From: Anaerolineales bacterium
GTDB taxonomy: Bacteria; Chloroflexota; Anaerolineae; Anaerolineales; UBA4823
DNA length: 64,000 nucleotides
Reading direction: 5' to 3'
Assembly: GCA_016935755.1 (NCBI GenBank)
Contig: JAFGQI010000171.1
Location: forward strand, 1-64,000
Part shown: positions 1-64,000 of the stretch, one piece after another
Layout: each line of letters begins with the position of its first letter
Numbering within the stretch: the first letter of the stretch is position 1
Notes under the pieces: model-generated
Told to the model about the DNA's origin: nothing
The model's input: the letters and a program-made list of their open reading frames with translations, nothing else
Databases searched by the model: none
Translations under genes and position numbers: made by a program

Positions 1-233
1 CCGCTGAGCAAAACCATGCGCTCAACGGTCATCTGGCTGCTCAAATAATCCACGCCGCGCGCCACAATCACCGGAATCGCTGCACCTGTCAGAGAAATGG
101 TCAACACAAGAGCTGTCACCGCAGCCAGCTGCACACCATACGGGCGGAAATACTGCATCAAGCGCGCCAGCAGCTGCCGGTCGGTGTACTGCCGGTCGTA
201 TCCTTCTGAAGCCAATCCCGAAAAGAAACCCAT
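1..233 (-). CDS. ABC transporter half-exporter (permease-ATPase), N-terminal fragment
   Basis: Only about the first 77 residues are in the window; the gene continues past position 1. The protein begins MGFFSGLASEGYDRQ and soon enters a long hydrophobic stretch typical of the first membrane helix of an ABC exporter. Its ATG lies three bases after the stop of the preceding half-transporter (237-2000), so the two are almost certainly co-transcribed and translated together. This tandem arrangement is the usual one for heterodimeric type IV ABC exporters such as TM287/288 or BmrCD (family knowledge). The ATPase domain cannot be seen, so its identity rests on the hydrophobic start and the context. 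Confidence 0.7.
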   Translation of the reverse strand, partial: MGFFSGLASEGYDRQYTDRQLLARLMQYFRPYGVQLAAVTALVLTISLTGAAIPVIVARGVDYLSSQMTVERMVLLS

Positions 234-236
234 AAG

Positions 237-2000
237 CTACTCGCTGAAGATGCGCCGGTAAGCCTCAGAGGTGCGCAGCAGCTCCTCATGAGTGCCGGCT
301 GCTGCCAGGCGCCCTTTCCTCAAAACTAAGATTAGATCAGCCCAACGAATTTGGGACAGGCGATGGGTGATCATAAAGGTTGTCCGGCCGCGAGCCGCGT
401 TAAAGATAGCGCGCTGGATCTTATCCTCGGTAGCACTGTCAATGGCGCTGGTGGAATCATCCAGGATCAGGATGGGCGGATCGGTCAAAAAGGCCCGCGC
501 CAGCGCAATCCGCTGACGCTGGCCTCCGGAAAGGGTCACCCCCCGCTCACCGATGACGGTCTGGTAACCATCCTGGAAGCTGGTGATGAAATCATCTGCC
601 TGGGCCGCCTGGGCGACGCTTCGAACATCTGCTTCCGAGGAATTGGGATCGCCAAAAGAGATATTGTCTGCCACGCTGCGCGAGAAGAGAAATATATCCT
701 GCTCGATTATGGAGATGTTCTTGCGCAAAGCCTCCAGGTTCCAGGCGCGCACATCAATGCCATCCACCAGCACCTGGCCTGCGGTGACATCATAGGTGCG
801 GTTGACCAGGCGCGCCAGCGAGGTTTTCCCCGCCCCGGTCTGACCAACAATTGCCACCGTCTGCCCTGGTTTCACGTGGAAAGAGATGTTTTCCAGGGCT
901 GGTTCGCCCTCATGATAGGCAAAGGTCACATCCCGGAATTCGATCTCGCCCCGCATGGCCTCAGCAAACCCCTGGGCATTCTGGTCCAGGTTGTTCTCCT
1001 GGTTGATCAAGGCCAGTATGCGCCGGGCGCTGGATATTCCCAGCGAAACCTGAGAATAGGCAAACAGGGAGGTAAAGGTCGGGAAGCCAAATAACTGGAT
1101 CAAGCCGAAAAATGCAACTACCTGGCCGACATCTAACAGCCCACGCTGGAACAGGATCAGAGCGTGCGTCAGGCTGCCGGCTTCAGCCAGGCCCAAGAAA
1201 AGCAGCGGCAAAAAGCGCGCTTCGATATCACCTTGGTGGATGACGGCATCCCGGAAACGGGCGGCGTTATTGCCAAAGCGCTCCACTTCACTGCACTCCT
1301 GCGCCATCCCTTTGACCGTCTCGATTCCGTCAATGGCTTCGGTCAGGTGCGAGTTCAATAGACCGAAGGCCTGGCGCACATCGCCGGTAATCGGATTCAA
1401 CTCGTGCAGATACTGCCACAAAGCCAGGAAATACCCCATGATGAACAAAGCCGGGACTAAGATCAAAGCCGGGTGATAGCGCGGGGCGACAACCAGCGGC
1501 ATGAGCAGGAAAATTGCGGATCCAATCACCAGGTTCAGCCCAGGGCTGAAAAGAAAATTGATCTCCCGCACATCGTTGGTCGCCCGCGCCATGGTATCCC
1601 CGACGGGCTGCAGGCTGTGAAAAGTCATGCTTTTCCCCAGCAAGCTGGTATACAATTCATGGCGGATATCGCGCTCCACCCGTTGCCCCATCAGTTCGGC
1701 CCCAAAGTTGCGCCCAAATTGGAGCAAGCCGCGCAGAACCTGGGTACCCGCAATCAACAGGGCCAGTCCAGATAAGACATCAATCTTAGGGGGAGAGGCC
1801 AGGATGGCGTTAAACGCCTGCCCGGTATAAATGGGAACCAGGGCAGCCAGGGCGGCATTCCCTGCCGCGCCGATGACCATAATTGCCCCCAGGTACCAAT
1901 AATGCCGGGCATAGGAAAGAATAAACCGAACCGGACCCTTCCGGTTGGTCGGGAAACGGGCCGGGAGGCTGAATTCCGTTGTTAGAGTGGATATAGACAT
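237..2000 (-). CDS. ABC exporter half-transporter with degenerate ATP site
   Basis: 587 residues, the normal length for a fused membrane domain plus nucleotide-binding domain. The first 330 residues contain about six hydrophobic segments. The ATPase domain follows with Walker [10 protein letters not shown] near residue 387, the signature [14 protein letters not shown] near 492, Walker [13 protein letters not shown] near 515 and the H-loop MITHRLS near 543. The Walker B motif has Asp where catalytic Glu is expected. Known heterodimeric exporters carry this change in the degenerate site, which suggests this subunit pairs with the gene that starts three bases downstream. The substrate cannot be told from the sequence; lipids, drugs or peptides are all possible. 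A TATAAT box sits about 55 bases upstream. Confidence 0.9.
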
Positions 2001-2053
2001 TGAGCAGAGCCCAGGATGATCGAGCCGCCTCCGGAAAAGAAGATGATTCTAGA

Positions 2054-2059
2054 ATTATA
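2054..2059 (-). promoter_or_regulatory. Candidate -10 box for the ABC exporter pair
   Basis: TATAAT read on the minus strand, about 54 bases before the ATG at 2000, with a GGAGG-like stretch between them. The -35 position reads only GCAAGG, so the promoter assignment is weak. Confidence 0.4.
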
Positions 2060-2108
2060 ATCGAAATCCCGCTGAGCCTTGCCGCCCGCGACGGTTGGGT
2101 TTCGCTCG

Positions 2109-2822
2109 TTAGCGATTAATTTCATCCGGAAAAGGCAGTTCAGCCGCCAGCCGATATGGCCCAAAGGAGGGCAGCTGGCTCGGCTTGATCAAGCGCATGC
2201 GCCCATTGCGCGGCGTAACTTTGTAGTACTGACCATTGCGGTGCAGCAAGCAAATTGCCCGGTGGCGGCGACCGAAGACTCGACGCATCAGGCTGGAAAA
2301 ATATTGGTAGTTCTCCTGCTCCTGCGGCGCCTGATCGAACAGATATTCAAAAGTGGATATAAACTGGGCCCGATATTCTGAAGTGACAACCTGCAAATTG
2401 CTGATCACCCAGCAGGAATCCTCGAACTCCCAGTAGGCTGCCAGACCAATGAAATCCCCCTGGCGCGTAATATAAGGAAAAAAGGGGAAAGCCCGACAGG
2501 TGATGGTGCGATAATTGCGCTGGCACAGCCGGTGGCCCAGACATTCAACTAACACCATGCCTTCAGGGGTCTGCTGGCGCAGCTGCGCATCCAGCGAGAG
2601 ATCATCCGATGCCCACAAATGCCATAGATCCGTGCTGCCTTGCAGATACTCCCATTCTTTCTGGTAAGCGGTCGGAACCATGTGGCGCGTATCGCAGCAA
2701 AATGGCACGCCCCGCTCATTGTACGGAGCGCATCTTTCACCACAATCAAAAGCTGCAATCGGTGCGTGGAAATTCGCGTACAGGGAAGCAAAATCAAGAG
2801 AAACCAGGTGGTCTGTCATCAT
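2109..2822 (-). CDS. Cysteine-rich protein of unknown function, YkgJ-like
   Basis: About 237 residues from the ATG at 2822 (the adjacent ATG at 2819 is also possible); an AAGAGGG sequence precedes them. A longer frame opens at 2861 but lacks a ribosome site. The protein has no membrane segment. It has an N-terminal cysteine cluster, CGERCAPYNERGVPFCC, and a second group CLGHRLC followed by TCRAFPFFPY. The spacing and the CR-x-FP element recall the YkgJ family of putative zinc- or iron-chelating proteins, although the first cluster is longer than usual. The function is unknown. It lies upstream of the ABC exporter on the same strand, separated by about 100 bases and a possible promoter. Confidence 0.7.
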   Translation of the reverse strand: MMTDHLVSLDFASLYANFHAPIAAFDCGERCAPYNERGVPFCCDTRHMVPTAYQKEWEYLQGSTDLWHLWASDDLSLDAQLRQQTPEGMVLVECLGHRLCQRNYRTITCRAFPFFPYITRQGDFIGLAAYWEFEDSCWVISNLQVVTSEYRAQFISTFEYLFDQAPQEQENYQYFSSLMRRVFGRRHRAICLLHRNGQYYKVTPRNGRMRLIKPSQLPSFGPYRLAAELPFPDEINR

Positions 2823-2899
2823 CCCTCTTAGGATACCATAAAAACCCACCCTGAACTGCACCCGACCGGGCAGCTATATCGTTATCAGCGAACATTGTG

Positions 2900-2905
2900 T
2901 ATAAT
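2900..2905 (+). promoter_or_regulatory. Candidate -10 box just upstream of the ABC1 kinase gene
   Basis: TATAAT lies 11 bases before the ATG at 2917. That spacing would give an mRNA with only a few untranslated bases, and no Shine-Dalgarno sequence is visible. The -35 region (TATCGT) is poor. Confidence 0.45.
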
Positions 2906-2916
2906 CTTACCTGACC

Positions 2917-4595
2917 ATGTTCCGCTCCCGCTATCGCCGCATCACCTTCTTCTTTGCCAGAATGCTGCTCAGCATCATCTATTGGGATCTTGTACTGCCA
3001 CGCCTGGGTATGCGGAAGCTGGCTTTGAAATCTCGTCCCGAAAGGCTGCGCCGCATCGCAATCGCATATCGAACTCTGGCGATCCAGATGGGGGGGTGCT
3101 GATCAAGGTTGGGCAGTTCCTTTCCTCCCGAGTGGATGTCCTACCGCCTGAATTCACCCATGAGCTGGAAGGTCTGCAAGATGAAGTGCCTTGCGAAAGA
3201 TTCGATGACATCCGCCAGATCGCAGAGGCAGAGTACGGCATGCCCCTGGGCGAGAAGTTCGCCAGCTTCGATGAAACACCGCTTGCCGCAGCCTCGCTCG
3301 GGCAAGTGCACCGCGCCCGCCTGCATGAATCCCCCTGGCCTGATTCGCCAGGTTCGGGGCAGGCGGTGGTGGTCAAGATCCTGCGCCCCAAGATTGAAAA
3401 AATCATCGCCACCGACCTGGCGGCTTTAAGGACGGTGGGAGGATGGCTGCGCCACTACCGACCGATCAGCAAGCGCGCCGATGTTCCTGCTCTGCTGGCT
3501 GAGTTCAGCCGGATTCTATATCAAGAGATCGATTATCTTGCCGAAGGGCACAATGCCGAGACCTTCTCGGCTAATTTCAAGGGGCGATCGAATGTGCGCG
3601 TGCCACGTGTGGTCTGGAGCCACACCACGCGGCGAGCCTTGACCCTGGAAGATGTCCTGGCAATCAAGATTACCAACTATCAGGAGATTACTGAAGCGGG
3701 GATCGACCGGTCCGAGGTAGCCTCCCTGCTGCTCGACACGTACCTCCAGCAAATCTTTGAAGACGGCTTCTTCCATGCCGATCCCCATCCGGGCAACCTG
3801 TTTGTCCACCCGCTTGAAGGACAAGATTCCACTGGCAAACGCCTGTGGGAGCTGACCTTTGTGGACTTTGGCATGGTTGGTTATGTGCCAGCGATTTTAT
3901 TACAGGGGCTGCAAGAATTGCTGATCGCTGTTGGCACCCAGGATGCCGCCAGGGTCATCAAAGCCTACCAGATGATGGATGTTCTGCTTCCGGGGGCGGA
4001 CCTGGCCTTGATTGAAAAAGCGGGAGCCAAAGTCTTTGAGCGCTTCTGGGGCAAGAGCATGAGCGAGCTCAGCGCGATCAATATTCAAGAAATCCAGGAT
4101 TTTGCCGGTGAGTTTCGCGAACTGCTGTATGCTCTGCCATTCCAGGTTCCACAGGATCTGATCTTCCTGGCGCGCTGTGTGGGCATCCTCTCAGGTATGT
4201 GCACCGGGCTGGACCCGCAATTCAACCTGTGGGAACACCTGGCGCCCTACGCTCAGAAGCTGATCGCAGAGCAGGCGGGCGGCGGCCTGGGCGTCTGGCT
4301 GTCTGAGCTGGAAAGCCTGGTGCGGGCTTTGCTGGCGCTCCCCCGCAGGATGGATACCACCCTCTCGAAGATGGAACGCGGCGAGATAGCGGTGCGAATT
4401 CCCGAGATTACCGAACAAGTCCGCAAGTTGGAACGCGGTCTGTATCAGATCGCCAGCGGAGTTGTGTTTGCGGCCCTCTTGTTGGGCGGCATCCAACTCT
4501 ATCTGGCTGGGCAGCATACCTTCAGCCTGGTGTTATTCACTGGCGCGGGGCTTGATATAATCTGGATGCTTCTGAACCCCCGTTCCAGGTACTGA
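2917..4595 (+). CDS. ABC1/UbiB (AarF)-family kinase-like protein, frameshifted
   Basis: The N-terminus is read from ATG 2917 (MFRSRYRRITFFFARMLLSI) up to a run of seven G at 3090-3096. The rest continues in the frame one base back, with KVGQFLSSR, AASLGQVHRARL, VVVKILRP, HADPHPGN and VDFGMVG, followed by a C-terminal pair of hydrophobic helices. These are the hallmark KxGQ, Ala-rich loop, HxDPxPGN and DFG-type motifs of ABC1 atypical kinases, which act in quinone or membrane-lipid homeostasis. The combined product would be about 559 residues, a normal length. One more G in the run would restore the frame, so this may be a homopolymer sequencing error, slippage or a real mutation. The stop overlaps the next gene by one base. 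Confidence 0.85.
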
Positions 4596-5287
4596 TGAAT
4601 GGAGCAATCACTGTGAAAATGAAAAAATTCCTTCCACTACTCTTGACTGGCTTGCTCTCCTGCCTGCTGGTGAGTGCAGACTTCCCTTGTGGATTGGGCT
4701 CGCCTCCAAATCCGGAACCTTCTCAACCGGAGACAATGATAGACCCTGCGGAAGACCGGCTGGCGATCCCGGTGCTGCCCGAAAACCCCACTCAGGTAGA
4801 ATTGGGCAGCGATGTCTACTACTACAACTGCATGCCCTGCCATGGAGACCAGGGGCAGGGCCTGACCGATGAATTCCGCCAGCTGTGGGTGGAGGATCAT
4901 CAAAACTGCTGGGCGGGGGGCTGCCATGGTGGGCGAGAAAGAGACCAGGGCTTTCCAATCCCCCATTACATCACTGGATTGCGCAACCTGTCAGGCTATG
5001 CCGCCCCGGAAGACCTGTTCAACTATCTGCAGCAGACCCACCCACCTCAGCGCCCTGGGAAGCTGCTGACCGAAGAATATTGGGCTGTGACAGCTTTCAT
5101 CCTGGATGAGGCGGGCCGCCTGCCCCAGGGGGAACGGATTGGGCCGCCGGCTGAATCCACCCCATTATCTGACACAGCGGCGATGCTGGCAATCCTGATG
5201 GTTATGGCGGTCGTGTCACTGCTGCTGATCTGGCAAACCCGGCAACCGATCCACGAAATTGAGGAGACCCACAATGTATTATCCTGA
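4595..5287 (+). CDS. Membrane-anchored c-type cytochrome, possibly diheme
   Basis: Up to 230 residues. ATG 4595 overlaps the previous stop, but GTG 4613 follows a GGAG at good spacing and gives VKMKKFLPLLL, so it is the likelier start. A signal sequence is followed by a Pro-rich linker, a classical heme-c site CMPCH (residues 79-83) and then CWAGGCH (105-111), a CX4CH variant. A single C-terminal helix near residues 192-215 anchors the protein. The domain should face outside and carry electrons. The upstream ABC1 kinase and downstream cupin appear to form one operon with it. The partner oxidase or reductase is not in the window, so the physiological role is open. Confidence 0.75.
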   Translation: MNGAITVKMKKFLPLLLTGLLSCLLVSADFPCGLGSPPNPEPSQPETMIDPAEDRLAIPVLPENPTQVELGSDVYYYNCMPCHGDQGQGLTDEFRQLWVEDHQNCWAGGCHGGRERDQGFPIPHYITGLRNLSGYAAPEDLFNYLQQTHPPQRPGKLLTEEYWAVTAFILDEAGRLPQGERIGPPAESTPLSDTAAMLAILMVMAVVSLLLIWQTRQPIHEIEETHNVLS

Positions 5288-5597
5288 TCTTGAAACCCGC
5301 GCAAAGAAAAACCTGCTACCCGGCGTCTATGCTCGCACCTTCTGGGGCGACAAGCTGATGCTGGCTGTGGTCAATCTGGAGGCTGATGCGGTCATCCCTG
5401 AGCACAGCCACCCGCACGAACAGGGCGGAATCGTATTGGAGGGCGAACTGGAATTCAACATCGCTGGAGAAATCCGGATGCTCCATTCAGGAGATATATA
5501 TATCATCCCAGGCGATGTGGTGCACTCGGTGAAGGTTGGCCCGGCAGCCGCCCGGGTGATGGATATTTTTGTGCCAGTGCGGGAAGAATACAAGTAA
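5274..5597 (+). CDS. Small single-domain cupin protein
   Basis: 107 residues from ATG 5274, which follows GAGGAG (5261-5266) by seven bases; an upstream TTG at 5259 is in frame but less likely. Cupin motif 1 is seen as PEHSHPHEQGGIVLEGELEF, with two His and one Glu as metal ligands. Motif 2 is PGDVVHSV, with the third His. Proteins of this size bind Fe, Mn or Zn and act as isomerases, dioxygenases or ligand sensors; the sequence does not say which. The gene overlaps the end of the cytochrome gene by 14 bases and faces murE tail to tail with 11 bases between them. Confidence 0.85.
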   Translation: MYYPDLETRAKKNLLPGVYARTFWGDKLMLAVVNLEADAVIPEHSHPHEQGGIVLEGELEFNIAGEIRMLHSGDIYIIPGDVVHSVKVGPAAARVMDIFVPVREEYK

Positions 5598-5608
5598 ACC
5601 AGCGGATT

Positions 5609-7177
5609 TTACGCCGCAGAAGTCGGCAAACGCGGCATCGGCGGGCCCGCTGCTCCGAGGAGTTCAGCCAAAGCAGCGCGCATGGCGGTGCGGTCATCCC
5701 AGGCATATTCGATCGCCCCGAAGCACATTGATTGTTCATGCCCCTTACCGCAGGCGATCACCAGATCGCCTTTTTGGGCCATCTGCACCGCAAACCGGAT
5801 GGCCTCTCCCCGGTCGGGGATGCGCCAGAAGGTATTCGCTTCGAGGCCACCCCGCGCCAGCACCCCGGCTACCATCTCTGCCAGGATAACCTCCAACGAC
5901 TCGCTGCGAGGATCCTCGGCGGTCAAGATGGTGTAATCAGCCAATTCTGCCGATGTTTCGGCCATCATGCGGCGTTTTTGGCGGTCGCGTAAACCGGCTG
6001 AGCCAAAAACGGCGATCACTTTCCCATGCGTCAGCCTGCGGGCTGCTTGCAGGGTCCGCCGCAGGGCATTCGGAGTATGGGCAAAATCCACAATCGCGGT
6101 GAAATCCTGCCCCAGATCAATCCGCTCCATCCGTCCCGCTACTCCGGGCAGATGGCTAATCCCCGCTTGAACTGCAGCATCTTCCAGTCGCATCAGCCCT
6201 CGGGTGGCCGCAATCGCAGCCAGGCAGTTCGATACGTTATAATCGCCTACCAGGTTGGCGCTGATCTGCAAGGAGAACTCCCGGTCGTCCTGGTCACGCC
6301 CCAGCGCGGTAAAACGCAGCCCGCTTGAGTCGAACAGGATCTGCTCTGGGCGCACATTAGCCCTGGCATCAAAGCCGTAGCTGATCCTGGGCAGCGAAGT
6401 CATTTCATACAGATAATCGAAAGAAGAATCATCCCGATTCAGCACTGCTCCGCGCGAGTGACTGATGGCTTTATCAGGCGTGCTTGCCAGGGAAGTGAAT
6501 AATAATCCCTTGGCGGCGCGGTAAGCCTGATAGGAGCCATGGTAGTCCAGATGTTCGTGAGTGATATTGGTCACCACACCGAGATCAAAATCGCACGCGG
6601 CGACACGCTGCTGCGCCAATCCGTGGGAGGTGGCTTCCAGGACGACATGCGTCAGGCCCGCCTGGACCATCTGGGACAGATAGCGCTGCACATCTGGCGA
6701 GTCGGGCGTGGTCACGTGGAAGCCTGTATCCAGCTCCTGATCGCCGATCACTGCGTTGACGGTTGAAATCATGCCTGCCCGCAAACCGGCAGCCTGCAGA
6801 ATCTGGTAGATCAGGTTGGCGGTGGTGGTCTTGCCATCGGTGCCTGTCACGCCAATCACCATAAGCTGGCGAGCCGGGAATCCATAATAAGCCGCCGCCA
6901 GGTAAGCTAAGGCCTGGCAGCTGTCCTTAACCCGCACGTATGGCACGGACAATTCCCCTACCCGTTCGACGCCCACCACTGCAGCGGCCCCCCGCTGGAT
7001 GGCGTCCTGGATATAACGATGCCCATCTGCGGTTTCCCCCGGGCAGGCTACAAAGAGGCTGCCTGCCTGCACCTTGCGGCTATCCAGCACCACACCCGAG
7101 ATTGCCACATCCAGTCCAGAGATGCTGACATCCCCAGGCAGGCCCTGAATCAGTTCCGATAAGGTTTTATCTGGCAT
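5609..7177 (-). CDS. murE: UDP-MurNAc-dipeptide: third amino acid ligase (MurE)
   Basis: 522 residues from ATG 7177; the frame is open to 7216, but that would overlap fdhA by 28 bases. MurE adds the third residue of the peptidoglycan stem peptide to UDP-MurNAc-L-Ala-D-Glu in the cytoplasm, using ATP. The Mur ligase P-loop GVTGTDGKTTT lies at residues 110-120, and DFAHTPNALRRTL and a C-terminal GKGHE motif are present. The substrate-specificity loop near residue 419 reads EDPRSE, not the DNPR of diaminopimelate-adding enzymes. Another diamino acid such as ornithine or lysine is therefore possible. The gene follows fdhA by 11 bases, although the functions are unrelated. Confidence 0.9.
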   Translation of the reverse strand: MPDKTLSELIQGLPGDVSISGLDVAISGVVLDSRKVQAGSLFVACPGETADGHRYIQDAIQRGAAAVVGVERVGELSVPYVRVKDSCQALAYLAAAYYGFPARQLMVIGVTGTDGKTTTANLIYQILQAAGLRAGMISTVNAVIGDQELDTGFHVTTPDSPDVQRYLSQMVQAGLTHVVLEATSHGLAQQRVAACDFDLGVVTNITHEHLDYHGSYQAYRAAKGLLFTSLASTPDKAISHSRGAVLNRDDSSFDYLYEMTSLPRISYGFDARANVRPEQILFDSSGLRFTALGRDQDDREFSLQISANLVGDYNVSNCLAAIAATRGLMRLEDAAVQAGISHLPGVAGRMERIDLGQDFTAIVDFAHTPNALRRTLQAARRLTHGKVIAVFGSAGLRDRQKRRMMAETSAELADYTILTAEDPRSESLEVILAEMVAGVLARGGLEANTFWRIPDRGEAIRFAVQMAQKGDLVIACGKGHEQSMCFGAIEYAWDDRTAMRAALAELLGAAGPPMPRLPTSAA

Positions 7178-7188
7178 TACTACCGCAG

Positions 7189-9951
7189 CTAAATCAGCTC
7201 CACTTTCACCGCACAAACCTTGTATTCAGGGATCAGCGCTACTGGATCCAGGGCGGCAATGGTCAACTCATTAGCACAGGCTTCTGGAAAGTGGAAGTTG
7301 GCGAAGATCATGCCAGGGGGCACCCGGTCGGTTACCCAGGCTTCCGCCTCGAGGCTGCCCCGCCGGGATGTCACCCGCACGCGTTTCTTGCCGTCCAGCC
7401 CAATCCGATCAGCATCTTCCGGATTGATTTCCACCAGGGGGCGGTCATAAACCGCCAGCAAGCCCTTTGCCCGGCGGGTCAATTCGCCGCCGTGCCAGTG
7501 ATACAGCACCCTGCCGGTGTTGAGCAAAAACGGGTAATCGTTGTCAGGACACTCCGCGGGTGGAACATGCTCAATGGGCATAAATTTACCCAGGCCTCGG
7601 GTGAACTGGCCGATGTGCAAGATAGGGGTTCCAGGATGGTTAGCATCCTTGACCGGCCAATGCAGCGCATCGCCGCGTTCCAGGCGCTCATGAGATACGC
7701 CGGCATAACTGGGAGTCAGCGCGGCAACTTCTGCCATCACCTGGGCCGTGTTTTCATACTCCCAACCTGCATAAGCGCCAGATCCAACCTGGCGCAAGCC
7801 CTGTGACAAAACTAAACCAGCCAGCCGAGCCGTGATCCACCAATCCGGGCGAGCGCTGCCAGCAGGCTGGATCGCCTGCCGCACCATCTGCACCCGCCTT
7901 TCTGTGTTGGTGAAAGTGCCGGTCTTTTCGGCAAAGCTGACCCCAGGCAGCAGCACATCAGCATAGGGCGAAGTCTCGGTGGGGAAGATATCCTGCAGCA
8001 CCATAAATTCGCAAGTTTCCAGACAATGGCGAATATGGTTGCTGTCTGGATCGCTCATTACTGGATCCTCAGCCATGATATAGAGGGCTTTGATGCCGCC
8101 CTCTCCAGCCGCCGGGATCATGGTGGTGACCGTCTGGCCCACCTGATCGGGCAAGGCAACGCCCCAGGCTGCCTCAAACTTTTGCCGGGCGGCTTCTGAC
8201 GTGACCGGCTGATATCCCGGATACACATTGGGCAGTCCGCCCATGTCGCATGCGCCCTGCACGTTGTTTTGACCGCGCAGCGGGTTCACTCCCCCGCCCG
8301 CTATGCCCATATTACCCAGCAGCATCTGCAGATTAGCCAGATCCATCACATTGCGCACCCCCACGGTATGTTGAGTGATGCCCATCGCCCATACCACCGC
8401 CATCGGTTTGTTGGTCGCCAGGATTTCGGCAGCCTGATATAACTGTTCAACTGGAACGCCAGTGGTTTCGGAAACCAACTGCGGAGGATAGTTCTCGATC
8501 GAAGCTCGATACTCCTCAAACCCTTCGGTGCGGTTGGCGATAAACTCCTTATCCTCCCAACCCTTCTGCAGGATAATATGCATCAAGCCATTCAGTAAGG
8601 CAATATCCGTTCCTGATCTGTGGCGCAGGTGCAGGACGGCGAATTCAACCATGTCAATCCGGCGCGGGTCCGCGACCACCAATTTCAAACCACGCCGGCG
8701 CACCGCCTGGCGGATTTTCGTGCCAAAGACAGGATGCTGCTCAGACGTATTCGAACCGATGATGAGCATCGCCTGGGAATCCCTGGTCACATCTTCCATC
8801 GTATTGGACATCGCCCCAGACCCATAGGAGATAGCCAGACCAGCAACAGTGCTGGCATGGCAGAGGCGGGCGCAGTGGTCAACATTGTTGGTTCCCAACA
8901 CCTGCCGGGCGAATTTGTTCATCAAGTAATTTTCTTCGTTCAAGCACTTGGCAGAAGTCAATACACCTATGCTTTCAGAGCCATAAGTGTCGCGAATAGA
9001 ACGCAGCCGGTCAGCGGTGATCTTCAAAGCCGTATCCCAATCCACCTCCACCCAGGCGCCCCGGTCCTTGGGACGGGATGTTCCATCCAACAGGTATTGG
9101 CGTACCTTCGGTCGGGTCAGGCGGTCGGGATGATGGACAAAGTCATAGCCATAGCGGCCCTTGACGCACAAAGCCATGCCATTCACCGGCGCAGCCGGGT
9201 TGGAAGTGACCCCGATGATGCGCCCATCTTTAACATTCAGGTCAAACTGGCAGCCCACCCCGCAGTAGGTGCAGGTGGTAGTGACTTTCTTGATCTGGTG
9301 GGCGCGCCCCAGGCCATACGACATGCGATCACTCAACGCCCCCGTGGGGCAGTAGGCCACGCACTGCCCACACGATTCGCAGCGCGCCTCCAGCATGGTC
9401 GTATCAGCGCCGGCGACGATGCGCTCCTCGAGGCCGCGAAAGGCGACACCCCAGACAAAGCGCCCCTGGATTTCCTCGCAGGCCTGCACACAGCGCCGGC
9501 AAAGGATGCATTTGTTGAAGTCCACCCGCACAAAGGGGTTAGGGTCGCTGTCGACCGGATAGCGCGTGCCTTTGCTGCCCCACTCGGGCACCCTCACCTG
9601 ATATTCGTAAGCCAGGTCCTGAAGCTCGCAGGCGCCGCTTGAATCACATACCAGGCAATCGGGCGGATGATTGGCGAGCATCATTTCGAGTGTTTTGCGG
9701 CGAGATTTCACCACCCGCGCGCTGTTGGTCTTGACCTCCATGCCCTCCCCGACCGCAGCCACGCAGGCTGCCTGCAGGAAGCGCTGCCCGATAATATCCA
9801 CCACGCAGATGCGGCAGTTGCCGGTGGGAGTCAGATCGCGGTGATAACACAGAGTTGGAATATGAATACCGTGCTCACGCGCCGCGTCCAGGATGGTTTG
9901 CCCTTCCTGGGCTTCAATGGTTACACCATCAATAGTCAGGTTTACGGTCAT
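7189..9951 (-). CDS. fdhA: Formate dehydrogenase catalytic subunit (Mo/W-bis-MGD, Cys type)
   Basis: 920 residues. An N-terminal 2Fe-2S ferredoxin domain has Cys35, Cys46, Cys49 and Cys63. A His-Cys3 type 4Fe-4S segment (HPPDCLVCDSSGAC) follows, then two ferredoxin clusters (CILCRRCVQAC and CESCGQCVAYC). The molybdopterin domain begins with CTYCGVGC near 227. The active-site segment is DHCARLCHASTVAG, with Cys364 in the position held by selenocysteine in E. coli FdhF and the partner His365. This layout is that of cytoplasmic NAD-linked formate dehydrogenases, and the NuoE-NuoF fusion gene directly upstream fits as its diaphorase. It likely oxidises formate to CO2, or the reverse. Specificity for formate is inferred, supported by fdhD. 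Confidence 0.88.
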   Translation of the reverse strand: MTVNLTIDGVTIEAQEGQTILDAAREHGIHIPTLCYHRDLTPTGNCRICVVDIIGQRFLQAACVAAVGEGMEVKTNSARVVKSRRKTLEMMLANHPPDCLVCDSSGACELQDLAYEYQVRVPEWGSKGTRYPVDSDPNPFVRVDFNKCILCRRCVQACEEIQGRFVWGVAFRGLEERIVAGADTTMLEARCESCGQCVAYCPTGALSDRMSYGLGRAHQIKKVTTTCTYCGVGCQFDLNVKDGRIIGVTSNPAAPVNGMALCVKGRYGYDFVHHPDRLTRPKVRQYLLDGTSRPKDRGAWVEVDWDTALKITADRLRSIRDTYGSESIGVLTSAKCLNEENYLMNKFARQVLGTNNVDHCARLCHASTVAGLAISYGSGAMSNTMEDVTRDSQAMLIIGSNTSEQHPVFGTKIRQAVRRRGLKLVVADPRRIDMVEFAVLHLRHRSGTDIALLNGLMHIILQKGWEDKEFIANRTEGFEEYRASIENYPPQLVSETTGVPVEQLYQAAEILATNKPMAVVWAMGITQHTVGVRNVMDLANLQMLLGNMGIAGGGVNPLRGQNNVQGACDMGGLPNVYPGYQPVTSEAARQKFEAAWGVALPDQVGQTVTTMIPAAGEGGIKALYIMAEDPVMSDPDSNHIRHCLETCEFMVLQDIFPTETSPYADVLLPGVSFAEKTGTFTNTERRVQMVRQAIQPAGSARPDWWITARLAGLVLSQGLRQVGSGAYAGWEYENTAQVMAEVAALTPSYAGVSHERLERGDALHWPVKDANHPGTPILHIGQFTRGLGKFMPIEHVPPAECPDNDYPFLLNTGRVLYHWHGGELTRRAKGLLAVYDRPLVEINPEDADRIGLDGKKRVRVTSRRGSLEAEAWVTDRVPPGMIFANFHFPEACANELTIAALDPVALIPEYKVCAVKVELI

Positions 9952-9996
9952 TTGAGTATCTCCTCCAGGTTATCAAGGGCAGGTTCACATTTGTAA

Positions 9997-11736
9997 TCAG
10001 GAAGCTTTGCCAATTTCTGCTGCCTGGAATTCATCGGGGAAACTATTCAGGGCTGTTTTCATCGGGGTAGCCACCGATTGGCCCAACCCGCAGAAGGAGG
10101 CTTCCTGCATATACTCCGCCAGCTCATGCAACTCCGCCACATCGCCGGGCTGGCCCTGACCAGCCACCAGGCGGCTCAGGATCGCATGGGAGCGATGAGT
10201 GCCCACCCGGCAAGGGGTGCATTTTCCACAAGACTCGGCTGCGAAGAAGTGAAGCAGCTGGCTCAGGAGCGCCACCGGCGAAACGGATTGATCGCAGATC
10301 AAGAAAGCACCAGCGCCAAGCGAAACACCCTTAGATCCTGAAGCGTAATCAATAGGGATATCCATCAGAGACCCTGGGACAATCGTGCCAGCCGCGCCGC
10401 CCGTCAGGGCGAAGTGGAATTCGGAGCCAGGGCGCATGCCTCCGCCAAACTCTTCGATCACCTGCCGCAGGGTCAAACCAAACGGCGCCTCAAAGAGGCC
10501 GGGGTGGTTGATATGCCCCAGGATCATGTACAGCTTGGTGCCGGGCGTTTGCGCAGCGCTGAGATAGCGGTACCATTCTGCTCCATTGGATATAATCGCT
10601 GGGACAGCTGCATAAGTCTCCACATTGTTGACTAATGTTGGCAGTCCTTGATAACCTGCCGTAGGTGGATAGGGTGGACGCAGGCGCGGCTCGCCTCGTT
10701 TCCCTTCCAGCGACTCGATGAGAGCAGTTTCCTCTCCGCAGATATAGGCCCCGGCTCCCAGATGAACATGGATTTTGTACGAAAACCCGCTGCCCATCAC
10801 CTTCTCGCCCAGATAGCCTGCCTGCTCGGCCTGGTGAATGGCCCTTTCCAGGCGGGCCGCCTGCTGCTGGTATTCACCCCGAATGTAGATGAAAGCCTCG
10901 CTGGCGCCAGTGGCATAACCCGCAATCGCCATGCCCTCCAGCACCTGGTGGGGATTGGTATCGATCAGGACACGATCTTTGAAGATCAACGGCTCCGACT
11001 CATCCGCGTTGCAGATCACATATTTGGGCTTCCGCTCGGCCTGATGAACAAACCGCCATTTCCTGCCCACTGGAAAGCCCGCCCCACCCCGTCCGGCCAG
11101 ACCTGAAGCCTCGACAATAGAGATGACTTCTCCTGGAGTATGCCCCAGGGCAGCCTGTAAGCCCTGGTAAGCGCCTTGAGCCAGCGCCGAATCGAGCGAA
11201 TCTGGATCCACCAGCCCGGTTTTTGCCAGCATGACGCGCAGCTCACCTGGGCGAGGCTGAGCATAGTCCGTCGCTGCGCCGCGGTACCCGGCAGCTAATC
11301 CGGCTGCCTGGTCAGCCGAAATTGGTCCGGCCTGTTCATCGTTGACCAGTACTGCTGGAGCGCGATCACACAGCCCCAGACAGCTGGTTCGCTCGACCGT
11401 CCAACCGGGATGAGCCTGGAGAGCAGCTTCCACGTGGCGACGGGTCTCATCTGCGCCGCACAGCCAGCACACCGGGCCATCACAGACGCGCAGGATGCCG
11501 CTGCTGCGTTTGTTCATGGACAGCATCGAATAAAAACTGGCCACGCCATAGGCCGAGTGGTCGGGAATATGCAGCAAATGGGCCACATCGGCAATTGCTT
11601 CCCTTTCCAGCCCCTGCTGCCGGGTATCAAGTTCCCTCAGAATTTCGACCAGCGCTCCTAGGTCACGCTGGTGCTGGTCTACCAATTCAACAATTTGTGG
11701 ATCAAGAGGTTTGCGTTTATTGTGCGGTTTGGTCAT
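9997..11736 (-). CDS. NuoE-NuoF fusion, NADH-binding diaphorase subunit
   Basis: 579 residues from ATG 11736, chosen because GGAG lies seven bases upstream; ATG 11742 and a frame to 11760 are alternatives. The first 160 residues form a thioredoxin-like 2Fe-2S domain of the NuoE type, with CDGPVC and SCLGLC ligands. The remainder is NuoF-like: the FMN/NADH segment GRGGAGFPVGRKW, CNADESEP, GEETALIESLEG and the C-terminal 4Fe-4S motif ESCGKCTPCRVGT. Such fusions move electrons between NAD(H) and a partner. The partner is most likely FdhA, encoded 45 bases downstream, although hydrogenase or complex I use elsewhere cannot be excluded. fdhD lies 45 bases upstream. Confidence 0.88.
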   Translation of the reverse strand: MTKPHNKRKPLDPQIVELVDQHQRDLGALVEILRELDTRQQGLEREAIADVAHLLHIPDHSAYGVASFYSMLSMNKRSSGILRVCDGPVCWLCGADETRRHVEAALQAHPGWTVERTSCLGLCDRAPAVLVNDEQAGPISADQAAGLAAGYRGAATDYAQPRPGELRVMLAKTGLVDPDSLDSALAQGAYQGLQAALGHTPGEVISIVEASGLAGRGGAGFPVGRKWRFVHQAERKPKYVICNADESEPLIFKDRVLIDTNPHQVLEGMAIAGYATGASEAFIYIRGEYQQQAARLERAIHQAEQAGYLGEKVMGSGFSYKIHVHLGAGAYICGEETALIESLEGKRGEPRLRPPYPPTAGYQGLPTLVNNVETYAAVPAIISNGAEWYRYLSAAQTPGTKLYMILGHINHPGLFEAPFGLTLRQVIEEFGGGMRPGSEFHFALTGGAAGTIVPGSLMDIPIDYASGSKGVSLGAGAFLICDQSVSPVALLSQLLHFFAAESCGKCTPCRVGTHRSHAILSRLVAGQGQPGDVAELHELAEYMQEASFCGLGQSVATPMKTALNSFPDEFQAAEIGKAS

Positions 11737-11781
11737 ATCCATGCTCCGGAAAGAGGTCAAATGAGCGCTTGCCTTCTCAGG

Positions 11782-12603
11782 TTATCGGGTCTTTAGAGGA
11801 TTGAACCCTCGTTCAGGGCGCGGCTCAAAATCATGCGCGCCTGCTGCTACCCTTTCAGAATGGGTATAGATGCGGAAACTATCCCGCCGGGCATAGCCAA
11901 TAATGGTGATCCCCTGGCTTTCCGCCATTTGAATGGACAGAGAGCTGGGTGAAGTGCGCGAAATCACCACTTTCACACCCATCCGATGGGCTTTTTGCAG
12001 CATCTCGGAACTGAGCCGGCCCGTGGTGAGCAGCACCCTGCGGGGCAGATCCAGGTTCTCAATCAGGCAGCGGCCCACCAGCTTATCCAGAGTGTTATGC
12101 CGGCCAATATCCTCAGCCGCGGCCCAAACCAGCTGCCCATCGCTGAGCGCAGAGGTATGGATGCCGCCTGACTTGCGATACAGCTCCTGCGCCTCAAACA
12201 GCTGACCGACCAGGTGATGAATTTGAGCGACGGTAAGCACAAAGCCATTCGGTTGGATTGTTTTTTCTTCAGAGAGATCCTTGATCGAAGTGACCCCGCC
12301 TGTACAGCCAGAGGTGCGCCTCCACTGGGCGGGCCTATCAAGCGAGTGGCTGATCCAGATATCGACATTTTCTCCACTGGCGCATACTCTCGCTGAGACG
12401 ATTTCCTGGTATGACTGAATCAGTCCTTCGTTATATAGGAAACCTACCGCCAAAGCTTCGAGGTATGTGGGGGTGCACATAAAAGTCAGCCAGATTTCCC
12501 CGTTAACCGTCAGGGAAACAGGCCTCTCTTCGACAACCGCGGCTGTCGTTTTCTGCCACTGCCCGGAAGACACCTGGACATATTCAACCGGTTGGTTCAT
12601 CAT
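11782..12603 (-). CDS. fdhD: Formate dehydrogenase accessory sulfurtransferase FdhD
   Basis: 273 residues, starting ATG-ATG. FdhD passes sulfur from a cysteine desulfurase to the molybdenum cofactor of formate dehydrogenase, in the cytoplasm. Conserved elements are AAEDIGRHNTLDKLVG, TTGRLSSEMLQKA and SRTSPSSLS. The sulfur-transfer loop reads SGCTGG with a single Cys, whereas E. coli FdhD has a CxxC pair there. It is the first gene of the fdhD-nuoEF-fdhA set, and its location supports that the catalytic subunit is a real formate dehydrogenase. A TGATAAAAT extended -10 lies about 50 bases upstream. Confidence 0.92.
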   Translation of the reverse strand: MMNQPVEYVQVSSGQWQKTTAAVVEERPVSLTVNGEIWLTFMCTPTYLEALAVGFLYNEGLIQSYQEIVSARVCASGENVDIWISHSLDRPAQWRRTSGCTGGVTSIKDLSEEKTIQPNGFVLTVAQIHHLVGQLFEAQELYRKSGGIHTSALSDGQLVWAAAEDIGRHNTLDKLVGRCLIENLDLPRRVLLTTGRLSSEMLQKAHRMGVKVVISRTSPSSLSIQMAESQGITIIGYARRDSFRIYTHSERVAAGAHDFEPRPERGFNPLKTR

Positions 12604-12651
12604 CCTGCATCTCTGCCTAACTCAAGAATACCGGATAAATTTCCTATATAG

Positions 12652-12660
12652 ATTTTATCA
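12652..12660 (-). promoter_or_regulatory. Extended -10 promoter candidate for fdhD
   Basis: Minus-strand TGATAAAAT, an extended -10 matching the TAAAAT form seen at other promoters in the window. It lies directly after the atp terminator and about 50 bases before the fdhD ATG. No good -35 is visible, as that position falls within the terminator stem. Confidence 0.45.
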
Positions 12661-12667
12661 GAAAACG

Positions 12668-12695
12668 AGCCTCGACCCCTGCAGAGGTCGAGGCT
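12668..12695 (-). terminator. Rho-independent terminator of the atp genes
   Basis: Perfect 10-bp stem AGCCTCGACC / GGTCGAGGCT with an 8-base loop, followed on the minus strand by CGTTTTC. It lies 40 bases after the atpF/H stop, so the ATP synthase transcript ends here without F1 genes. Confidence 0.85.
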
Positions 12696-12735
12696 ATTTC
12701 AACTACTGATAATGAGAAGCGAAAATTCAGCCAGC

Positions 12736-13470
12736 TTATACCAGACTCTGTCGAAGGGAATCTAACTGTCCAGCTATCGAGCCGTCCAGCACTTTGTCAC
12801 CGACTTTCACCACCAGGCCGCCTAAAATCACCGGGTCGACGCGGAAAGTCACTGTCTGGCTGCCTGTCCTGGCAAGAATATTCTTGCGGACAGACTCTTT
12901 TTCTTCCTCGGTCAGCGGCAGTGCGCTGGTGATTTCAGCGGAGCCACCCTGCATTTCCGCTTCTTCCAGCAGAACCACCTTGCCAGCTTTCACACCGGAG
13001 AAGAATTCGTCGATCAGAGTGCGCTGTCGCTTTTCGTCCAGCGCTTCTCCGATAAGCTTCTGGGTCGCAGCCATCGCCAGGGCAGCTACCTGCCCGCGCA
13101 AATCCGCCAGGATGCGGTCACGCTCCAGGGCGGCCTCCGCCAGGGCGGATTCGCGCGCTTTGGCAATATCTGCTTCTGCGCTGGCAGCCACCTGGCGAGC
13201 AGCCGCTTCGGCCCTTTCGGTAGCTTCGCGCACTTTTTGCTGAGCTTCAACCTGAGCCTTGGCAATAATATCACGCGCCTCTTTTTCGGCGTTGGCGCGC
13301 GCTTCCGCTGCCACACGAGCGTCTTCCATGCTCTGGGCAATTTTCTGCTTACGGGTCTCAAGCGCCTTGACGATGGGTTTATAGGCCCAGGCATACAACA
13401 AGATCCCCACGATCACAAAGTTGAGGATCTGGAAAATCAAAAACCCCAGGTTAATCCCTAATGCAGCCAT
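12736..13470 (-). CDS. atpF: ATP synthase b subunit fused to the C-terminal domain of delta
   Basis: 244 residues. An N-terminal membrane helix (about 8-28) is followed by a long Ala/Glu/Arg-rich coiled coil to about residue 165, as in F0 subunit b. Residues 180-244 match the C-terminal domain of subunit delta: ITSALPLTEEEKESV, then VDPVILGGLVVKVGDKVLDG and a final LDSLRQSL. The helical N-terminal domain of delta, which binds the top of the alpha subunits, is missing. This differs from the mycobacterial b-delta protein, where the whole delta is present. The protein should form the peripheral stalk of the ATP synthase. A separate full delta gene elsewhere cannot be excluded. Confidence 0.85.
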   Translation of the reverse strand: MAALGINLGFLIFQILNFVIVGILLYAWAYKPIVKALETRKQKIAQSMEDARVAAEARANAEKEARDIIAKAQVEAQQKVREATERAEAAARQVAASAEADIAKARESALAEAALERDRILADLRGQVAALAMAATQKLIGEALDEKRQRTLIDEFFSGVKAGKVVLLEEAEMQGGSAEITSALPLTEEEKESVRKNILARTGSQTVTFRVDPVILGGLVVKVGDKVLDGSIAGQLDSLRQSLV

Positions 13471-13492
13471 ATCTCTGCTACTCCATTCAGGC

Positions 13493-13744
13493 TTAGCCGG
13501 CCGCGAAGATGATGATCAGCGCCACAGCCAGGGCATAGATCGCCACCGCTTCAGCGAAGGCCATGCCCAGGATCATGTTGGTCTGGATGATCGGGGTAGC
13601 ATCCGGGTTGCGACCCATCGCCTGCACACCACCGGAGGCGGCAATACCCACGCCCACGCCAGCGCCGATCGCGCCCAACATCGCCAGGCCCGCGCCCAAC
13701 AGCTTCAATCCAGCAATAAAAGAGGCTCCGTCAATTCCACTCAT
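13493..13744 (-). CDS. atpE: ATP synthase F0 subunit c
   Basis: 83 residues forming a two-helix hairpin. Helix 1 has the Gly-rich packing motif GAIGAGVGVGIA. The polar loop reads MGRNPDA. Helix 2 carries the ion-binding Glu in GMAFAEAVAIYAL. The helix-1 Gln and the Ser/Thr after the Glu that mark sodium-binding c rings are absent, so proton coupling is expected. It sits in the rotor ring in the membrane. Located 57 bases after atpB and 22 bases before the atpF fusion. Confidence 0.95.
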   Translation of the reverse strand: MSGIDGASFIAGLKLLGAGLAMLGAIGAGVGVGIAASGGVQAMGRNPDATPIIQTNMILGMAFAEAVAIYALAVALIIIFAAG

Positions 13745-13801
13745 TTTTATGTTACTCCTTAATCTCTGTATAAGGTGATCTGTATCGTGATTGCATGCGA
13801 A

Positions 13802-14872
13802 CTAGTGATGGTCGCTGCCATGCTCGTCGCCATGATGGCTGACCATGGCCATACTGGCAAATACCGTGGCCAACAGGAAGAACACGTAGGCCTGGATAGC
13901 GCCAAAGAAAATTTCAAAAAGATAGAGACCTGCCGGTAGAGCCACTGCAGTTAGCGCACCCAAGATAGACAGCAGCAGCGCTCCCGCGAAGATATTTCCG
14001 AACAACCGGAAGCTAAACGACAGGATCTTAGCCAACTCCAGGAAGAGTTCCAGAAAGCCCACCGCAAAATTGATCAGCCCAAAAATTCCGCCGCTGACCA
14101 GCTGTTTGAACTGGAAAAACTTTTCGAAGTAGGAAGGCCCCAGCGCCCAGACGCCATAGACCTGCGACATGAACACAGCGATAATCGCCAGCGCCAGGGG
14201 GAAGTTCAGGTCGGTAGCAGAGCCGCGCAGGAATGGCACCACCTCGCAGGATTGGCACAGCTCAGCTGCGCCTTCCTCGCCATGAGCGACTTCTTCACCC
14301 TCGCTGTGGGCTTCTCCTTCCGCGGCGGCATGCGCCACCGGGTGACCTTTATCGATAGTGAATACACCCAGGCTGCCAAGCTGGAACAGCTGCACAGGGG
14401 CGTAACCCGTACCCTTGTGGACTTCTTGAAGACGGCCAATGCTCTCAAAACCCGGCACCAGCTTAACCATATTGGCCACAAAAACCAGCAAAAATATGGT
14501 TGCCACGACCGGGAACACCCGTTTGGCATATTTGCCCACAGTGCCTTCGACCGAATTCCACAAGAATTCCACAATCGTCTCAAACGCATTATAAAAACCA
14601 GATGGCACCAATGAACCACGCTTTGAGAAGCGGTAAGCGCCGAGCGCCAAGAGGATCAGCAGCACATCCGTGATCAACGTGGCCAGGATAGTATTGGTGA
14701 TGGGGAAACCCAGGATAGACAGGCCGGTTTCTTCGGGCGGCACCACCACCACCGGGCTGATGGGTTTCAGAATCGATGGCCCGATAAAAGCAGCGTATAT
14801 TCCCACTGCAAACAGCGCCAGAATGATCCAGCGCTTGACCGGTCGGCGTTTTTTAATCGTTGCTTCACTCAC
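13802..14872 (-). CDS. atpB: ATP synthase F0 subunit a
   Basis: 356 residues, longer than the usual 240-280. GTG start preceded by AAGGAGG and overlapping the atpI stop by four bases. The essential Arg is in FSFRLFGNIFAGALLL near the C-terminus, and about six hydrophobic segments are visible. Extra length comes from an N-terminal extension and from a hydrophilic insertion near residues 175-215, rich in His and Glu (HPVAHAAAEGEAHSEGEE) and followed by CQSC. Subunit a forms the proton half-channels against the c ring. The His-rich C-terminal tail (HHGDEHGSDHH) adds to the metal-binding look. Confidence 0.93.
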   Translation of the reverse strand: MSEATIKKRRPVKRWIILALFAVGIYAAFIGPSILKPISPVVVVPPEETGLSILGFPITNTILATLITDVLLILLALGAYRFSKRGSLVPSGFYNAFETIVEFLWNSVEGTVGKYAKRVFPVVATIFLLVFVANMVKLVPGFESIGRLQEVHKGTGYAPVQLFQLGSLGVFTIDKGHPVAHAAAEGEAHSEGEEVAHGEEGAAELCQSCEVVPFLRGSATDLNFPLALAIIAVFMSQVYGVWALGPSYFEKFFQFKQLVSGGIFGLINFAVGFLELFLELAKILSFSFRLFGNIFAGALLLSILGALTAVALPAGLYLFEIFFGAIQAYVFFLLATVFASMAMVSHHGDEHGSDHH

Positions 14873-15177
14873 CAGTCTTCTTCCTCCTTTCCTAAATGAG
14901 ATTTACCCCCCGGGGGGATTGGGGGATTGATATCCTTCACCGCCCGTGTGGCAAGCAAAAAAGTCAAGAATAACGACAGGGGTGCAGAACCTAATACCAA
15001 AATCAGCATGATAACAGGCTTTGTACCCAGCAGGCGGTCCAACCATATCCCGCCGAAAACTGCTGCCAGCACAATAATCAATGTCAGGCAACCAATTTCC
15101 CCACCCACTGCACCCAGTTTTGCCAGATAGGCATATTGTGCGTGTTGGGGATCGGGTGGACTACCAGTCGGTGCCAT
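14869..15177 (-). CDS. AtpI/AtpZ-type small membrane protein of the ATP synthase operon
   Basis: 102 residues with two hydrophobic helices (about 28-50 and 54-77) joined by the short polar loop GGIWLDRLLGTKP. This size, topology and position directly before atpB match AtpI or the AtpZ/AtpQ family, reported to assist c-ring assembly or magnesium transport. It is the first gene of the atp set, and the promoter at 15187-15216 leaves almost no leader. Which subfamily it belongs to cannot be decided by eye. Confidence 0.8.
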   Translation of the reverse strand: MAPTGSPPDPQHAQYAYLAKLGAVGGEIGCLTLIIVLAAVFGGIWLDRLLGTKPVIMLILVLGSAPLSLFLTFLLATRAVKDINPPIPPGGKSHLGKEEEDW

Positions 15178-15186
15178 AGCGGGAGA

Positions 15187-15216
15187 ATTTTATCACATGC
15201 CTCGAAATTGCGTCAA
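15187..15216 (-). promoter_or_regulatory. Promoter of the atp operon (near-leaderless)
   Basis: TTGACG (15211-15216), 18-base spacer and TAAAAT (15187-15192), with TG extending the -10. Only nine bases separate the -10 from the ATG of the first gene, so the transcript should start at or within a few bases of the start codon. No Shine-Dalgarno sequence precedes that ATG. Confidence 0.7.
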
Positions 15217-15272
15217 TAAAACATTTCGGACAATTTCTACCACCAACCATCACCCAGGTATGCCTGACAAAA

Positions 15273-16739
15273 CTATCCGAACATGGTCGCGGCAGCTGAG
15301 CTGGCCCAACTGAACCAGGGGGCAAAGAGCGTGCCGATCAGCACAATCCCCACCACCAGCACCACCAGAGCCAGTTTATAGGGGCGAGACATCGGCACCG
15401 CCAGCTGATCATCTTCGGCGGGCCTGCCAGCCTGCTCAGCCCGGTACAGATAGACATACTTCAGCACCGTCAGATAGTAGTATAGGCCGACGATAGAGTT
15501 GAGCACGCCCAGCACAGCCAGCCAGATCAGGCCCGACTGGATGGCTGCGGCGAAAACCAACACCTTGGTCACAAAACCACCCAGAGGGGGCATACCCGCC
15601 AGCGACAGGAAGGCAACCATCATCACCAGGGCCAACCCAGGGGCGCGGCGGCTCATGCCGTAATAAGCAGTGACATCATCTGAACCGGCGATGCGCCCAA
15701 AGGCTGCCACCACGCCAAAGGCTGCCAGGTTAGTGACCAGATAGGCGATCAGGTAGAACACTGTGCTGGTCAGCCCCAGGGCGCTCATGGAGACAAAGCC
15801 GATCAGGGCATAGCCAGCATGAGCAATCGAGGAATAGGCCAGCAGACGCTTGATATTGCGCTGGGTCAGAGCGATCAGGTTGCCCAGGGTCATGGTCGCC
15901 ACGGAGAGGGCTGCCAGGATCGGCCCCCACAGCGGGATCACCTGCGGAAAGACGGTCAAGAAGACCCGGATCAGCACCGCGAAGCCAGCCGCCTTGGAGG
16001 CGGTGGAGAGGAACCCAGCCACAGGCGTGGGAGCGCCTTCGTACACATCTGGAGCCCAAAAATGGAAAGGTACGGCTGAAATTTTGAAACCAAAGCCAAC
16101 CAGAACCAGCAGCAGGCTGCCGAGGATTACCACCAATGGCACCTGTCCCTGGGATAAACCCGTGTAAATCTCAGCCAGATCGGTCGTCCCGGCAAAACCA
16201 TACAGCAGGCTGAAACCATACAGCATGATCGTGGATGTCAGCGCGCCGAAGAGCAGATATTTGAATCCAGATTCGGTGGATTTCTCATCTCCGGTGAAGA
16301 AACCCGCCAGGATGTACAGCGGAATGGAGGTGGTCTCGATCGCCAGGTAGAGCATGATCAGGTTGGTGGCGGAGGCCATGAAAGACATGCCGATGGCAGA
16401 GATCAGCATCAAAACATAAAAGGCGCCGCGCTCGCCCAGTTCCTTGTAATCCATAGCGAACAGGGCAGTGATGCCTGCGCCAAAAACAAACAGCATCTTG
16501 AAGGTGAAACCCAGCCAGTCATAGCTGAGCATGCCGCCCCAGATGAGATTAGCCTGCATTCCAGGCCGGGCAAACAGGCTCAGCAGCAAGATCAGCCCGG
16601 CGCCTACGGCAGTCACCCAGCCCAAGTTGCGATGCTGCTCTTTGGGCAGGATCATATCCAGCCCCAGAATAACAAAAGCCAGAGCAAAGAGCAAGATTTC
16701 CGGCAAGATCGGCAAGAACATGGTTGCATCAAGAGACAT
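15273..16739 (-). CDS. nuoN: NADH-quinone oxidoreductase subunit N
   Basis: 488 residues with about 14 hydrophobic segments. It is an antiporter-like proton channel subunit of complex I. Hallmarks are the ESGFKYLLFGALTS segment, KISAVPFHFWAPDVYEGAP, SSIAHAGYALIGF and LAGMPPLGGFVTK. It is the last nuo gene of the cluster and starts two bases after the second antiporter-like gene ends. The distance from nuoN to the atp promoter is short, so some read-through into the ATP synthase genes is possible. Confidence 0.95.
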   Translation of the reverse strand: MSLDATMFLPILPEILLFALAFVILGLDMILPKEQHRNLGWVTAVGAGLILLLSLFARPGMQANLIWGGMLSYDWLGFTFKMLFVFGAGITALFAMDYKELGERGAFYVLMLISAIGMSFMASATNLIMLYLAIETTSIPLYILAGFFTGDEKSTESGFKYLLFGALTSTIMLYGFSLLYGFAGTTDLAEIYTGLSQGQVPLVVILGSLLLVLVGFGFKISAVPFHFWAPDVYEGAPTPVAGFLSTASKAAGFAVLIRVFLTVFPQVIPLWGPILAALSVATMTLGNLIALTQRNIKRLLAYSSIAHAGYALIGFVSMSALGLTSTVFYLIAYLVTNLAAFGVVAAFGRIAGSDDVTAYYGMSRRAPGLALVMMVAFLSLAGMPPLGGFVTKVLVFAAAIQSGLIWLAVLGVLNSIVGLYYYLTVLKYVYLYRAEQAGRPAEDDQLAVPMSRPYKLALVVLVVGIVLIGTLFAPWFSWASSAAATMFG

Positions 16740-16741
16740 GG

Positions 16742-18238
16742 CTAGGCACCTCCCAGCAGGCTCAATACATTTTGGACGCCCGATTCCACCAGCGGAACAA
16801 TAATCTGGGGATAGACGCCCACAATGACCATAATGGCAGACAGGAAGACAAGCGCGACTTTATCCAGCACTGTGACATCGTGCACATGGCCTTCGAACTC
16901 TTCAGGCAATTGGCCGAAGAAGACCTTGCCGATGATGCGGATAATATACGACGCGGTGATCACGATCGATACGGCGGCGATGATAGCAATCCAGGCGTAG
17001 CTGCTGAAGATATGAGATGGCTCGCCATCCCACAGCCCCATAAAAATGGGAAATTCGGCGATAAAGCCGGAGAAGCCTGGCATGCCCATCGAGGCCAGGC
17101 CGCCAATGATAAAGGCGATCGCCACAAATGGCATCACCTTGCGAAAACCGCCCAGGTTGGGTATCTCTCGGGTGTGCGCCCGGTCGTACACCATCCCGAC
17201 CACAGCAAAGAAGAGAGCCGTCATCACCCCGTGCGAGAACATCTGAATGCCCGCTCCGAGCATACCGGCCTTATTCAGCGTGGCAAAACCCATCGAGACC
17301 AGGCCCATGTGCGAGACTGAAGAGAAACCAATGACATACTTGAAGTCCGTCTGCACACTGGCGATAAAAGCCCCATAGACCACATTCACCAGCGTCAGCA
17401 GAATGATCCAGGGCATGTGGTATCTGGCCCCCTCCGGCAGAAGCATGATCCCCACCCGCAGGGCTGCAAACGCGCCCAGCTTCATCAGCACGCCCGCATG
17501 GAACATCGAGACAGCCGTCGGCGCCGCCACGTGACCATCCGGGCTCCAGTTATGGAAGGGGAAGATGCCGCCCAGCACGGCAAAACCGAAGAAAACAAAC
17601 GGGAACCACAGCCGCTGGAAATCTCCAGTGAAACCCGCCTGCTCCAAAGCCAGCATATCGAAGGTCTTTAATCCGGAGGTGAAGTACATCGCCAGCGCGC
17701 CAACCAGGGCAACCACCGAGCCGATGAACAGATACAGGGTCAGCTTCATGGCGGCGTACTCTCGGGTCACCTTCCAACCCCAGATTGAAATCAGCAGATA
17801 CATCGGGAAGACGGCAATCTCATAAAAGAAGAACAGCATGAACAGGTCTAAGGCGACAAAAACGCCAAACACGCCGGTCGCCAGGATGAACATAAAAGCA
17901 AAGAATTCGCGCGGCCGGTCATCGACCCCCCAGGAGATCAGCACCCCGGTGAACATCACCACCCCGGTCAGCAGCACCAGGGGCGTATTCATGCCATCCA
18001 CGCCAACATGATAGGAGATGCCCAGAGCCGGCAGCCAGTCATACTTTTCGATGAACTGGTATCCCCCGGCGGCGATATCGTACGAGAAGTACAGCCAGAT
18101 CGACAGGATCAGGGCAAACGCGCCGGCTGCCAGGGCAGCCATACGCACTTCCGTCTTGCGTTCGGCAGGGATCAGCAGGATGAGCAGGCCCGCCAGGATG
18201 GGTATAAAGACTATCACACTCAAAATTGGAAATTGCAT
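16742..18238 (-). CDS. nuoM: NADH-quinone oxidoreductase subunit M, copy 2
   Basis: 498 residues, multi-spanning. It is an antiporter-like subunit recognised by FFYEIAVFPMYLLISIWGW (catalytic Glu in TM5), FHNWSPDGHVAAPTAVSMFHAG, SSVSHMGLVSMGF and HGVMTALFFAVVGM. It is a paralogue of the gene directly upstream (18289-19836). The two differ in detail, for example HNWSPDGHV here against HTWLPDAHT there, so they are old duplicates, not recent copies. Either could be closer to true NuoM; both belong in the proton-pumping arm. The gap before it is 50 bases. Confidence 0.92.
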   Translation of the reverse strand: MQFPILSVIVFIPILAGLLILLIPAERKTEVRMAALAAGAFALILSIWLYFSYDIAAGGYQFIEKYDWLPALGISYHVGVDGMNTPLVLLTGVVMFTGVLISWGVDDRPREFFAFMFILATGVFGVFVALDLFMLFFFYEIAVFPMYLLISIWGWKVTREYAAMKLTLYLFIGSVVALVGALAMYFTSGLKTFDMLALEQAGFTGDFQRLWFPFVFFGFAVLGGIFPFHNWSPDGHVAAPTAVSMFHAGVLMKLGAFAALRVGIMLLPEGARYHMPWIILLTLVNVVYGAFIASVQTDFKYVIGFSSVSHMGLVSMGFATLNKAGMLGAGIQMFSHGVMTALFFAVVGMVYDRAHTREIPNLGGFRKVMPFVAIAFIIGGLASMGMPGFSGFIAEFPIFMGLWDGEPSHIFSSYAWIAIIAAVSIVITASYIIRIIGKVFFGQLPEEFEGHVHDVTVLDKVALVFLSAIMVIVGVYPQIIVPLVESGVQNVLSLLGGA

Positions 18239-18288
18239 CGGTCACCTCACGTAGAACTTGTCAGGTATCACGTGCCAAGTGCCACGTC

Positions 18289-19836
18289 TTAGAATAACTT
18301 CGTCACCACGTTGTTAATCACTTCCAGGATCCAGGAAGGCCAGATGCCAATCCAGAGCATCAGCACCATCAAGGGCACAATCACCAGGATTTCGCGGGGA
18401 TTGATCTCGGAGAGATGACCAATCCAGTGTTCATTCACCGGCCCGTGCAGAACCTGCTTGATGGCTTTGAGGATGTATGCGCCAGTGAAGAACAGACCGA
18501 TCATCCCCAGGGCGGTAGCCAGAGTGAAGACGGGCCATGCGCCTCGCACCACCAGGAACTCCGACACAAAACCATTCAATCCCGGCAGGCCCAGCGAGGC
18601 CATCGAGGTGAAGATCAGGATGCCGCCATACACCGGCACAAGCGGGAAAAGCCCGCCAAAATCATTCAGGCTGCGGGTGTGGGTGCGCTCATAGATCACC
18701 CCCACCAGGAAGAACATCCCAGCCGCCGAGAGGCCGTGGTTGAACATCTGCAGCACCGCGCCGTTCAGGGCGATATGGGCGTTCTGGGAGCCCTGGGCAT
18801 AAGCCGCCGCAGCGATGCCCAGCACCACAAAGCCCATGTGATTGACCGAGGAATAAGCCACCAGGCGTTTGAAATCATCCTGCCCAAAGGAGGCCAGCGC
18901 GCCGAAGATGATCGCCATCACCGCCAGGAAAGCCAGCCAGCCAGCATATGCTTTGGACTCAACCGGGTAGAGCGGCAGCACCAGGCGCAGAAAGCCATAT
19001 GCGCCCAGCTTGAGCAGGATGCCAGCCAGGATCATCGAGCCAGCCGTAGGGGCTTCGGTATGGGCATCGGGCAGCCAGGTGTGGAAAGGCCAGACCGGCA
19101 CTTTGAGGGCGAAAGCAATCGTAAAAGCCCAGAAAGCAATCGCCTTGACTGTGGCGATGGGCAGCCCAAACAGGGAGCCGTCAAGCGAACCCCATTTGCG
19201 GTATAACTCCAGGATATCAAAAGAACCGTTCACCACGCCCAGCATCTGGATCGCCAGCAGCAGCCCCAGCGAGCCTGCCATGGTGTAGATCATGAACTTG
19301 AAAGAAGCATAGGTGCGCGCCGGGATCTTTCGCCCACCCCAGATTTCACGCTCGCCCTTCTCGCTGCCCCACTGATTGATCAGGAAGTACATCGGAACCA
19401 GCCCAAACTCCCAGAAAACAAAGAAAAGCAGCAAATCGAGCGACAAAAAGACGCCCAGCATGCCCATCTCGAGCAAGAAAAACAGGATCATGTAAGATTT
19501 CACCCGGTCCTGGATGCTGAAAGAGGCCAGAATCGAAAGGGGCGTCAGCAAAGCGGTCAGCAGCACCATGGTCAGGGAAATGCCATCCACCCCGACATGA
19601 AAAGTGGAGCTGATGGCGCTGTACCAGACGTACTGCTCTTGAAACTGGAAGCCCTCGCCAGCCTGATCGAAATTCAACCACAGGATCAGCGTCAGGATCA
19701 GCGGGATGAAGCTGAAGGCGAACGCCGTCCAGCGGAGAACCCCTTTCTGATCACTGGGCAGCAGAAACAGAACCACCGCCCCAAGCGCCGGGGTAAATAA
19801 GATGAGCGTCAGCAGATGATTTACGATGAAATCCAT
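18289..19836 (-). CDS. nuoM: NADH-quinone oxidoreductase subunit M, copy 1
   Basis: 515 residues, about 14 membrane helices. Typical NuoM elements are FFVFWEFGLVPMYFLINQWG, KVPVWPFHTWLPDAHTEAPT with the conserved Lys, SSVNHMGFVVLGI and NHGLSAAGMFFLVG. It fits canonical NuoM better than the following paralogue because of the HTWLPDAH segment. It works in the membrane arm of complex I and moves protons. The ATG is 42 bases from the nuoL stop. Confidence 0.93.
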   Translation of the reverse strand: MDFIVNHLLTLILFTPALGAVVLFLLPSDQKGVLRWTAFAFSFIPLILTLILWLNFDQAGEGFQFQEQYVWYSAISSTFHVGVDGISLTMVLLTALLTPLSILASFSIQDRVKSYMILFFLLEMGMLGVFLSLDLLLFFVFWEFGLVPMYFLINQWGSEKGEREIWGGRKIPARTYASFKFMIYTMAGSLGLLLAIQMLGVVNGSFDILELYRKWGSLDGSLFGLPIATVKAIAFWAFTIAFALKVPVWPFHTWLPDAHTEAPTAGSMILAGILLKLGAYGFLRLVLPLYPVESKAYAGWLAFLAVMAIIFGALASFGQDDFKRLVAYSSVNHMGFVVLGIAAAAYAQGSQNAHIALNGAVLQMFNHGLSAAGMFFLVGVIYERTHTRSLNDFGGLFPLVPVYGGILIFTSMASLGLPGLNGFVSEFLVVRGAWPVFTLATALGMIGLFFTGAYILKAIKQVLHGPVNEHWIGHLSEINPREILVIVPLMVLMLWIGIWPSWILEVINNVVTKLF

Positions 19837-19878
19837 GGTTCGCTCCTAATAATCGATTGCATCATTTCACCAGGCCCT

Positions 19879-22059
19879 TTAGCGAGCCAGGACTGACAAA
19901 TAATAGAACAGCGCGCTGAAAGCTGCCACGCTGACCAAAGCCAGGATCATGTACTGCTGCACACGTCCCGTCTGGATCGTGCGGAACACCCCGCCCAACT
20001 GCTTCGTGCGCTCGCCCACCTGGTCGCCTGAACCATTGACGATGGGTTTATCAATCGCATCACGGAAGAAGTTGCCGATCACACCCGAGATATGGGCAAA
20101 CCAGTGCAGTACGCCGTCAATAATCGTGCGGTCCATCCAGCGCGAAGTAAAGGTCTCCGCCACCCAGATCGCCGGGCGGATAAAGATTTTGTCGTAGATT
20201 TCATCAAAGTAGTACTTGTTCTTCAACACCTTATGGACCGGGCCGAGGGCCTTTTCCATTGGATCCTGCGCCCCGGCCTTGATCCTTTTATAAACCAGCC
20301 AGCCCAAGTATAAGCCGCCCAGCGCCACCACCAGCGAGGTGAGCAGGGGCACGAAGCTGAACTCCACTGCTGCGGGTTCTTCCAGCAGGGTGCCGCCGAC
20401 AAACTCATGGAACCAATTGGGGATCAGACCGCCAATCAGCGGGAAATGCTCCGGGATGCCCGCCCAACCGGCTGTGACGGCAAAAAACGCCAGGATCACC
20501 AGCGGCAGGGTCATCGTCCAGGTGGTCTCTTTTGCGTGCTGAGCAGCCTCAGTGCGCGGCTCGCCCAGGAAGGTCAGGCTGATCTGGCGCATGGTGTAAA
20601 ATGCCGTCAGCAGCGCCGCCAGGGCCAGGACAACAAATACCAGTGGGGCATGGGCAAAGGCGTCCGCCAGGATTTCATCTTTAGACCAGAAGCCAGCAGT
20701 GATTAGCGGGAAGCCGGACAGGGCAAAGCCGCCGATCAAGAAGGTCCAGAAGGTGATGGGCATCTTCTTGCGCAGGCCGCCCATGTTGAACATATCCTGG
20801 GGATCGATATGCTTACCGGTGTGCAGCACACCATGCTCTACTCCGTGGATAACCGAACCAGAGCCCAGGAAGAGCAAAGCCTTGAAAAAGGAATGCGTGA
20901 TCAGGTGGAAGGCCGCCGCAACATACCCGCCAATGCCCAGGGCGGCAATCATATAGCCCAGCTGCGAGATGGTCGAGTAAGCCAGGACGCGCTTGATATC
21001 GTTTTGGGCTAGAGCGATCGTGGCCGCGAACAAGGCCGTGAAGGCGCCGATAAAAGCCATGAAGGTCATCGGGGCGGTCAGGTGCCCGTGCTCCATGCCG
21101 GCCGAAAGCAGCGGGAAGATGCGGATCACAAAATAAACGCCCGCCGAAACCATGGTGGCGGCATGGATCATGGCCGAGACCGGGGTGGGGCCTTCCATAG
21201 CATCCGGCAGCCAGACATGCAGAGGCCACTGGGCGGATTTGCCAATTGTGCCGATGAAGAGCAGGATGCCGATCAGCCCGGCCGCCGAGAGGCCCAGAAT
21301 GGGCGAGCTGGCCTCCGCCAGCCTGTGCAGCATTTCCTGGTTGTAGAAAATCTCTCGATAATTCAAAGTGCCTGTAGCTGAGTACAGGTAAGCAATCCCC
21401 AGCAGCATAAACACATCCCCCACCCGAGTGGTGATGAAGGCCTTAATCATCGCCGCCCGCACGGAGGGCTTGCCGTACCAGAAACCGATCAGCAGATAAG
21501 AGCACAGACCCATAATTTCCCAGCCGACAAACAGGGTTAGCAGGTTGTTGGAGACCACCAGGGTGTACATACCAAAGGCGAACAGGCCGATGAAAGCGAA
21601 GAAGCGCGAGTACATCGGCTCGACCGAGGGCACCTGGTGGGTATGCCCGTGGGCATCGCGCACGGTGGCGCCATGCGGCGGCAGGCCAGGCCGGTCATGA
21701 TCTCCCTTGGGCTGTCCATAGTTGCTGTAGCCCACGCTGTAGATGAAGATCATAAAAATGGTCCAGGCGACGAAGAACAGGGAGACCGCGCCAAACGGAT
21801 CGATCTGCACCCCGATCTCGAGCCAGGTATCGCCGGTGGGCAGCCAGCGGATCGAATGGATAAATGGATCTTCACCCAGGTGTTCAGCTTGCAGGGCCCG
21901 GAAGAAAATGTACATGCTGCCCAGCCAGGACAGGAAAGCCGCACCAACAGCCAGAGTATGGCTCAAAGCCCGGTGGCGGTTGGTCAGCAGCACAATCGTG
22001 AAAAAGGCCAGCAGCGGCGGGAGAGGAATTAGCCAGATGATCAATGTCTCAGTCGTCAT
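19879..22059 (-). CDS. nuoL: NADH-quinone oxidoreductase subunit L
   Basis: 726 residues, longer than 613 in E. coli but common among bacteria. The core antiporter domain shows GWEIMGLCSYLLIGFWY, KSAQWPLHVWLPDAMEGPTP, STISQLGYMIAALG and HSFFKALLFLGSGS. A long C-terminal region includes the lateral helix that clamps the membrane arm, ending in a last membrane anchor (QQYMILALVSVAAFSALFYY). A hydrophilic His-rich loop near residues 115-145 is unusual. GAGGAA precedes the ATG. It follows nuoK by 12 bases. Confidence 0.95.
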   Translation of the reverse strand: MTTETLIIWLIPLPPLLAFFTIVLLTNRHRALSHTLAVGAAFLSWLGSMYIFFRALQAEHLGEDPFIHSIRWLPTGDTWLEIGVQIDPFGAVSLFFVAWTIFMIFIYSVGYSNYGQPKGDHDRPGLPPHGATVRDAHGHTHQVPSVEPMYSRFFAFIGLFAFGMYTLVVSNNLLTLFVGWEIMGLCSYLLIGFWYGKPSVRAAMIKAFITTRVGDVFMLLGIAYLYSATGTLNYREIFYNQEMLHRLAEASSPILGLSAAGLIGILLFIGTIGKSAQWPLHVWLPDAMEGPTPVSAMIHAATMVSAGVYFVIRIFPLLSAGMEHGHLTAPMTFMAFIGAFTALFAATIALAQNDIKRVLAYSTISQLGYMIAALGIGGYVAAAFHLITHSFFKALLFLGSGSVIHGVEHGVLHTGKHIDPQDMFNMGGLRKKMPITFWTFLIGGFALSGFPLITAGFWSKDEILADAFAHAPLVFVVLALAALLTAFYTMRQISLTFLGEPRTEAAQHAKETTWTMTLPLVILAFFAVTAGWAGIPEHFPLIGGLIPNWFHEFVGGTLLEEPAAVEFSFVPLLTSLVVALGGLYLGWLVYKRIKAGAQDPMEKALGPVHKVLKNKYYFDEIYDKIFIRPAIWVAETFTSRWMDRTIIDGVLHWFAHISGVIGNFFRDAIDKPIVNGSGDQVGERTKQLGGVFRTIQTGRVQQYMILALVSVAAFSALFYYLSVLAR

Positions 22060-22071
22060 AGATTCCTCGCT

Positions 22072-22380
22072 CTACCATTTCATCAGGTCAATTTCGTCGG
22101 CGGCCACCGTGCTGCGCCGGCGATAGATTGAGATAAACAGCGCCAGGCCAACGGCCACCTCGGCGGCTGCCACAGCGAACACCATCACAGCAAATACCTG
22201 ACCGGTGATCTCTTCAGGGGTGCGGTAGCGCCAGAATGCCACCAGGTTGACATTGATGGCGTTCAACATCAGCTCGATGCCCATCAGGATGGCGACAGCA
22301 TTCTTGCGCGCCAGTACGCCAAAAAGCCCGATGCTGAACAGTCCAGCCGCGAAAACCAGATACCAGGACAGCGGGATCAT
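22072..22380 (-). CDS. nuoK: NADH-quinone oxidoreductase subunit K
   Basis: 102 residues, starting MIPLSWYLVF at ATG 22380 and overlapping the nuoJ stop by four bases. Three helices are visible, with the conserved Glu residues in LMGIELMLNAINVN and VAAAEVAVGLAL, which form part of the central proton path of complex I. An artificial longer frame runs through the gene from the nuoJ region in another phase, but that upstream part is not NuoK. Confidence 0.95.
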   Translation of the reverse strand: MIPLSWYLVFAAGLFSIGLFGVLARKNAVAILMGIELMLNAINVNLVAFWRYRTPEEITGQVFAVMVFAVAAAEVAVGLALFISIYRRRSTVAADEIDLMKW

Positions 22381-22901
22381 GAGACCTCCTTCTTCCTCTC
22401 CCAGGCGATCAGGATCGAGCCGATCAGCGCCGCCAGCAGCAGTACCGAGGCCAGCTCGAAGGGCAAGACATAAGCATCCGGCGACACCAGGGCCAGACCG
22501 AGGCTGCGTAAAGTCTCCGAAGGATTGTTGAGCGGAACCGAGGTCGCCTGGATCCCGGGCCATTCCTTGAACATCCAGATCAAGGCAGCAAACAGGATCA
22601 CCGCCAGGGCCGCCCCCCAGCTCCAATTGGCGTTGAAGCGCGGGCCAGGGTCCTGGGCTAACTTGCGCGTCAGCATGATGGCAAAAATGATCAGGATGGC
22701 GATCGCCCCAATGTAAATCACCACCTGGACAACTGCCAGAAAGCCCGCTTCCAGCAGACCATAGATAACTGCCACGCCGAACAAGGCAGCAATCAACCAG
22801 AGCGCAGAATGCACCAGGTTGCGCGAGATCACCACCATGAAAGCGGTAAACAGCGTCGCAGCAGCCACAACCAAAAAAATAATCTGTAGAATCATAAGCA
22901 C
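22377..22901 (-). CDS. nuoJ: NADH-quinone oxidoreductase subunit J
   Basis: 174 residues, five hydrophobic helices. Conserved elements are NLVHSALWLIAALFGVAVIYGLLEAGF and the following VVQVVIYIGAIAILIIFAIML, which includes the pi-bulge helix of NuoJ. It works in the membrane arm next to NuoA and NuoK. It starts 9 bases after nuoH and overlaps nuoK by four bases. Confidence 0.94.
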   Translation of the reverse strand: MLMILQIIFLVVAAATLFTAFMVVISRNLVHSALWLIAALFGVAVIYGLLEAGFLAVVQVVIYIGAIAILIIFAIMLTRKLAQDPGPRFNANWSWGAALAVILFAALIWMFKEWPGIQATSVPLNNPSETLRSLGLALVSPDAYVLPFELASVLLLAALIGSILIAWERKKEVS

Positions 22902-22910
22902 ATCTCCAAA

Positions 22911-24137
22911 TCAAGGAGTGGTAGAGATTACAGGAGGTTGACTCCCAGGGGCGGGCGAAAGGTCCGGGCGCGCCAGCGGGCGTGATTCGCTGACCCGAGC
23001 GCGCTCGATGTGGACATACTTACGCACAATTGCCAAGGTCACCCAGCCCACCAGCACATTGGCGATAAACAAACCCAGGGTATAGATCCACTGGGGAGAG
23101 CCAGTCAGCAGCTTATCCACCACCGCGGTCACCAGCAGCACAGCCAGCGAGAGCGGGGTGAGGAACTTCCAGTTGAAATTGAGCATATGATCGATGCGGA
23201 TGCGCGGCATGGAATATTTGACCCACATGATCACCCAGTATAAGAAGAAGGCCCGAGCAAACAGGTAGACGACGCCCAGGATGGGCGCCTGATCGAGCCA
23301 CGGCCCGCGCCAGCCCCCCAGGAACAGGCAGGCAAACAAGGCGGAAACCGTCAGAGCGTGCAGCAGTTCGCCGGCGTAGAACAGGCCGAATTTCATCCCG
23401 GTGTATTCAATGTGGAAGCCAGCCACAATTTCCGACTCGGCCTCCGGCAGGTCGAAAGGCGAGCGGCCCAGTTCTGCAATCGAAGAGATCAGGAAAATCA
23501 GGGCCGCCAGCGGAGCGGCGACGATATACCAGATCTCCTGCTTGATCACAATCTGCTGGATGCTCATCGAGCGAGCCAAGAGCACCGGCACTAGCAGCGC
23601 AATGACCATCGGCACTTCGTAGGAGATCACCTGGGCGACGGTGCGGAAGGCACCCAGCAAGGCGTACTTATTGTTGGAGGCCCAACCCGCGATCAGGATG
23701 CCCAGGGTGCCAATCGCGCCGACAGCAATAATATACAGCACGCCCACATTGAGGTCGGCTCCCAGGATGGTTGGCGCAAAGGGGATCACCGCCCAGAGCA
23801 GCAGCACTGCCGCCAGAACCAGGATCGGGGCGAGGTTAAACAGCAGCTTATCCGCTCCCGCGGGAGTGATATCCTCCTTGATCAGCAGCTTGATCACATC
23901 CGCAAGCGGCTGGATCAGCCCAAAGGGTCCAAGCCGGTTGGGCCCGAGGCGGTCTTGAAAGCGGGCGACCACTTTTCTTTCCACCCAGACCAGGAACACA
24001 TCCAGCACCAGCACCGCTGTGCAGGCCACCACCACACCGATCAAAGACATGATGAAAACTACCAGCCCAGATGATAATCCCCAGCCGAGCAACAGGTTTT
24101 CCAGCCAGTTGGCTATCGCATTGAAGGGATCAAACAT
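22911..24137 (-). CDS. nuoH: NADH-quinone oxidoreductase subunit H
   Basis: 408 residues, longer than the usual 320-350 owing to a Pro/Ser-rich C-terminal tail after the last helix. The core has the quinone-site motifs FQDRLGPNRLGPFG, ELGRSPFDLPEAESE and FHIEYTGMKFGLFYAGE. NuoH joins the membrane arm to the hydrophilic arm and lines the quinone channel. CAGGAGAG precedes the ATG. A separate promoter is plausible in the gap, since a terminator lies between nuoA and this gene (minus-strand ATGACA-N16-TATGTA at about 24155-24195). Confidence 0.95.
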   Translation of the reverse strand: MFDPFNAIANWLENLLLGWGLSSGLVVFIMSLIGVVVACTAVLVLDVFLVWVERKVVARFQDRLGPNRLGPFGLIQPLADVIKLLIKEDITPAGADKLLFNLAPILVLAAVLLLWAVIPFAPTILGADLNVGVLYIIAVGAIGTLGILIAGWASNNKYALLGAFRTVAQVISYEVPMVIALLVPVLLARSMSIQQIVIKQEIWYIVAAPLAALIFLISSIAELGRSPFDLPEAESEIVAGFHIEYTGMKFGLFYAGELLHALTVSALFACLFLGGWRGPWLDQAPILGVVYLFARAFFLYWVIMWVKYSMPRIRIDHMLNFNWKFLTPLSLAVLLVTAVVDKLLTGSPQWIYTLGLFIANVLVGWVTLAIVRKYVHIERARVSESRPLARPDLSPAPGSQPPVISTTP

Positions 24138-24214
24138 AATGACTCTCCTGTGGTGAGGTAAACCAGGTTGTACATAACTCAGGCATGTTTTTTGTCATAA
24201 GCAGCAGAACACAT

Positions 24215-24245
24215 AAAAGGCTGAGGGATTCTCCATCAGCCTTTT
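24215..24245 (-). terminator. Rho-independent terminator between nuoA and nuoH
   Basis: 10-bp stem AAAAGGCTGA / TCAGCCTTTT with an 11-base loop that can pair further (GGA with TCC). It begins 17 bases after the nuoA stop. T residues at the 3' side on the minus strand and the matching A run allow it to act in that direction, separating nuoA from the other nuo genes. Confidence 0.8.
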
Positions 24246-24261
24246 ACTCTATTTGATCAGA

Positions 24262-24621
24262 TTATGACCACTCTAAAAATCCCTTGCGCCAGGCAAACAG
24301 CAAACCGGCTACCAGGATCATGATGAACAGGACACCCTCAAAAACCGCAAATAAGGGCAATTGATCAAAAGCTACCGCCCAGGGAAATAAAAAGACTGTC
24401 TCCACATCAAAGATGAGGAAGACCAGGGCGAAGATATAATACTGTACCTTGAATTGGATCCAGGTGTCCCCAACCGTTTCGATACCGCATTCATACGTTT
24501 GAGATTTGATTACATTTGGTTTATTTGGGGCAATGATCCTGGGGATCAAGAGTGCAGCAATTGGAAAAATGGGCGCCAGCAAGAGAAACACACCGATGAA
24601 AAGCCACTCTCTTCCAAGCAT
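24262..24621 (-). CDS. nuoA: NADH-quinone oxidoreductase subunit A
   Basis: 119 residues from ATG 24621, chosen because GAAGGAG lies five bases upstream; the frame is open to 24684. Three helices and the conserved segment KSQTYECGIETVGDTW, with Cys in the loop next to the quinone site, then FDVETVFLFPWAV, identify NuoA. In most genomes nuoB-C-D-I lie between nuoA and nuoH, but here a terminator follows directly. The missing subunits must be encoded elsewhere or be lost. Confidence 0.94.
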   Translation of the reverse strand: MLGREWLFIGVFLLLAPIFPIAALLIPRIIAPNKPNVIKSQTYECGIETVGDTWIQFKVQYYIFALVFLIFDVETVFLFPWAVAFDQLPLFAVFEGVLFIMILVAGLLFAWRKGFLEWS

Positions 24622-24915
24622 AACGACTCCTTCAACGAGAAAGAATTGATGATGTTCTACATAGCGCGCAATTTTACCCCACAATATCGGGGATGGGCAG
24701 ATTCATTTTACCATAGAGTGCTATGTCATTAAGAGTTATTAATATCACTGATAACCGCCTGATTTAATCACCCTTTTGAGGGATCAAAAGGGCCCCCATT
24801 TCTATACAGCCTGCGCTTTTTAGGGTAAACTGAACCTGAAGTGGTTAAGCAGTGTATTTGATTATGACGCGTAGATGTTTAGAACCGACCAGATCGGGTA
24901 TGGATTTGTGGACCA
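24622..24915. promoter_or_regulatory. Divergent intergenic region between nuoA and the transglutaminase-like gene
   Basis: 294 bases of A+T-richer DNA with no gene. On the minus strand two TAAAAT boxes occur near 24672-24677 and 24707-24712, which could serve nuoA; the -35 positions are not clear. On the plus strand, TATGGA lies 11 bases before the ATG at 24916 with no strong -35. No other structure is seen. Confidence 0.4.
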
Positions 24916-27270
24916 ATGAATAAACCAACTGCCCTGATAACTCGCTGGTGGGATTTTCCTGCCGCGCTGATCTTAGTCACCGCGCTGCTCACTTCTGCTT
25001 CCCGGCTGGTATCTACCAACTGGACCACCAACCTGGGCATCGTACAGACATTGGTCACCTTTGGCTTCATTGCCGGGCTGGCCCTGGGGAAGAGCCGTTT
25101 CTCGGCGCGGATTGCATTCGCGCTCGCCACGGCATATGGAGCAGCCGCCGTGCCCTGGCAGTTGGGCATAACCATTCGCGAGAACCTGCCCTGGCTAGAA
25201 CGCATGATGGCGCTAATTAACCGCCTGGGGGTGATTATCAGCCAATTACTTGCCAGGGATACAGTGGTAGACTCCTTGCTGTTCCTGGTATTGATGTCCA
25301 TCCTGTTTTGGGTGTTGGGCGTTCAGGCTGGTTATACCCTGGTTCGTCACGGCAGCGCCTGGGGGGCCGCGTTGCCAGCCGGTATAGCCATGTTCGTGAT
25401 CCACCTCTTTGATCCCTACGTCAGCCGGCGCGTCTGGTACCTGGCGATCTACCTTTTCTTCATGCTCATCCTGGTAGCGCGCATGGAATATCTCCACCGG
25501 CAGAACAGCTGGCAAAAAAGCAAGACCGCTCTGCCGCCGCATCTGGGGCTGGATTTCATTCGGGTCACCATCATTGCCACCACCTTGATTGTGCTTCTAT
25601 CCTGGTCTGTCCCGGCGCTGGCAAATTCCATGCCAGCTGTGGCGCGCGCCTGGCAGCCTGTCCGCCGCGCCTGGAACGAAATGCGCGACCGCTTCGAAAA
25701 TGCTTTCGCTTCTCTCAACCCTTCCGTGGGCATCGTGAGCGAATATTACGGCGCAAATGCCATCCTGGGGCGCGGCAATCCCCTGACCGACGCCATGGCG
25801 TTTACTGTAAATGTACCGGCGAACCTGCCTTCTAATGTCCGCCTGTACTGGCGCGCTCGCACCTACGATGTTTACAATGAGGGACAGTGGCTGAGCACCA
25901 TCACCCGTTCCTATCCTTTCAACCCGCAGGAAGATGATCTGGCCGTCCCACAAGATGCGGGGCGCTGGTCGGGCTCTTTCGATATCATTGGGTACACTCA
26001 TCTTGCTACCCTTTTTTCACCCGCGCAACCTCTGTGGGTCAGCCGCCCTGCCAATGTAGAATACATCACCAACTCGGATGGCACGATTGATTTATCCAGC
26101 ATCCACGCCAGACCGTCTTTGGACCCTGGGGAAATCTATCGAGCCCAGGCGTCGATCAGCAACGCCACAGTTTTACAGCTAAAATCTGCCGGGATCGAAT
26201 ATCCCGACTGGATCACGGCGCGCTATCTCAAACTGCCCGGAACGATCACTGCGCGCACTTATCAGCTGGCGGAGCAAATTACCGCCGGGTTAGAGAACCC
26301 CTACGAAAAGACGGTCGCTATCACCGAGTATCTGCGTAAGAACATTACCTATATCACCACACTCGACCGAAACCCGCCCTCCAATCAGGAGGTCATCGAC
26401 TGGTTTCTGTTCGACTATCGCCAGGGATTTTGCAACTATTACGCCACGGCTGAGGTGGTTTTACTGCGCGCAGTGGGCATTCCAGCCCGGTGGGCGGTGG
26501 GCTACGCTGAGGGAGAGAAAACAGAGTCGGGTTCATACGCAGTGAGACAGCGCGATGCCCATGCCTGGCCTGAAGTCTATTTTCCGGGTTATGGTTGGGT
26601 AGAATTCGAACCGACTGTCTCTCAACCCAATATCGTCCGGCTTTCTGGCGAGACAAATCCCTCGGATGACCCCGACCGCCCCAGCAGCGATATCCAGGAC
26701 CTGATTGATGACGAGACACGACAGGAGCTGCTGCGCGAGCGCGAAAGGATGAACCTCCCAGCACAGGAGCAAAAAAATCCGATGGTCGTGGTATACTGGA
26801 TTATTGCTGTGGCAATCGGGAGTGGTCTGCTTTTCTTGGCCTGGCGCTACCTGCCGCGGGTGAACTGGAAGCCTGTTCCAGTTGTTTTGGAACGCATCTT
26901 GCTGCGCATGGGCTTTCAGCCTCCGCAAAGATTGAAGCTTTGGGCGCGTCGAGCTGAACTGCCTGCTCTGGTGAAAGCTTACCTGGAAATCAACCACGCG
27001 CTTAGTCGCCTGGGGCAGAAACCGGCTGAAACAGATACCCCGGCAGAAAGAGCCAGCAACCTTGGGCAGGTGCTGCCTCCCGCATACAGCCCAGCGCAAA
27101 ATCTAGTCAGTGAATACCAGATCGAGGTGTTTGGTCGACGCCCCGCCAACCTGACAGCCGCACAGCTGGCCTCCCACGAAATCAGGCGCCTTTCCATAAA
27201 AGCCTGGATGGAGCGCCTGCTTGCCCGGCTGCAGCGTCCTAAACGGGACGAAGACCAACCCCGGCAATGA
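24916..27270 (+). CDS. TgpA-like membrane protein with transglutaminase core
   Basis: 784 residues. The N-terminal 240 residues contain about six to seven hydrophobic segments, followed by an external region and then a transglutaminase-like core. The catalytic Cys is in RQGFCNYYATAE (about residue 505), and the His is in RDAHAWPEVYFPGYGWVEFE (about 550), where the usual Asp position reads Glu. A further helix (about 620-645) and a cytoplasmic DUF4129-like tail end the protein. The domain order matches the DUF3488/TgpA family of membrane cysteine proteases or transglutaminases, whose substrates are largely unknown. It likely forms an operon with the cyclase 14 bases downstream. Confidence 0.85.
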   Translation: MNKPTALITRWWDFPAALILVTALLTSASRLVSTNWTTNLGIVQTLVTFGFIAGLALGKSRFSARIAFALATAYGAAAVPWQLGITIRENLPWLERMMALINRLGVIISQLLARDTVVDSLLFLVLMSILFWVLGVQAGYTLVRHGSAWGAALPAGIAMFVIHLFDPYVSRRVWYLAIYLFFMLILVARMEYLHRQNSWQKSKTALPPHLGLDFIRVTIIATTLIVLLSWSVPALANSMPAVARAWQPVRRAWNEMRDRFENAFASLNPSVGIVSEYYGANAILGRGNPLTDAMAFTVNVPANLPSNVRLYWRARTYDVYNEGQWLSTITRSYPFNPQEDDLAVPQDAGRWSGSFDIIGYTHLATLFSPAQPLWVSRPANVEYITNSDGTIDLSSIHARPSLDPGEIYRAQASISNATVLQLKSAGIEYPDWITARYLKLPGTITARTYQLAEQITAGLENPYEKTVAITEYLRKNITYITTLDRNPPSNQEVIDWFLFDYRQGFCNYYATAEVVLLRAVGIPARWAVGYAEGEKTESGSYAVRQRDAHAWPEVYFPGYGWVEFEPTVSQPNIVRLSGETNPSDDPDRPSSDIQDLIDDETRQELLRERERMNLPAQEQKNPMVVVYWIIAVAIGSGLLFLAWRYLPRVNWKPVPVVLERILLRMGFQPPQRLKLWARRAELPALVKAYLEINHALSRLGQKPAETDTPAERASNLGQVLPPAYSPAQNLVSEYQIEVFGRRPANLTAAQLASHEIRRLSIKAWMERLLARLQRPKRDEDQPRQ

Positions 27271-27284
27271 GGTAGCTATTCCAC

Positions 27285-28862
27285 ATGCCCCCCATCACGC
27301 GCACCGATAACCTGATCGCCTTGACGGATGTCATTCAGGCGATTAATTCATCCCTGGAACTGGACGATGTGTTGCGCATCGTTATGGACACGATCATCCG
27401 GCTGACCAAGGCCGAGCGCGGTTTCCTGATGCTGCGCAATGAAAAGGGTGAGTTTATCACCTATATCGCCCGCAACTGGGAGCAAGAGTCGATCGACTCC
27501 TCAGAACTGACCGTCAGCCGCACGGTGATCAACCGGGTGGTGAGCGATGGACAGCCGATCCTGACCACCAACGCCCAGGAAGACCCGCGTTTTGGCGGCC
27601 AGGAAAGCATCATCATCTATAATCTGCGCTCGATTTTATGCGTTCCCTTGCAGGTAAAAGGCGAACTGACCGGCGTGATTTATGCCGATAACCGTATTCA
27701 TGCCGGGATCTTCACGGAGGCCGAGAAGGAGCTGCTGGTCACCTTTGCCAACCATGCGGCAGTCGCCCTGGAAAATGCGCGCCTGTTTCAATCGGTGCGG
27801 CGCACATTGGCCGAAGTGACTGAACTCAAGAACCTGATGGACAATGTATTTGCCTCCATCGTCAGCGGCGTGATCACCACAGATATCGAGCATAAGATCT
27901 CGCTCTGCAACCGGGCTGCGCATGCCATCCTGGGACAGACCAATCAGGACCTGGTCGGACACACCCTGGAGGATATCCTGATCCCCGCCATCGGCTCCAA
28001 AATTACCGAAGATATCTTTAGAGAGATCGAAACGGTGCAGCAAACCGACCGGCATGTGGTGGGCAAGGAATATAATTTGTCTCTGTCTTCGCGTGGGCAG
28101 GTTTCACTGAGCCTGAATCTTTCCCCCCTGAAAGATGCCAGCGAGACCACCCAGGGGGTAGCCATCGTGGTGGATGATCTGACCGATAAAAAGCGTCTGG
28201 AAGCCCAACGCCGCCTGTTCGAACGCATGGTTTCCCCGGCAGTCATCAGCCAGCTCGATCCAGACAAACTGCAGCTGGGCGGTAAACGCACCGCGATTAC
28301 GGTCCTTTTTGCCGATATCCGCGGCTACACCAGCTTCAGCGAGACTGTCAATCCAGAAGAATTGGTTTCCATTCTCAGCCAATATCTGGCCGCCGCAGCT
28401 GAGGCTGTTCTGGCGCAGGAAGGGACGGTCGATAAATTCCTGGGGGATGCGGTGATGGCCTGGTTCAATGCCCCGATTCCGCAACCAGACCACACCCTGC
28501 GCGCCGTCCGGGCAGCCCTGGGCCTGCGGGCGGCAGTGCAACGTTTGCAGCACAGGCTGCCCACCGAATATCACCTCTCGTTTGGCGCCGGCATTCACTT
28601 CGGCGAAGCTGTATTGGGCCTGATCGGCACCGAAAAGCGCCTGGACTATACCGCCATCGGGGATAGCGTCAATACCGCCAAGCGCATCCAGGAAAACTCC
28701 TTAGGAAACCAGATCCTGATCAGTGAAGCTGCCTTTGGCTTCGTGGCCGATAAAATCGAGGTGCGCCCGGTTGAGCCTATTCAGGCGAAAGGCAAGCGCG
28801 AACCAATCCCGGTCTATGAGATCATCGGCCTCAAAAAGGAATTCCAGGCTGCCTCAGACTAA
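27285..28862 (+). CDS. Class III adenylate cyclase with GAF and PAS sensor domains
   Basis: 525 residues, soluble. A GAF domain covers about residues 25-170, a PAS domain about 180-305, and the class III cyclase domain 335-515. Metal-binding Asp344 is in FADIRGYTSF and Asp388 in DKFLGDAVMAWF. Lys384 and Thr456 (DYTAIGD) are at the purine-specifying positions, which points to ATP, not GTP. Asn463 and Arg467 (SVNTAKR) stabilise the transition state. It should make cAMP in response to a small ligand or a redox signal. It may be co-transcribed with the upstream transglutaminase-like gene. It overlaps the convergent dcyD-like gene by nine bases. Confidence 0.92.
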   Translation: MPPITRTDNLIALTDVIQAINSSLELDDVLRIVMDTIIRLTKAERGFLMLRNEKGEFITYIARNWEQESIDSSELTVSRTVINRVVSDGQPILTTNAQEDPRFGGQESIIIYNLRSILCVPLQVKGELTGVIYADNRIHAGIFTEAEKELLVTFANHAAVALENARLFQSVRRTLAEVTELKNLMDNVFASIVSGVITTDIEHKISLCNRAAHAILGQTNQDLVGHTLEDILIPAIGSKITEDIFREIETVQQTDRHVVGKEYNLSLSSRGQVSLSLNLSPLKDASETTQGVAIVVDDLTDKKRLEAQRRLFERMVSPAVISQLDPDKLQLGGKRTAITVLFADIRGYTSFSETVNPEELVSILSQYLAAAAEAVLAQEGTVDKFLGDAVMAWFNAPIPQPDHTLRAVRAALGLRAAVQRLQHRLPTEYHLSFGAGIHFGEAVLGLIGTEKRLDYTAIGDSVNTAKRIQENSLGNQILISEAAFGFVADKIEVRPVEPIQAKGKREPIPVYEIIGLKKEFQAASD

Positions 28863-29834
28863 CTCCTGGTAGCGATCGGCGAATAATGCCGGCGCGCCTC
28901 CAGTGTGCCAGAAAAGCACCGCCTGATCAGGCTCAAAGAATCCATTGCGAATCAGGTCAATCAAACCCGCGGCCGCCCGCCCGGTGTAGACCGGATCCAA
29001 GAGCAGACCCTCCTGACTGGCAAATAAATAAATCGCTTCCTTTTCTTTTTCTCCCATAACGCCATAACCGCCGCCCAGGTAATCCGCATTCACCAGGATA
29101 TCCGCCGGCGCGAACTCCATCCGCTCGCCCAGCAGATCAGCCGTTTTTGAAGCCAGATTCGCCACACGCTCCTGCAGCACACTCGCCTCTTCGTCCACGC
29201 TGATTCCCAACACCTGACCCGGATAGCTGAACAGGCGCTTGCCCAGCGCCAGCCCAGCCTGCGTTCCTCCAGAAGAAGATGGAAAGACGATCCAGTCAAT
29301 GGGAACCTGCTGTTCAATAAACTCCTGCATGGCATAGGCATACGCAGCCGCTCCAGTTGGATTGGACCCGCCATAGGGGATCAGGTAAGGCCGCCTGCCC
29401 GCCTCCCAGGCCTGCTGAAAGGTATCTTTAAGCGCCTGCTCGCGGTTCTGCCGCTCAGCCCAGACGATCTCAGCCCCAAGGAGCTGATCCAATAAAAGAT
29501 TGCCCGTCGAAACCTCGGGGGCCTGGGCTGGCTTGTCCTGGGGCGCGGTCAATAACAGGATGCACTCAAAACCATAACGGGCGGCAGCCGCGGCGGTCTG
29601 GCGGCAGTGATTGGACTGGATGGCCCCGGCTGTGATCAAGGTCCTGGCGCCGTTAGCCTGCGCCTCGGCCAGAAGAAACTCCAACTTGCGGGTTTTGTTG
29701 CCGCCCATCGCCAATCCGGTCTGGTCATCGCGCTTGACAAACAGGCGCGGCCCACCCAGCGCGGCTGAAAGACGGGGCAGCGCCTCAACCTGAGTCGGCA
29801 ATAGGGCAAAACGAAGACGGGGGATAGTTTTCAC
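28854..29834 (-). CDS. PLP-dependent D-cysteine desulfhydrase / ACC deaminase family enzyme
   Basis: 326 residues from GTG 29834, preceded by AAGGAG. The PLP lysine is Lys47 in AMGGNKTRKLEFL. Also conserved are TAGAIQSNHCRQTAAAAA and the phosphate-binding PYGGSNPTGAAAYA. The family splits D-cysteine to pyruvate, sulfide and ammonia, or opens 1-aminocyclopropane-1-carboxylate; other D-amino acids are possible substrates. Its place after the FemAB and cell-wall genes might hint at D-amino acid handling, but this is speculation. The gap to the upstream gene is 63 bases. Confidence 0.85.
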   Translation of the reverse strand: MKTIPRLRFALLPTQVEALPRLSAALGGPRLFVKRDDQTGLAMGGNKTRKLEFLLAEAQANGARTLITAGAIQSNHCRQTAAAAARYGFECILLLTAPQDKPAQAPEVSTGNLLLDQLLGAEIVWAERQNREQALKDTFQQAWEAGRRPYLIPYGGSNPTGAAAYAYAMQEFIEQQVPIDWIVFPSSSGGTQAGLALGKRLFSYPGQVLGISVDEEASVLQERVANLASKTADLLGERMEFAPADILVNADYLGGGYGVMGEKEKEAIYLFASQEGLLLDPVYTGRAAAGLIDLIRNGFFEPDQAVLFWHTGGAPALFADRYQELV

Positions 29835-29897
29835 AATTCACTCCTTTTCGATGGCTGTCAAACTGCCACACAGTGTATTAATTGCGTGGCAGCGAAT

Positions 29898-31001
29898 TCA
29901 ACTTACTTCCTGTCGGGTGCGCTGTTTTCCTCGCCTGCGCATGAAATCCAGCAAGCGCGGCAGCGTGCGCGTGTACAGGCGGTAAAACAGCGGCTGCACC
30001 GGCAGATCCCAGGCGCCCAGATGGCGCGCCACCTGCCCGCCCAGACCCTCTTTGAACCGGAATACGCCCCACAGCGGGTCGCTTTCATCGAACACATCCG
30101 GCGCGCCCCAAAGATCATAGACCTCACATCCAGCCGCCCTGGCGCGCTGGATGGCCTGCCACTGCAAGAGATAATTGGGCATTTTCTCCCGATGAGTCTC
30201 TCGGGACATGCCATAGAGGTACCAGGCTTTTCTGGCGAAGCGAAAGACGAACAGCCCCGCCACGGCCTGCCCCTGCACCTCCGCGATCAGGGCCTCCGCC
30301 ATGCCAGCCTGGATAAAGGCAGACCACACTCTCAGATAATAAGCCTGATCGCGGATTACAAAATCGTCGCGCACCGCGGTTTCAGCATACATCTGATACA
30401 GCGCCTCCAGTTCGGAAAGCTGCGCAGAACGCACCCTGACCCCTTTGCGCTCAGCCAGGCGGATGTTGTAGCGCGCTTTCTGCTTCATCCTGGCTAAGAG
30501 TTCGTCCGGTTCCGGGCGCAGGTCGATCAGCACGGTGTTGCGGAACTGCACCTGCTCATCCGAGAAACGCCAGCCGCCAGCCTGCAGATCTGCCGCCAGG
30601 CTGTGTCCGGCGGGGTTTTCCTGAGCGCCCTCCTGCCCTGGGATGCCTGTGCCCAGCTGCACATCCGGATCGATCTTGACAAAAATCGCCCCTTGCCGGC
30701 GAGCCAGGGCAGATACATCTTTCAGCACGCGGCGGCGCAGCTCCAGATTCTCCCAATCGCACAGCGGCCCCTTGGGGATATACATGACCCGCAGGCGAGC
30801 AGCGAAACCCCGCAGCGGTATTGAACGCTGCAAGATCATGGCAGCCGCAGATGGCTTGCCGGAATCATCATACCAGATGCGCGGCAGCGGCTGCCAGCCA
30901 AGATATGTCTTGGTCTGCGCCCACTCCCAGGTTTGCAGCACGTGCGCTCCAGGCAGCGCAGCAATGTTGGAATTCCAGGATTGGGCGTCAAACTTGCTCA
31001 T
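29898..31001 (-). CDS. FemAB/FemX-type peptidoglycan aminoacyltransferase, copy 2
   Basis: 367 residues from ATG 31001, one base after the stop of the paralogue upstream. The frame is open further (to 31331) but there it overlaps the paralogue. The family uses aminoacyl-tRNA to add amino acids to the stem peptide of lipid II, and folds as two GNAT domains. Recognisable parts are LQTWEWAQTKTYLGW near the start, YIPKGPL, RMKQKARYNIRLAERKGV and the C-terminal YDLWGAPD and FKEGLGGQV. A coiled-coil arm for tRNA, as in FemA, is not evident, so it is closer to FemX or the 'methicillin resistance' group. The amino acid cannot be told. Confidence 0.85.
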   Translation of the reverse strand: MSKFDAQSWNSNIAALPGAHVLQTWEWAQTKTYLGWQPLPRIWYDDSGKPSAAAMILQRSIPLRGFAARLRVMYIPKGPLCDWENLELRRRVLKDVSALARRQGAIFVKIDPDVQLGTGIPGQEGAQENPAGHSLAADLQAGGWRFSDEQVQFRNTVLIDLRPEPDELLARMKQKARYNIRLAERKGVRVRSAQLSELEALYQMYAETAVRDDFVIRDQAYYLRVWSAFIQAGMAEALIAEVQGQAVAGLFVFRFARKAWYLYGMSRETHREKMPNYLLQWQAIQRARAAGCEVYDLWGAPDVFDESDPLWGVFRFKEGLGGQVARHLGAWDLPVQPLFYRLYTRTLPRLLDFMRRRGKQRTRQEVS

Positions 31002-31002
31002 C

Positions 31003-32058
31003 CTAAAGCTCCCGTCCCCGTCTTGCAGCCCACTTACAGTAGAGATTGTACAAAAATGGTTGATATACCCGATCCCAGGGGCCTGCGGATCGCAGCAGCT
31101 GCCCGCCAAAACCGCGTTTGAAACGATATACCCCCCACAAACCGGCGGAAAGGCGGGTGAAATTGCTCTCCAGAGTAGCCTCATCGAAATCTGGGACACC
31201 CCATAGATCATAGGAGAGACAGCCGCTTTGCCGCGCCCAGCGCATGGCCTCCCACTGTAAAAGGTAGGTGGGCATGCGGTCGCGGTGTTCGTTGGCCGAG
31301 GCGCCATAAAAATACCAGGCGCGGGAACCACGCCGGAAAACCATCAGCGCCGCCAGAGGCTCGCCTTCATAGGCCGCTACCAGGAGCTCACAGCCTCCGG
31401 TGGGATGGAAAAGCTCATAGGCTTTGCGATAGTATGCAAGGCTGTGAAAGCCAAAAGCATCCCGTTCGCCAGTCAGCCGCATCAGCCGGAAAAAAGTATC
31501 GATATCGTCGCTCGGAGAAACCACCACCCCCTTTTTCAATGCCAGGCGGATGTTATAGCGGGTTTTCTGCTTCATGCGCGACAGCACCTGCTCTTCATCC
31601 CCCTGTAAATCCACCACCACCGTCCGCGCTGGTTGGATGCCGTGCTGCCCCCGCAGCAAGCCAAACGGCAGAATCCTGGTCAGATGTTCTCCCTCGGATT
31701 GCCCTTCTTGAGCCATCTCCCAGAGGTCCGGCTCCACTTTTAGGAACACCGCCCTGCGCTGGCGGCACAGTTTATCCAGTTCGGCCCACAGCCTGCGCCA
31801 GCCCTCCCCCTCCAGATGATCGAAGTCGCCTCCCACCGGTCCCTTGGGGATATAAGCCAGGCTGAAGCCAAGGGGTAAGCGGCGAAACAACACCTGCGCC
31901 CCCAGCCGCTGCCTGACTTCAGGAGCCTCAACCGCCAGGCGCAGAACATCCCAACCGAAGGCTGCTTTCAGCTCCCCCCAGGCCGCAGTTTGTAAAAGAT
32001 GCGCTTCTGGATAGCTGTGCAGAAAAACGTCCCATTCGGACGCGTTCAATTCAGGCAT
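31003..32058 (-). CDS. FemAB/FemX-type peptidoglycan aminoacyltransferase, copy 1
   Basis: 351 residues, ATG preceded by GGAGACAT. It is a paralogue of the following gene and shares LQTAAWGELKAAFGW, YIPKGPVGG, RMKQKTRYNIRLALKKGV, YDLWGVPDF and FKRGFGGQL. Two adjacent non-identical copies suggest that two amino acids are added in turn, as FemX, FemA and FemB do in staphylococci, or that two substrates are used. It acts at the inner face of the membrane. It lies 77 bases after the sugar dehydratase gene, in the same direction. Confidence 0.85.
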   Translation of the reverse strand: MPELNASEWDVFLHSYPEAHLLQTAAWGELKAAFGWDVLRLAVEAPEVRQRLGAQVLFRRLPLGFSLAYIPKGPVGGDFDHLEGEGWRRLWAELDKLCRQRRAVFLKVEPDLWEMAQEGQSEGEHLTRILPFGLLRGQHGIQPARTVVVDLQGDEEQVLSRMKQKTRYNIRLALKKGVVVSPSDDIDTFFRLMRLTGERDAFGFHSLAYYRKAYELFHPTGGCELLVAAYEGEPLAALMVFRRGSRAWYFYGASANEHRDRMPTYLLQWEAMRWARQSGCLSYDLWGVPDFDEATLESNFTRLSAGLWGVYRFKRGFGGQLLRSAGPWDRVYQPFLYNLYCKWAARRGREL

Positions 32059-32135
32059 ATGTCTCCATGCGGCTGGCGTTCAACCTCGGCTGCCAGGCGC
32101 AGAAAAAGATCTATTTATCCTCACGGAGCGGCATG

Positions 32136-34022
32136 TTACACGATGGACGTGAGATCTTGAGCAGGCATGCTGTGCATGGCGGCCCCAGGAATGCTTTCTT
32201 CGAGCAGCTGAACGATCGAGGACAGATCGCCCTCGCGGGCGAGATGGATCAATTCTTCGGTTGTGTGCTCTAAAGCCTGACCAGTGAGCAAATCCTCATC
32301 TGCCAGCAGGACGATATCGGGATGGGAGGTCGGCTCGTAATGCGCCCACTTATCCCAAAGTTCTTCACTCAACTTTTCTCCCTGCCGGATGCCAGTGAAG
32401 ACAATTTCGATATCCTTGCCGGGTTCCAGGCCTGACAGGCGGATCAGATCTTCAGCCAGATCTAGAATCCGCACCTGCTCGCCCATGTTCAGGACGAAGA
32501 CCTCGCCTCCCTGGCCCATGGCGGAAGCCTGCAAGACGAGATGCACCGCTTCTGGGATGGTCATAAAATAACGCTTCATATCCGGGTGCGTGATTGTCAC
32601 CGGGCCGCCGCGATCGATCTGCCGTTTGAACAGAGGCACCACGCTGCCGCGGCTGCCGAGCACATTGCCAAAACGTACCACCGAATAATGCTCCCCAGAG
32701 CGGTGGGCTGCATCCAGTACAAGCATTTCTGCCAGCCGCTTGGTGGCTCCGTAAATGCTGGAAGGGCGGATTGACTTATCTGTCGAGATGAGCACCATGC
32801 GTTCAACCGAATAGTTCAGGCAAACCTCGACGATATTGCGCGTACCCAGGACATTGTTCGTGATGGCTTCGTCAATATTCACTTCCATCAAGGGGACGTG
32901 CTTATGCGCGGCGGTATGGATGACGACCTGGGGATGGTGATCCTCAAAGATAACGTTCAGGCGATCCATATCCCGAACATCTGCAATCACCGGGTGGATC
33001 GGCAGCGAAGAAAAATTATCTTCGATCTCGAGCAGGGTTTCAAAGATGCTGTTCTCACCATGACCCAATAAAATCAGTTCCGATGGCCCCCAACGCGCCA
33101 CCTGGCGGCACAGCTCACGCCCAATGGAGCCGCCCGCGCCCGTGACCAGGACGCGTTTCCCGCTCAAGGTCGCTCCGACTATGCGATCGTCGATACGCGC
33201 CGGTTCACGCCGCAGCAGGTCGGTAATTTCCACCTCCCGCAGGCGGTTCACATTGACGATGCCGCCAATCAATTCATAAATGCTTGGCATGGTGCGGAAT
33301 GGAATACCCCGCTGCCGGCACACATCCGTGACCTGGCGGATGACCCGCCCTGGGGCGCTGGGAATGGCAATAATCACTTCGTGGATGCGGCGCAGCGCAG
33401 CCACGCGAGCCAGATCGCTGATCGGTCCGACAACGGGCACACCGTGGATCTGCTGTTTTTGTTTGCTTGGGTCATCATCCAGAAAACAGACTGGCGACAG
33501 GCGCAGCTGGGCATTTTTTTGCATCTCCCGCACCACCAAAGCGCCAGCATCGCCTGCTCCGACGATCGCCACCCGGCGGGCTATAGCGCGGTTTTCAGAT
33601 GCGCCCGAGAGGGCTTCCGACACGATGCGCAAGGAGAACCGCAGTCCCCCAACCAGGACGAGGGAAAGCAGCCAATCGATAGGAAGAGTGCTCCTGGGGT
33701 AATAGGGCAGGACCTGGGCGGCTCGCAAGACCACAATGATCAGTGATACCAGGACGGATGAGGTGGTCACCGCCACAATGATCAGCTTGAGTTCCTGGAT
33801 GCTGGCGTAGACCCACAGACGGCGGTACAAGCCGAAGGCATAGTAAACCAGCGGCTTGATCACCAGGGCAACCCCTAAGAGCCAGTAAGCCTGGGGGAGA
33901 TAGTAAATGAACAGCGGGCCGAGGTCTGTGCGCAGCGCAAAACTGCCCAGCCCGGCGATCAGAATCAGCAGCAGATCCCCTAAGAACACCCAACGGTTAG
34001 GGACCGCAAATCGTGCTTTCAC
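32136..34022 (-). CDS. Membrane-bound nucleotide-sugar dehydratase/epimerase (FlaA1/WbpM/CapD family)
   Basis: 628 residues from GTG 34022, two bases after the stop of the previous gene; the long upstream frame is spurious. The N-terminal 130 residues contain about four membrane helices, followed by a nucleotide-binding domain with GAGDAGALVVREM, then the SDR domain with VTGAGGSIGRELCRQ. The catalytic region is STDKSIRPSSIYGATKR, where the YxxxK Tyr is kept; WbpM-type 4,6-dehydratases with a Met there are the better studied branch. It likely converts a UDP-GlcNAc-type sugar for surface polysaccharide or glycolipid. The preceding phosphoglycosyl transferase is a natural partner. Confidence 0.88.
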   Translation of the reverse strand: MKARFAVPNRWVFLGDLLLILIAGLGSFALRTDLGPLFIYYLPQAYWLLGVALVIKPLVYYAFGLYRRLWVYASIQELKLIIVAVTTSSVLVSLIIVVLRAAQVLPYYPRSTLPIDWLLSLVLVGGLRFSLRIVSEALSGASENRAIARRVAIVGAGDAGALVVREMQKNAQLRLSPVCFLDDDPSKQKQQIHGVPVVGPISDLARVAALRRIHEVIIAIPSAPGRVIRQVTDVCRQRGIPFRTMPSIYELIGGIVNVNRLREVEITDLLRREPARIDDRIVGATLSGKRVLVTGAGGSIGRELCRQVARWGPSELILLGHGENSIFETLLEIEDNFSSLPIHPVIADVRDMDRLNVIFEDHHPQVVIHTAAHKHVPLMEVNIDEAITNNVLGTRNIVEVCLNYSVERMVLISTDKSIRPSSIYGATKRLAEMLVLDAAHRSGEHYSVVRFGNVLGSRGSVVPLFKRQIDRGGPVTITHPDMKRYFMTIPEAVHLVLQASAMGQGGEVFVLNMGEQVRILDLAEDLIRLSGLEPGKDIEIVFTGIRQGEKLSEELWDKWAHYEPTSHPDIVLLADEDLLTGQALEHTTEELIHLAREGDLSSIVQLLEESIPGAAMHSMPAQDLTSIV

Positions 34023-34024
34023 CC

Positions 34025-35461
34025 CTAACGGCCCCGAAATCCCAGAATCATCGCCGGGGTTTTGAGCAGAATCAGCAGATCCATCCAGATATTGCGATGG
34101 GTAATGTAATATAAATCGTATTCCAACTTGGTGACTGTTTCTTCTATTGTGGAGGCATAGCCAAAGTTGACCTGCGCCCAACCTGTGATGCCTGGCTTGA
34201 CCAGCAAACGCGAGCGGTAAAACGGGATATGCTGTTGGAACATCTCCACCAGCTCTGGTCGCTCGGCGCGCGGCCCCACCAGGCTCATATCGCCGCGCAG
34301 CACATTGAAAAATTGGGGCAGCTCATCGATATGGGTCTTGCGCAAGAAACGGCCCCAGCGCGTGGCGCGCTGATCGCCTTCCGAAGCCCAGCGGGGCTGC
34401 CCATCCGCTTCGGCATCCCGGCTCATGGTGCGGAATTTGATCATGCGATAAGGCTGGCCCCCGCAGCCCGAACGCATTTGAAAGTAAAAAACCGGCCAGC
34501 CATCATCAATGAGCGTGATCAGACTCACAAAGGGCAGCACCAGCAGCATGATCGAAATCCCCACCAGCGCTCCCAGGATATCCAGCAGACGTTTCAGCAT
34601 CTCATAGAAACCCGAGACGCGCGCCCGATCCACAAATGTATTCAAAATCCAATCTGCTTCCAAGGACAAAATCGGCACCCGGTTGAACAATTCCTCATAA
34701 GATACCGGCATACGCGTGATTTCAGTGCCGGCCTCTTGCGCATCCAGCAAAGCCTGGAACATGCCTCCCTGCAGCTCACCGGTGATGGCAACGATCAAAT
34801 CGGAGATATCGTTTTCTTCGATAATTTTCTTGAGCTGATCGCTGGTGCCGATCACCTGCACCCCTTCAATCAGAGAGCCAATCTTGCGGGGGTCATCGTC
34901 TATAATCCCTGCCACGGCAAAAGGTTTGACCTTCAGCCCATTGATCGCCTGCAAGAAGAACTGTCCCGACTGTCCTCCGCCGACCAGTAAAACCTGGCGC
35001 ATAAATTGGGGGGCGTTGAATATTCGAATGTATAGTAACCGCCAGGCCAGGGTTAACAAGGAGACCAGGATCAGGTAGCTGGCGACGCCGCGCCGGGGCA
35101 GCAGAGATTTGGGCGGCGCAGAGTAGTAGAAATACAAAAACAGGTACAATATCAAGCCCATCAAGGCCGCCAGGGCGATGCCCTGGATCGTCTTGCGCCA
35201 ATCGCTTGCCCGGTGGACATCATACAGCTCAACCATGAGCAGCAGCCAGACCAGCGGGATGATATAAAACCACGCCGGGACACGCTTCTGCAAGAATTCG
35301 GACGTAAATCCCATAAACTTTTCGCTGACACCCCAATAATAAAGCGAAATGAATAATGAGAGCGTGGCCATGAAAAAGTCACCAACCAGGAGCAGGGTGC
35401 GCCGCTCGCCAATGCGCAGCTGCCACAGGCGCAATCGCAGAACCGGTTTGGAGGTTGTCAT
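34025..35461 (-). CDS. Polyprenyl glycosylphosphotransferase (exopolysaccharide initiating sugar transferase)
   Basis: 478 residues from ATG 35461, overlapping the preceding stop as ATGA. The N-terminus holds four to five helices, then a CoA-binding-like Rossmann domain (LVGGGQSGQFFLQ). The C-terminal catalytic domain has the membrane re-entrant helix and the motifs MIKFRTM, RFLRKTHIDELPQFFNVL, GDMSLVGPRAERPE and KPGITGWAQVN. It transfers a sugar-1-phosphate to undecaprenyl phosphate to begin a polysaccharide repeat unit. The sugar is unknown. Its neighbours are a GT2 transferase and a sugar dehydratase, so it is part of a surface glycan pathway. Confidence 0.92.
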   Translation of the reverse strand: MTTSKPVLRLRLWQLRIGERRTLLLVGDFFMATLSLFISLYYWGVSEKFMGFTSEFLQKRVPAWFYIIPLVWLLLMVELYDVHRASDWRKTIQGIALAALMGLILYLFLYFYYSAPPKSLLPRRGVASYLILVSLLTLAWRLLYIRIFNAPQFMRQVLLVGGGQSGQFFLQAINGLKVKPFAVAGIIDDDPRKIGSLIEGVQVIGTSDQLKKIIEENDISDLIVAITGELQGGMFQALLDAQEAGTEITRMPVSYEELFNRVPILSLEADWILNTFVDRARVSGFYEMLKRLLDILGALVGISIMLLVLPFVSLITLIDDGWPVFYFQMRSGCGGQPYRMIKFRTMSRDAEADGQPRWASEGDQRATRWGRFLRKTHIDELPQFFNVLRGDMSLVGPRAERPELVEMFQQHIPFYRSRLLVKPGITGWAQVNFGYASTIEETVTKLEYDLYYITHRNIWMDLLILLKTPAMILGFRGR

Positions 35462-36441
35462 CGGGTTATCATACTCCACAGAAAAGCGCTCCCCCAGGCC
35501 AGATGCATCACAGCAATCGCAGCGGGAACGCTGAATAGTAGCGCCATATCCTTCTTTTTTACAGCAGTTTGTATGCCAACACCTAGAAGAACCAGGGCGT
35601 AGGAAGCTAATTCTAACACGAATACCCAGCGAAGGATGGGAATCCAGATGGACAGAAACAACACCATCAGCAGGCTGGCCACGAACGCGGGCGGCAGAGC
35701 CTGGCGCCAGCGCAGCGTGCCGGGGTAGCGCCGCAGCATGCGCACCTTCCAATAGCCGTAGCGCCAATATTGGCGCGCCAGTTCCTGATACGTGCTACGA
35801 GCGAAATAGGTCGAGCGGATGTCCGGGTTCATCCACACCACACCGCCAGCCTGCCGCAGGCGGGCGTTGAACTCATAATCCTCATTGGTCAACAGGCTCT
35901 CATCGAATGGGCCAATTCTCTCAATCAGCGAACGGCGAAACGCGCCAAAAGGCACCGTGTCCACCTTCTGCGCTTCCTGTCCATAGCGATAGCGCGCATC
36001 CCCTACGCCGATCGGATGAGCGGCTGCCAGGGCAATTGCCCGCGCCTGCCAGCCTGCCCCTCCAGGCTGGATGTCCCACACACCGCCGACGTTATCTCCA
36101 GCGCCAGCTTCCAACCCCTGCACACACAGGCTGAGATAATTCGCCTGTGGGATCGAGTGAGCATCCAAACGAACGATATACTCTCCCTGCGCCGCGGCGA
36201 TCGCCCGGTTGAGTGCGGAGGGAATGGTACGCGGCGGGTTATCCACTATTCTGATGATCAAATCTGGGCGCTGCTGTTGAAAGGCCGCAATTTCGTCGCG
36301 GGTATGGTCCTGCGACATCCCATCTGCAATGAGCACTTCCAGCTGGTCGCGCGGAAATGTCTGTTGATACAGCGCTTCCAGCAAGAGTCGAATCGTTTTA
36401 TCTTCGTTAAAACAGGGTATGACCACGGACACTTTCAACAT
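35458..36441 (-). CDS. Family 2 glycosyltransferase with C-terminal membrane helices
   Basis: 327 residues. The GT-A fold begins VSVVIPCFNEDKTIR, with LIADGMSQDHT and the metal site RLDAHS, which replaces a strict DxD. The segment PFDESLLTNEDYEFNARLR carries the ED motif of the acceptor site. Two or three helices at the C-terminus (about 255-325) hold it in the membrane. It probably adds a sugar to a lipid-linked intermediate. ATG overlaps the histidine kinase stop by one base, and its stop overlaps the next start. Confidence 0.9.
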   Translation of the reverse strand: MLKVSVVIPCFNEDKTIRLLLEALYQQTFPRDQLEVLIADGMSQDHTRDEIAAFQQQRPDLIIRIVDNPPRTIPSALNRAIAAAQGEYIVRLDAHSIPQANYLSLCVQGLEAGAGDNVGGVWDIQPGGAGWQARAIALAAAHPIGVGDARYRYGQEAQKVDTVPFGAFRRSLIERIGPFDESLLTNEDYEFNARLRQAGGVVWMNPDIRSTYFARSTYQELARQYWRYGYWKVRMLRRYPGTLRWRQALPPAFVASLLMVLFLSIWIPILRWVFVLELASYALVLLGVGIQTAVKKKDMALLFSVPAAIAVMHLAWGSAFLWSMITR

Positions 36442-37928
36442 TATGATCTGCGTCTCACCAGGGTGGCATCGTCGGGCTTGATTACTGGCAGGCGCACCAG
36501 AAAAATGCTGCCTGTGACCGGATTGTCAGGGCTTTGCGTATCCGCAGCAGCGCGATTGAAGGCCGCAATCGTGCCGCCGTGAGCCTGGACAATCTCGCGG
36601 GCAATTGCCAGCCCCAAACCCACCCCGCGGCGGTTGCCGCCGCGAGCCTTATCCGTCTGGTAGAAGCGTTCGAAGATGCGCGGCAATTCATCCTGCGGGA
36701 TGCCAGGGCCGCTGTCGATCACACGGATTTCAACCCAGCCTTCCCGGGTTTGGGCGCTCAAGGCTACGTCTCCGCCAGCCGGGGTGTATTTCAGTGCGTT
36801 ATCCACCAGGTTTGAAAATACCTGAGACAGCCGGTCGGAATCACCGATCATGATGGGGAAGGTTTCGCCCGGTTGGGCGAGCGGTTCTTCTTCAATCAGG
36901 CGCAGATTCACCTGAGCGCGGCTGGCTTGCGGGGTAAATTTTTCCACCGTCTCGCGCAGCAAATGCCCCAGGTTAATCGGCAGACGCTCAAGATTCGCCA
37001 CGCCCGAGTCCAGCCGTGCCAGTTCGAGCAGATCCTGCACCATGCGGTACATCCGCCCGGCCTCATCGAAGATGACCTGAGCCGCCCCTCTGGAAGCTTG
37101 AGGATCCTGCGCAGTGCCATCCAGGATCGCCTGGGCAAAACCCTGGATCGAAGTCAAAGGCGTCTTTAAATCGTGCGATACATTAGCGATGAAATCGCGC
37201 TGCGAGCGCTTGCTCGCCTCCACGCGTTCCGCCATCTCATTCAACGAATGCGCCAGCGCGCGGACTTCTGCCGGGCCGGTCAGTTTCAGCCGGCGGTATG
37301 CCCCTGCCGAAACGCTATGAGCTGCCTCAGACATCTGTTTCAATGGCGCGGTTACCCAGTGGGCAATCCAAAAAGCCAACAGCAGCGACAGCACCAGGGC
37401 GATCACCGCCCCGCGCACAAAGGGAGCCATGAACTCATCTCGCAGGATGGTCAATACCGGCGCTTTCGCCCTCTGCGAGGCCACCAGCATATAATATCCT
37501 CCCTTCATGGGGGTGAGAACATACAACCACTGCCGCCCATCGCTATCGCTGAATATGCGGGATGGATTCAGCTTGCGCTGGATGAGCCTGGACCATTCCG
37601 GCAGCTCTGCGCCGCTGGCCGAACGAGAATCGGCCAGCAGCAGACCTTCTGAATCAAATATCACCACGCGCGCGCTGGCAAAAGCGTCCGCCCGCGAGAC
37701 CGCCTGCTCAAGTCGTTCTGTGGAACTGTTGCCCAGCGAGTTGGCGAAAATCTGGCTGCGCTGCACCAGGATGGTGGAGATCAAACGCAGCCGCTGTAAT
37801 TCTCGCCGGTCTTCGGAGGGATTATTGATTAGATAGACCAGAATCGCCGCGCCAGCAATGCTCAGCACCACACCCACCACCAGCGCATAAGTCAGCCATA
37901 GACGGAAACGCAGAGAGGTAAACATCAC
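36441..37928 (-). CDS. Membrane sensor histidine kinase
   Basis: 495 residues from GTG 37928, or 494 from the adjacent ATG 37925, overlapping the regulator gene. Helix 1 (about 11-34) and helix 2 (about 172-192) flank an external sensor domain of some 135 residues. A HAMP domain follows (about 190-245). The phospho-accepting His252 is in SHDLKTPLTS, and the ATPase domain has SNLVDNALKYTPAGG, DSGPGIPQDELPRIFERFYQ and RGVGLGLAIAREI. It phosphorylates the response regulator encoded just upstream. The signal is unknown; its place at the head of envelope genes suggests a cell-wall or surface cue. Confidence 0.94.
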   Translation of the reverse strand: MMFTSLRFRLWLTYALVVGVVLSIAGAAILVYLINNPSEDRRELQRLRLISTILVQRSQIFANSLGNSSTERLEQAVSRADAFASARVVIFDSEGLLLADSRSASGAELPEWSRLIQRKLNPSRIFSDSDGRQWLYVLTPMKGGYYMLVASQRAKAPVLTILRDEFMAPFVRGAVIALVLSLLLAFWIAHWVTAPLKQMSEAAHSVSAGAYRRLKLTGPAEVRALAHSLNEMAERVEASKRSQRDFIANVSHDLKTPLTSIQGFAQAILDGTAQDPQASRGAAQVIFDEAGRMYRMVQDLLELARLDSGVANLERLPINLGHLLRETVEKFTPQASRAQVNLRLIEEEPLAQPGETFPIMIGDSDRLSQVFSNLVDNALKYTPAGGDVALSAQTREGWVEIRVIDSGPGIPQDELPRIFERFYQTDKARGGNRRGVGLGLAIAREIVQAHGGTIAAFNRAAADTQSPDNPVTGSIFLVRLPVIKPDDATLVRRRS

Positions 37929-38608
37929 AGAGTCAGTTTATATCCTACACCGGTCACGGTTTCAATGCGCACCTGGCTGCCCGCCAGCTTGCGGCGCAGA
38001 TGCCCGATATGCACATCCACTGTGCGCGACTGCCCATAATATTCATACCCCCAGGCCTTTTCGAGCAGCTGCTCTCGAGTGAGCACCAGCCCCTTATGCT
38101 CCGCCAGGGTCAGCAGCAGATCAAACTCCTGGGCGCGCAAAAGCACCTGCTCACCATGCAGCGTGACCTCCCGGCTGGCCGGGTCGATGACCAGGTCGCC
38201 AAAATGCACCCTGCCGCTCCCGGCTGGCTGGGTGGAGCGCTCCCCCCGGCGCAGAATGGCTTTAACACGCGCCACCAGTTCGCGCGGGTTAAACGGCTTG
38301 GTCAAATAATCATCTGCGCCCAGCTCCAAACCCAGGATTTTATCCACATCCTCATCGCGGGCGGTGAGCATCAGGATGGCTACCGGGTTATCCTGGGCGC
38401 GCAGCCGCCGGCACACTTCCAACCCATCCATCTCCGGCAGCATGATATCTAAAACAACCAGGGCTGGTTTTTGGCGAGAGATGGCCTCCAGGGCCGCCTG
38501 GCCATCGCCCACAGCAGCCACGCGGTAGCCTTCCCGTTCCAGATACATGCGCGCCAGCTGGACGATGTTGGGTTCATCGTCCACCAGCAGGATCAGCTCG
38601 CCCGGCAT
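37925..38608 (-). CDS. OmpR/PhoB-type response regulator
   Basis: 227 residues. The receiver domain has Asp10-Asp11, the phosphorylated Asp54 (LVVLDIMLPEMDG), the switch Thr and Lys104 (LTKPFNPREL). A C-terminal winged helix (about 130-227) ends with SRTVDVHIGHLRRKL and VTGVGYKL. It is the partner of the sensor kinase whose start it overlaps. Its start overlaps the end of ridA by 16 bases, so the pair appears to be transcribed from the ridA promoter and may control its own envelope operon. Confidence 0.95.
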   Translation of the reverse strand: MPGELILLVDDEPNIVQLARMYLEREGYRVAAVGDGQAALEAISRQKPALVVLDIMLPEMDGLEVCRRLRAQDNPVAILMLTARDEDVDKILGLELGADDYLTKPFNPRELVARVKAILRRGERSTQPAGSGRVHFGDLVIDPASREVTLHGEQVLLRAQEFDLLLTLAEHKGLVLTREQLLEKAWGYEYYGQSRTVDVHIGHLRRKLAGSQVRIETVTGVGYKLTL

Positions 38609-38982
38609 GCCACCAACTCGATCTCAACCGCCGCCCCCTTGGGCAGCGCCGCCACCTGAAAGGCGGAACGCGCGGGAGGATTTTGAGTAAAAAATTCGCT
38701 GTAGACGGCATTCATGCGGGCGAAATCAGCCATATCGCGCAGGAAGACGGTGGTCTTCAGCACCAGATCCAGGGAGGATCCTGCCGCAGCCAGAACATGC
38801 TTCAAATTGGTCAGAGCCTGCCTGGTCTCGGCCTCAACGCCGCCCGGCACCAGGTCATTGGTTGCCGGGTCCATCCCTAACTGTCCGGCCGTATAGATCA
38901 GGTCGCCAAAGGTTGTGGCGATCGAATAAGGCCCAACGGGTGTGGGAACCTTATCCGAAACAACTACTTTTTTCTCGGGCAT
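38593..38982 (-). CDS. ridA: RidA/YjgF-family enamine/imine deaminase
   Basis: 129 residues, a usual length. RidA hydrolyses reactive 2-aminoacrylate and related imines to keto acids, protecting PLP enzymes. Seen are PTPVGPYSIATTFGDLIYTAGQ, TNLKHVLAAAGSSLD, the active-site Arg in NPPARSAFQVAALPKGA and the conserved Glu in VEIEL. A TTGGAGA site precedes the ATG, and a clear promoter (39019-39047) lies upstream. It is the first gene of a long co-directional run. Confidence 0.93.
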   Translation of the reverse strand: MPEKKVVVSDKVPTPVGPYSIATTFGDLIYTAGQLGMDPATNDLVPGGVEAETRQALTNLKHVLAAAGSSLDLVLKTTVFLRDMADFARMNAVYSEFFTQNPPARSAFQVAALPKGAAVEIELVACRAS

Positions 38983-39018
38983 GATCGGGTCTCCAAGTAT
39001 TAGAAAGGATATAGGTTC

Positions 39019-39047
39019 ATTTTACCGAATGCAGGCAGATTGGTCAA
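39019..39047 (-). promoter_or_regulatory. Promoter of the ridA-two-component-envelope gene run
   Basis: TTGACC (39042-39047), 17-base spacer and TAAAAT (39019-39024), about 36 bases before the ridA ATG. The -10 sequence is the same as at the tRNA and atp promoters. Confidence 0.7.
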
Positions 39048-39076
39048 ACAGTTTTGGTTAAGACTGCCCACGGGCG

Positions 39077-39769
39077 TTAATCTTGTGCCTCAAACTGGAG
39101 CAGCTGCAGCACATCCTGCAAACAGGCCTGGAATAATTCTTCATACACCTGAACCCCGGCTGCGTAATAGCCGCCAAAAGAGCCGTCGCCATATAACTTG
39201 CGCGCCTGCTCGGCGCCCATCAGACCTGGGACATATGGCGGCGGCTTTTCGCCTTCCGGCAGGTCAGCCACACGGGTGAAGGGGAAGGCCTCCAGCCAGT
39301 TGGCATGGGCTGGCTTTAAGTCAAATTTCTGAGCGACTTCCTGCACACTGTGAGAGGTCCACCAGGCATACCAGGCCAACTGCAGGTCAGGGGTTTGATT
39401 GGCAATTTCATATATCCGGCCGCGCGCCAGGTCATTGCCGCCATGCCCGTTCAACACCAGGATGCGCCGGAAGCCGTGGTGCAGCGCCGAGCGCACCAGG
39501 TCTTCCACCAGGTCCAACATGGTGGTCGCGCGCAAACTGAAGGTGCCAGGATAAGCCATGAAATAGGGCGAGCAGCCGTAGTTGACCGGTGGAGCCACCA
39601 GCACGCCAGTCTGCTGGCTGGCAGCATCTGCCAGCGCCAGGGGAATCCTGACATCCGACAGCAGGCTCAAATAGCCATGCTGCTCGCAGGAACCCAGCAC
39701 CAACATCAAGCGGTCTTCTTGCTGCAGGTAGTTCTCGACATCCATCCAATTGAGATCATCAATCCGCAT
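39077..39769 (-). CDS. Creatininase-family amidohydrolase
   Basis: 230 residues from ATG 39769; the open frame to 39928 runs through a palindromic element and is not believed. The family binds two metals. LVLGSCEQHGYLSLLSDVRI carries the Glu-x-His and Asp ligands, FMAYPGTFSLRATTM the central part, and VLNGHGGND the GHGGN motif. Members open creatinine, formamidopyrimidine rings of riboflavin and F420 precursors, or mycofactocin precursors, so the substrate is uncertain. It diverges from the isochorismatase-like gene. Confidence 0.85.
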   Translation of the reverse strand: MRIDDLNWMDVENYLQQEDRLMLVLGSCEQHGYLSLLSDVRIPLALADAASQQTGVLVAPPVNYGCSPYFMAYPGTFSLRATTMLDLVEDLVRSALHHGFRRILVLNGHGGNDLARGRIYEIANQTPDLQLAWYAWWTSHSVQEVAQKFDLKPAHANWLEAFPFTRVADLPEGEKPPPYVPGLMGAEQARKLYGDGSFGGYYAAGVQVYEELFQACLQDVLQLLQFEAQD

Positions 39770-39863
39770 AGGTCTGCATCCGTTCTGTTTAGAAGTAGTG
39801 GTATTAAACCACCATCCAGATAAACTGAACAGGAAAGAACCATCTTTCAAAAACGGCTCTTTA

Positions 39864-39954
39864 GGAATTGCCGTGAAGCGGGGGAATATGTGGTGTTTTT
39901 TGCAGGCTACGCCCGCAAAAAACACCACATGTCGCCCTTCACCACGGCAACTCC
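39864..39954. repeat. Large imperfect palindrome (possible MITE/REP-like element)
   Basis: The core is a perfect 16-bp inverted repeat, ATGTGGTGTTTTTTGC at 39888-39903 and its complement at 39915-39930, around an 11-base loop. Outer arms also match: GGAATTGCCGTG at 39864 and CACGGCAACTCC ending at 39954. The whole 91 bp can fold into one long hairpin. It sits between two divergent genes, where a terminator has no obvious purpose. No second copy was noticed in the window. Confidence 0.6.
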
Positions 39955-39988
39955 CAATGAACCAAAAAACAACCCACCGGATGTGGGG

Positions 39989-39994
39989 TATACT
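39989..39994 (+). promoter_or_regulatory. Candidate -10 for the isochorismatase-like gene
   Basis: TATACT about 47 bases before the ATG at 40041, next to the palindrome. The -35 position reads AAAACA, only partly matching. Confidence 0.35.
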
Positions 39995-40040
39995 TAATCA
40001 GCTAAGACGCCACCTGCTGGCGCTTCGAAAGAGAGGCACA

Positions 40041-40625
40041 ATGACCAAGACTGCGCTGCTGCTGGTCGACATCCAAAATGATTATTTCCCTGGCGGGAAG
40101 AACGAACTGCAAGGCAGCCTGGAGGCCAGCCAGCAGGCACAACGCCTGCTGGATATCTTCCGGCTGGGAGGCAAACCCCTGGTGCACATCCAGCATGTCT
40201 CAATCCGCCCCGGAGCGCGGTTCTTCCTGCCCGGCACGGAGGGGGTAGAAATTCATCCCAATGTGAAACCGCTGGAAGGGGAAGTGGTGATCCAAAAGCA
40301 TTACCCCAACAGCTTCCGCGATACACCGCTGCTGGAACACCTGCAAAAAGAGGCGATCACGCGGCTGGTGATCGCCGGGATGATGACCCACATGTGCGTA
40401 GAAGCCACCACCCGGGCGGCTTATGACCTGGGCTTCGAATGCCTGGTCGCCAGCGACGCCTGCGCCTCCCGAGAGCTGGCCTTTGAAGACCAGATCATCC
40501 CTGCTGAGATGGTTCACAGCGCGGCTCTGGCTGCGCTGAACAATACCTATGCGAAAGCTCTCAGAACCACGGAGATCATCATCCTGCTGGAAGCCGAACA
40601 AGAGTTTGAAGGTGAGCAAGCATGA
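40041..40625 (+). CDS. Isochorismatase-family cysteine hydrolase
   Basis: 194 residues from ATG 40041, which follows GAGAGG; the frame open from 39750 is not used. The catalytic triad is visible: Asp in LLLVDIQNDYFPGG, Lys in VIQKHYPNSF and Cys in MMTHMCVEATTRAAYDLG, with the cis-peptide before the Cys. Family members hydrolyse nicotinamide, isochorismate, biuret or other amides and vinyl ethers; the exact substrate is not evident. It overlaps the next gene as ATGA, so the two are co-translated. Confidence 0.9.
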   Translation: MTKTALLLVDIQNDYFPGGKNELQGSLEASQQAQRLLDIFRLGGKPLVHIQHVSIRPGARFFLPGTEGVEIHPNVKPLEGEVVIQKHYPNSFRDTPLLEHLQKEAITRLVIAGMMTHMCVEATTRAAYDLGFECLVASDACASRELAFEDQIIPAEMVHSAALAALNNTYAKALRTTEIIILLEAEQEFEGEQA

Positions 40626-41260
40626 CCGGCGCGTTCAAGAACCCTCTCGAACCGGATCTGCTGGACATTTTCTCCAGCCTGACCACCCCGCTGCAAATCC
40701 AGGACTGGCTGGACAGCATCCCGTACGTGGGCGAGGAACTGAATCGCTCTCCACTGCGGGTGGTGCGCGACCGCCAGGCGCACTGCCTGGATGGCGGCCT
40801 GTTTGCCGCCGCCGCCCTGCGCATGATCGGCTACCCTGCGCTGATCCTGGATCTGGTTCCCGAACCCGGCACGGATGACGATCATGTGCTGGCGCTTTTC
40901 CAGCAGAGCGGGCTGTGGGGCGCATTAGCCAAGTCCAACTTCTCGGGGCTGCGCTACCGTGAGCCGCTCTACCGCAGCCTGCGCGAGCTGTGCATGTCTT
41001 ACTTCGAGGATTTCTTCAACGTGCAGGGACAGAAGACCCTGCGCGGCTACACCCGCCCGATGGATTTATCCCGCTTTGATCGCTATGACTGGCTGCATCG
41101 CGAAACCGGCGTGGAGGCAATCTCCACCCGGCTGTACAGCCTGAAATCCATCCCGCTGCTGTCCGCTGAGAGCGCCGCAGCCCTGGCCCCGGTGGACCGG
41201 CGATCTTACGAGGCGGGTTTGCTGGGCACCAACTATGAAGGTTTATTCAAACCAGCATAA
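40622..41260 (+). CDS. Transglutaminase-like protein of unknown function
   Basis: 212 residues without membrane segments. A Cys in RQAHCLDGGLFAAAALRMIG is followed by PALILDL and then DDHVLALFQQSGLWGALAKS, a Cys-His pattern like a minimal transglutaminase/cysteine protease core. A downstream Asp could complete a triad but is not certain. The C-terminal third has no recognisable motif. It is coupled to the isochorismatase-like gene by a four-base overlap. The function is unknown. Confidence 0.65.
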   Translation: MTGAFKNPLEPDLLDIFSSLTTPLQIQDWLDSIPYVGEELNRSPLRVVRDRQAHCLDGGLFAAAALRMIGYPALILDLVPEPGTDDDHVLALFQQSGLWGALAKSNFSGLRYREPLYRSLRELCMSYFEDFFNVQGQKTLRGYTRPMDLSRFDRYDWLHRETGVEAISTRLYSLKSIPLLSAESAAALAPVDRRSYEAGLLGTNYEGLFKPA

Positions 41261-41292
41261 ACCCTGAAAAAAGCCCGGGGCGCCTTCTCACC

Positions 41293-42048
41293 CTAGCGTC
41301 CTAATACCCGAGCGCGCCGGTGCAGCCAGATAGAAGGCCACAGGAGCAGGATGCTGGTCAGCAGCAGCACCGCCATGTCAAGCCAGAGATTGATCAACCC
41401 ACTGCCCAGGACGGCATGATTCATCAGATCCTGGGCATAGGTCAGCGGCGACAGATAGGCGACAACCTGCGCAGCAGGCGACATTTCGCTGAGGGGAATA
41501 AAAACCCCGCTGATGAACATCAACCCCCAACGTAAAAGCGTGCTGGGCATTTGCACATCACCGGGATTATTGGTGGGGATGGAGCCGAAGATCAATCCCA
41601 GGGCCGAGAAAGCCAGCGCGCCAAGTAAAATGCCGGCTGCCAGCAATACGGGCTGGGCAATGGACACCCCAAAGATCAGCAGGCCGGCAAGCAGCGCCAC
41701 CAGCGAGACTGCAAGGGCAAAAAACGCTCCCACCGCCGTCTTCCCCAGCAGCAAGGTGAGCAGCGACATCGGCGCGGCAAGCAGACGGTCATAGGTTCGA
41801 ATGCGCCGCTCGGTTGGGATGATGAAGGGGCCAGCCGCAGCCGCAGTGAAAAAGACCGTCAATGCCAGCAGGCGAGCCAGGCCATCCGCTGCATCCAGCT
41901 GCCGCCGCACCGAAAACGAAAAGAACATGAAGAACGGCATCAGGAAACCGAACATGATCATGCCAGGCCGCAGGTAATACACCCGCACATCTTTGATAGC
42001 CACCGTCCAGGCTTGCGCCAATTCGTCTTTAAAGCGTTGTATACTCAT
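41293..42048 (-). CDS. ABC-2 type transporter permease
   Basis: 251 residues with six hydrophobic segments. It has the ABC-2 layout with FGSIPTNNPGDVQ and the FISGVFIPLSEMSPAAQVVAYLSP stretch (conserved Pro-rich element before the last helices). It overlaps the stop of the ATPase gene by one base, so both form a DrrAB-like exporter. Substrate unknown. It is the last gene of the minus-strand run that begins at the leucine T-box. Confidence 0.9.
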   Translation of the reverse strand: MSIQRFKDELAQAWTVAIKDVRVYYLRPGMIMFGFLMPFFMFFSFSVRRQLDAADGLARLLALTVFFTAAAAGPFIIPTERRIRTYDRLLAAPMSLLTLLLGKTAVGAFFALAVSLVALLAGLLIFGVSIAQPVLLAAGILLGALAFSALGLIFGSIPTNNPGDVQMPSTLLRWGLMFISGVFIPLSEMSPAAQVVAYLSPLTYAQDLMNHAVLGSGLINLWLDMAVLLLTSILLLWPSIWLHRRARVLGR

Positions 42049-43040
42049 CAGGCCGCTCCCATTCCACGCTGAGGGGGTTTATTATCCGTTGATGCGCGCC
42101 TGGGCACGCCGACATGCCCGCCAGTGATCTCTAAAAACACATCCTCCAGGCTGGGAGCAAGGGTGTTCAAGCTAACCACGCGCAGCCCGTGTTCGGCTGC
42201 GTAAGCAATAATCAGGGGCAACACCGAAGCTGGATCTTCCGTGTATAAGCGCCACTTGTCACCCATTTTACCGGAGGCAGTCACGCCCGCTAGAGCAGCC
42301 AGCGCTTCGCCATGAGATATGCCATCCGGCTGAAGCGCCACCTCGACAGACTGCACGCGTTGAAAAGCGCCTTTCAGATTTTGTGGAGTGTCAATCGCCG
42401 CAATCTGGCCATGGTCAATGATTGCCACCCGGCTGCAGAGTTGATTGGCTTCTTCGATCTGGTGGGTGGTCAGGAAGACCGTCGTACCTTCGGCATTCAG
42501 TTGACGGATCAGGCTTTGGATGGCGCGCGCACTTTGGGCATCCAGCCCAGGTGTCGGTTCATCCAGATAGAGCAAGGCTGGTTTGTGAATGATCGCCATA
42601 GCAATGCTCAAGCGACGGCGCATGCCCTTGGAGAAATTCTCAGCCTTCACATCTCGCTTCTCCCACAGGTCAAAAGTCTCCAGCAGCTGCCGGGCGCGTC
42701 CGGCGCGTTCTCCGCGCGGGACAAGGTAGAGGCTGGCAGTGAACATGAGATTATCCCAGGCGGTCAGTTCAGTATATACACAGGACTCTTCCGGCACCAG
42801 TCCCATAACACGCTTGGCAGGGTAAGCGTCGCGAGCCAGATCATGCCCATTGATATAGATTTGTCCGCTGGTGGGCTCGAGCAGCGTGCTCAGCATACGC
42901 TGGGTGGTGGTCTTCCCGGCGCCGTTAGGCCCCAAAAAGCCAAAGATTTCCCCCTGGTGCACCTCAAAGGATATATGGTCGACTGCCAGCGTATCGCCGT
43001 AATATTTGGTCAGTTCGTGGACTTCGATTGCAGTATTCAT
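42048..43040 (-). CDS. ABC-2 exporter ATPase (DrrA-like)
   Basis: 330 residues. Walker A is GPNGAGKTT, the signature FSKGMRRRLSIAMA, Walker B LLYLDEPTPGLD, and the H-loop TTHQIEEA. A C-terminal domain of about 100 residues with LEDVFLEITG is typical of DrrA/NatA exporters. It works with the permease encoded next to it to move a hydrophobic compound, lipid or peptide out. The start overlaps the PIG-L gene by four bases. Confidence 0.93.
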   Translation of the reverse strand: MNTAIEVHELTKYYGDTLAVDHISFEVHQGEIFGFLGPNGAGKTTTQRMLSTLLEPTSGQIYINGHDLARDAYPAKRVMGLVPEESCVYTELTAWDNLMFTASLYLVPRGERAGRARQLLETFDLWEKRDVKAENFSKGMRRRLSIAMAIIHKPALLYLDEPTPGLDAQSARAIQSLIRQLNAEGTTVFLTTHQIEEANQLCSRVAIIDHGQIAAIDTPQNLKGAFQRVQSVEVALQPDGISHGEALAALAGVTASGKMGDKWRLYTEDPASVLPLIIAYAAEHGLRVVSLNTLAPSLEDVFLEITGGHVGVPRRASTDNKPPQRGMGAA

Positions 43041-43828
43041 TCAGATGCCGACTCCAATTTTGAAACATCCATCCATAAAAGCACATCTTCCGGCTGGCAG
43101 GCAGCCGCCCGATAAAAATGCTCCCATCCCAAAAAGCGCCTCTGGCGTTCGAGCGACGCCTGCAAGATAGGTGATTCTCCGGCCTGGGTGCGGTGACAGG
43201 CGATAGCGGCTATTTTCTGGTCCCAAACAGGCTGCACATCCACCGTTACAGTGACATCTTGGTCGGGCAGGGTGTGCAGTTGGTTCAGCCCCAACTCTCT
43301 GGCAAGAGAATCGGGTACGGCCAGATAGTAGACCGCCGCCAGAGCTTCTAGACCAGCATCTTTCGCCTGCTGATAAGCAGCTAATGTCCACCGGCTCACA
43401 GCAGCATGATCCGGGTGTCCAGATAGCCCGTGGGGCAGCCAGGTCAACAGTACTTGCGGGTGGATTGCCTGGATGCACGCTGCTATCCGGGCGACGCCAT
43501 CTTCCTGGGCAACTCCCGCCAGCCCTCCATCTGTGTATTCCAGCACTTGCGGGGGTTCTAATCCCAGCGCCTGACAGGAACACTGCAGCTCGGCAGTGCG
43601 CACGGCGCCCAATTCTTCTCGAGCGCAGATCGGCGGCTGCCCACATGAGCCTGCCTGGCCGGGCGTGAAGGTTAAAACGTGAACATGCACACCCCGCTGC
43701 GCCAGGAGCGCCAAGGTACCGGCGCAACGAAAAGCCTCGTCATCCGGGTGGGCAAAAACAGCTAACAGGTGGTGTTCAGCCACCGATATTGGTTTTATAC
43801 CTGCGTCAGCAACAGCTGTCTTATTCAA
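43037..43828 (-). CDS. PIG-L family zinc deacetylase
   Basis: 263 residues from TTG 43828; GTG 43783 gives a shorter protein starting VAEHHLLAVFAHPDDE, and TATAAA lies ten bases before it, so the start is uncertain. Zinc ligands are in AHPDDEAF and SGHPDHAAV. The family removes N-acetyl from GlcNAc-containing lipids or thiols such as mycothiol and bacillithiol precursors. No thiol synthesis partner is nearby, so the substrate is open. It follows leuS copy 1 by 21 bases. Confidence 0.85.
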   Translation of the reverse strand: MNKTAVADAGIKPISVAEHHLLAVFAHPDDEAFRCAGTLALLAQRGVHVHVLTFTPGQAGSCGQPPICAREELGAVRTAELQCSCQALGLEPPQVLEYTDGGLAGVAQEDGVARIAACIQAIHPQVLLTWLPHGLSGHPDHAAVSRWTLAAYQQAKDAGLEALAAVYYLAVPDSLARELGLNQLHTLPDQDVTVTVDVQPVWDQKIAAIACHRTQAGESPILQASLERQRRFLGWEHFYRAAACQPEDVLLWMDVSKLESASE

Positions 43829-43849
43829 CTTCTACCTTCGAACCAACAG

Positions 43850-46621
<2,772 letters not shown>

Positions 46622-46622
46622 G

Positions 46623-47432
46623 CTAGGCTCCTTTGGGTGCGATATCGCTTGTCGCAGGTTTCCGTGCGATTATAATCATTCTTCTCGATTCGGTGGAGAT
46701 GGGCTGCCCGTCCCATCCCCCGAAAGATTTCCAAATTTCAAGACCCGCCAGATGCAGCAAATCCCGCATCTCGCAGGGATTGTACAGGCGGACAGAGAAG
46801 GGCTTGTCCCGGCGGACGCCATTGCGGATGACGATGCGCCGGTTGTAAAGTCGCCCGGTCAGGCTGTCAAAAGTGTGGCGGTCGATCATCAGGTTGCCTT
46901 CTTTTTCAGTGACACGATCGGGCATATAACCTTTCAAGTAAGTATCCCGGTTTTGCGTATCAATGATGAGCAATCCACCCGGCTTTAGCGCATGGGCGAT
47001 ATTTTTCAACACCAGCAGGTTCTGCTCATCATCAAAATAGCCGAAGGCGGTGAAAATCAGCAGGACGCGGTCGAAGGCTTCAACATCATCGAGCTGACGC
47101 ATATCGCCCTGGCGGTAATCCACCGCTGCCCCGCGAACAGCCGCGTCCTGGCGGGCCAATTCCAGAAAGCCCTCTGTAAGGTCGATGCCGGTGACCCGGT
47201 GACCCAGGGCTGCCAGGCGGTTGGCATGCCGGCCAAACCCGCAGGCCAAATCGAGAATCTTCATCGGGGTGTTCAGTTCCAGCTCCTGCACCAGAAAGCT
47301 GACCTGCTTCTCGGCGCCTTCCGGGGTGAGCATGTCGCTGTAGAAATACATATAATCATCCACCTGGAAGACCGCCTCAAAATCGAAAGCAGGCTGCTCG
47401 GGTGTTTCAACTGGTGGTTGGGTGGTTTCCAT
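46623..47432 (-). CDS. Class I SAM-dependent methyltransferase
   Basis: 269 residues from ATG 47432, preceded by GAGGAG; the frame is open to 47549 but overlaps the zinc-ribbon gene. Motif I is ILDLACGFGRHANRLAALG, with GIDLTEGFLELA, DYRQGDMRQLD and GGLLIIDTQNRD following. It resembles small-molecule or tRNA-modifying methyltransferases of the Methyltransf_25 group; the substrate cannot be told. Its position between two leucyl-tRNA synthetase genes is notable but may reflect only shared transcription. Confidence 0.88.
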   Translation of the reverse strand: METTQPPVETPEQPAFDFEAVFQVDDYMYFYSDMLTPEGAEKQVSFLVQELELNTPMKILDLACGFGRHANRLAALGHRVTGIDLTEGFLELARQDAAVRGAAVDYRQGDMRQLDDVEAFDRVLLIFTAFGYFDDEQNLLVLKNIAHALKPGGLLIIDTQNRDTYLKGYMPDRVTEKEGNLMIDRHTFDSLTGRLYNRRIVIRNGVRRDKPFSVRLYNPCEMRDLLHLAGLEIWKSFGGWDGQPISTESRRMIIIARKPATSDIAPKGA

Positions 47433-47443
47433 GACTTCTCTCC

Positions 47444-47827
47444 TCAGGCGGCCAAACGCATCAAGAAGGTGTGGCCGCGCTCCATCTCCAGCAAGCCAGC
47501 CCAGACACCCCACACATCCTTGCGGCCCAGGCTGGTGTGAGCGGGGCATTCGCAGCGCGGGTTCTGCGGATCGGGACAGGACTGGATGGCGGACAGAGTT
47601 GAATTGACCGCATCGGGACTGACCCAGTAGCCGATATGGCTCCAGGATTCGGACTCGATCACGCTGTCGCGCGCTTCTTCATACACAGCCAAACCGCGAA
47701 ATGAACAAACTGTGCAGGCTATGACCTGTAAGGCAATCTCACCCGACTGGCGATCTGGCGGCAGTTCGATGGCGGCAATAATCTCTAATGAGTCAGGCGT
47801 CTTGCATTGTGGACATCTAAATGGCAT
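47444..47827 (-). CDS. Zinc-ribbon protein of unknown function
   Basis: 127 residues, ATG preceded by GAGGAATAA. A zinc ribbon is formed by CPQC near the N-terminus and CTVC about 35 residues later. A second cysteine set, CPDPQNPRCECPAH, lies near residue 92. The rest is without clear motifs. It lies eight bases after leuS copy 2 and eleven before the methyltransferase, so it is part of the T-box operon. Function unknown; nucleic acid or protein binding would suit a ribbon. Confidence 0.7.
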   Translation of the reverse strand: MPFRCPQCKTPDSLEIIAAIELPPDRQSGEIALQVIACTVCSFRGLAVYEEARDSVIESESWSHIGYWVSPDAVNSTLSAIQSCPDPQNPRCECPAHTSLGRKDVWGVWAGLLEMERGHTFLMRLAA

Positions 47828-47835
47828 TTATTCCT

Positions 47836-50304
47836 CTACTTCGTGACAATGTTGAACACTTTTCCCGGCACATAAAACACCTGAGCCACCTGCCTGTCCG
47901 CCAGGTAGGGCTGGATTTTTGGCCGGCTGAAAACCAGCTCTCTGGCTTCGTCCGCAGAGGCATCGACCGCCATCTCCACCACATCGCGCAGCTTCCCATC
48001 CACCTGGATCGGCACCTGCACCATTTGATCGGAGGCCAGGGAGGCATCCCAAGCAGGCCAGTTTTGCTGGTGGACGCTGCTGGCATGCCCGGTCAGCTGC
48101 CACAGCTCCTCGGCAATGTGCGGCGCGAGCGGCGCCAGCAGAACCAGCAAGGTCTCCAGGGCCTGGTGATAGCTGGCGCTCTTCCAGGCGCCGGAGCGCT
48201 GCCGCTCGGTCAGAGCGTTGACGAACTCCATCAAGGTCGAGACCATGGTGTTGAAGCGGAAGCCTTCGATGCGTTCGCTCACCCGCCGGATGGTCTTGTG
48301 GGTCAGGCGCAGCAGGTTGGCGTCCTCGCCATCAGCCTGGCTGGAGGGGAGATAAGTCTCGCCAAACAAAGCCCACAGCCGGTTCAAGAAGCGCCGTGCG
48401 CCATTCATTCCCTCCGCACTCCAGGCTATATCCTGATCGAAAGGCGCCATGAACATTTCGTAAACCCGCAGGGCATCCGCGCCATAGCTCTCCACCATGC
48501 TGTCGGGCGTGATGACATTGCGGCGTGACTTGGACATGCGCACGCCATCCGCGCCCAGCAGCTGGCCCTGGTTGAGCAGCTTGCCAAATGGCTCGCGGAA
48601 GGGCACCAGCCCAGCGTCCGCCATGACCTTGGTCCAGAAGCGGGCATAGAGCAGATGCAAGACGGCGTGTTCCGCCCCGCCGACATACAGATCCACCGGC
48701 ATCCAGTAGCGCACCGCCTGGGGATCGAAAGGCGCAGCGGTCTCGTGCGGGCTGGTGAAGCGCAAGAAATACCAGGATGAGCAGGCAAACCCGCCCATCG
48801 TGTCTGTTTCCTGCTGCGCCGGGCCGCCGCAGCGCGGGCAGGAAGTGTGCACAAATTCGGGCAGGCGCGCCAGGGGGGAACGCCCGCTGCCATCCGGCTG
48901 AAAGTTGTCCATCGGCGGCAGCAGCACCGGCAGCTGATCCGCCCGCAGAGGCTGCTCGCCGCAATGCTCGCAGTGCACAATCGGAATGGGAGTGCCCCAA
49001 TAGCGCTGGCGGCTGATCAGCCAATCGCGCATACGGTAGGTCACCTGCGGCCCGCCCGCCCGGCGCGCCTGCAGGTCTTCGCCGATCCGGCGCATCGCGG
49101 CTGAGCTGGTCAGACCATCATACGGGCCAGAGTTCACCAAAGCGCCTTCGCCTGGGTAGGCTTCCGTCCAGGCATTCCCATCCAGGGAGCCGCCGGCGGG
49201 AGGCGCGATCACCACCCGCACCGGCAGACCATACTGCCTGGCGAACTCAAAATCGCGCTGGTCATGGGCCGGGACGCCCATCACCGCTCCGGTACCGTAA
49301 CCGGGCAGGACATAGTCGGCGACCCAGACCGGTACGCGCTCGTCATTCAGTGGGTTGGTGACATACCCACCAGTGAAAACACCGGTCTTGGGGCGGGATT
49401 CGACCATGCGCTCGACTTCGCTCTGGCGAGCCGCCTGATCCACATAGGCCCGCACCTGCTGGCGCTGCTCGGGGGAAGTCAGCGCCTCCACCAGAGGGTG
49501 TTCTGGCGCCAGCACAAAGAAAGTGGCGCCGAAGACGGTATCCGGGCGGGTGGTGAAGACCGGGGCGGGCTGCCCGTCTGAGGTGTGAAAGATGATCTGG
49601 CAGCCCTCGGAGCGACCAATCCAATTGCGCTGCATCAGCTTGATTGGCTCAGGCCAATCCACCGTGTCGAGGCCAGTGATCAGCTCATCGGCATAAGCTG
49701 TGATTTTGAAATACCAGGCAGGGATCTCCCGACGGGCGATGCCCGAGTGGCCGCGCCAGCACACCCCGCCAGCTACCTCATGGCTGGATAGGGTGGTCTG
49801 GCAGACCGGACACCACCACTGCCAGTTCATATCCCGGTAGGCCAACCCGCGCTGGTACAGCAGCAAGAAGAAATACTGCGTCCAGCGATAAAACTCGGGC
49901 CGGGATGAGTCGATCTCTCGCGACCAATCATAGCTGGCTCCGATGAGGGTCATCTGGCGGCGGAAAGTGGCGGTATTCTGATCGGTGGTCTGGCGCGGGT
50001 GCACGCCAAAACGCACGGCGTAATTTTCGGCTGGCTCGCCAAAGGCATCCCAGCCCATCGGGTGCAGCACATTGAACCCGTTCATGCGTTTGTAGCGCGA
50101 GAGGATATCCGTGGGGACATAATTGCGGCAGTGCCCCACGTGCAGCCCGTCCCCGGAGGGATAGGGAAAGAAATCCAGGCAGTAGAATTTTGGCTTATCG
50201 CCGCTCTCACGGGCAAGATAAAGGCCCTGCTCTTCCCAGGTCCGCTGCCATTTTGGCTCAATGACTTGTGGACGGTAAGAAGGCCATTCGACAGGCTGTT
50301 TCAT
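47836..50304 (-). CDS. leuS: Leucyl-tRNA synthetase, copy 2 (T-box regulated)
   Basis: 822 residues from ATG 50304, preceded by GGAGGTG; the frame to 50541 is open only through the T-box leader. The HIGH element is HVGH (55-58) in SGDGLHVGHCRNYVP, and the second signature is RMSKS (near 588, GVRMSKSRRNVITPD), a variant of KMSKS. The zinc site has CPVC and later CWRGH. The editing domain is kept, with TTRPDTVFGATFFVLAPEH and GTGAVMGVPAHDQRDFEF. About 100 residues shorter than copy 1. It heads an operon controlled by uncharged tRNA-Leu. Whether it charges all tRNA-Leu isoacceptors is unknown. Confidence 0.94.
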   Translation of the reverse strand: MKQPVEWPSYRPQVIEPKWQRTWEEQGLYLARESGDKPKFYCLDFFPYPSGDGLHVGHCRNYVPTDILSRYKRMNGFNVLHPMGWDAFGEPAENYAVRFGVHPRQTTDQNTATFRRQMTLIGASYDWSREIDSSRPEFYRWTQYFFLLLYQRGLAYRDMNWQWWCPVCQTTLSSHEVAGGVCWRGHSGIARREIPAWYFKITAYADELITGLDTVDWPEPIKLMQRNWIGRSEGCQIIFHTSDGQPAPVFTTRPDTVFGATFFVLAPEHPLVEALTSPEQRQQVRAYVDQAARQSEVERMVESRPKTGVFTGGYVTNPLNDERVPVWVADYVLPGYGTGAVMGVPAHDQRDFEFARQYGLPVRVVIAPPAGGSLDGNAWTEAYPGEGALVNSGPYDGLTSSAAMRRIGEDLQARRAGGPQVTYRMRDWLISRQRYWGTPIPIVHCEHCGEQPLRADQLPVLLPPMDNFQPDGSGRSPLARLPEFVHTSCPRCGGPAQQETDTMGGFACSSWYFLRFTSPHETAAPFDPQAVRYWMPVDLYVGGAEHAVLHLLYARFWTKVMADAGLVPFREPFGKLLNQGQLLGADGVRMSKSRRNVITPDSMVESYGADALRVYEMFMAPFDQDIAWSAEGMNGARRFLNRLWALFGETYLPSSQADGEDANLLRLTHKTIRRVSERIEGFRFNTMVSTLMEFVNALTERQRSGAWKSASYHQALETLLVLLAPLAPHIAEELWQLTGHASSVHQQNWPAWDASLASDQMVQVPIQVDGKLRDVVEMAVDASADEARELVFSRPKIQPYLADRQVAQVFYVPGKVFNIVTK

Positions 50305-50317
50305 CTTGCACCTCCAA

Positions 50318-50611
50318 ATAAAAAAATCCTTCGCCCAACAGGGACGAAGGATTGCTCCGCGGTACCACCCTGCTTGCGCGGCTTCCCACAAGACCTGTGT
50401 GCGCCGCGCCGCTTTGGGACGCGCTAACGGGCGTAAACCGTCACCCGGCTCAGGCAGACGAACTGCGTTCACCGGAGAAGCCTGCCCCAGTGGGGCAGCA
50501 GGCGAGTTCGGTTTTAAGCAAAGGCTGTGCTCTGCGGGCACTTCGCCGGGCTTCCACCTCGCTCTCCCGGCTCGCTGGCAGATAACCTACTACTCCTGCT
50601 CTGGCCTTAGA
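50318..50611 (-). promoter_or_regulatory. T-box leader (leucine, CUC specifier) with terminator
   Basis: The conserved T-box AGGGTGGTACCGCG lies at 50358-50371. Downstream is a terminator hairpin (50325-50353, ATCCTTCG stem) followed by a run of seven T, then the leuS ribosome site. Upstream, a stem I is recognisable by GAGTAGTAGG, the AGAGCGAGGTGGAAGC distal part and a candidate specifier CTC (50504-50506) in GAACTCG. T-boxes bind uncharged tRNA and prevent termination, so the genes rise when tRNA-Leu charging falls. The specifier assignment is by eye; Leu fits the synthetase downstream. Confidence 0.9.
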
Positions 50612-50617
50612 AACTTT

Positions 50618-50669
50618 AGCGGTCAGCCTCCAGCAGCCGGGCTGGCCCGAAAGCTGAGAACTAACCGCT
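50618..50669 (-). other. Stable hairpin between tRNA-Ala and the T-box
   Basis: AGCGGTTAG and CTGACCGCT pair over nine bases with one G-U, and CCAGC/GCTGG pairs inside. It follows the tRNA by about 14 bases. The T tract after it is poor (AAAGTTTCT), so it may be a weak terminator, a processing site or the base of the T-box leader. TATAAC in front of it could also be a -10 box for the T-box transcript. Confidence 0.4.
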
Positions 50670-50683
50670 GAATGGTTATACTG

Positions 50684-50756
50684 TGGACCCAGAGGGATTC
50701 GAACCCTCGACCTTCTCAATGCCATTGAGACGCGCTCCCAACTGCGCTATGGGCCC
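50684..50756 (-). tRNA. tRNA-Ala (anticodon GGC)
   Basis: 73 nt that fold into a full cloverleaf. The acceptor stem GGGCCCA/TGGGTCC contains the G3-U70 wobble that marks alanine tRNAs. The anticodon loop ATGGCAT inside the stem TCTCA/TGAGA gives GGC, which reads GCC and GCU. The T arm has GGTTCGAATCC. CCA is not encoded. A strong promoter lies 22 bases upstream, and the leucine T-box leader follows. Confidence 0.97.
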
Positions 50757-50778
50757 AGGCTGTTTTCTAAGTTCGGCT

Positions 50779-50807
50779 ATTTTACTCGCGAAGTAATAAT
50801 CCGTCAA
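50779..50807 (-). promoter_or_regulatory. Promoter of tRNA-Ala(GGC)
   Basis: TTGACG (50802-50807), 17-base spacer and TAAAAT (50779-50784), 22 bases before the tRNA. It may also drive the leuS operon if transcription runs on through the T-box leader. Confidence 0.75.
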
Positions 50808-50826
50808 CCGATGGACTGATTTGGAT

Positions 50827-50904
50827 TCAGCCAGCTACTTCGGGAACAGCGCCCAGCAAGAAAATCGCGCATAAAAATATCAGTAAAATAAGTGTCTTTT
50901 TCAT
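50827..50904 (-). CDS. Possible 25-residue secreted/membrane peptide
   Basis: Short frame starting MKKTLILLIFLCAIFLLGAV and ending PEVAG. It reads like a bacterial signal peptide, with two Lys, a hydrophobic core and a small-residue end. The ribosome site is weak (GGAT seven bases upstream). It may be a small membrane peptide, the remnant of a lost secreted protein, or chance. It lies in the 304-base gap between tRNA-Ala(GGC) and mntR. Confidence 0.35.
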   Translation of the reverse strand: MKKTLILLIFLCAIFLLGAVPEVAG

Positions 50905-51060
50905 GGTTATCCAGCTTGACCGGAAAATTCAATTGATTTTTTCTATCTATAATTGTCGAATTATACTTTCGAATTATTTACAACTTTGAGAGCGACCCAA
51001 CGGAAAACGTGCTTGCCGCCTTTGGCAATTTGGGCATTCTTTCATCCCCCGCCCCAAAAC
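50905..51060. other. A+T-rich gap with short direct repeats
   Basis: This part of the mntR-tRNA gap holds no gene. TCGAATTAT occurs twice (50956-50964 and 50969-50977), and TATAAT is readable on the minus strand in that stretch, so it may promote the short frame at 50827-50904. A weak hairpin (TTGCC/GGCAA, 51013-51028) after mntR may end that transcript. Confidence 0.35.
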
Positions 51061-51747
51061 TCAACCGGGAATTTTCTCGACAAAAATCTTGAACGAGATG
51101 GCCAGCCCCAAAGTCACCGGCGCATGTGCGGGCACTTGAACGGTCAGGTTGCTGTCGAAGGGGGAATAGGCGCTGATGATCAGGCGCGCGCCAGGCACCA
51201 GGCCGAGTTCAGCGATATGGCGCAAAAACTGCGGGGATTCGTCGCCCACGCGCAGTACGACCGCCTGCTGGCCGGGACGCAGGCTGAAGAGCGGGTAGGC
51301 TTTATCGTCCGGCATGACCAGGTCGGCGTTGGGGATGGGGTCGCCGTGCGGGTCGCGCTGCGGATGGCCGAGGGCAGCGGCAATGCATGCCTCGAACTTC
51401 TCGGAGATGACGTGTTCGAGGCGGCAGGCTTCCTCGTGGACTTCATCCCAGGTATAGCCGAGGGATTGCGCCAGCCAGGTTTCGAGCAGGCGGTGACGAC
51501 GGATAACTTCCAGGGCGGCGCGTTCACCAGCCGAGGTCAATGTCACACCGCGGTGCTTGTGGTAATTTACCAGGGGCGGGTCGAAGGCGGCCAATTTCTG
51601 CACCATACCGGTGACAGAAGCCGGCGCAATGCCCAGACTCTCGGCCAGGGCGTTGGTGCTGGCGGGCTGTTCGTTTTCGCTTAGGGCATAAATCTGCTTG
51701 AGATAATCCTGGATGGCAGGGGTGAGTGAAGCGCTGATGGATACCAA
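51061..51747 (-). CDS. DtxR/MntR-family metal-dependent repressor
   Basis: 228 residues. The N-terminal winged helix has STNALAESLGIAPASVTGMVQKL. The dimerisation and metal region contains RHRLLETWLAQSLGYTWDEVHEEACRLEH, with the expected His, Glu and Cys ligands, then an SH3-like FeoA domain at the C-terminus (about 150-228). DtxR proteins with Cys in this place respond to Mn or Fe. It is the last gene of the metal-uptake operon, 19 bases after the permease, so it probably represses that operon when metal is ample. Confidence 0.9.
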   Translation of the reverse strand: MVSISASLTPAIQDYLKQIYALSENEQPASTNALAESLGIAPASVTGMVQKLAAFDPPLVNYHKHRGVTLTSAGERAALEVIRRHRLLETWLAQSLGYTWDEVHEEACRLEHVISEKFEACIAAALGHPQRDPHGDPIPNADLVMPDDKAYPLFSLRPGQQAVVLRVGDESPQFLRHIAELGLVPGARLIISAYSPFDSNLTVQVPAHAPVTLGLAISFKIFVEKIPG

Positions 51748-51766
51748 AGGGCCTCCATTCCTGCGG

Positions 51767-52876
51767 TTAAGTTATCAGGGCGGCTTTGGCGCGTTCGCGG
51801 CCAGCCACCGTGAGGGTCAGGATGCCGTTTTGGCGCTGAACCAGCCTGGACTCGACGGAGCGTTGCACCACCTGGGCCGAGAAGTTCTCATCCCAGCGCA
51901 GGTGTTCGCGCAAATGCTCGAAGCGGCTTTCCTGAAGATATTCAGGGGTGTTTTCGTGGTTGAAGAGGTGGATGGTTAGCATGGTTTGGGCAAATTCCCA
52001 TTTTTGGCGGATGCGGCGGCGGGCAACGCTGACCAGCCCGCGTTCGGGGGCGAAGAGGGAGATCAGGAAGAAGATGACCCCGGCCATCGCCGCCATCGAA
52101 CCGGCAATCGAGGCATCGAACAGGTGTGCCAGCCAGTAACCGCTGATGGCCGCCAGCGCCCCAATCAACGCGCTCAGGCCAATCATGCGCCCCAGGTGGT
52201 CGGTCAGCAGGTAGGCAGCGGCGGGCGGGGTGACAATCAGCGCTACCACCAAGATCGAGCCGACAATGTCAAACGCGCCGACCACCGTCAGCGAGACAAG
52301 CGACATCAGGATGTAATGCAGCAGCACTGGCGCAAAACCGAGTGAAGCAGCCAGCCCGGCGTCGAAGGTGGTCAGTTTGAGTTCCTTGTAGAACAGGGTG
52401 ATGAAGAGCAGGTTGGCCAGCAGGATGCCGAGCATGACATACAAGCCGCGCGGGCCAAGGTCGCGTCCGAGGACGATGAAACGGTCGAAGGGAGCAAAAG
52501 CCAGTTCGCCGACCAGCACGGCGTCGGTATCCAGGTGCACGTTGCCAGCGTAGTGGGAAATGAGCAGGATGGCAACGCTGAACAGGGCCGGGAAGACCAG
52601 CCCGATGGCGGCGTCCTCCTTGAAGAGGTGCGTGCGCTCCAATAACGAGATCAGGCTGACGGTGAGAACACCGACCGCCGCCGCACTGAAAATCAGCAGG
52701 GGCGAGTTTAAATCCTCGGTGATGAAGAAGCCAATCACAATCCCCAGCAGGACGGTGTGACTGATAGCGTCGCTCAGCATGCTCATGCGGCGCAGTACCA
52801 GGATGACCCCCGGCAGGGCGCAAGCCGCGGCGGTGATGACGGCAATCAGTTGGATTTCGATTTGCGATGCGCTCAT
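51767..52876 (-). CDS. Metal ABC transporter permease with C-terminal helix-turn-helix-like domain, copy 2
   Basis: 369 residues from ATG 52876, overlapping the previous stop as ATGA; the longer frame to 53344 lies over that gene. About eight to nine helices occupy residues 5-275, with the ABC-3 family SDAISHTVLLGIVIGF and TPPAAAYLLTD. After VSVARRRIRQKWEFAQ comes a soluble tail of about 90 residues ending GILTLTVAGRERAKAAL, which resembles a winged helix. Typical permeases of this family end near 290 residues. It should pass Mn2+ or Zn2+ with its neighbour. Confidence 0.9.
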   Translation of the reverse strand: MSASQIEIQLIAVITAAACALPGVILVLRRMSMLSDAISHTVLLGIVIGFFITEDLNSPLLIFSAAAVGVLTVSLISLLERTHLFKEDAAIGLVFPALFSVAILLISHYAGNVHLDTDAVLVGELAFAPFDRFIVLGRDLGPRGLYVMLGILLANLLFITLFYKELKLTTFDAGLAASLGFAPVLLHYILMSLVSLTVVGAFDIVGSILVVALIVTPPAAAYLLTDHLGRMIGLSALIGALAAISGYWLAHLFDASIAGSMAAMAGVIFFLISLFAPERGLVSVARRRIRQKWEFAQTMLTIHLFNHENTPEYLQESRFEHLREHLRWDENFSAQVVQRSVESRLVQRQNGILTLTVAGRERAKAALIT

Positions 52877-54018
52877 TGCGCCTCCCCGCCAGCCTGGTTG
52901 AGATTGGCTTTTTGACGGGCTGTCTCGACCCCTTGCAGGGTCAGCGCCCAGTTGTATTCGTCTACCTGCTCCACCAATCCCTGTTCCTTCAATCGCAGCA
53001 GGCTGTTCTGCACGCCACCGCGCCCGGCGCTCATGGCGCGCAGGGCCTGGACGCTGTGGGCGTGACGGATATTGCCATGCTGGTTGCCGAGCAGGAACAG
53101 GTCGGCCAGCACGCTTTCCAGGCGTAGTTGGCGTCGGTTGCGCTGCTGACGCACCCAGCCCCAGAACAGGCCGCGGTTGGGCGCCAGGAACATCGAAAAC
53201 AGGACGATGGCGCTGGCGGTCAGCACGACCAACGGTCCGGTGGATAGTCCTGCACCGGTGCTGCTGATCAGCGCCCCGACCAGCCCGGAAATTGCACCAA
53301 AGGAGGCTGAAAGCGCCACCATCACGCCCAGGCGGTCGGTCCACTGGCGGGCGGCGGCGGCAGGAGCGACGACCAAGGCGCTCATCAGCACCACGCCCAC
53401 CGCTTGCAAACCGATCACGATGGCAATCACCAGCAGGGTGGTCAGGATAACATCCAGCGCAGCGACCGGCAGGCCCAGGCTGGCGGCAAATTCGCGATCG
53501 AAAGACAGCAGTTTGAACTCTTTCCAGAAAAAGGCCAGCAGCAGGATGGCAATTATGCCCAGCCCGGCCATCGTCAGCACGTCGCGCACCAGCAGAGTGG
53601 CGGCCTGCCCAAACAAGAAGGTATCCAGCCCGGCCTGGCGCGAATCGGGCAGGCTTTGGGTGTATGTCAGCAGCATCAGCCCAAAGCCGAAAAAGACTGC
53701 AAGCACCAGCCCCAGGGCATTATCCTCTTTAATGCGCGTATTACGGGTAATGGCCGACATCCAGAGCGTTGCCAGCCAGCCGGCGATGGCCGCGCCGAGA
53801 ATCAATACCAGCGCTTCTTTGCTGCGCGTCAGCAGAAAGGCCAGCACCACGCCCGGCAGGGCAGCGTGCGAAATCGCATCGCCGAGCAGGCTTTGCTTGC
53901 GCAAGAGCGCAAACGCTCCCAACGCGCCGCTGACAATGCCCAACACCATTGCGCCCAGGGCCACAGTGCGGATGGTGTAATCGAAAAACAGGTTGTAGAG
54001 TAAATCGCCGAGGCTCAT
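52873..54018 (-). CDS. Metal ABC transporter permease with C-terminal helix-turn-helix-like domain, copy 1
   Basis: 381 residues. The membrane part (to about 285) has [20 protein letters not shown] and [16 protein letters not shown], typical of Mn/Zn/Fe permeases. A soluble tail of about 95 residues follows: [20 protein letters not shown] and [12 protein letters not shown] read like a DNA-binding or dimerising winged helix. A permease-repressor fusion of this general kind is known in Chlamydia (YtgCR). It overlaps the ATPase stop by four bases and pairs with the second permease. Confidence 0.9.
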
Positions 54019-54776
54019 GGCTTGGCCTCCCGTTCGCGTAGGAAGGCGACCCGCCCGCCGTAAGCCAGGCGCAGGTTTTCATCAGTAAAGACCTCGGCTA
54101 CCGGCCCGCTGGCTATCCGGCGCACGTTTATCAGCATGACCCAATCGAAGTATTCGGGGACAGTCTGCAGGTCGTGGTGGACAACCAGCACGGTTTTCCC
54201 GGCGGCGCGCAATTCCTGCAAGAGCGCAATGATGGCGCGCTCGGTGACGGCATCCACGCCCTGGAAGGGTTCATCCATGAAGTAGATGCTGGCATCCTGC
54301 ACCAGCGCCCGCGCCAGGAACACGCGCTGCTGCTGGCCGCCGCTCAACTGGCTGATTTGCCGCTTGGCGAAGGCGCTCATGCCCACTTTCTCGAGGGCTT
54401 CGAGCGCTGCCTGGCGTTCGGCTTTGCCGGGGCGTTTGAACCAGCCCAAGGAGCCATAGCGCCCCATCATCACCACGTCAATCACGGTGGTCGGGAAGTC
54501 CCAATCCACGCTGCCGCGCTGGGGAACGTATCCCACCAGGCGGCGCTGCTCCATATAGGGCTTGCTCCGAATGAGAACCTGCCCGGCGGCAGGTTGGAGC
54601 AACCCCAGGATGGCCTTGATGAGGGTGGTCTTGCCAGCCCCGTTGGGGCCGACAACCGCCATCAGCACGCCTTCCGGCACCTCCAGGTCTACATCCCAAA
54701 GCACCGGTTTTTCTCTGTAGGCCACCGTCAGGTCGGTGACCTGAATGGCAAATGATGGGGCAGCGTTCTGGCCCAT
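54015..54776 (-). CDS. Metal ABC transporter ATPase (Mn/Zn type)
   Basis: 253 residues. Walker A is GPNGAGKTT, the signature [15 protein letters not shown], Walker [13 protein letters not shown] and the H-loop VVHHDLQT. The sequence around [19 protein letters not shown] is typical of the Mn/Zn branch (MntB, ZnuC, SitB). It powers the two permeases encoded next. It starts five bases after the binding protein ends. Confidence 0.95.
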
Positions 54777-54781
54777 GAGGG

Positions 54782-55771
54782 TTATTCTCCTTTCAGGGCG
54801 GAGACGATGGTATCTATGTTGTGCTTGACCATGCCGATGTATGTGCCTTCCACCGTGCCGGGGTCGCCCATCGCATCAGAGAACAACTCGCCCCCGATTT
54901 GCACATCGAAGCCTTTGGACTGAACGGCGGCTTGCAGGGCTTCCACGTTGCGATGCGGGACGGACGATTCGATGAAAATGGCGGAAACCTGTTGCTCGAC
55001 AATGAAATCGGCCAGCGCCTGCACATCGGAGGTGCTCGATTCCGATTCGGTGCTGATACCCTGCAGGCCGCGTACCTCGAAACCGTAGGCGCGCCCAAAA
55101 TAGTTGAAGGCGTCGTGGGCGGTAATCAGGATGCGTTTTTCCTGCGGCAGTTCGGCGGCGCGTCCCTGGACGTAGGCGTGCAGGTCTTTGAGTACGGCCA
55201 GGTATTTCTCGGCGTTGGCGCGATACAAATCAGCGCTCTGGGGGTCGAGTTGGCTCAATGCGTCGCGCACCGCCGGGATGGTTTGCATCCAAATCGAAAC
55301 ATCGAACCACACATGCGGATCGTAGGCGCCTTCGAATTCGGGCGGGGCAATCAGGTTGGCGCGCTCGACGCCATCGGTGATCGCGACAACATTGCCGCGG
55401 TCCCTCATGCGTTCCAGCACGGCAGACAGGCCGGCTTCGAGGTGCAGGCCGCTGTAAAAGACGATATCGGCTTCCTCGATAGCGCGCACGTCGCCTTCGC
55501 TGGCTTTGTACAGGTGCGGGTCAACCCCCGCGCCCATCAGGGCGGTCACTTCGACGCGTTCCCCGCCGACGTTTTTGACCACGTCGGCCACCATGCCCAC
55601 GGTCGCAACGACTTTGATGGTGCGGCTGGACAGGTCAGCGGACGCGGCCTGGGGAGCCGGGGCGCAGGCGCTGAGAACCAGGGTTAGGATAAGCAGTGAA
55701 AGAAAGATGGTTTTGTTAATGATGTTCTCCGGTAGAAATTTAGCTAGTTTAATTTTATAATTTAGTTGCAT
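54782..55771 (-). CDS. Metal-binding lipoprotein of the ABC transporter (cluster A-I)
   Basis: 329 residues from ATG 55771. The signal sequence ends in LVLSAC, with lipid-modified Cys36. Metal ligands are the His of [12 protein letters not shown], the His of [11 protein letters not shown], the Glu of GISTESESS and a C-terminal Asp; three-residue sets of two His, Glu and Asp are typical of Mn-binding PsaA/MntC. No His-rich zinc loop is present, so manganese is more likely than zinc. ATG 55771 lies nine bases after the -10 box. An ATT at 55720 behind GGAG would give a shorter, more usual signal peptide and is the alternative start. Confidence 0.92.
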
Positions 55772-55800
55772 CTAAATTAGATTTTAGTCGCATCTGATAT
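55759..55800. promoter_or_regulatory. Operator-like repeats for the metal-uptake operon
   Basis: A perfect palindrome AATTTAG-TTGCAT-CTAAATT (55759-55778) and a related copy TTTTAGTCGCATCTGATA (55782-55799) lie in tandem. They overlap the -10 box and the start codon of the binding-protein gene. The position fits repression by the DtxR/MntR-type protein encoded at the end of the operon. The assignment is inferred from place and symmetry. Confidence 0.65.
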
Positions 55801-55809
55801 TTTTGTCAA
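55781..55809 (-). promoter_or_regulatory. Promoter of the metal-uptake operon
   Basis: TTGACA (55804-55809), 17-base spacer and TAAAAT (55781-55786), near consensus. The second operator-like copy fills the spacer and -10. Transcription should start near 55774, only a few bases before ATG 55771. Confidence 0.8.
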
Positions 55810-55842
55810 GGATTTGCATAAACGAACCGAAAGGAGTTCCCC

Positions 55843-55920
55843 ATGAACCTGCTAATTCACCTGTTCATATACAACCTGCTTCTCTCTATTCTGGATGCAA
55901 CCATTATCAGTGGGGGATAA
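55843..55920 (+). CDS. Possible 25-residue hydrophobic small protein
   Basis: ATG 55843 follows AAAGGAG at six bases, the strongest ribosome site of this stretch. The frame encodes MNLLIHLFIYNLLLSILDAT, then IISGG and a TAA stop, which is a single amphipathic or membrane helix. It diverges from the metal-uptake operon and shares the intergenic control region, so it might respond to the same metal. No family is recognised. Confidence 0.45.
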   Translation: MNLLIHLFIYNLLLSILDATIISGG

Positions 55921-56047
55921 CTCAGCAGCTGTGATAAGATAGCGCCCCACCCTGCTCGGCAAAGGCACCTTTTTCATGTCAGACAAACCTGGTTCTTCTG
56001 ACTGTCTTTCACTATTTTCATCCTATGGCACCCCAGTATTCTTGCGC

Positions 56048-56083
56048 AAAGGGGCTGTCCGAAAAGAAACGGACAGCCCCTTT
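56048..56083 (-). terminator. Terminator after tRNA-Ala(CGC)
   Basis: A perfect 13-bp stem AAAGGGGCTGTCC / GGACAGCCCCTTT with a 10-base loop, two bases past the tRNA 3' end. The minus-strand reading ends in CCCCTTTGCG, so the T tract is short, but the stem is very strong. Confidence 0.75.
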
Positions 56084-56085
56084 AG

Positions 56086-56158
56086 TGGACCTGAGGGGAT
56101 TCGAACCCCTGACCTCCTCAGTGCGATTGAGGCGCGCTCCCAACTGCGCTACAGGCCC
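56086..56158 (-). tRNA. tRNA-Ala (anticodon CGC)
   Basis: 73 nt cloverleaf with acceptor GGGCCTG/CAGGTCC and the alanine G3-U70 pair. The loop ATCGCAC within the stem CCTCA/TGAGG gives anticodon CGC, reading GCG. The T arm has GGTTCGAATCC, and CCA is not encoded. It has its own consensus promoter and terminator, so it is a single-gene transcript. Confidence 0.97.
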
Positions 56159-56175
56159 TGAATCAAAGCGGAGGA

Positions 56176-56204
56176 ATTTTATCTGAGAGTACCACGAATG
56201 TCAA
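56176..56204 (-). promoter_or_regulatory. Promoter of tRNA-Ala(CGC)
   Basis: TTGACA (56199-56204), 17-base spacer and TAAAAT (56176-56181), 17 bases before the tRNA. It is the clearest promoter in the window. Confidence 0.85.
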
Positions 56205-56212
56205 GCGATCTA

Positions 56213-56241
56213 TTGACAAGAGCGCAGATTCCTGAAACAAT
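56213..56241 (+). promoter_or_regulatory. Possible divergent promoter for the lipoprotein pair
   Basis: TTGACA (56213-56218), 17-base spacer and AACAAT (56236-56241). The -35 forms an inverted repeat with the tRNA -35 on the other strand (TGTCAA...TTGACA). The -10 matches only in part. Confidence 0.45.
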
Positions 56242-56283
56242 TAACCTGACTGGTTCGTTCAGCCAGTCCAGGAGAGAAAACCG

Positions 56284-57192
56284 ATGAGAAAAGCAAGGTT
56301 TTTCGGGCGAACAACTCGCCTGATGAGCTGTTTGATTCTGGTCATCGCCCTCAGCGGGTGCAACTTTCCCGGCGGCGAACCCACAGCTACCTCGACCCCT
56401 GAGGCGAACGCAGTCCTGACCCAGGCCGCCCTTACCGCCCTGGCTCGCCTGGCCTCTCCCACCCCGCAGCCGCAGCCCGCCACTCTGACGCCTCTGCCAA
56501 CCCTGGATGTCCCCACTCCCGAACCGGTGACGCCCTCGCCTTCTCCCTCCCCAAGACCGGTCACCCCCACCATCACCTCCAATGTGGATACCAACTGCCG
56601 CCTCGGCCCGGACACGACCTACGCGATTGTCGGCTACCTGCTGGTCGGGCAGCAATCCACCGTGCATGGGCGCAACGCGGCCAATTCCTGGTGGTATATC
56701 GAAAACCCCACCGCTCAGGGCAGCTACTGCTGGGTGTGGGGACAAAACACCCAGGTGCAGGGAGACATTCTCACCCTGGAAGTGATCAAACCACCCACCG
56801 CACCCACCGCCCCACCTGGCTCAAACGTGGCCGTTTCCTTTTCGAATATTCACAAGTGCAACGGCGTGCCAACAGCGATCTTCCAGGTGCGCAACGAGGG
56901 CTACGATGCGCTCAAATCGATCAACCTGTCCATCGTCGACATCACCAGCGGCAACACTCTGTTCGGCCCGGTGAGCAAAAACGCGCCCTTCATGTTTGAT
57001 GCCGGGGAATGCCCCTGGGGAGGCTTCAACCTGCGCGCCGGCGAGACCGGCTATATCGGCGGTTCGCTGGGCGCCAACGCCCAATCCAAGCACCAGTGCC
57101 TGGCCTCGATCACCATCTGCACCGAGAAAGGTCTGGCGGGCACATGCGCTACGTTTCGGGTCCAATTTAAGATCCCTGAGCAAGGAGGCTGA
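56284..57192 (+). CDS. Lipoprotein with SH3-like domain, copy 1
   Basis: 302 residues, ATG behind GGAGAG. The signal peptide ends LSGC with lipid-modified Cys26. A Pro/Thr-rich linker (about 30-98) leads to an SH3b-like domain: TNCRLGPDTTYAIVGYLLVG, then WWYIENP and YCWVWGQNTQVQGD. The last 130 residues form a beta-rich domain with paired cysteines (HKCNGVPTAIFQV, DAGECPWGG, ITICTEKGLAGTC). SH3b domains often bind cell walls, so it probably sits on the outer face of the membrane. It is a paralogue of the next gene. Confidence 0.8.
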   Translation: MRKARFFGRTTRLMSCLILVIALSGCNFPGGEPTATSTPEANAVLTQAALTALARLASPTPQPQPATLTPLPTLDVPTPEPVTPSPSPSPRPVTPTITSNVDTNCRLGPDTTYAIVGYLLVGQQSTVHGRNAANSWWYIENPTAQGSYCWVWGQNTQVQGDILTLEVIKPPTAPTAPPGSNVAVSFSNIHKCNGVPTAIFQVRNEGYDALKSINLSIVDITSGNTLFGPVSKNAPFMFDAGECPWGGFNLRAGETGYIGGSLGANAQSKHQCLASITICTEKGLAGTCATFRVQFKIPEQGG

Positions 57193-57194
57193 GC

Positions 57195-58091
57195 ATGTCC
57201 CCCAAACGCATCCGAACTACCCGCCTGATTATCCTGCTCCTGTTCCTGTCTGCCCTGGTTTTGAGCGCCTGCAACCTGCCCAAGCGGGCCAGCAAAGCCA
57301 CCCCCACGGCGGGCCTGGCCACCCAGGCGGCGCAAACCGTGCAGGCGGGTCTGGCCTCCCCCTCAGCCACCGGCGGCGTCCAGGCGCCCACCCTGACCAG
57401 CGCGCCCGCCTCGCCCTACCCCACAGCCACCCAGCTGATCTTCCCGACCATCTCCCCATCGCCCTTGCTGCAGACACCCACGATCACTGCCAGCGCCGAC
57501 ACGAACTGCCGCAGCGGCCCGGCCAAGGCCTTCCCGCGCCTGGGCTATCTGCTGGTGGGGCAGCAGTCCACCGTGCATGGCCGCCTGGGCGACAACAGCT
57601 GGTGGTACATCGAAAACCCAAGCCAACCCGGCGCATACTGCTGGGTATGGGCGGAATCCACCCAGGTGCAGGGCGATGCCAATTCCCTGGTGGTGCTGAC
57701 CCCTCCCCCCACCCCCTCGCCGCAGCCTGGGGCGGGCCTGGCGGTGTATTTCTCCAACCTGCATGATTGCGGCGGCTGGCCCACCCTGATCTTCCAGGTG
57801 GATAATTACAGCGAGGAGAGACTGCGCTCGATTGACCTTTTCATTTACAGCGTATCCGACGATGAACCGCTCTTCGGGCCAGATGCGAGGAACTTCCCCT
57901 TCTTTGCCGGGCCGGGCGGCTGCCCGCCGGGCGGCGACTACCTGAACGCCGGGCAGACTGGCTACTTCGGCGCGGATATCGACTGGCCTGTCCCGTCTGG
58001 GGACACTGCCGTGGCAGAGATCATGTTATGCACCGAGAGGGATCTGGACGGCGTCTGCGCGGAGGTGAAAATACAGTTCGTGATCCCCTAG
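57195..58091 (+). CDS. Lipoprotein with SH3-like domain, copy 2
   Basis: 298 residues, beginning three bases after the stop of its paralogue. The signal peptide ends LSAC (Cys26). The same order follows: Pro/Thr/Ala-rich linker, SH3b-like TNCRSGPAKAFPRLGYLLVG with WWYIENPSQPGAYCWVWAES, and a C-terminal Cys-containing beta domain (LHDCGGWPTLIFQVDN, GPGGCPPGGDYLNAG). The function is unknown. It ends convergently with the LON-domain gene, overlapping it by four bases. Confidence 0.8.
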   Translation: MSPKRIRTTRLIILLLFLSALVLSACNLPKRASKATPTAGLATQAAQTVQAGLASPSATGGVQAPTLTSAPASPYPTATQLIFPTISPSPLLQTPTITASADTNCRSGPAKAFPRLGYLLVGQQSTVHGRLGDNSWWYIENPSQPGAYCWVWAESTQVQGDANSLVVLTPPPTPSPQPGAGLAVYFSNLHDCGGWPTLIFQVDNYSEERLRSIDLFIYSVSDDEPLFGPDARNFPFFAGPGGCPPGGDYLNAGQTGYFGADIDWPVPSGDTAVAEIMLCTERDLDGVCAEVKIQFVIP

Positions 58092-58744
58092 TTGCGCGAG
58101 AAGGCGCCGATGCGCCCCTCATCGCCGATCGAGCGGGTGGCTTCCAGCAAGGTCATCTCACGGCGATATAGATCCAGCAGCGCGGTCAGCATCTCATCGG
58201 CGCGCCCAGAGGTGAGCAGAGCCTGTTTATACACCGGTGAGATTTGAAGCAAAGCCGCGCCCATGTAAGCCAGGGTGACCGGGTCGCCAGGCAGCGGCTG
58301 CAGATCGAACTCGCCGCCGCCCATCTCCACCAGGATGCGCAGCAAACGCTCCACTTTCGGGCGCAGCCGCCCGGCCTGCTCTGCCGATACCTCTGGATAC
58401 GGGTCTGGCAGCGGATATTCTTCCACCTGGCCCGTCAGATAAGAATGGGCGCTCTTATCCAGGGAGAGCACCCTGAAGCGCTCCACCCCCACGGCGATGA
58501 TGTTCATGCGCCCTTCTTCCAGGCGCTGGACGTGCACAATGCGGGCCGAACAGCCCACCTGGACAGGCTCAGCCAGGGGGCCCTGGGCTTCTACGCCTGC
58601 GCGGATCAGCAGCACGCCAAAAGGCTGGTGATTCTGGATGCACAGGCCAATCATCTGCTTGTAGCGTTCTTCAAAGATGTGCAGGTGGATCGGCGTGGCC
58701 GGAAAGAGCACCGTATTGAGGGGAAAGAGCGGTAATTCAATCAT
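58088..58744 (-). CDS. LON substrate-binding domain protein
   Basis: 218 residues from ATG 58744; the frame is open to 58831 without a better start. It begins IELPLFPLNTVLFPATPIHLH and continues IFEERYKQMIGLCI, the typical start of the Lon N-terminal (PUA-like) domain, then a helical bundle. No ATPase or protease domain follows. Stand-alone LON-domain proteins are frequent, and their role is not settled; they may bind misfolded protein. It lies 28 bases after the GT87-like gene. Confidence 0.88.
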   Translation of the reverse strand: MIELPLFPLNTVLFPATPIHLHIFEERYKQMIGLCIQNHQPFGVLLIRAGVEAQGPLAEPVQVGCSARIVHVQRLEEGRMNIIAVGVERFRVLSLDKSAHSYLTGQVEEYPLPDPYPEVSAEQAGRLRPKVERLLRILVEMGGGEFDLQPLPGDPVTLAYMGAALLQISPVYKQALLTSGRADEMLTALLDLYRREMTLLEATRSIGDEGRIGAFSRN

Positions 58745-58772
58745 GGCAGCATCTGTTCCTGACTGCATTTTA

Positions 58773-59975
58773 TCACGAAAGCTGGCCCAACCTGCCAGGG
58801 CTCCACAAGCGCCTGACCAAAACCCAGCCAATCCACACCAACAGCAGCGTGCGCAGCAGGATGAAGATGGAAGCCATCACCGGCGCCTGGGTAAGGGCGG
58901 AGAAAAGCCATTCCACCAGGATCAGGGCAGTAAACCACAGCACCCAGCGCAGTCCGCCGCCAGCGGGAAAGGAGAGCAGCACCAAGGGGATGATCATCAC
59001 CACCCACTGCGGGCTCCAGCCCTTCGACCACAGGTGGAAGATGATCATGGTCAGCGTGGTAAACCAGATAAAATGGCGCGGGTCAGAGCGATCGACCGGG
59101 CGAAAGTACACCAGGGCATACAGCAGGGCGAAAACGCCCAGAATCAGCACGCCCGGGATCACGGACGGGTTGGCCTGGATCACGCCAGCCTGGTCAAGCT
59201 GCAGGCGCGTCTCCAGCGGGCCATAGTCGCCCGGCCCCCAGTTCTGGTCGATCATCGCCCAGAGCGTGCCGTACGAGCCGACCCTGGCCATGGCGGTGAA
59301 GGAGGCGGCAATCCAGCTCCAACCGCCAAGCAGGGTGAATGGCAGGTAGGTCAGCAGCGGGACAATCCCAGCCACCAGACCGTAAGCCGCCGCCCTGCCC
59401 CGCTGCGGCCAGGTAAATTTGAGCGCCGGAGCCAGCAGAAAGACCGGGGTGATCTTGGCGGCAATCCCCAGCCCCAGGGCAGCCGCCGAACCCAACGGGC
59501 GCCCCTCCAGGAATAAGTAGATCGCCAGCAGCAGAAAGAACACCGCCACCGCCTGGTGGGAATAGGTCCAGAAAAGCAGCGGCAGGCTCAAAGCGGCGTA
59601 GACCCAGGCCAGGTGGATGGCTCGGGCCTGCCCCCAGACCCTGGCGGCGATGGCCTGCAGCAGCACCAGCACGCCGGTATCGAACACCAGCAGAATGACG
59701 CCCAGCAGGCGGGCAAAGAACTGGTAGCTGAAGCTGTACACATCCCCTGGCGGCAGGGCCTGCCGGGTCAGCCCGTAAGCCGCCTGCGGGAGGTAGGCGG
59801 TGATGGGCGGATACTCATACCACATATTGACGAACGGGTAATATCCCTGCTCGGAAAGCTGGGCGGTGCGGTAGTAGTAGTAATAATCCGTATAGGCGTT
59901 TAACAGACCCTGGGGGGAGTAGAAAAACAGGATGGTCAGGCGCGCAGCGATGAACAAAGTCAGGATCGTTTTCAT
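58773..59975 (-). CDS. GT87-like polyprenyl-phosphate-sugar mannosyl/hexosyltransferase
   Basis: About 400 residues from ATG 59975 (MKTILTLFIAARL); ATG 60017 is possible. About nine to eleven helices. The first external loop has TDYYYYYRTAQ and later YPPITAYLP, where the acidic residue near the start is typical of GT-C enzymes that use lipid-linked sugars. The similarity is to DUF2029/GT87 proteins, which act on mannans or glycolipids. The assignment is by topology and loop position only. Confidence 0.7.
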   Translation of the reverse strand: MKTILTLFIAARLTILFFYSPQGLLNAYTDYYYYYRTAQLSEQGYYPFVNMWYEYPPITAYLPQAAYGLTRQALPPGDVYSFSYQFFARLLGVILLVFDTGVLVLLQAIAARVWGQARAIHLAWVYAALSLPLLFWTYSHQAVAVFFLLLAIYLFLEGRPLGSAAALGLGIAAKITPVFLLAPALKFTWPQRGRAAAYGLVAGIVPLLTYLPFTLLGGWSWIAASFTAMARVGSYGTLWAMIDQNWGPGDYGPLETRLQLDQAGVIQANPSVIPGVLILGVFALLYALVYFRPVDRSDPRHFIWFTTLTMIIFHLWSKGWSPQWVVMIIPLVLLSFPAGGGLRWVLWFTALILVEWLFSALTQAPVMASIFILLRTLLLVWIGWVLVRRLWSPGRLGQLS

Positions 59976-60048
59976 CTGCCGAGAATCGCCAGCCGCGTCC
60001 ATTTCGACTATAATCATAACATAACCCACCGCACGGATGGAGATGCAC

Positions 60049-61173
60049 ATGAGCCAAGACCCAGACCCTTACACCCACCGGCAGGCCCGCCTCTCGGCAG
60101 CGCTGCAGCGCACCGGGCTGGAGGCCCTGGCGCTCAACCCCGGCCCCTCCCTGGTCTACCTGACCGGGCTGAACTTTCACCTGATGGAGCGTCCGGTGAT
60201 CGCCATTTTCGCCCCCCAGGCCGCGCCCACCCTGGTGATGCCTGAGCTGGAGACCGCCAAGGCTGCCGCCCTGCCCTTCCCGGCCCAGGTCTTCCCATAC
60301 GGCGAAGACCCCTCCACCTGGCAGGAGGTCTTCAAGCGGGCGATGCAAGCAGGCAGCCTGGATGGCAGGCAGATCGGAGTGGAGCCCACCCGGCTGCGCT
60401 TCCTGGAACTGCGCTTCCTGGAGGGAGCCGCCCCAGCGGCGCACTTTGTATCGGCAGAGCAGCCCCTGGCAGAACTGCGCATGTGCAAGGACGAGCAGGA
60501 GATTGCCCACATGCGCAGGGCGGTGCAGATCGCCCAACAGGCCCTGCAGGCCGTCCTGCCGCAGATCAAGCCTGGCCTGACCGAGAGGCAGATCGCCGGC
60601 GAGCTGACCCTGCAGCTGCTGAAGGCCGGCTCGGAGGCCGAGTTCCCCTTTGCGCCGATCGTCTCGGGCGGGCCGAACAGCGCCAACCCGCACGCCGCGC
60701 CCTCCGACCGCCCTCTGCAGACCGGCGACCTGCTGGTGATCGACTGGGGCGCCATCTACCAGGGCTATATCTCTGATATCACCCGCACCTTTGCCATCGG
60801 CCCGCTGGAGGATGAACTGGCGGCGATCCACCGCATCGTGGAGCAGGCCAACGCCGCCGGTCGCGCCGCGGCAGGGCCGGGGGTGACCGCCGAAGCGGTT
60901 GACCAAGCTGCCCGGCAGGTGATCGAAGCGGCGAGCTACGGGCCTTATTTCATCCACCGCACCGGGCATGGCATTGGCATGGAAGGCCACGAAGGCCCCT
61001 ACATCCGCACCGGCAGCCAGCTGCGCCTGCAGCCGGGCATGACCTTCACCATCGAGCCGGGCATCTATCTGCCGGGGCGCGGCGGAGTGCGCATCGAGGA
61101 TGACATGCTGATCACCCCGCAGGGCGCGGCCAGCCTGAGCGACCTGCCGCGCGGCCTGACCCATCTGGAGTAA
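60049..61173 (+). CDS. Xaa-Pro aminopeptidase/dipeptidase (M24)
   Basis: 374 residues from ATG 60049, which follows GGAG at six bases; two nearer in-frame ATGs (60037, 60043) precede it. An N-terminal creatinase-like domain is followed by the pita-bread fold. Metal ligands are the two Asp of LLVIDWGAIYQGYISDITRT, His in HRTGHGIGMEGHEGP, Glu in FTIEPGIYLPG and Glu in VRIEDDMLIT. It cleaves peptides before or at proline in the cytoplasm. A TATAAT box lies at 60009-60014. It starts the plus-strand run to the window end. Confidence 0.92.
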   Translation: MSQDPDPYTHRQARLSAALQRTGLEALALNPGPSLVYLTGLNFHLMERPVIAIFAPQAAPTLVMPELETAKAAALPFPAQVFPYGEDPSTWQEVFKRAMQAGSLDGRQIGVEPTRLRFLELRFLEGAAPAAHFVSAEQPLAELRMCKDEQEIAHMRRAVQIAQQALQAVLPQIKPGLTERQIAGELTLQLLKAGSEAEFPFAPIVSGGPNSANPHAAPSDRPLQTGDLLVIDWGAIYQGYISDITRTFAIGPLEDELAAIHRIVEQANAAGRAAAGPGVTAEAVDQAARQVIEAASYGPYFIHRTGHGIGMEGHEGPYIRTGSQLRLQPGMTFTIEPGIYLPGRGGVRIEDDMLITPQGAASLSDLPRGLTHLE

Positions 61174-61175
61174 TT

Positions 61176-61829
61176 ATGGATGCTCTACTACAGCTGATGA
61201 TCGGGTTGATTCTGCTGGCAGCAGCCATAGCGGCGATCGTTTGGATTAATACTCGCCAGTCCGCAGATGAGATTCCCCCAGCACAGCCAACATCCAGGCC
61301 TCCCAAACCTGAGCCATCCCTGAACGCGCCTGCCCCGGCTGAGCTAACCCAGCAGATAGGCGAATTACTGCGCCAGGGCCAGAAGATCGAGGCCATCAGG
61401 GTCTACCGCCAGGCCACCCAGGCCGGGTTGAAAGCCTGTAAAGATGCCGTGGAGGCCTTTGAAAGAGGGGAACCGCTGATGATCCCCCCGGCGCCTCCTG
61501 CCCGCCCAACTGCGGCGGGAGGAATGAGCGAGGTAGCTGAGCACCTGCGGCAGGGCAACAAACTCGAGGCGATCAAAGCCTACATCCTGGCTACCGGCGC
61601 TGGTTTGAAAGAGGCCAAAGACGCTGTGGAGGCCCTGGAACGCGGCGAGCAGCAGCCGGTAATCCTGCCAGCCAGTATGCCTGCCCCTGGCGAAGACTGG
61701 CTGGCTCAGGTCAAGGAGCACCTGCGGCAGGGGCAAAAGATTGCCGCCGTCAAGCTGTACCGGCAGGCCACCGGCGCAGGCTTGAGAGAAGCCAAAGACG
61801 CGATCGATGCGATGGAGCATGAGCGATGA
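61176..61829 (+). CDS. Membrane-anchored protein with three L12 C-terminal-like repeats
   Basis: 217 residues. One N-terminal helix (about 5-23), a Pro-rich linker, then three similar segments at about 61-99, 119-158 and 178-216. Each follows the pattern LRQGQKIAAVKLYRQATGAG followed by LREAKDAI. This matches the helix pair of the ribosomal protein L7/L12 C-terminal domain, which recruits translation factors. Repeats are split by Pro-rich linkers. The function is not known; it is cytoplasmic if the helix is an anchor with the N-terminus outside. It lies three bases after the peptidase and overlaps the esterase start by four. Confidence 0.75.
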   Translation: MDALLQLMIGLILLAAAIAAIVWINTRQSADEIPPAQPTSRPPKPEPSLNAPAPAELTQQIGELLRQGQKIEAIRVYRQATQAGLKACKDAVEAFERGEPLMIPPAPPARPTAAGGMSEVAEHLRQGNKLEAIKAYILATGAGLKEAKDAVEALERGEQQPVILPASMPAPGEDWLAQVKEHLRQGQKIAAVKLYRQATGAGLREAKDAIDAMEHER

Positions 61830-62605
61830 TTATCCCCACTGCAGAACCCTTCTTCTTCCCAGGAGACCGCACCGGCTGCCTGCTGGTGCATGGCTTCACC
61901 GGCGCGCCCAAGGAAATGCGCGGGCTGGGCGAACACCTGGCGGCGCAGGGGCGCACGGTGCTGGGCGTGCGCCTGGCCGCCCATGCCACCCGCCCGGAGG
62001 ACATGATCCGCGCCCGCTGGCAGGATTGGCTGGCCTCGGTCGAAGACGGCTGGCACATCCTGCGCGGCTGCTGCGACCAGGTCTTCGTGATGGGACTGTC
62101 GATGGGCGGCATGCTGACCCTGACCTTCGCCGCCCAGAACCCGGGCGATGAGCGCTGCCGCCTGGGCGGGATCGTGGTGATGGCGGCCCCGCACCACCTG
62201 CCGAACGACCCGCGCCTGCGCTTTGTCAAGCCGCTCAGCAGGCTCCAGCCTTTCATGCCCAAAGGCCCCGACAACTACTTCGAGCCGGAAGCCTTCAAGG
62301 AGCATGTGTGCTATCCGGTCGACCCGACGCGCGCCTACGCTGAACTGCTGGAGATGGCGGCTGTCTTGCGCTCTGGGCTGCCGCGCATCACTGCTCCGGC
62401 CCTGCTGATCTATTCCCATCAGGATCTGGCGGTGACCGAGGCAGAAGGGCACATGGAGCTTATTTACGCCAGCCTGGGCAGCGCCGATAAGCGCAAGCTG
62501 TGGATCGAGAACAGCTCGCACGTGATCACCTGCGACGCCCAGCACCAGCAGGTCTTCCAGGCGGCCTCGGACTTTGTCGACCGGCTGAGCCAGACCAGGG
62601 CATGA
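61826..62605 (+). CDS. Alpha/beta hydrolase, carboxylesterase (Est30-like)
   Basis: 259 residues. LLVHGFTGAPKEMRGLGEHL forms the oxyanion region, GLSMGGMLTL holds the nucleophile Ser, SHQDLAVT the Asp, and ENSSHVITCD the His. This order and size fit the carboxylesterase / monoacylglycerol lipase branch. It likely acts in the cytoplasm on short esters. ATG overlaps the previous gene as ATGA, and its stop overlaps the MFS start the same way, so the three genes are co-translated. Confidence 0.9.
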   Translation: MIIPTAEPFFFPGDRTGCLLVHGFTGAPKEMRGLGEHLAAQGRTVLGVRLAAHATRPEDMIRARWQDWLASVEDGWHILRGCCDQVFVMGLSMGGMLTLTFAAQNPGDERCRLGGIVVMAAPHHLPNDPRLRFVKPLSRLQPFMPKGPDNYFEPEAFKEHVCYPVDPTRAYAELLEMAAVLRSGLPRITAPALLIYSHQDLAVTEAEGHMELIYASLGSADKRKLWIENSSHVITCDAQHQQVFQAASDFVDRLSQTRA

Positions 62606-63771
62606 ACCGCAACCTGATCCTGATGGCCCTATCCCTGATGACCTGGGGGGTGGGCGAGGGCATGTTCATCTTCTTCCAACCCCTGTACCTGCAGGAGCTG
62701 GGGGCCAGCCCGGTGGAGATCGGCGGCATCCTGGGCATCATGGGCCTCGCCATGACCGTGGCCCACCTGCCAGCCGGCTTCCTGGCAGATCGCATCGGGC
62801 GCAGGCCGATGATCATCGCCGCCTGGCTGCTCGGCACGCTGTCCGCCTGGATCATGGCCCTCTCCAACAGCCTGCCGGTCTTCATCATCGGCAACACACT
62901 CTACGGTCTGACCGCCTTCGTGGTCTCGCCGATGAACAGCTACATCACCGCGGCGCGCGGCAGCCTGAGCGTCGGGCGGGTGCTGACCCTGATCTCGGCC
63001 ACCTACAACGTCGGGTCCATCCTGGGCCCCTTGCTGGGCGGCTGGATCGGCAACCGGGCCGGGCTGAAGACCAACTTCCTGGTGGCTGCCTGCATCTTCA
63101 TGGTTTCCGCCGCGATCGTCTTCTTCCTGCGCCCACAGCCCGTCCAACCGCGCCAGGAGGAACCAGGCCAGCGCTCCTGGAGAAATTCAGGCAAAGCCGT
63201 GCTGACCCCGCGCTTCGTCCAGTTCCTGGCAATCGTATTTATCGCCACCTTCAGCATGTTCCTGCCGCAGCAGCTCTCGCCCAACTTCCTGCAGAACGAG
63301 CGCGGCATCAACCTGGCGCAGATGGGCCAGCTGCTGGCCGGGCGCGCCGCCGGGGTGGTCGTGCTGAACCTGGTGGTGGGCCAGATGAACGCCCGGGTTG
63401 GGTTCTTGCTGGCGCACCTGGGGATTGCTTCATTTGCGACACTGCTGTGGCAAGGCGGCGGCTTCCCGGCCTATGCCCTGGGATACTTCCTGCTGGGCAG
63501 CTACCACACCGCCCGTTCGATGGTGGTCGCCCAGGGGCGCACCCTGGTAAACGCGGCCAACATGGGTCTGGCGTATGGTATGATTGAAACCACCGCCGCC
63601 ATGGTGGTGATCCTGGCCCCGCCCCTGGCGGGAATCCTGTACGACCTGGACCCACCGCTGGTTTACCCGATCAGCCTAGGGCTGATAGGATTTTCTTTGA
63701 TCATGGCCTTATTCTTTTCACCCGTTTGCAGCAGGGATATGAGAGTCGAACTACCGGAGGAGTCAACATGA
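62602..63771 (+). CDS. MFS transporter
   Basis: 389 residues with 12 hydrophobic segments; ATG 62602 overlaps the esterase stop. The MFS signature between helices 2 and 3 is visible as GFLADRIGRRPMI, and helix 4-5 holds TLISATYNVGSILGPLLGG. The central loop is short. The substrate is unknown; a drug or sugar exporter is likely. Overlaps the PAP2 gene as ATGA. Confidence 0.9.
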   Translation: MNRNLILMALSLMTWGVGEGMFIFFQPLYLQELGASPVEIGGILGIMGLAMTVAHLPAGFLADRIGRRPMIIAAWLLGTLSAWIMALSNSLPVFIIGNTLYGLTAFVVSPMNSYITAARGSLSVGRVLTLISATYNVGSILGPLLGGWIGNRAGLKTNFLVAACIFMVSAAIVFFLRPQPVQPRQEEPGQRSWRNSGKAVLTPRFVQFLAIVFIATFSMFLPQQLSPNFLQNERGINLAQMGQLLAGRAAGVVVLNLVVGQMNARVGFLLAHLGIASFATLLWQGGGFPAYALGYFLLGSYHTARSMVVAQGRTLVNAANMGLAYGMIETTAAMVVILAPPLAGILYDLDPPLVYPISLGLIGFSLIMALFFSPVCSRDMRVELPEEST

Positions 63772-64000
63772 ACGCAATCATCGAACTGGGCATCGCCATC
63801 ATCCTGTTTCTGCAGGGCCTGGGCGAATGGCTGGCTGGTCCGCTCAAACTGATCACCATGACCGGCAACGAGGAATTCTACCTGTTCTTCGCCCCGGCGA
63901 TCTACTGGTGCTTCGATGCCGCCATCGGGATGCGCGTCGGACTGGCGCTGATGGTCAGCGGGATCACCAACAGCATCCTGAAGCTGGCGATGCAGGGGCC
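63768..64000 (+). CDS. PAP2-family membrane phosphatase, N-terminal fragment
   Basis: Truncated by the window end after 77 residues. ATG 63768 follows GGAGGAG. Two hydrophobic stretches and the pattern NEEFYLFFAPAIYWCFDAAI then SGITNSILKLAM match the start of PAP2-type lipid phosphatases (conserved N-x3-K before the catalytic motif). The catalytic residues lie past the window, so the family call is tentative. Confidence 0.65.
   Translation, partial: MNAIIELGIAIILFLQGLGEWLAGPLKLITMTGNEEFYLFFAPAIYWCFDAAIGMRVGLALMVSGITNSILKLAMQG

Follow-up and report, generated by a model that had tools for sequence, protein, structure and literature searches.

The locus examined here raises the question of how an ATP synthase can hold its F1 head when subunit b runs directly into the C-terminal domain (CTD) of delta and the N-terminal domain (NTD) is missing. 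The window—the whole 64,000-nt stretch of Anaerolineales DNA that was analyzed—carries on its minus strand an open reading frame (12736–13470, stop codon counted) that translates from ATG into 244 aa. Its residues 11–140 matched positions 2–131 of the 132-position Pfam profile ATP-synt_B (PF00430; E 1.8e-22), and residues 1–156 aligned to positions 1–156 of NCBIfam PRK14473, a 164-aa b subunit. By these matches, residues 1–160 (12991–13470, minus strand), with their transmembrane helix and coiled coil, are a complete b subunit. The OSCP/delta profile (PF00213), in contrast, matched residues 175–243 with positions 102–172 of 172 only (E 3.5e-18). The delta NTD is absent from the protein, and the CTD (residues 177–244; 12739–12942, minus strand) is present alone. 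Between the two parts lies a linker with low pLDDT (residues 161–176; 12943–12990, minus strand), the least conserved part of the protein, with a mean identity to the window sequence of 0.51 as compared to 0.78 and 0.66 in its flanks (63 aligned proteins). As this linker comprises only 16 residues, there is no space for an NTD of ~100 residues.

The distance from b to the delta CTD was conserved across the 63 aligned proteins and therefore reflects neither chance nor a frameshift, and all 27 members of the ortholog alignment matched both Pfam families. An assembly error or frameshift was likewise ruled out as its source, since the fusion recurs in 80 named loci and in most of the 60 relatives. 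A sequence-only reading of the locus had described a b coiled coil leading into the delta CTD with no delta NTD, and the profile matches, the short linker and the conservation bear this out. That reading had also stated that mycobacterial b-delta fusions keep the full delta; this is correct, with the CTD match falling at residues ~378–440 of chains of 445–448 aa. Mycobacterial b-delta resembles the window protein in that b is fused N-terminally to delta in one chain, but those ~445-aa chains retain the whole of delta and pair with a second b, whereas here the NTD is gone and a single b gene scored over the cut-off.

An AlphaFold2 run on an alignment of 63 sequences predicted, for the full-length monomer, one continuous helix (residues 8–161) followed by the order beta-alpha-beta-beta-beta-alpha that is typical of the delta CTD, and the CTD predicted alone showed the same order of strands and helices. 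Since the full-length model aligned poorly outside the CTD in Foldseek owing to its long helix, the CTD alone was also used as a query. The top matches were delta/OSCP CTDs from bacteria, mitochondria and chloroplasts. The CTD model has medium confidence (mean pLDDT 70; TM scores against known CTDs of about 0.6), and the assignment to the delta-CTD family consequently rests mainly on sequence.

The b-delta gene is the last of a four-gene Fo operon on the minus strand, in the order atpI-like, a, c, b-delta. The atpI-like gene (ATPase_gene1; 14869–15177; PF09527, E 8.3e-6, slightly below its curated cut-off) holds the first position in most relatives, too. It is followed by atpB (subunit a; 13802–14872; PF00119, E 4.3e-34), whose nearest solved chain is Chloroflexus aurantiacus a (9itj_T, E 3.2e-40), and by atpE (subunit c; 13493–13744; PF00137, E 4.9e-18). 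As read from its sequence, subunit c lacks the usual Na+ ligands, which makes H+ coupling likely. Subunit a is long (356 aa) and contains an acidic His/Glu-rich stretch at residues about 176–205 (14258–14347, within atpB). Directly upstream of the operon on the same strand (15273–19836), three genes read, by eye from their translations, as complex I nuoN and two nuoM-like genes.

Comparison with other Chloroflexota revealed the fusion to be clade-wide. In a set of 61 genomes, comprising the window organism's own and 60 relatives, b matched over the cut-off in 56 and the short OSCP segment in 55, on the same contigs, and the best OSCP matches lay in reading frames that also carry a b domain. 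Both were missing in five genomes, whose drafts probably lack the Fo operon, and in one genome (G010) b sits at a contig edge without the delta tail. Scanning named genomes yielded 80 fusion loci from Anaerolineae-type Chloroflexota at 57–74% identity, Anaerolinea thermophila MAGs included. Nearly all lie in an Fo-only operon of the same kind that is not followed by atpA. At several loci (L080, L084, L087, L088, L101, L103–L105, L113 and L114), a beta-like match of ~0.9–1 kb was seen several kb (about 6 kb) downstream of b-delta. Among the 29 genomes with atpA located, the F1 and Fo operons were separate in all 16 with the fusion versus none of the 13 without it; these counts are not independent events, as the alpha tree, compatible with one or with several fusion origins, does not reject a single one (p-AU 0.29). 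All 13 unfused genomes keep delta directly upstream of alpha-gamma-beta.

How, then, might such a stalk hold F1? In ordinary enzymes the delta CTD contacts one alpha N-terminus, and the NTD, on the pseudo-three-fold axis, binds the other two (PMC12229609). Since the CTD itself makes an alpha contact, a stator without the NTD would still be attached to F1. The earlier proposal that the stator must join F1 in a different manner thus holds insofar as the join departs from the textbook arrangement, but not in the sense of a lost anchor. The N-terminal helix of alpha was retained in all 16 fused genomes aligned. As a separate observation, alpha carries a ~50-aa insertion after the motif LERAARxA in 15 of these 16 genomes (not in G274) and in none of the 13 unfused Chloroflexota; the loci are the organism's own atpA (L035:4996-6657) and L152, L154, L156, L158, L161–L165, L170, L171 and L173–L175. 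E. coli alpha has a shorter insertion at the same place.

We propose that the fused protein would be the only peripheral-stalk polypeptide of the organism's main H+-type ATP synthase. It would homodimerize through the b coiled coil, and the delta CTD would cap the top of the stalk and hold the alpha N-terminal helix directly, as in ordinary enzymes. The NTD would have been discarded along with its contacts to the other two alpha N-termini, which would be dispensable, and the three-fold axis left open could admit two or three stalks, as the Chloroflexus enzyme suggests. This one-polypeptide stator, with the CTD held on alpha, the NTD discarded and possibly several stalks, is the best explanation and in our judgment probably the right one. 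Its observed part consists of the domain content, the lack of any other delta or b in the draft genome, the clade-wide conservation, the canonical F1 and the preserved alpha N-terminal helix.

Loss of the NTD plausibly permits several stalks. In Bacillus PS3, deletion of the delta NTD combined with fusion of the CTD to alpha gave active enzymes that make ATP; these carried as many as three stalks and reached an H+/ATP ratio of 5.8. The authors' conclusion was that the delta NTD limits the enzyme to one stalk (PMC12229609; Nat Commun 2025). A natural deltaN-alpha fusion occurs in Acidaminococcus fermentans (PMC12229609). These fusions (PS3 construct 9jc1) resemble the window protein in that the NTD is removed and the CTD joined to a partner, but the partner is alpha there and b here.

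The second line of evidence is the C. aurantiacus ATP synthase (PDB 9itj–9itu; 9itj and 9itk released 2025-03-19), the nearest solved relative of the window organism's a, b, delta CTD and gamma. The nearest solved chain to the delta CTD is its delta (9itj_S, E 1.8e-13, 39% identical). The enzyme comes from the same phylum and has a delta shortened to 157 aa; the state 2 entry (9itk) models only 69–70 residues of each delta chain, the size of a CTD. Each entry contains 3 alpha, 1 gamma, 10 c, 2 a, 4 b and 2 delta chains, and from these chain counts we infer two peripheral stalks and two a subunits. In contrast to the window enzyme, C. aurantiacus keeps b and delta separate, retains part of the NTD and has one delta per b pair.

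The absent or reduced NTD expected of a multi-stalk enzyme is thus found in the window protein, and several stalks are a reasonable expectation from C. aurantiacus and PS3. Two points speak against a simple transfer. A fused homodimer brings two delta CTDs to each stalk, as opposed to one delta per b pair in C. aurantiacus (4 b, 2 delta), so that the second CTD needs a role; and in the engineered PS3 enzyme the covalent partner of the CTD was alpha rather than b. We therefore suggest only tentatively, at slightly less than an even chance, that Anaerolineae-type ATP synthases are natural multi-stalk machines, in which each alpha may carry its own stalk and a subunit; every c-ring would then have two or three proton channels, and the high H+/ATP ratio would suit ATP synthesis at a low proton-motive force. 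The numbers of stators and proton channels set the H+/ATP ratio and hence the lowest proton-motive force for ATP synthesis, and with half of the F1-binding cap lost, the motor may have become able to hold several stalks.

The two CTDs per stalk would be accounted for if both CTDs of one homodimer bound F1 in different poses and a single stalk was retained, as in FliH. The N-terminal part of FliH resembles b and its C-terminal part delta; in the FliH2-FliI complex, the two C-terminal domains contact FliI in different conformations (PMC9114704). Foldseek also retrieved FliH (5b0o) and V-ATPase stalk chains with the model of the window protein, and 12, 11 and 8 of the 27 ortholog members weakly matched the FliH, HrpE and V-ATPase E profiles. 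FliH/SctL and V/A-ATPase E do share with b-delta a long coiled coil and a delta-CTD-like head in one chain of a peripheral stalk, but the sequence similarity is weak, FliH lacks an anchor in a rotary Fo, and E pairs with G. The window protein itself scored 9.8, 16.5 and 14.6 bits against the FliH, HrpE and vATP-synt_E profiles, all below the curated cut-offs; such weak matches to coiled-coil families are partly a matter of composition, and the nearest solved relative has two stalks by chain counts, not one. We regard this single-stalk arrangement as possible but rather doubtful.

The NTD could instead be encoded elsewhere, strongly diverged, and complete the stalk; the sequence-only reading had offered as one way out that another delta gene must exist. 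The organism's genome is a draft in 177 contigs, 87.5% complete, and a helical domain, if diverged, can escape profile searches. Within this draft, however, the b-delta gene was the sole OSCP/delta match even at E ≤ 10, no OSCP NTD being detected, and no second b-type gene scored over the cut-off. The F1 genes lie on another contig (C90), apart from the Fo operon, in the order atpA-atpG-atpD-atpC (alpha-gamma-beta-epsilon), downstream of genes reading as ruvC-ruvA-proC; gamma was found once in the draft. No atpH was found at this F1 locus, where only 93 bp separate proC from atpA with no gene between them. Nor did the fusion-bearing relatives yield a separate delta over the cut-off, save for an extra fused b in G051 and a short partial match in G015. 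Neither a separate nor a full-length delta gene was thus found in the 87.5% complete draft, and the supposed second gene lacks support. Together with the graded NTD shortening, rather than splitting, seen in related lineages, this makes a diverged NTD gene unlikely. In RBG-9, a Chloroflexi genome, the delta gene was reported missing (PMC3971608), for which a CTD-only fusion is a possible reason.

That gradation emerged from the delta genes of other Chloroflexota. Among 300 sampled genomes of the phylum, delta of most members outside this class matched the full profile (E about 1e-40 or better). Related Chloroflexota possess unfused delta genes ranging from about 180 down to 118 aa, plus one of 83 aa. 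Separate deltas with a shortened NTD measured 174–175 aa in G137 and G227 (same class as the window genome), 152–166 aa in G190, G211, G350 and G069, and 118–120 aa in G087, G197 and G176, the last again of the same class. In G068 (L053), the 83-aa gene encodes a separate CTD-only delta whose start overlaps the end of b as ATGA; this CTD may be naturally unfused, or the gene may be a fusion broken by a frameshift. A large natural clade with the NTD deleted and the rest fused to b therefore stands beside relatives with a partly shortened delta, one of them with two stalks by chain count, so that comparisons among them can test how stator number evolved. Although an ancestral stalk subunit has been proposed to have split later into b and delta (PMC5706428), the view that b-delta is a relic of this undivided state rather than a derived fusion is very improbable: most other Chloroflexota have a separate full-length delta, the nearest lineages, three of the same class, have unfused NTD-shortened genes, and in the alpha tree the fused group does not branch off outside all the rest.

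By its profile scores, the enzyme is the organism's main, canonical-type ATP synthase, albeit with a CTD fused to b in place of a separate full-length delta. Its alpha, beta, gamma and epsilon subunits exceeded the canonical cut-offs (TIGR00962 780.8, TIGR01039 790.7, TIGR01146 286.4 and TIGR01216 115.1 bits), and canonical models outscored N-ATPase models for alpha (780.8 versus 610.4 bits), beta (790.7 versus 589.8) and gamma (286.4 versus 68.5). An N-ATPase, the alternate Na+-type F-ATPase in which a missing delta and a longer b are normal (PMC5706428), shares both traits with the window enzyme, and the N-ATPase b model TIGR03321 (alt_F1F0_F0_B) aligns nearly the whole of b-delta (11–242 to 8–244). 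Its score of 74.7 bits, however, is far short of the cut-off (224.7), and every N-ATPase (TIGR033xx) model stays below its own. The gene order here, I-a-c-b and alpha-gamma-beta-epsilon, also departs from that of N-ATPases (beta-epsilon-...-a-c-b-alpha-gamma). The alpha, beta and gamma scores rule this identity out.

What remains is a likeness at the level of architecture. N-ATPase AtpF, like b-delta, combines b with a delta-like tail in an enzyme that has no delta of its own, but the window F1 and Fo score as canonical, differ in gene order, belong to the sole F-type ATP synthase found and include a c that lacks the usual Na+ ligands. A tailed b of this kind, with delta missing as a separate subunit, hence has precedents in N-ATPase (PMC5706428) and FliH (PMC9114704). 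In the literature searched we found no paper describing a CTD-only b-delta stator, which does not show that none exists. This CTD-only b-delta, a stator variant shared across the clade, is akin to mycobacterial b-delta, N-ATPase b and the deltaN-alpha fusions but differs from each of them. The canonical and N-ATPase types can be told apart within the phylum: in other Chloroflexota, second b genes that carry a delta tail (L064, L065, L062 and L066) have TIGR03321 as their best model, below its cut-off, and form a separate type.
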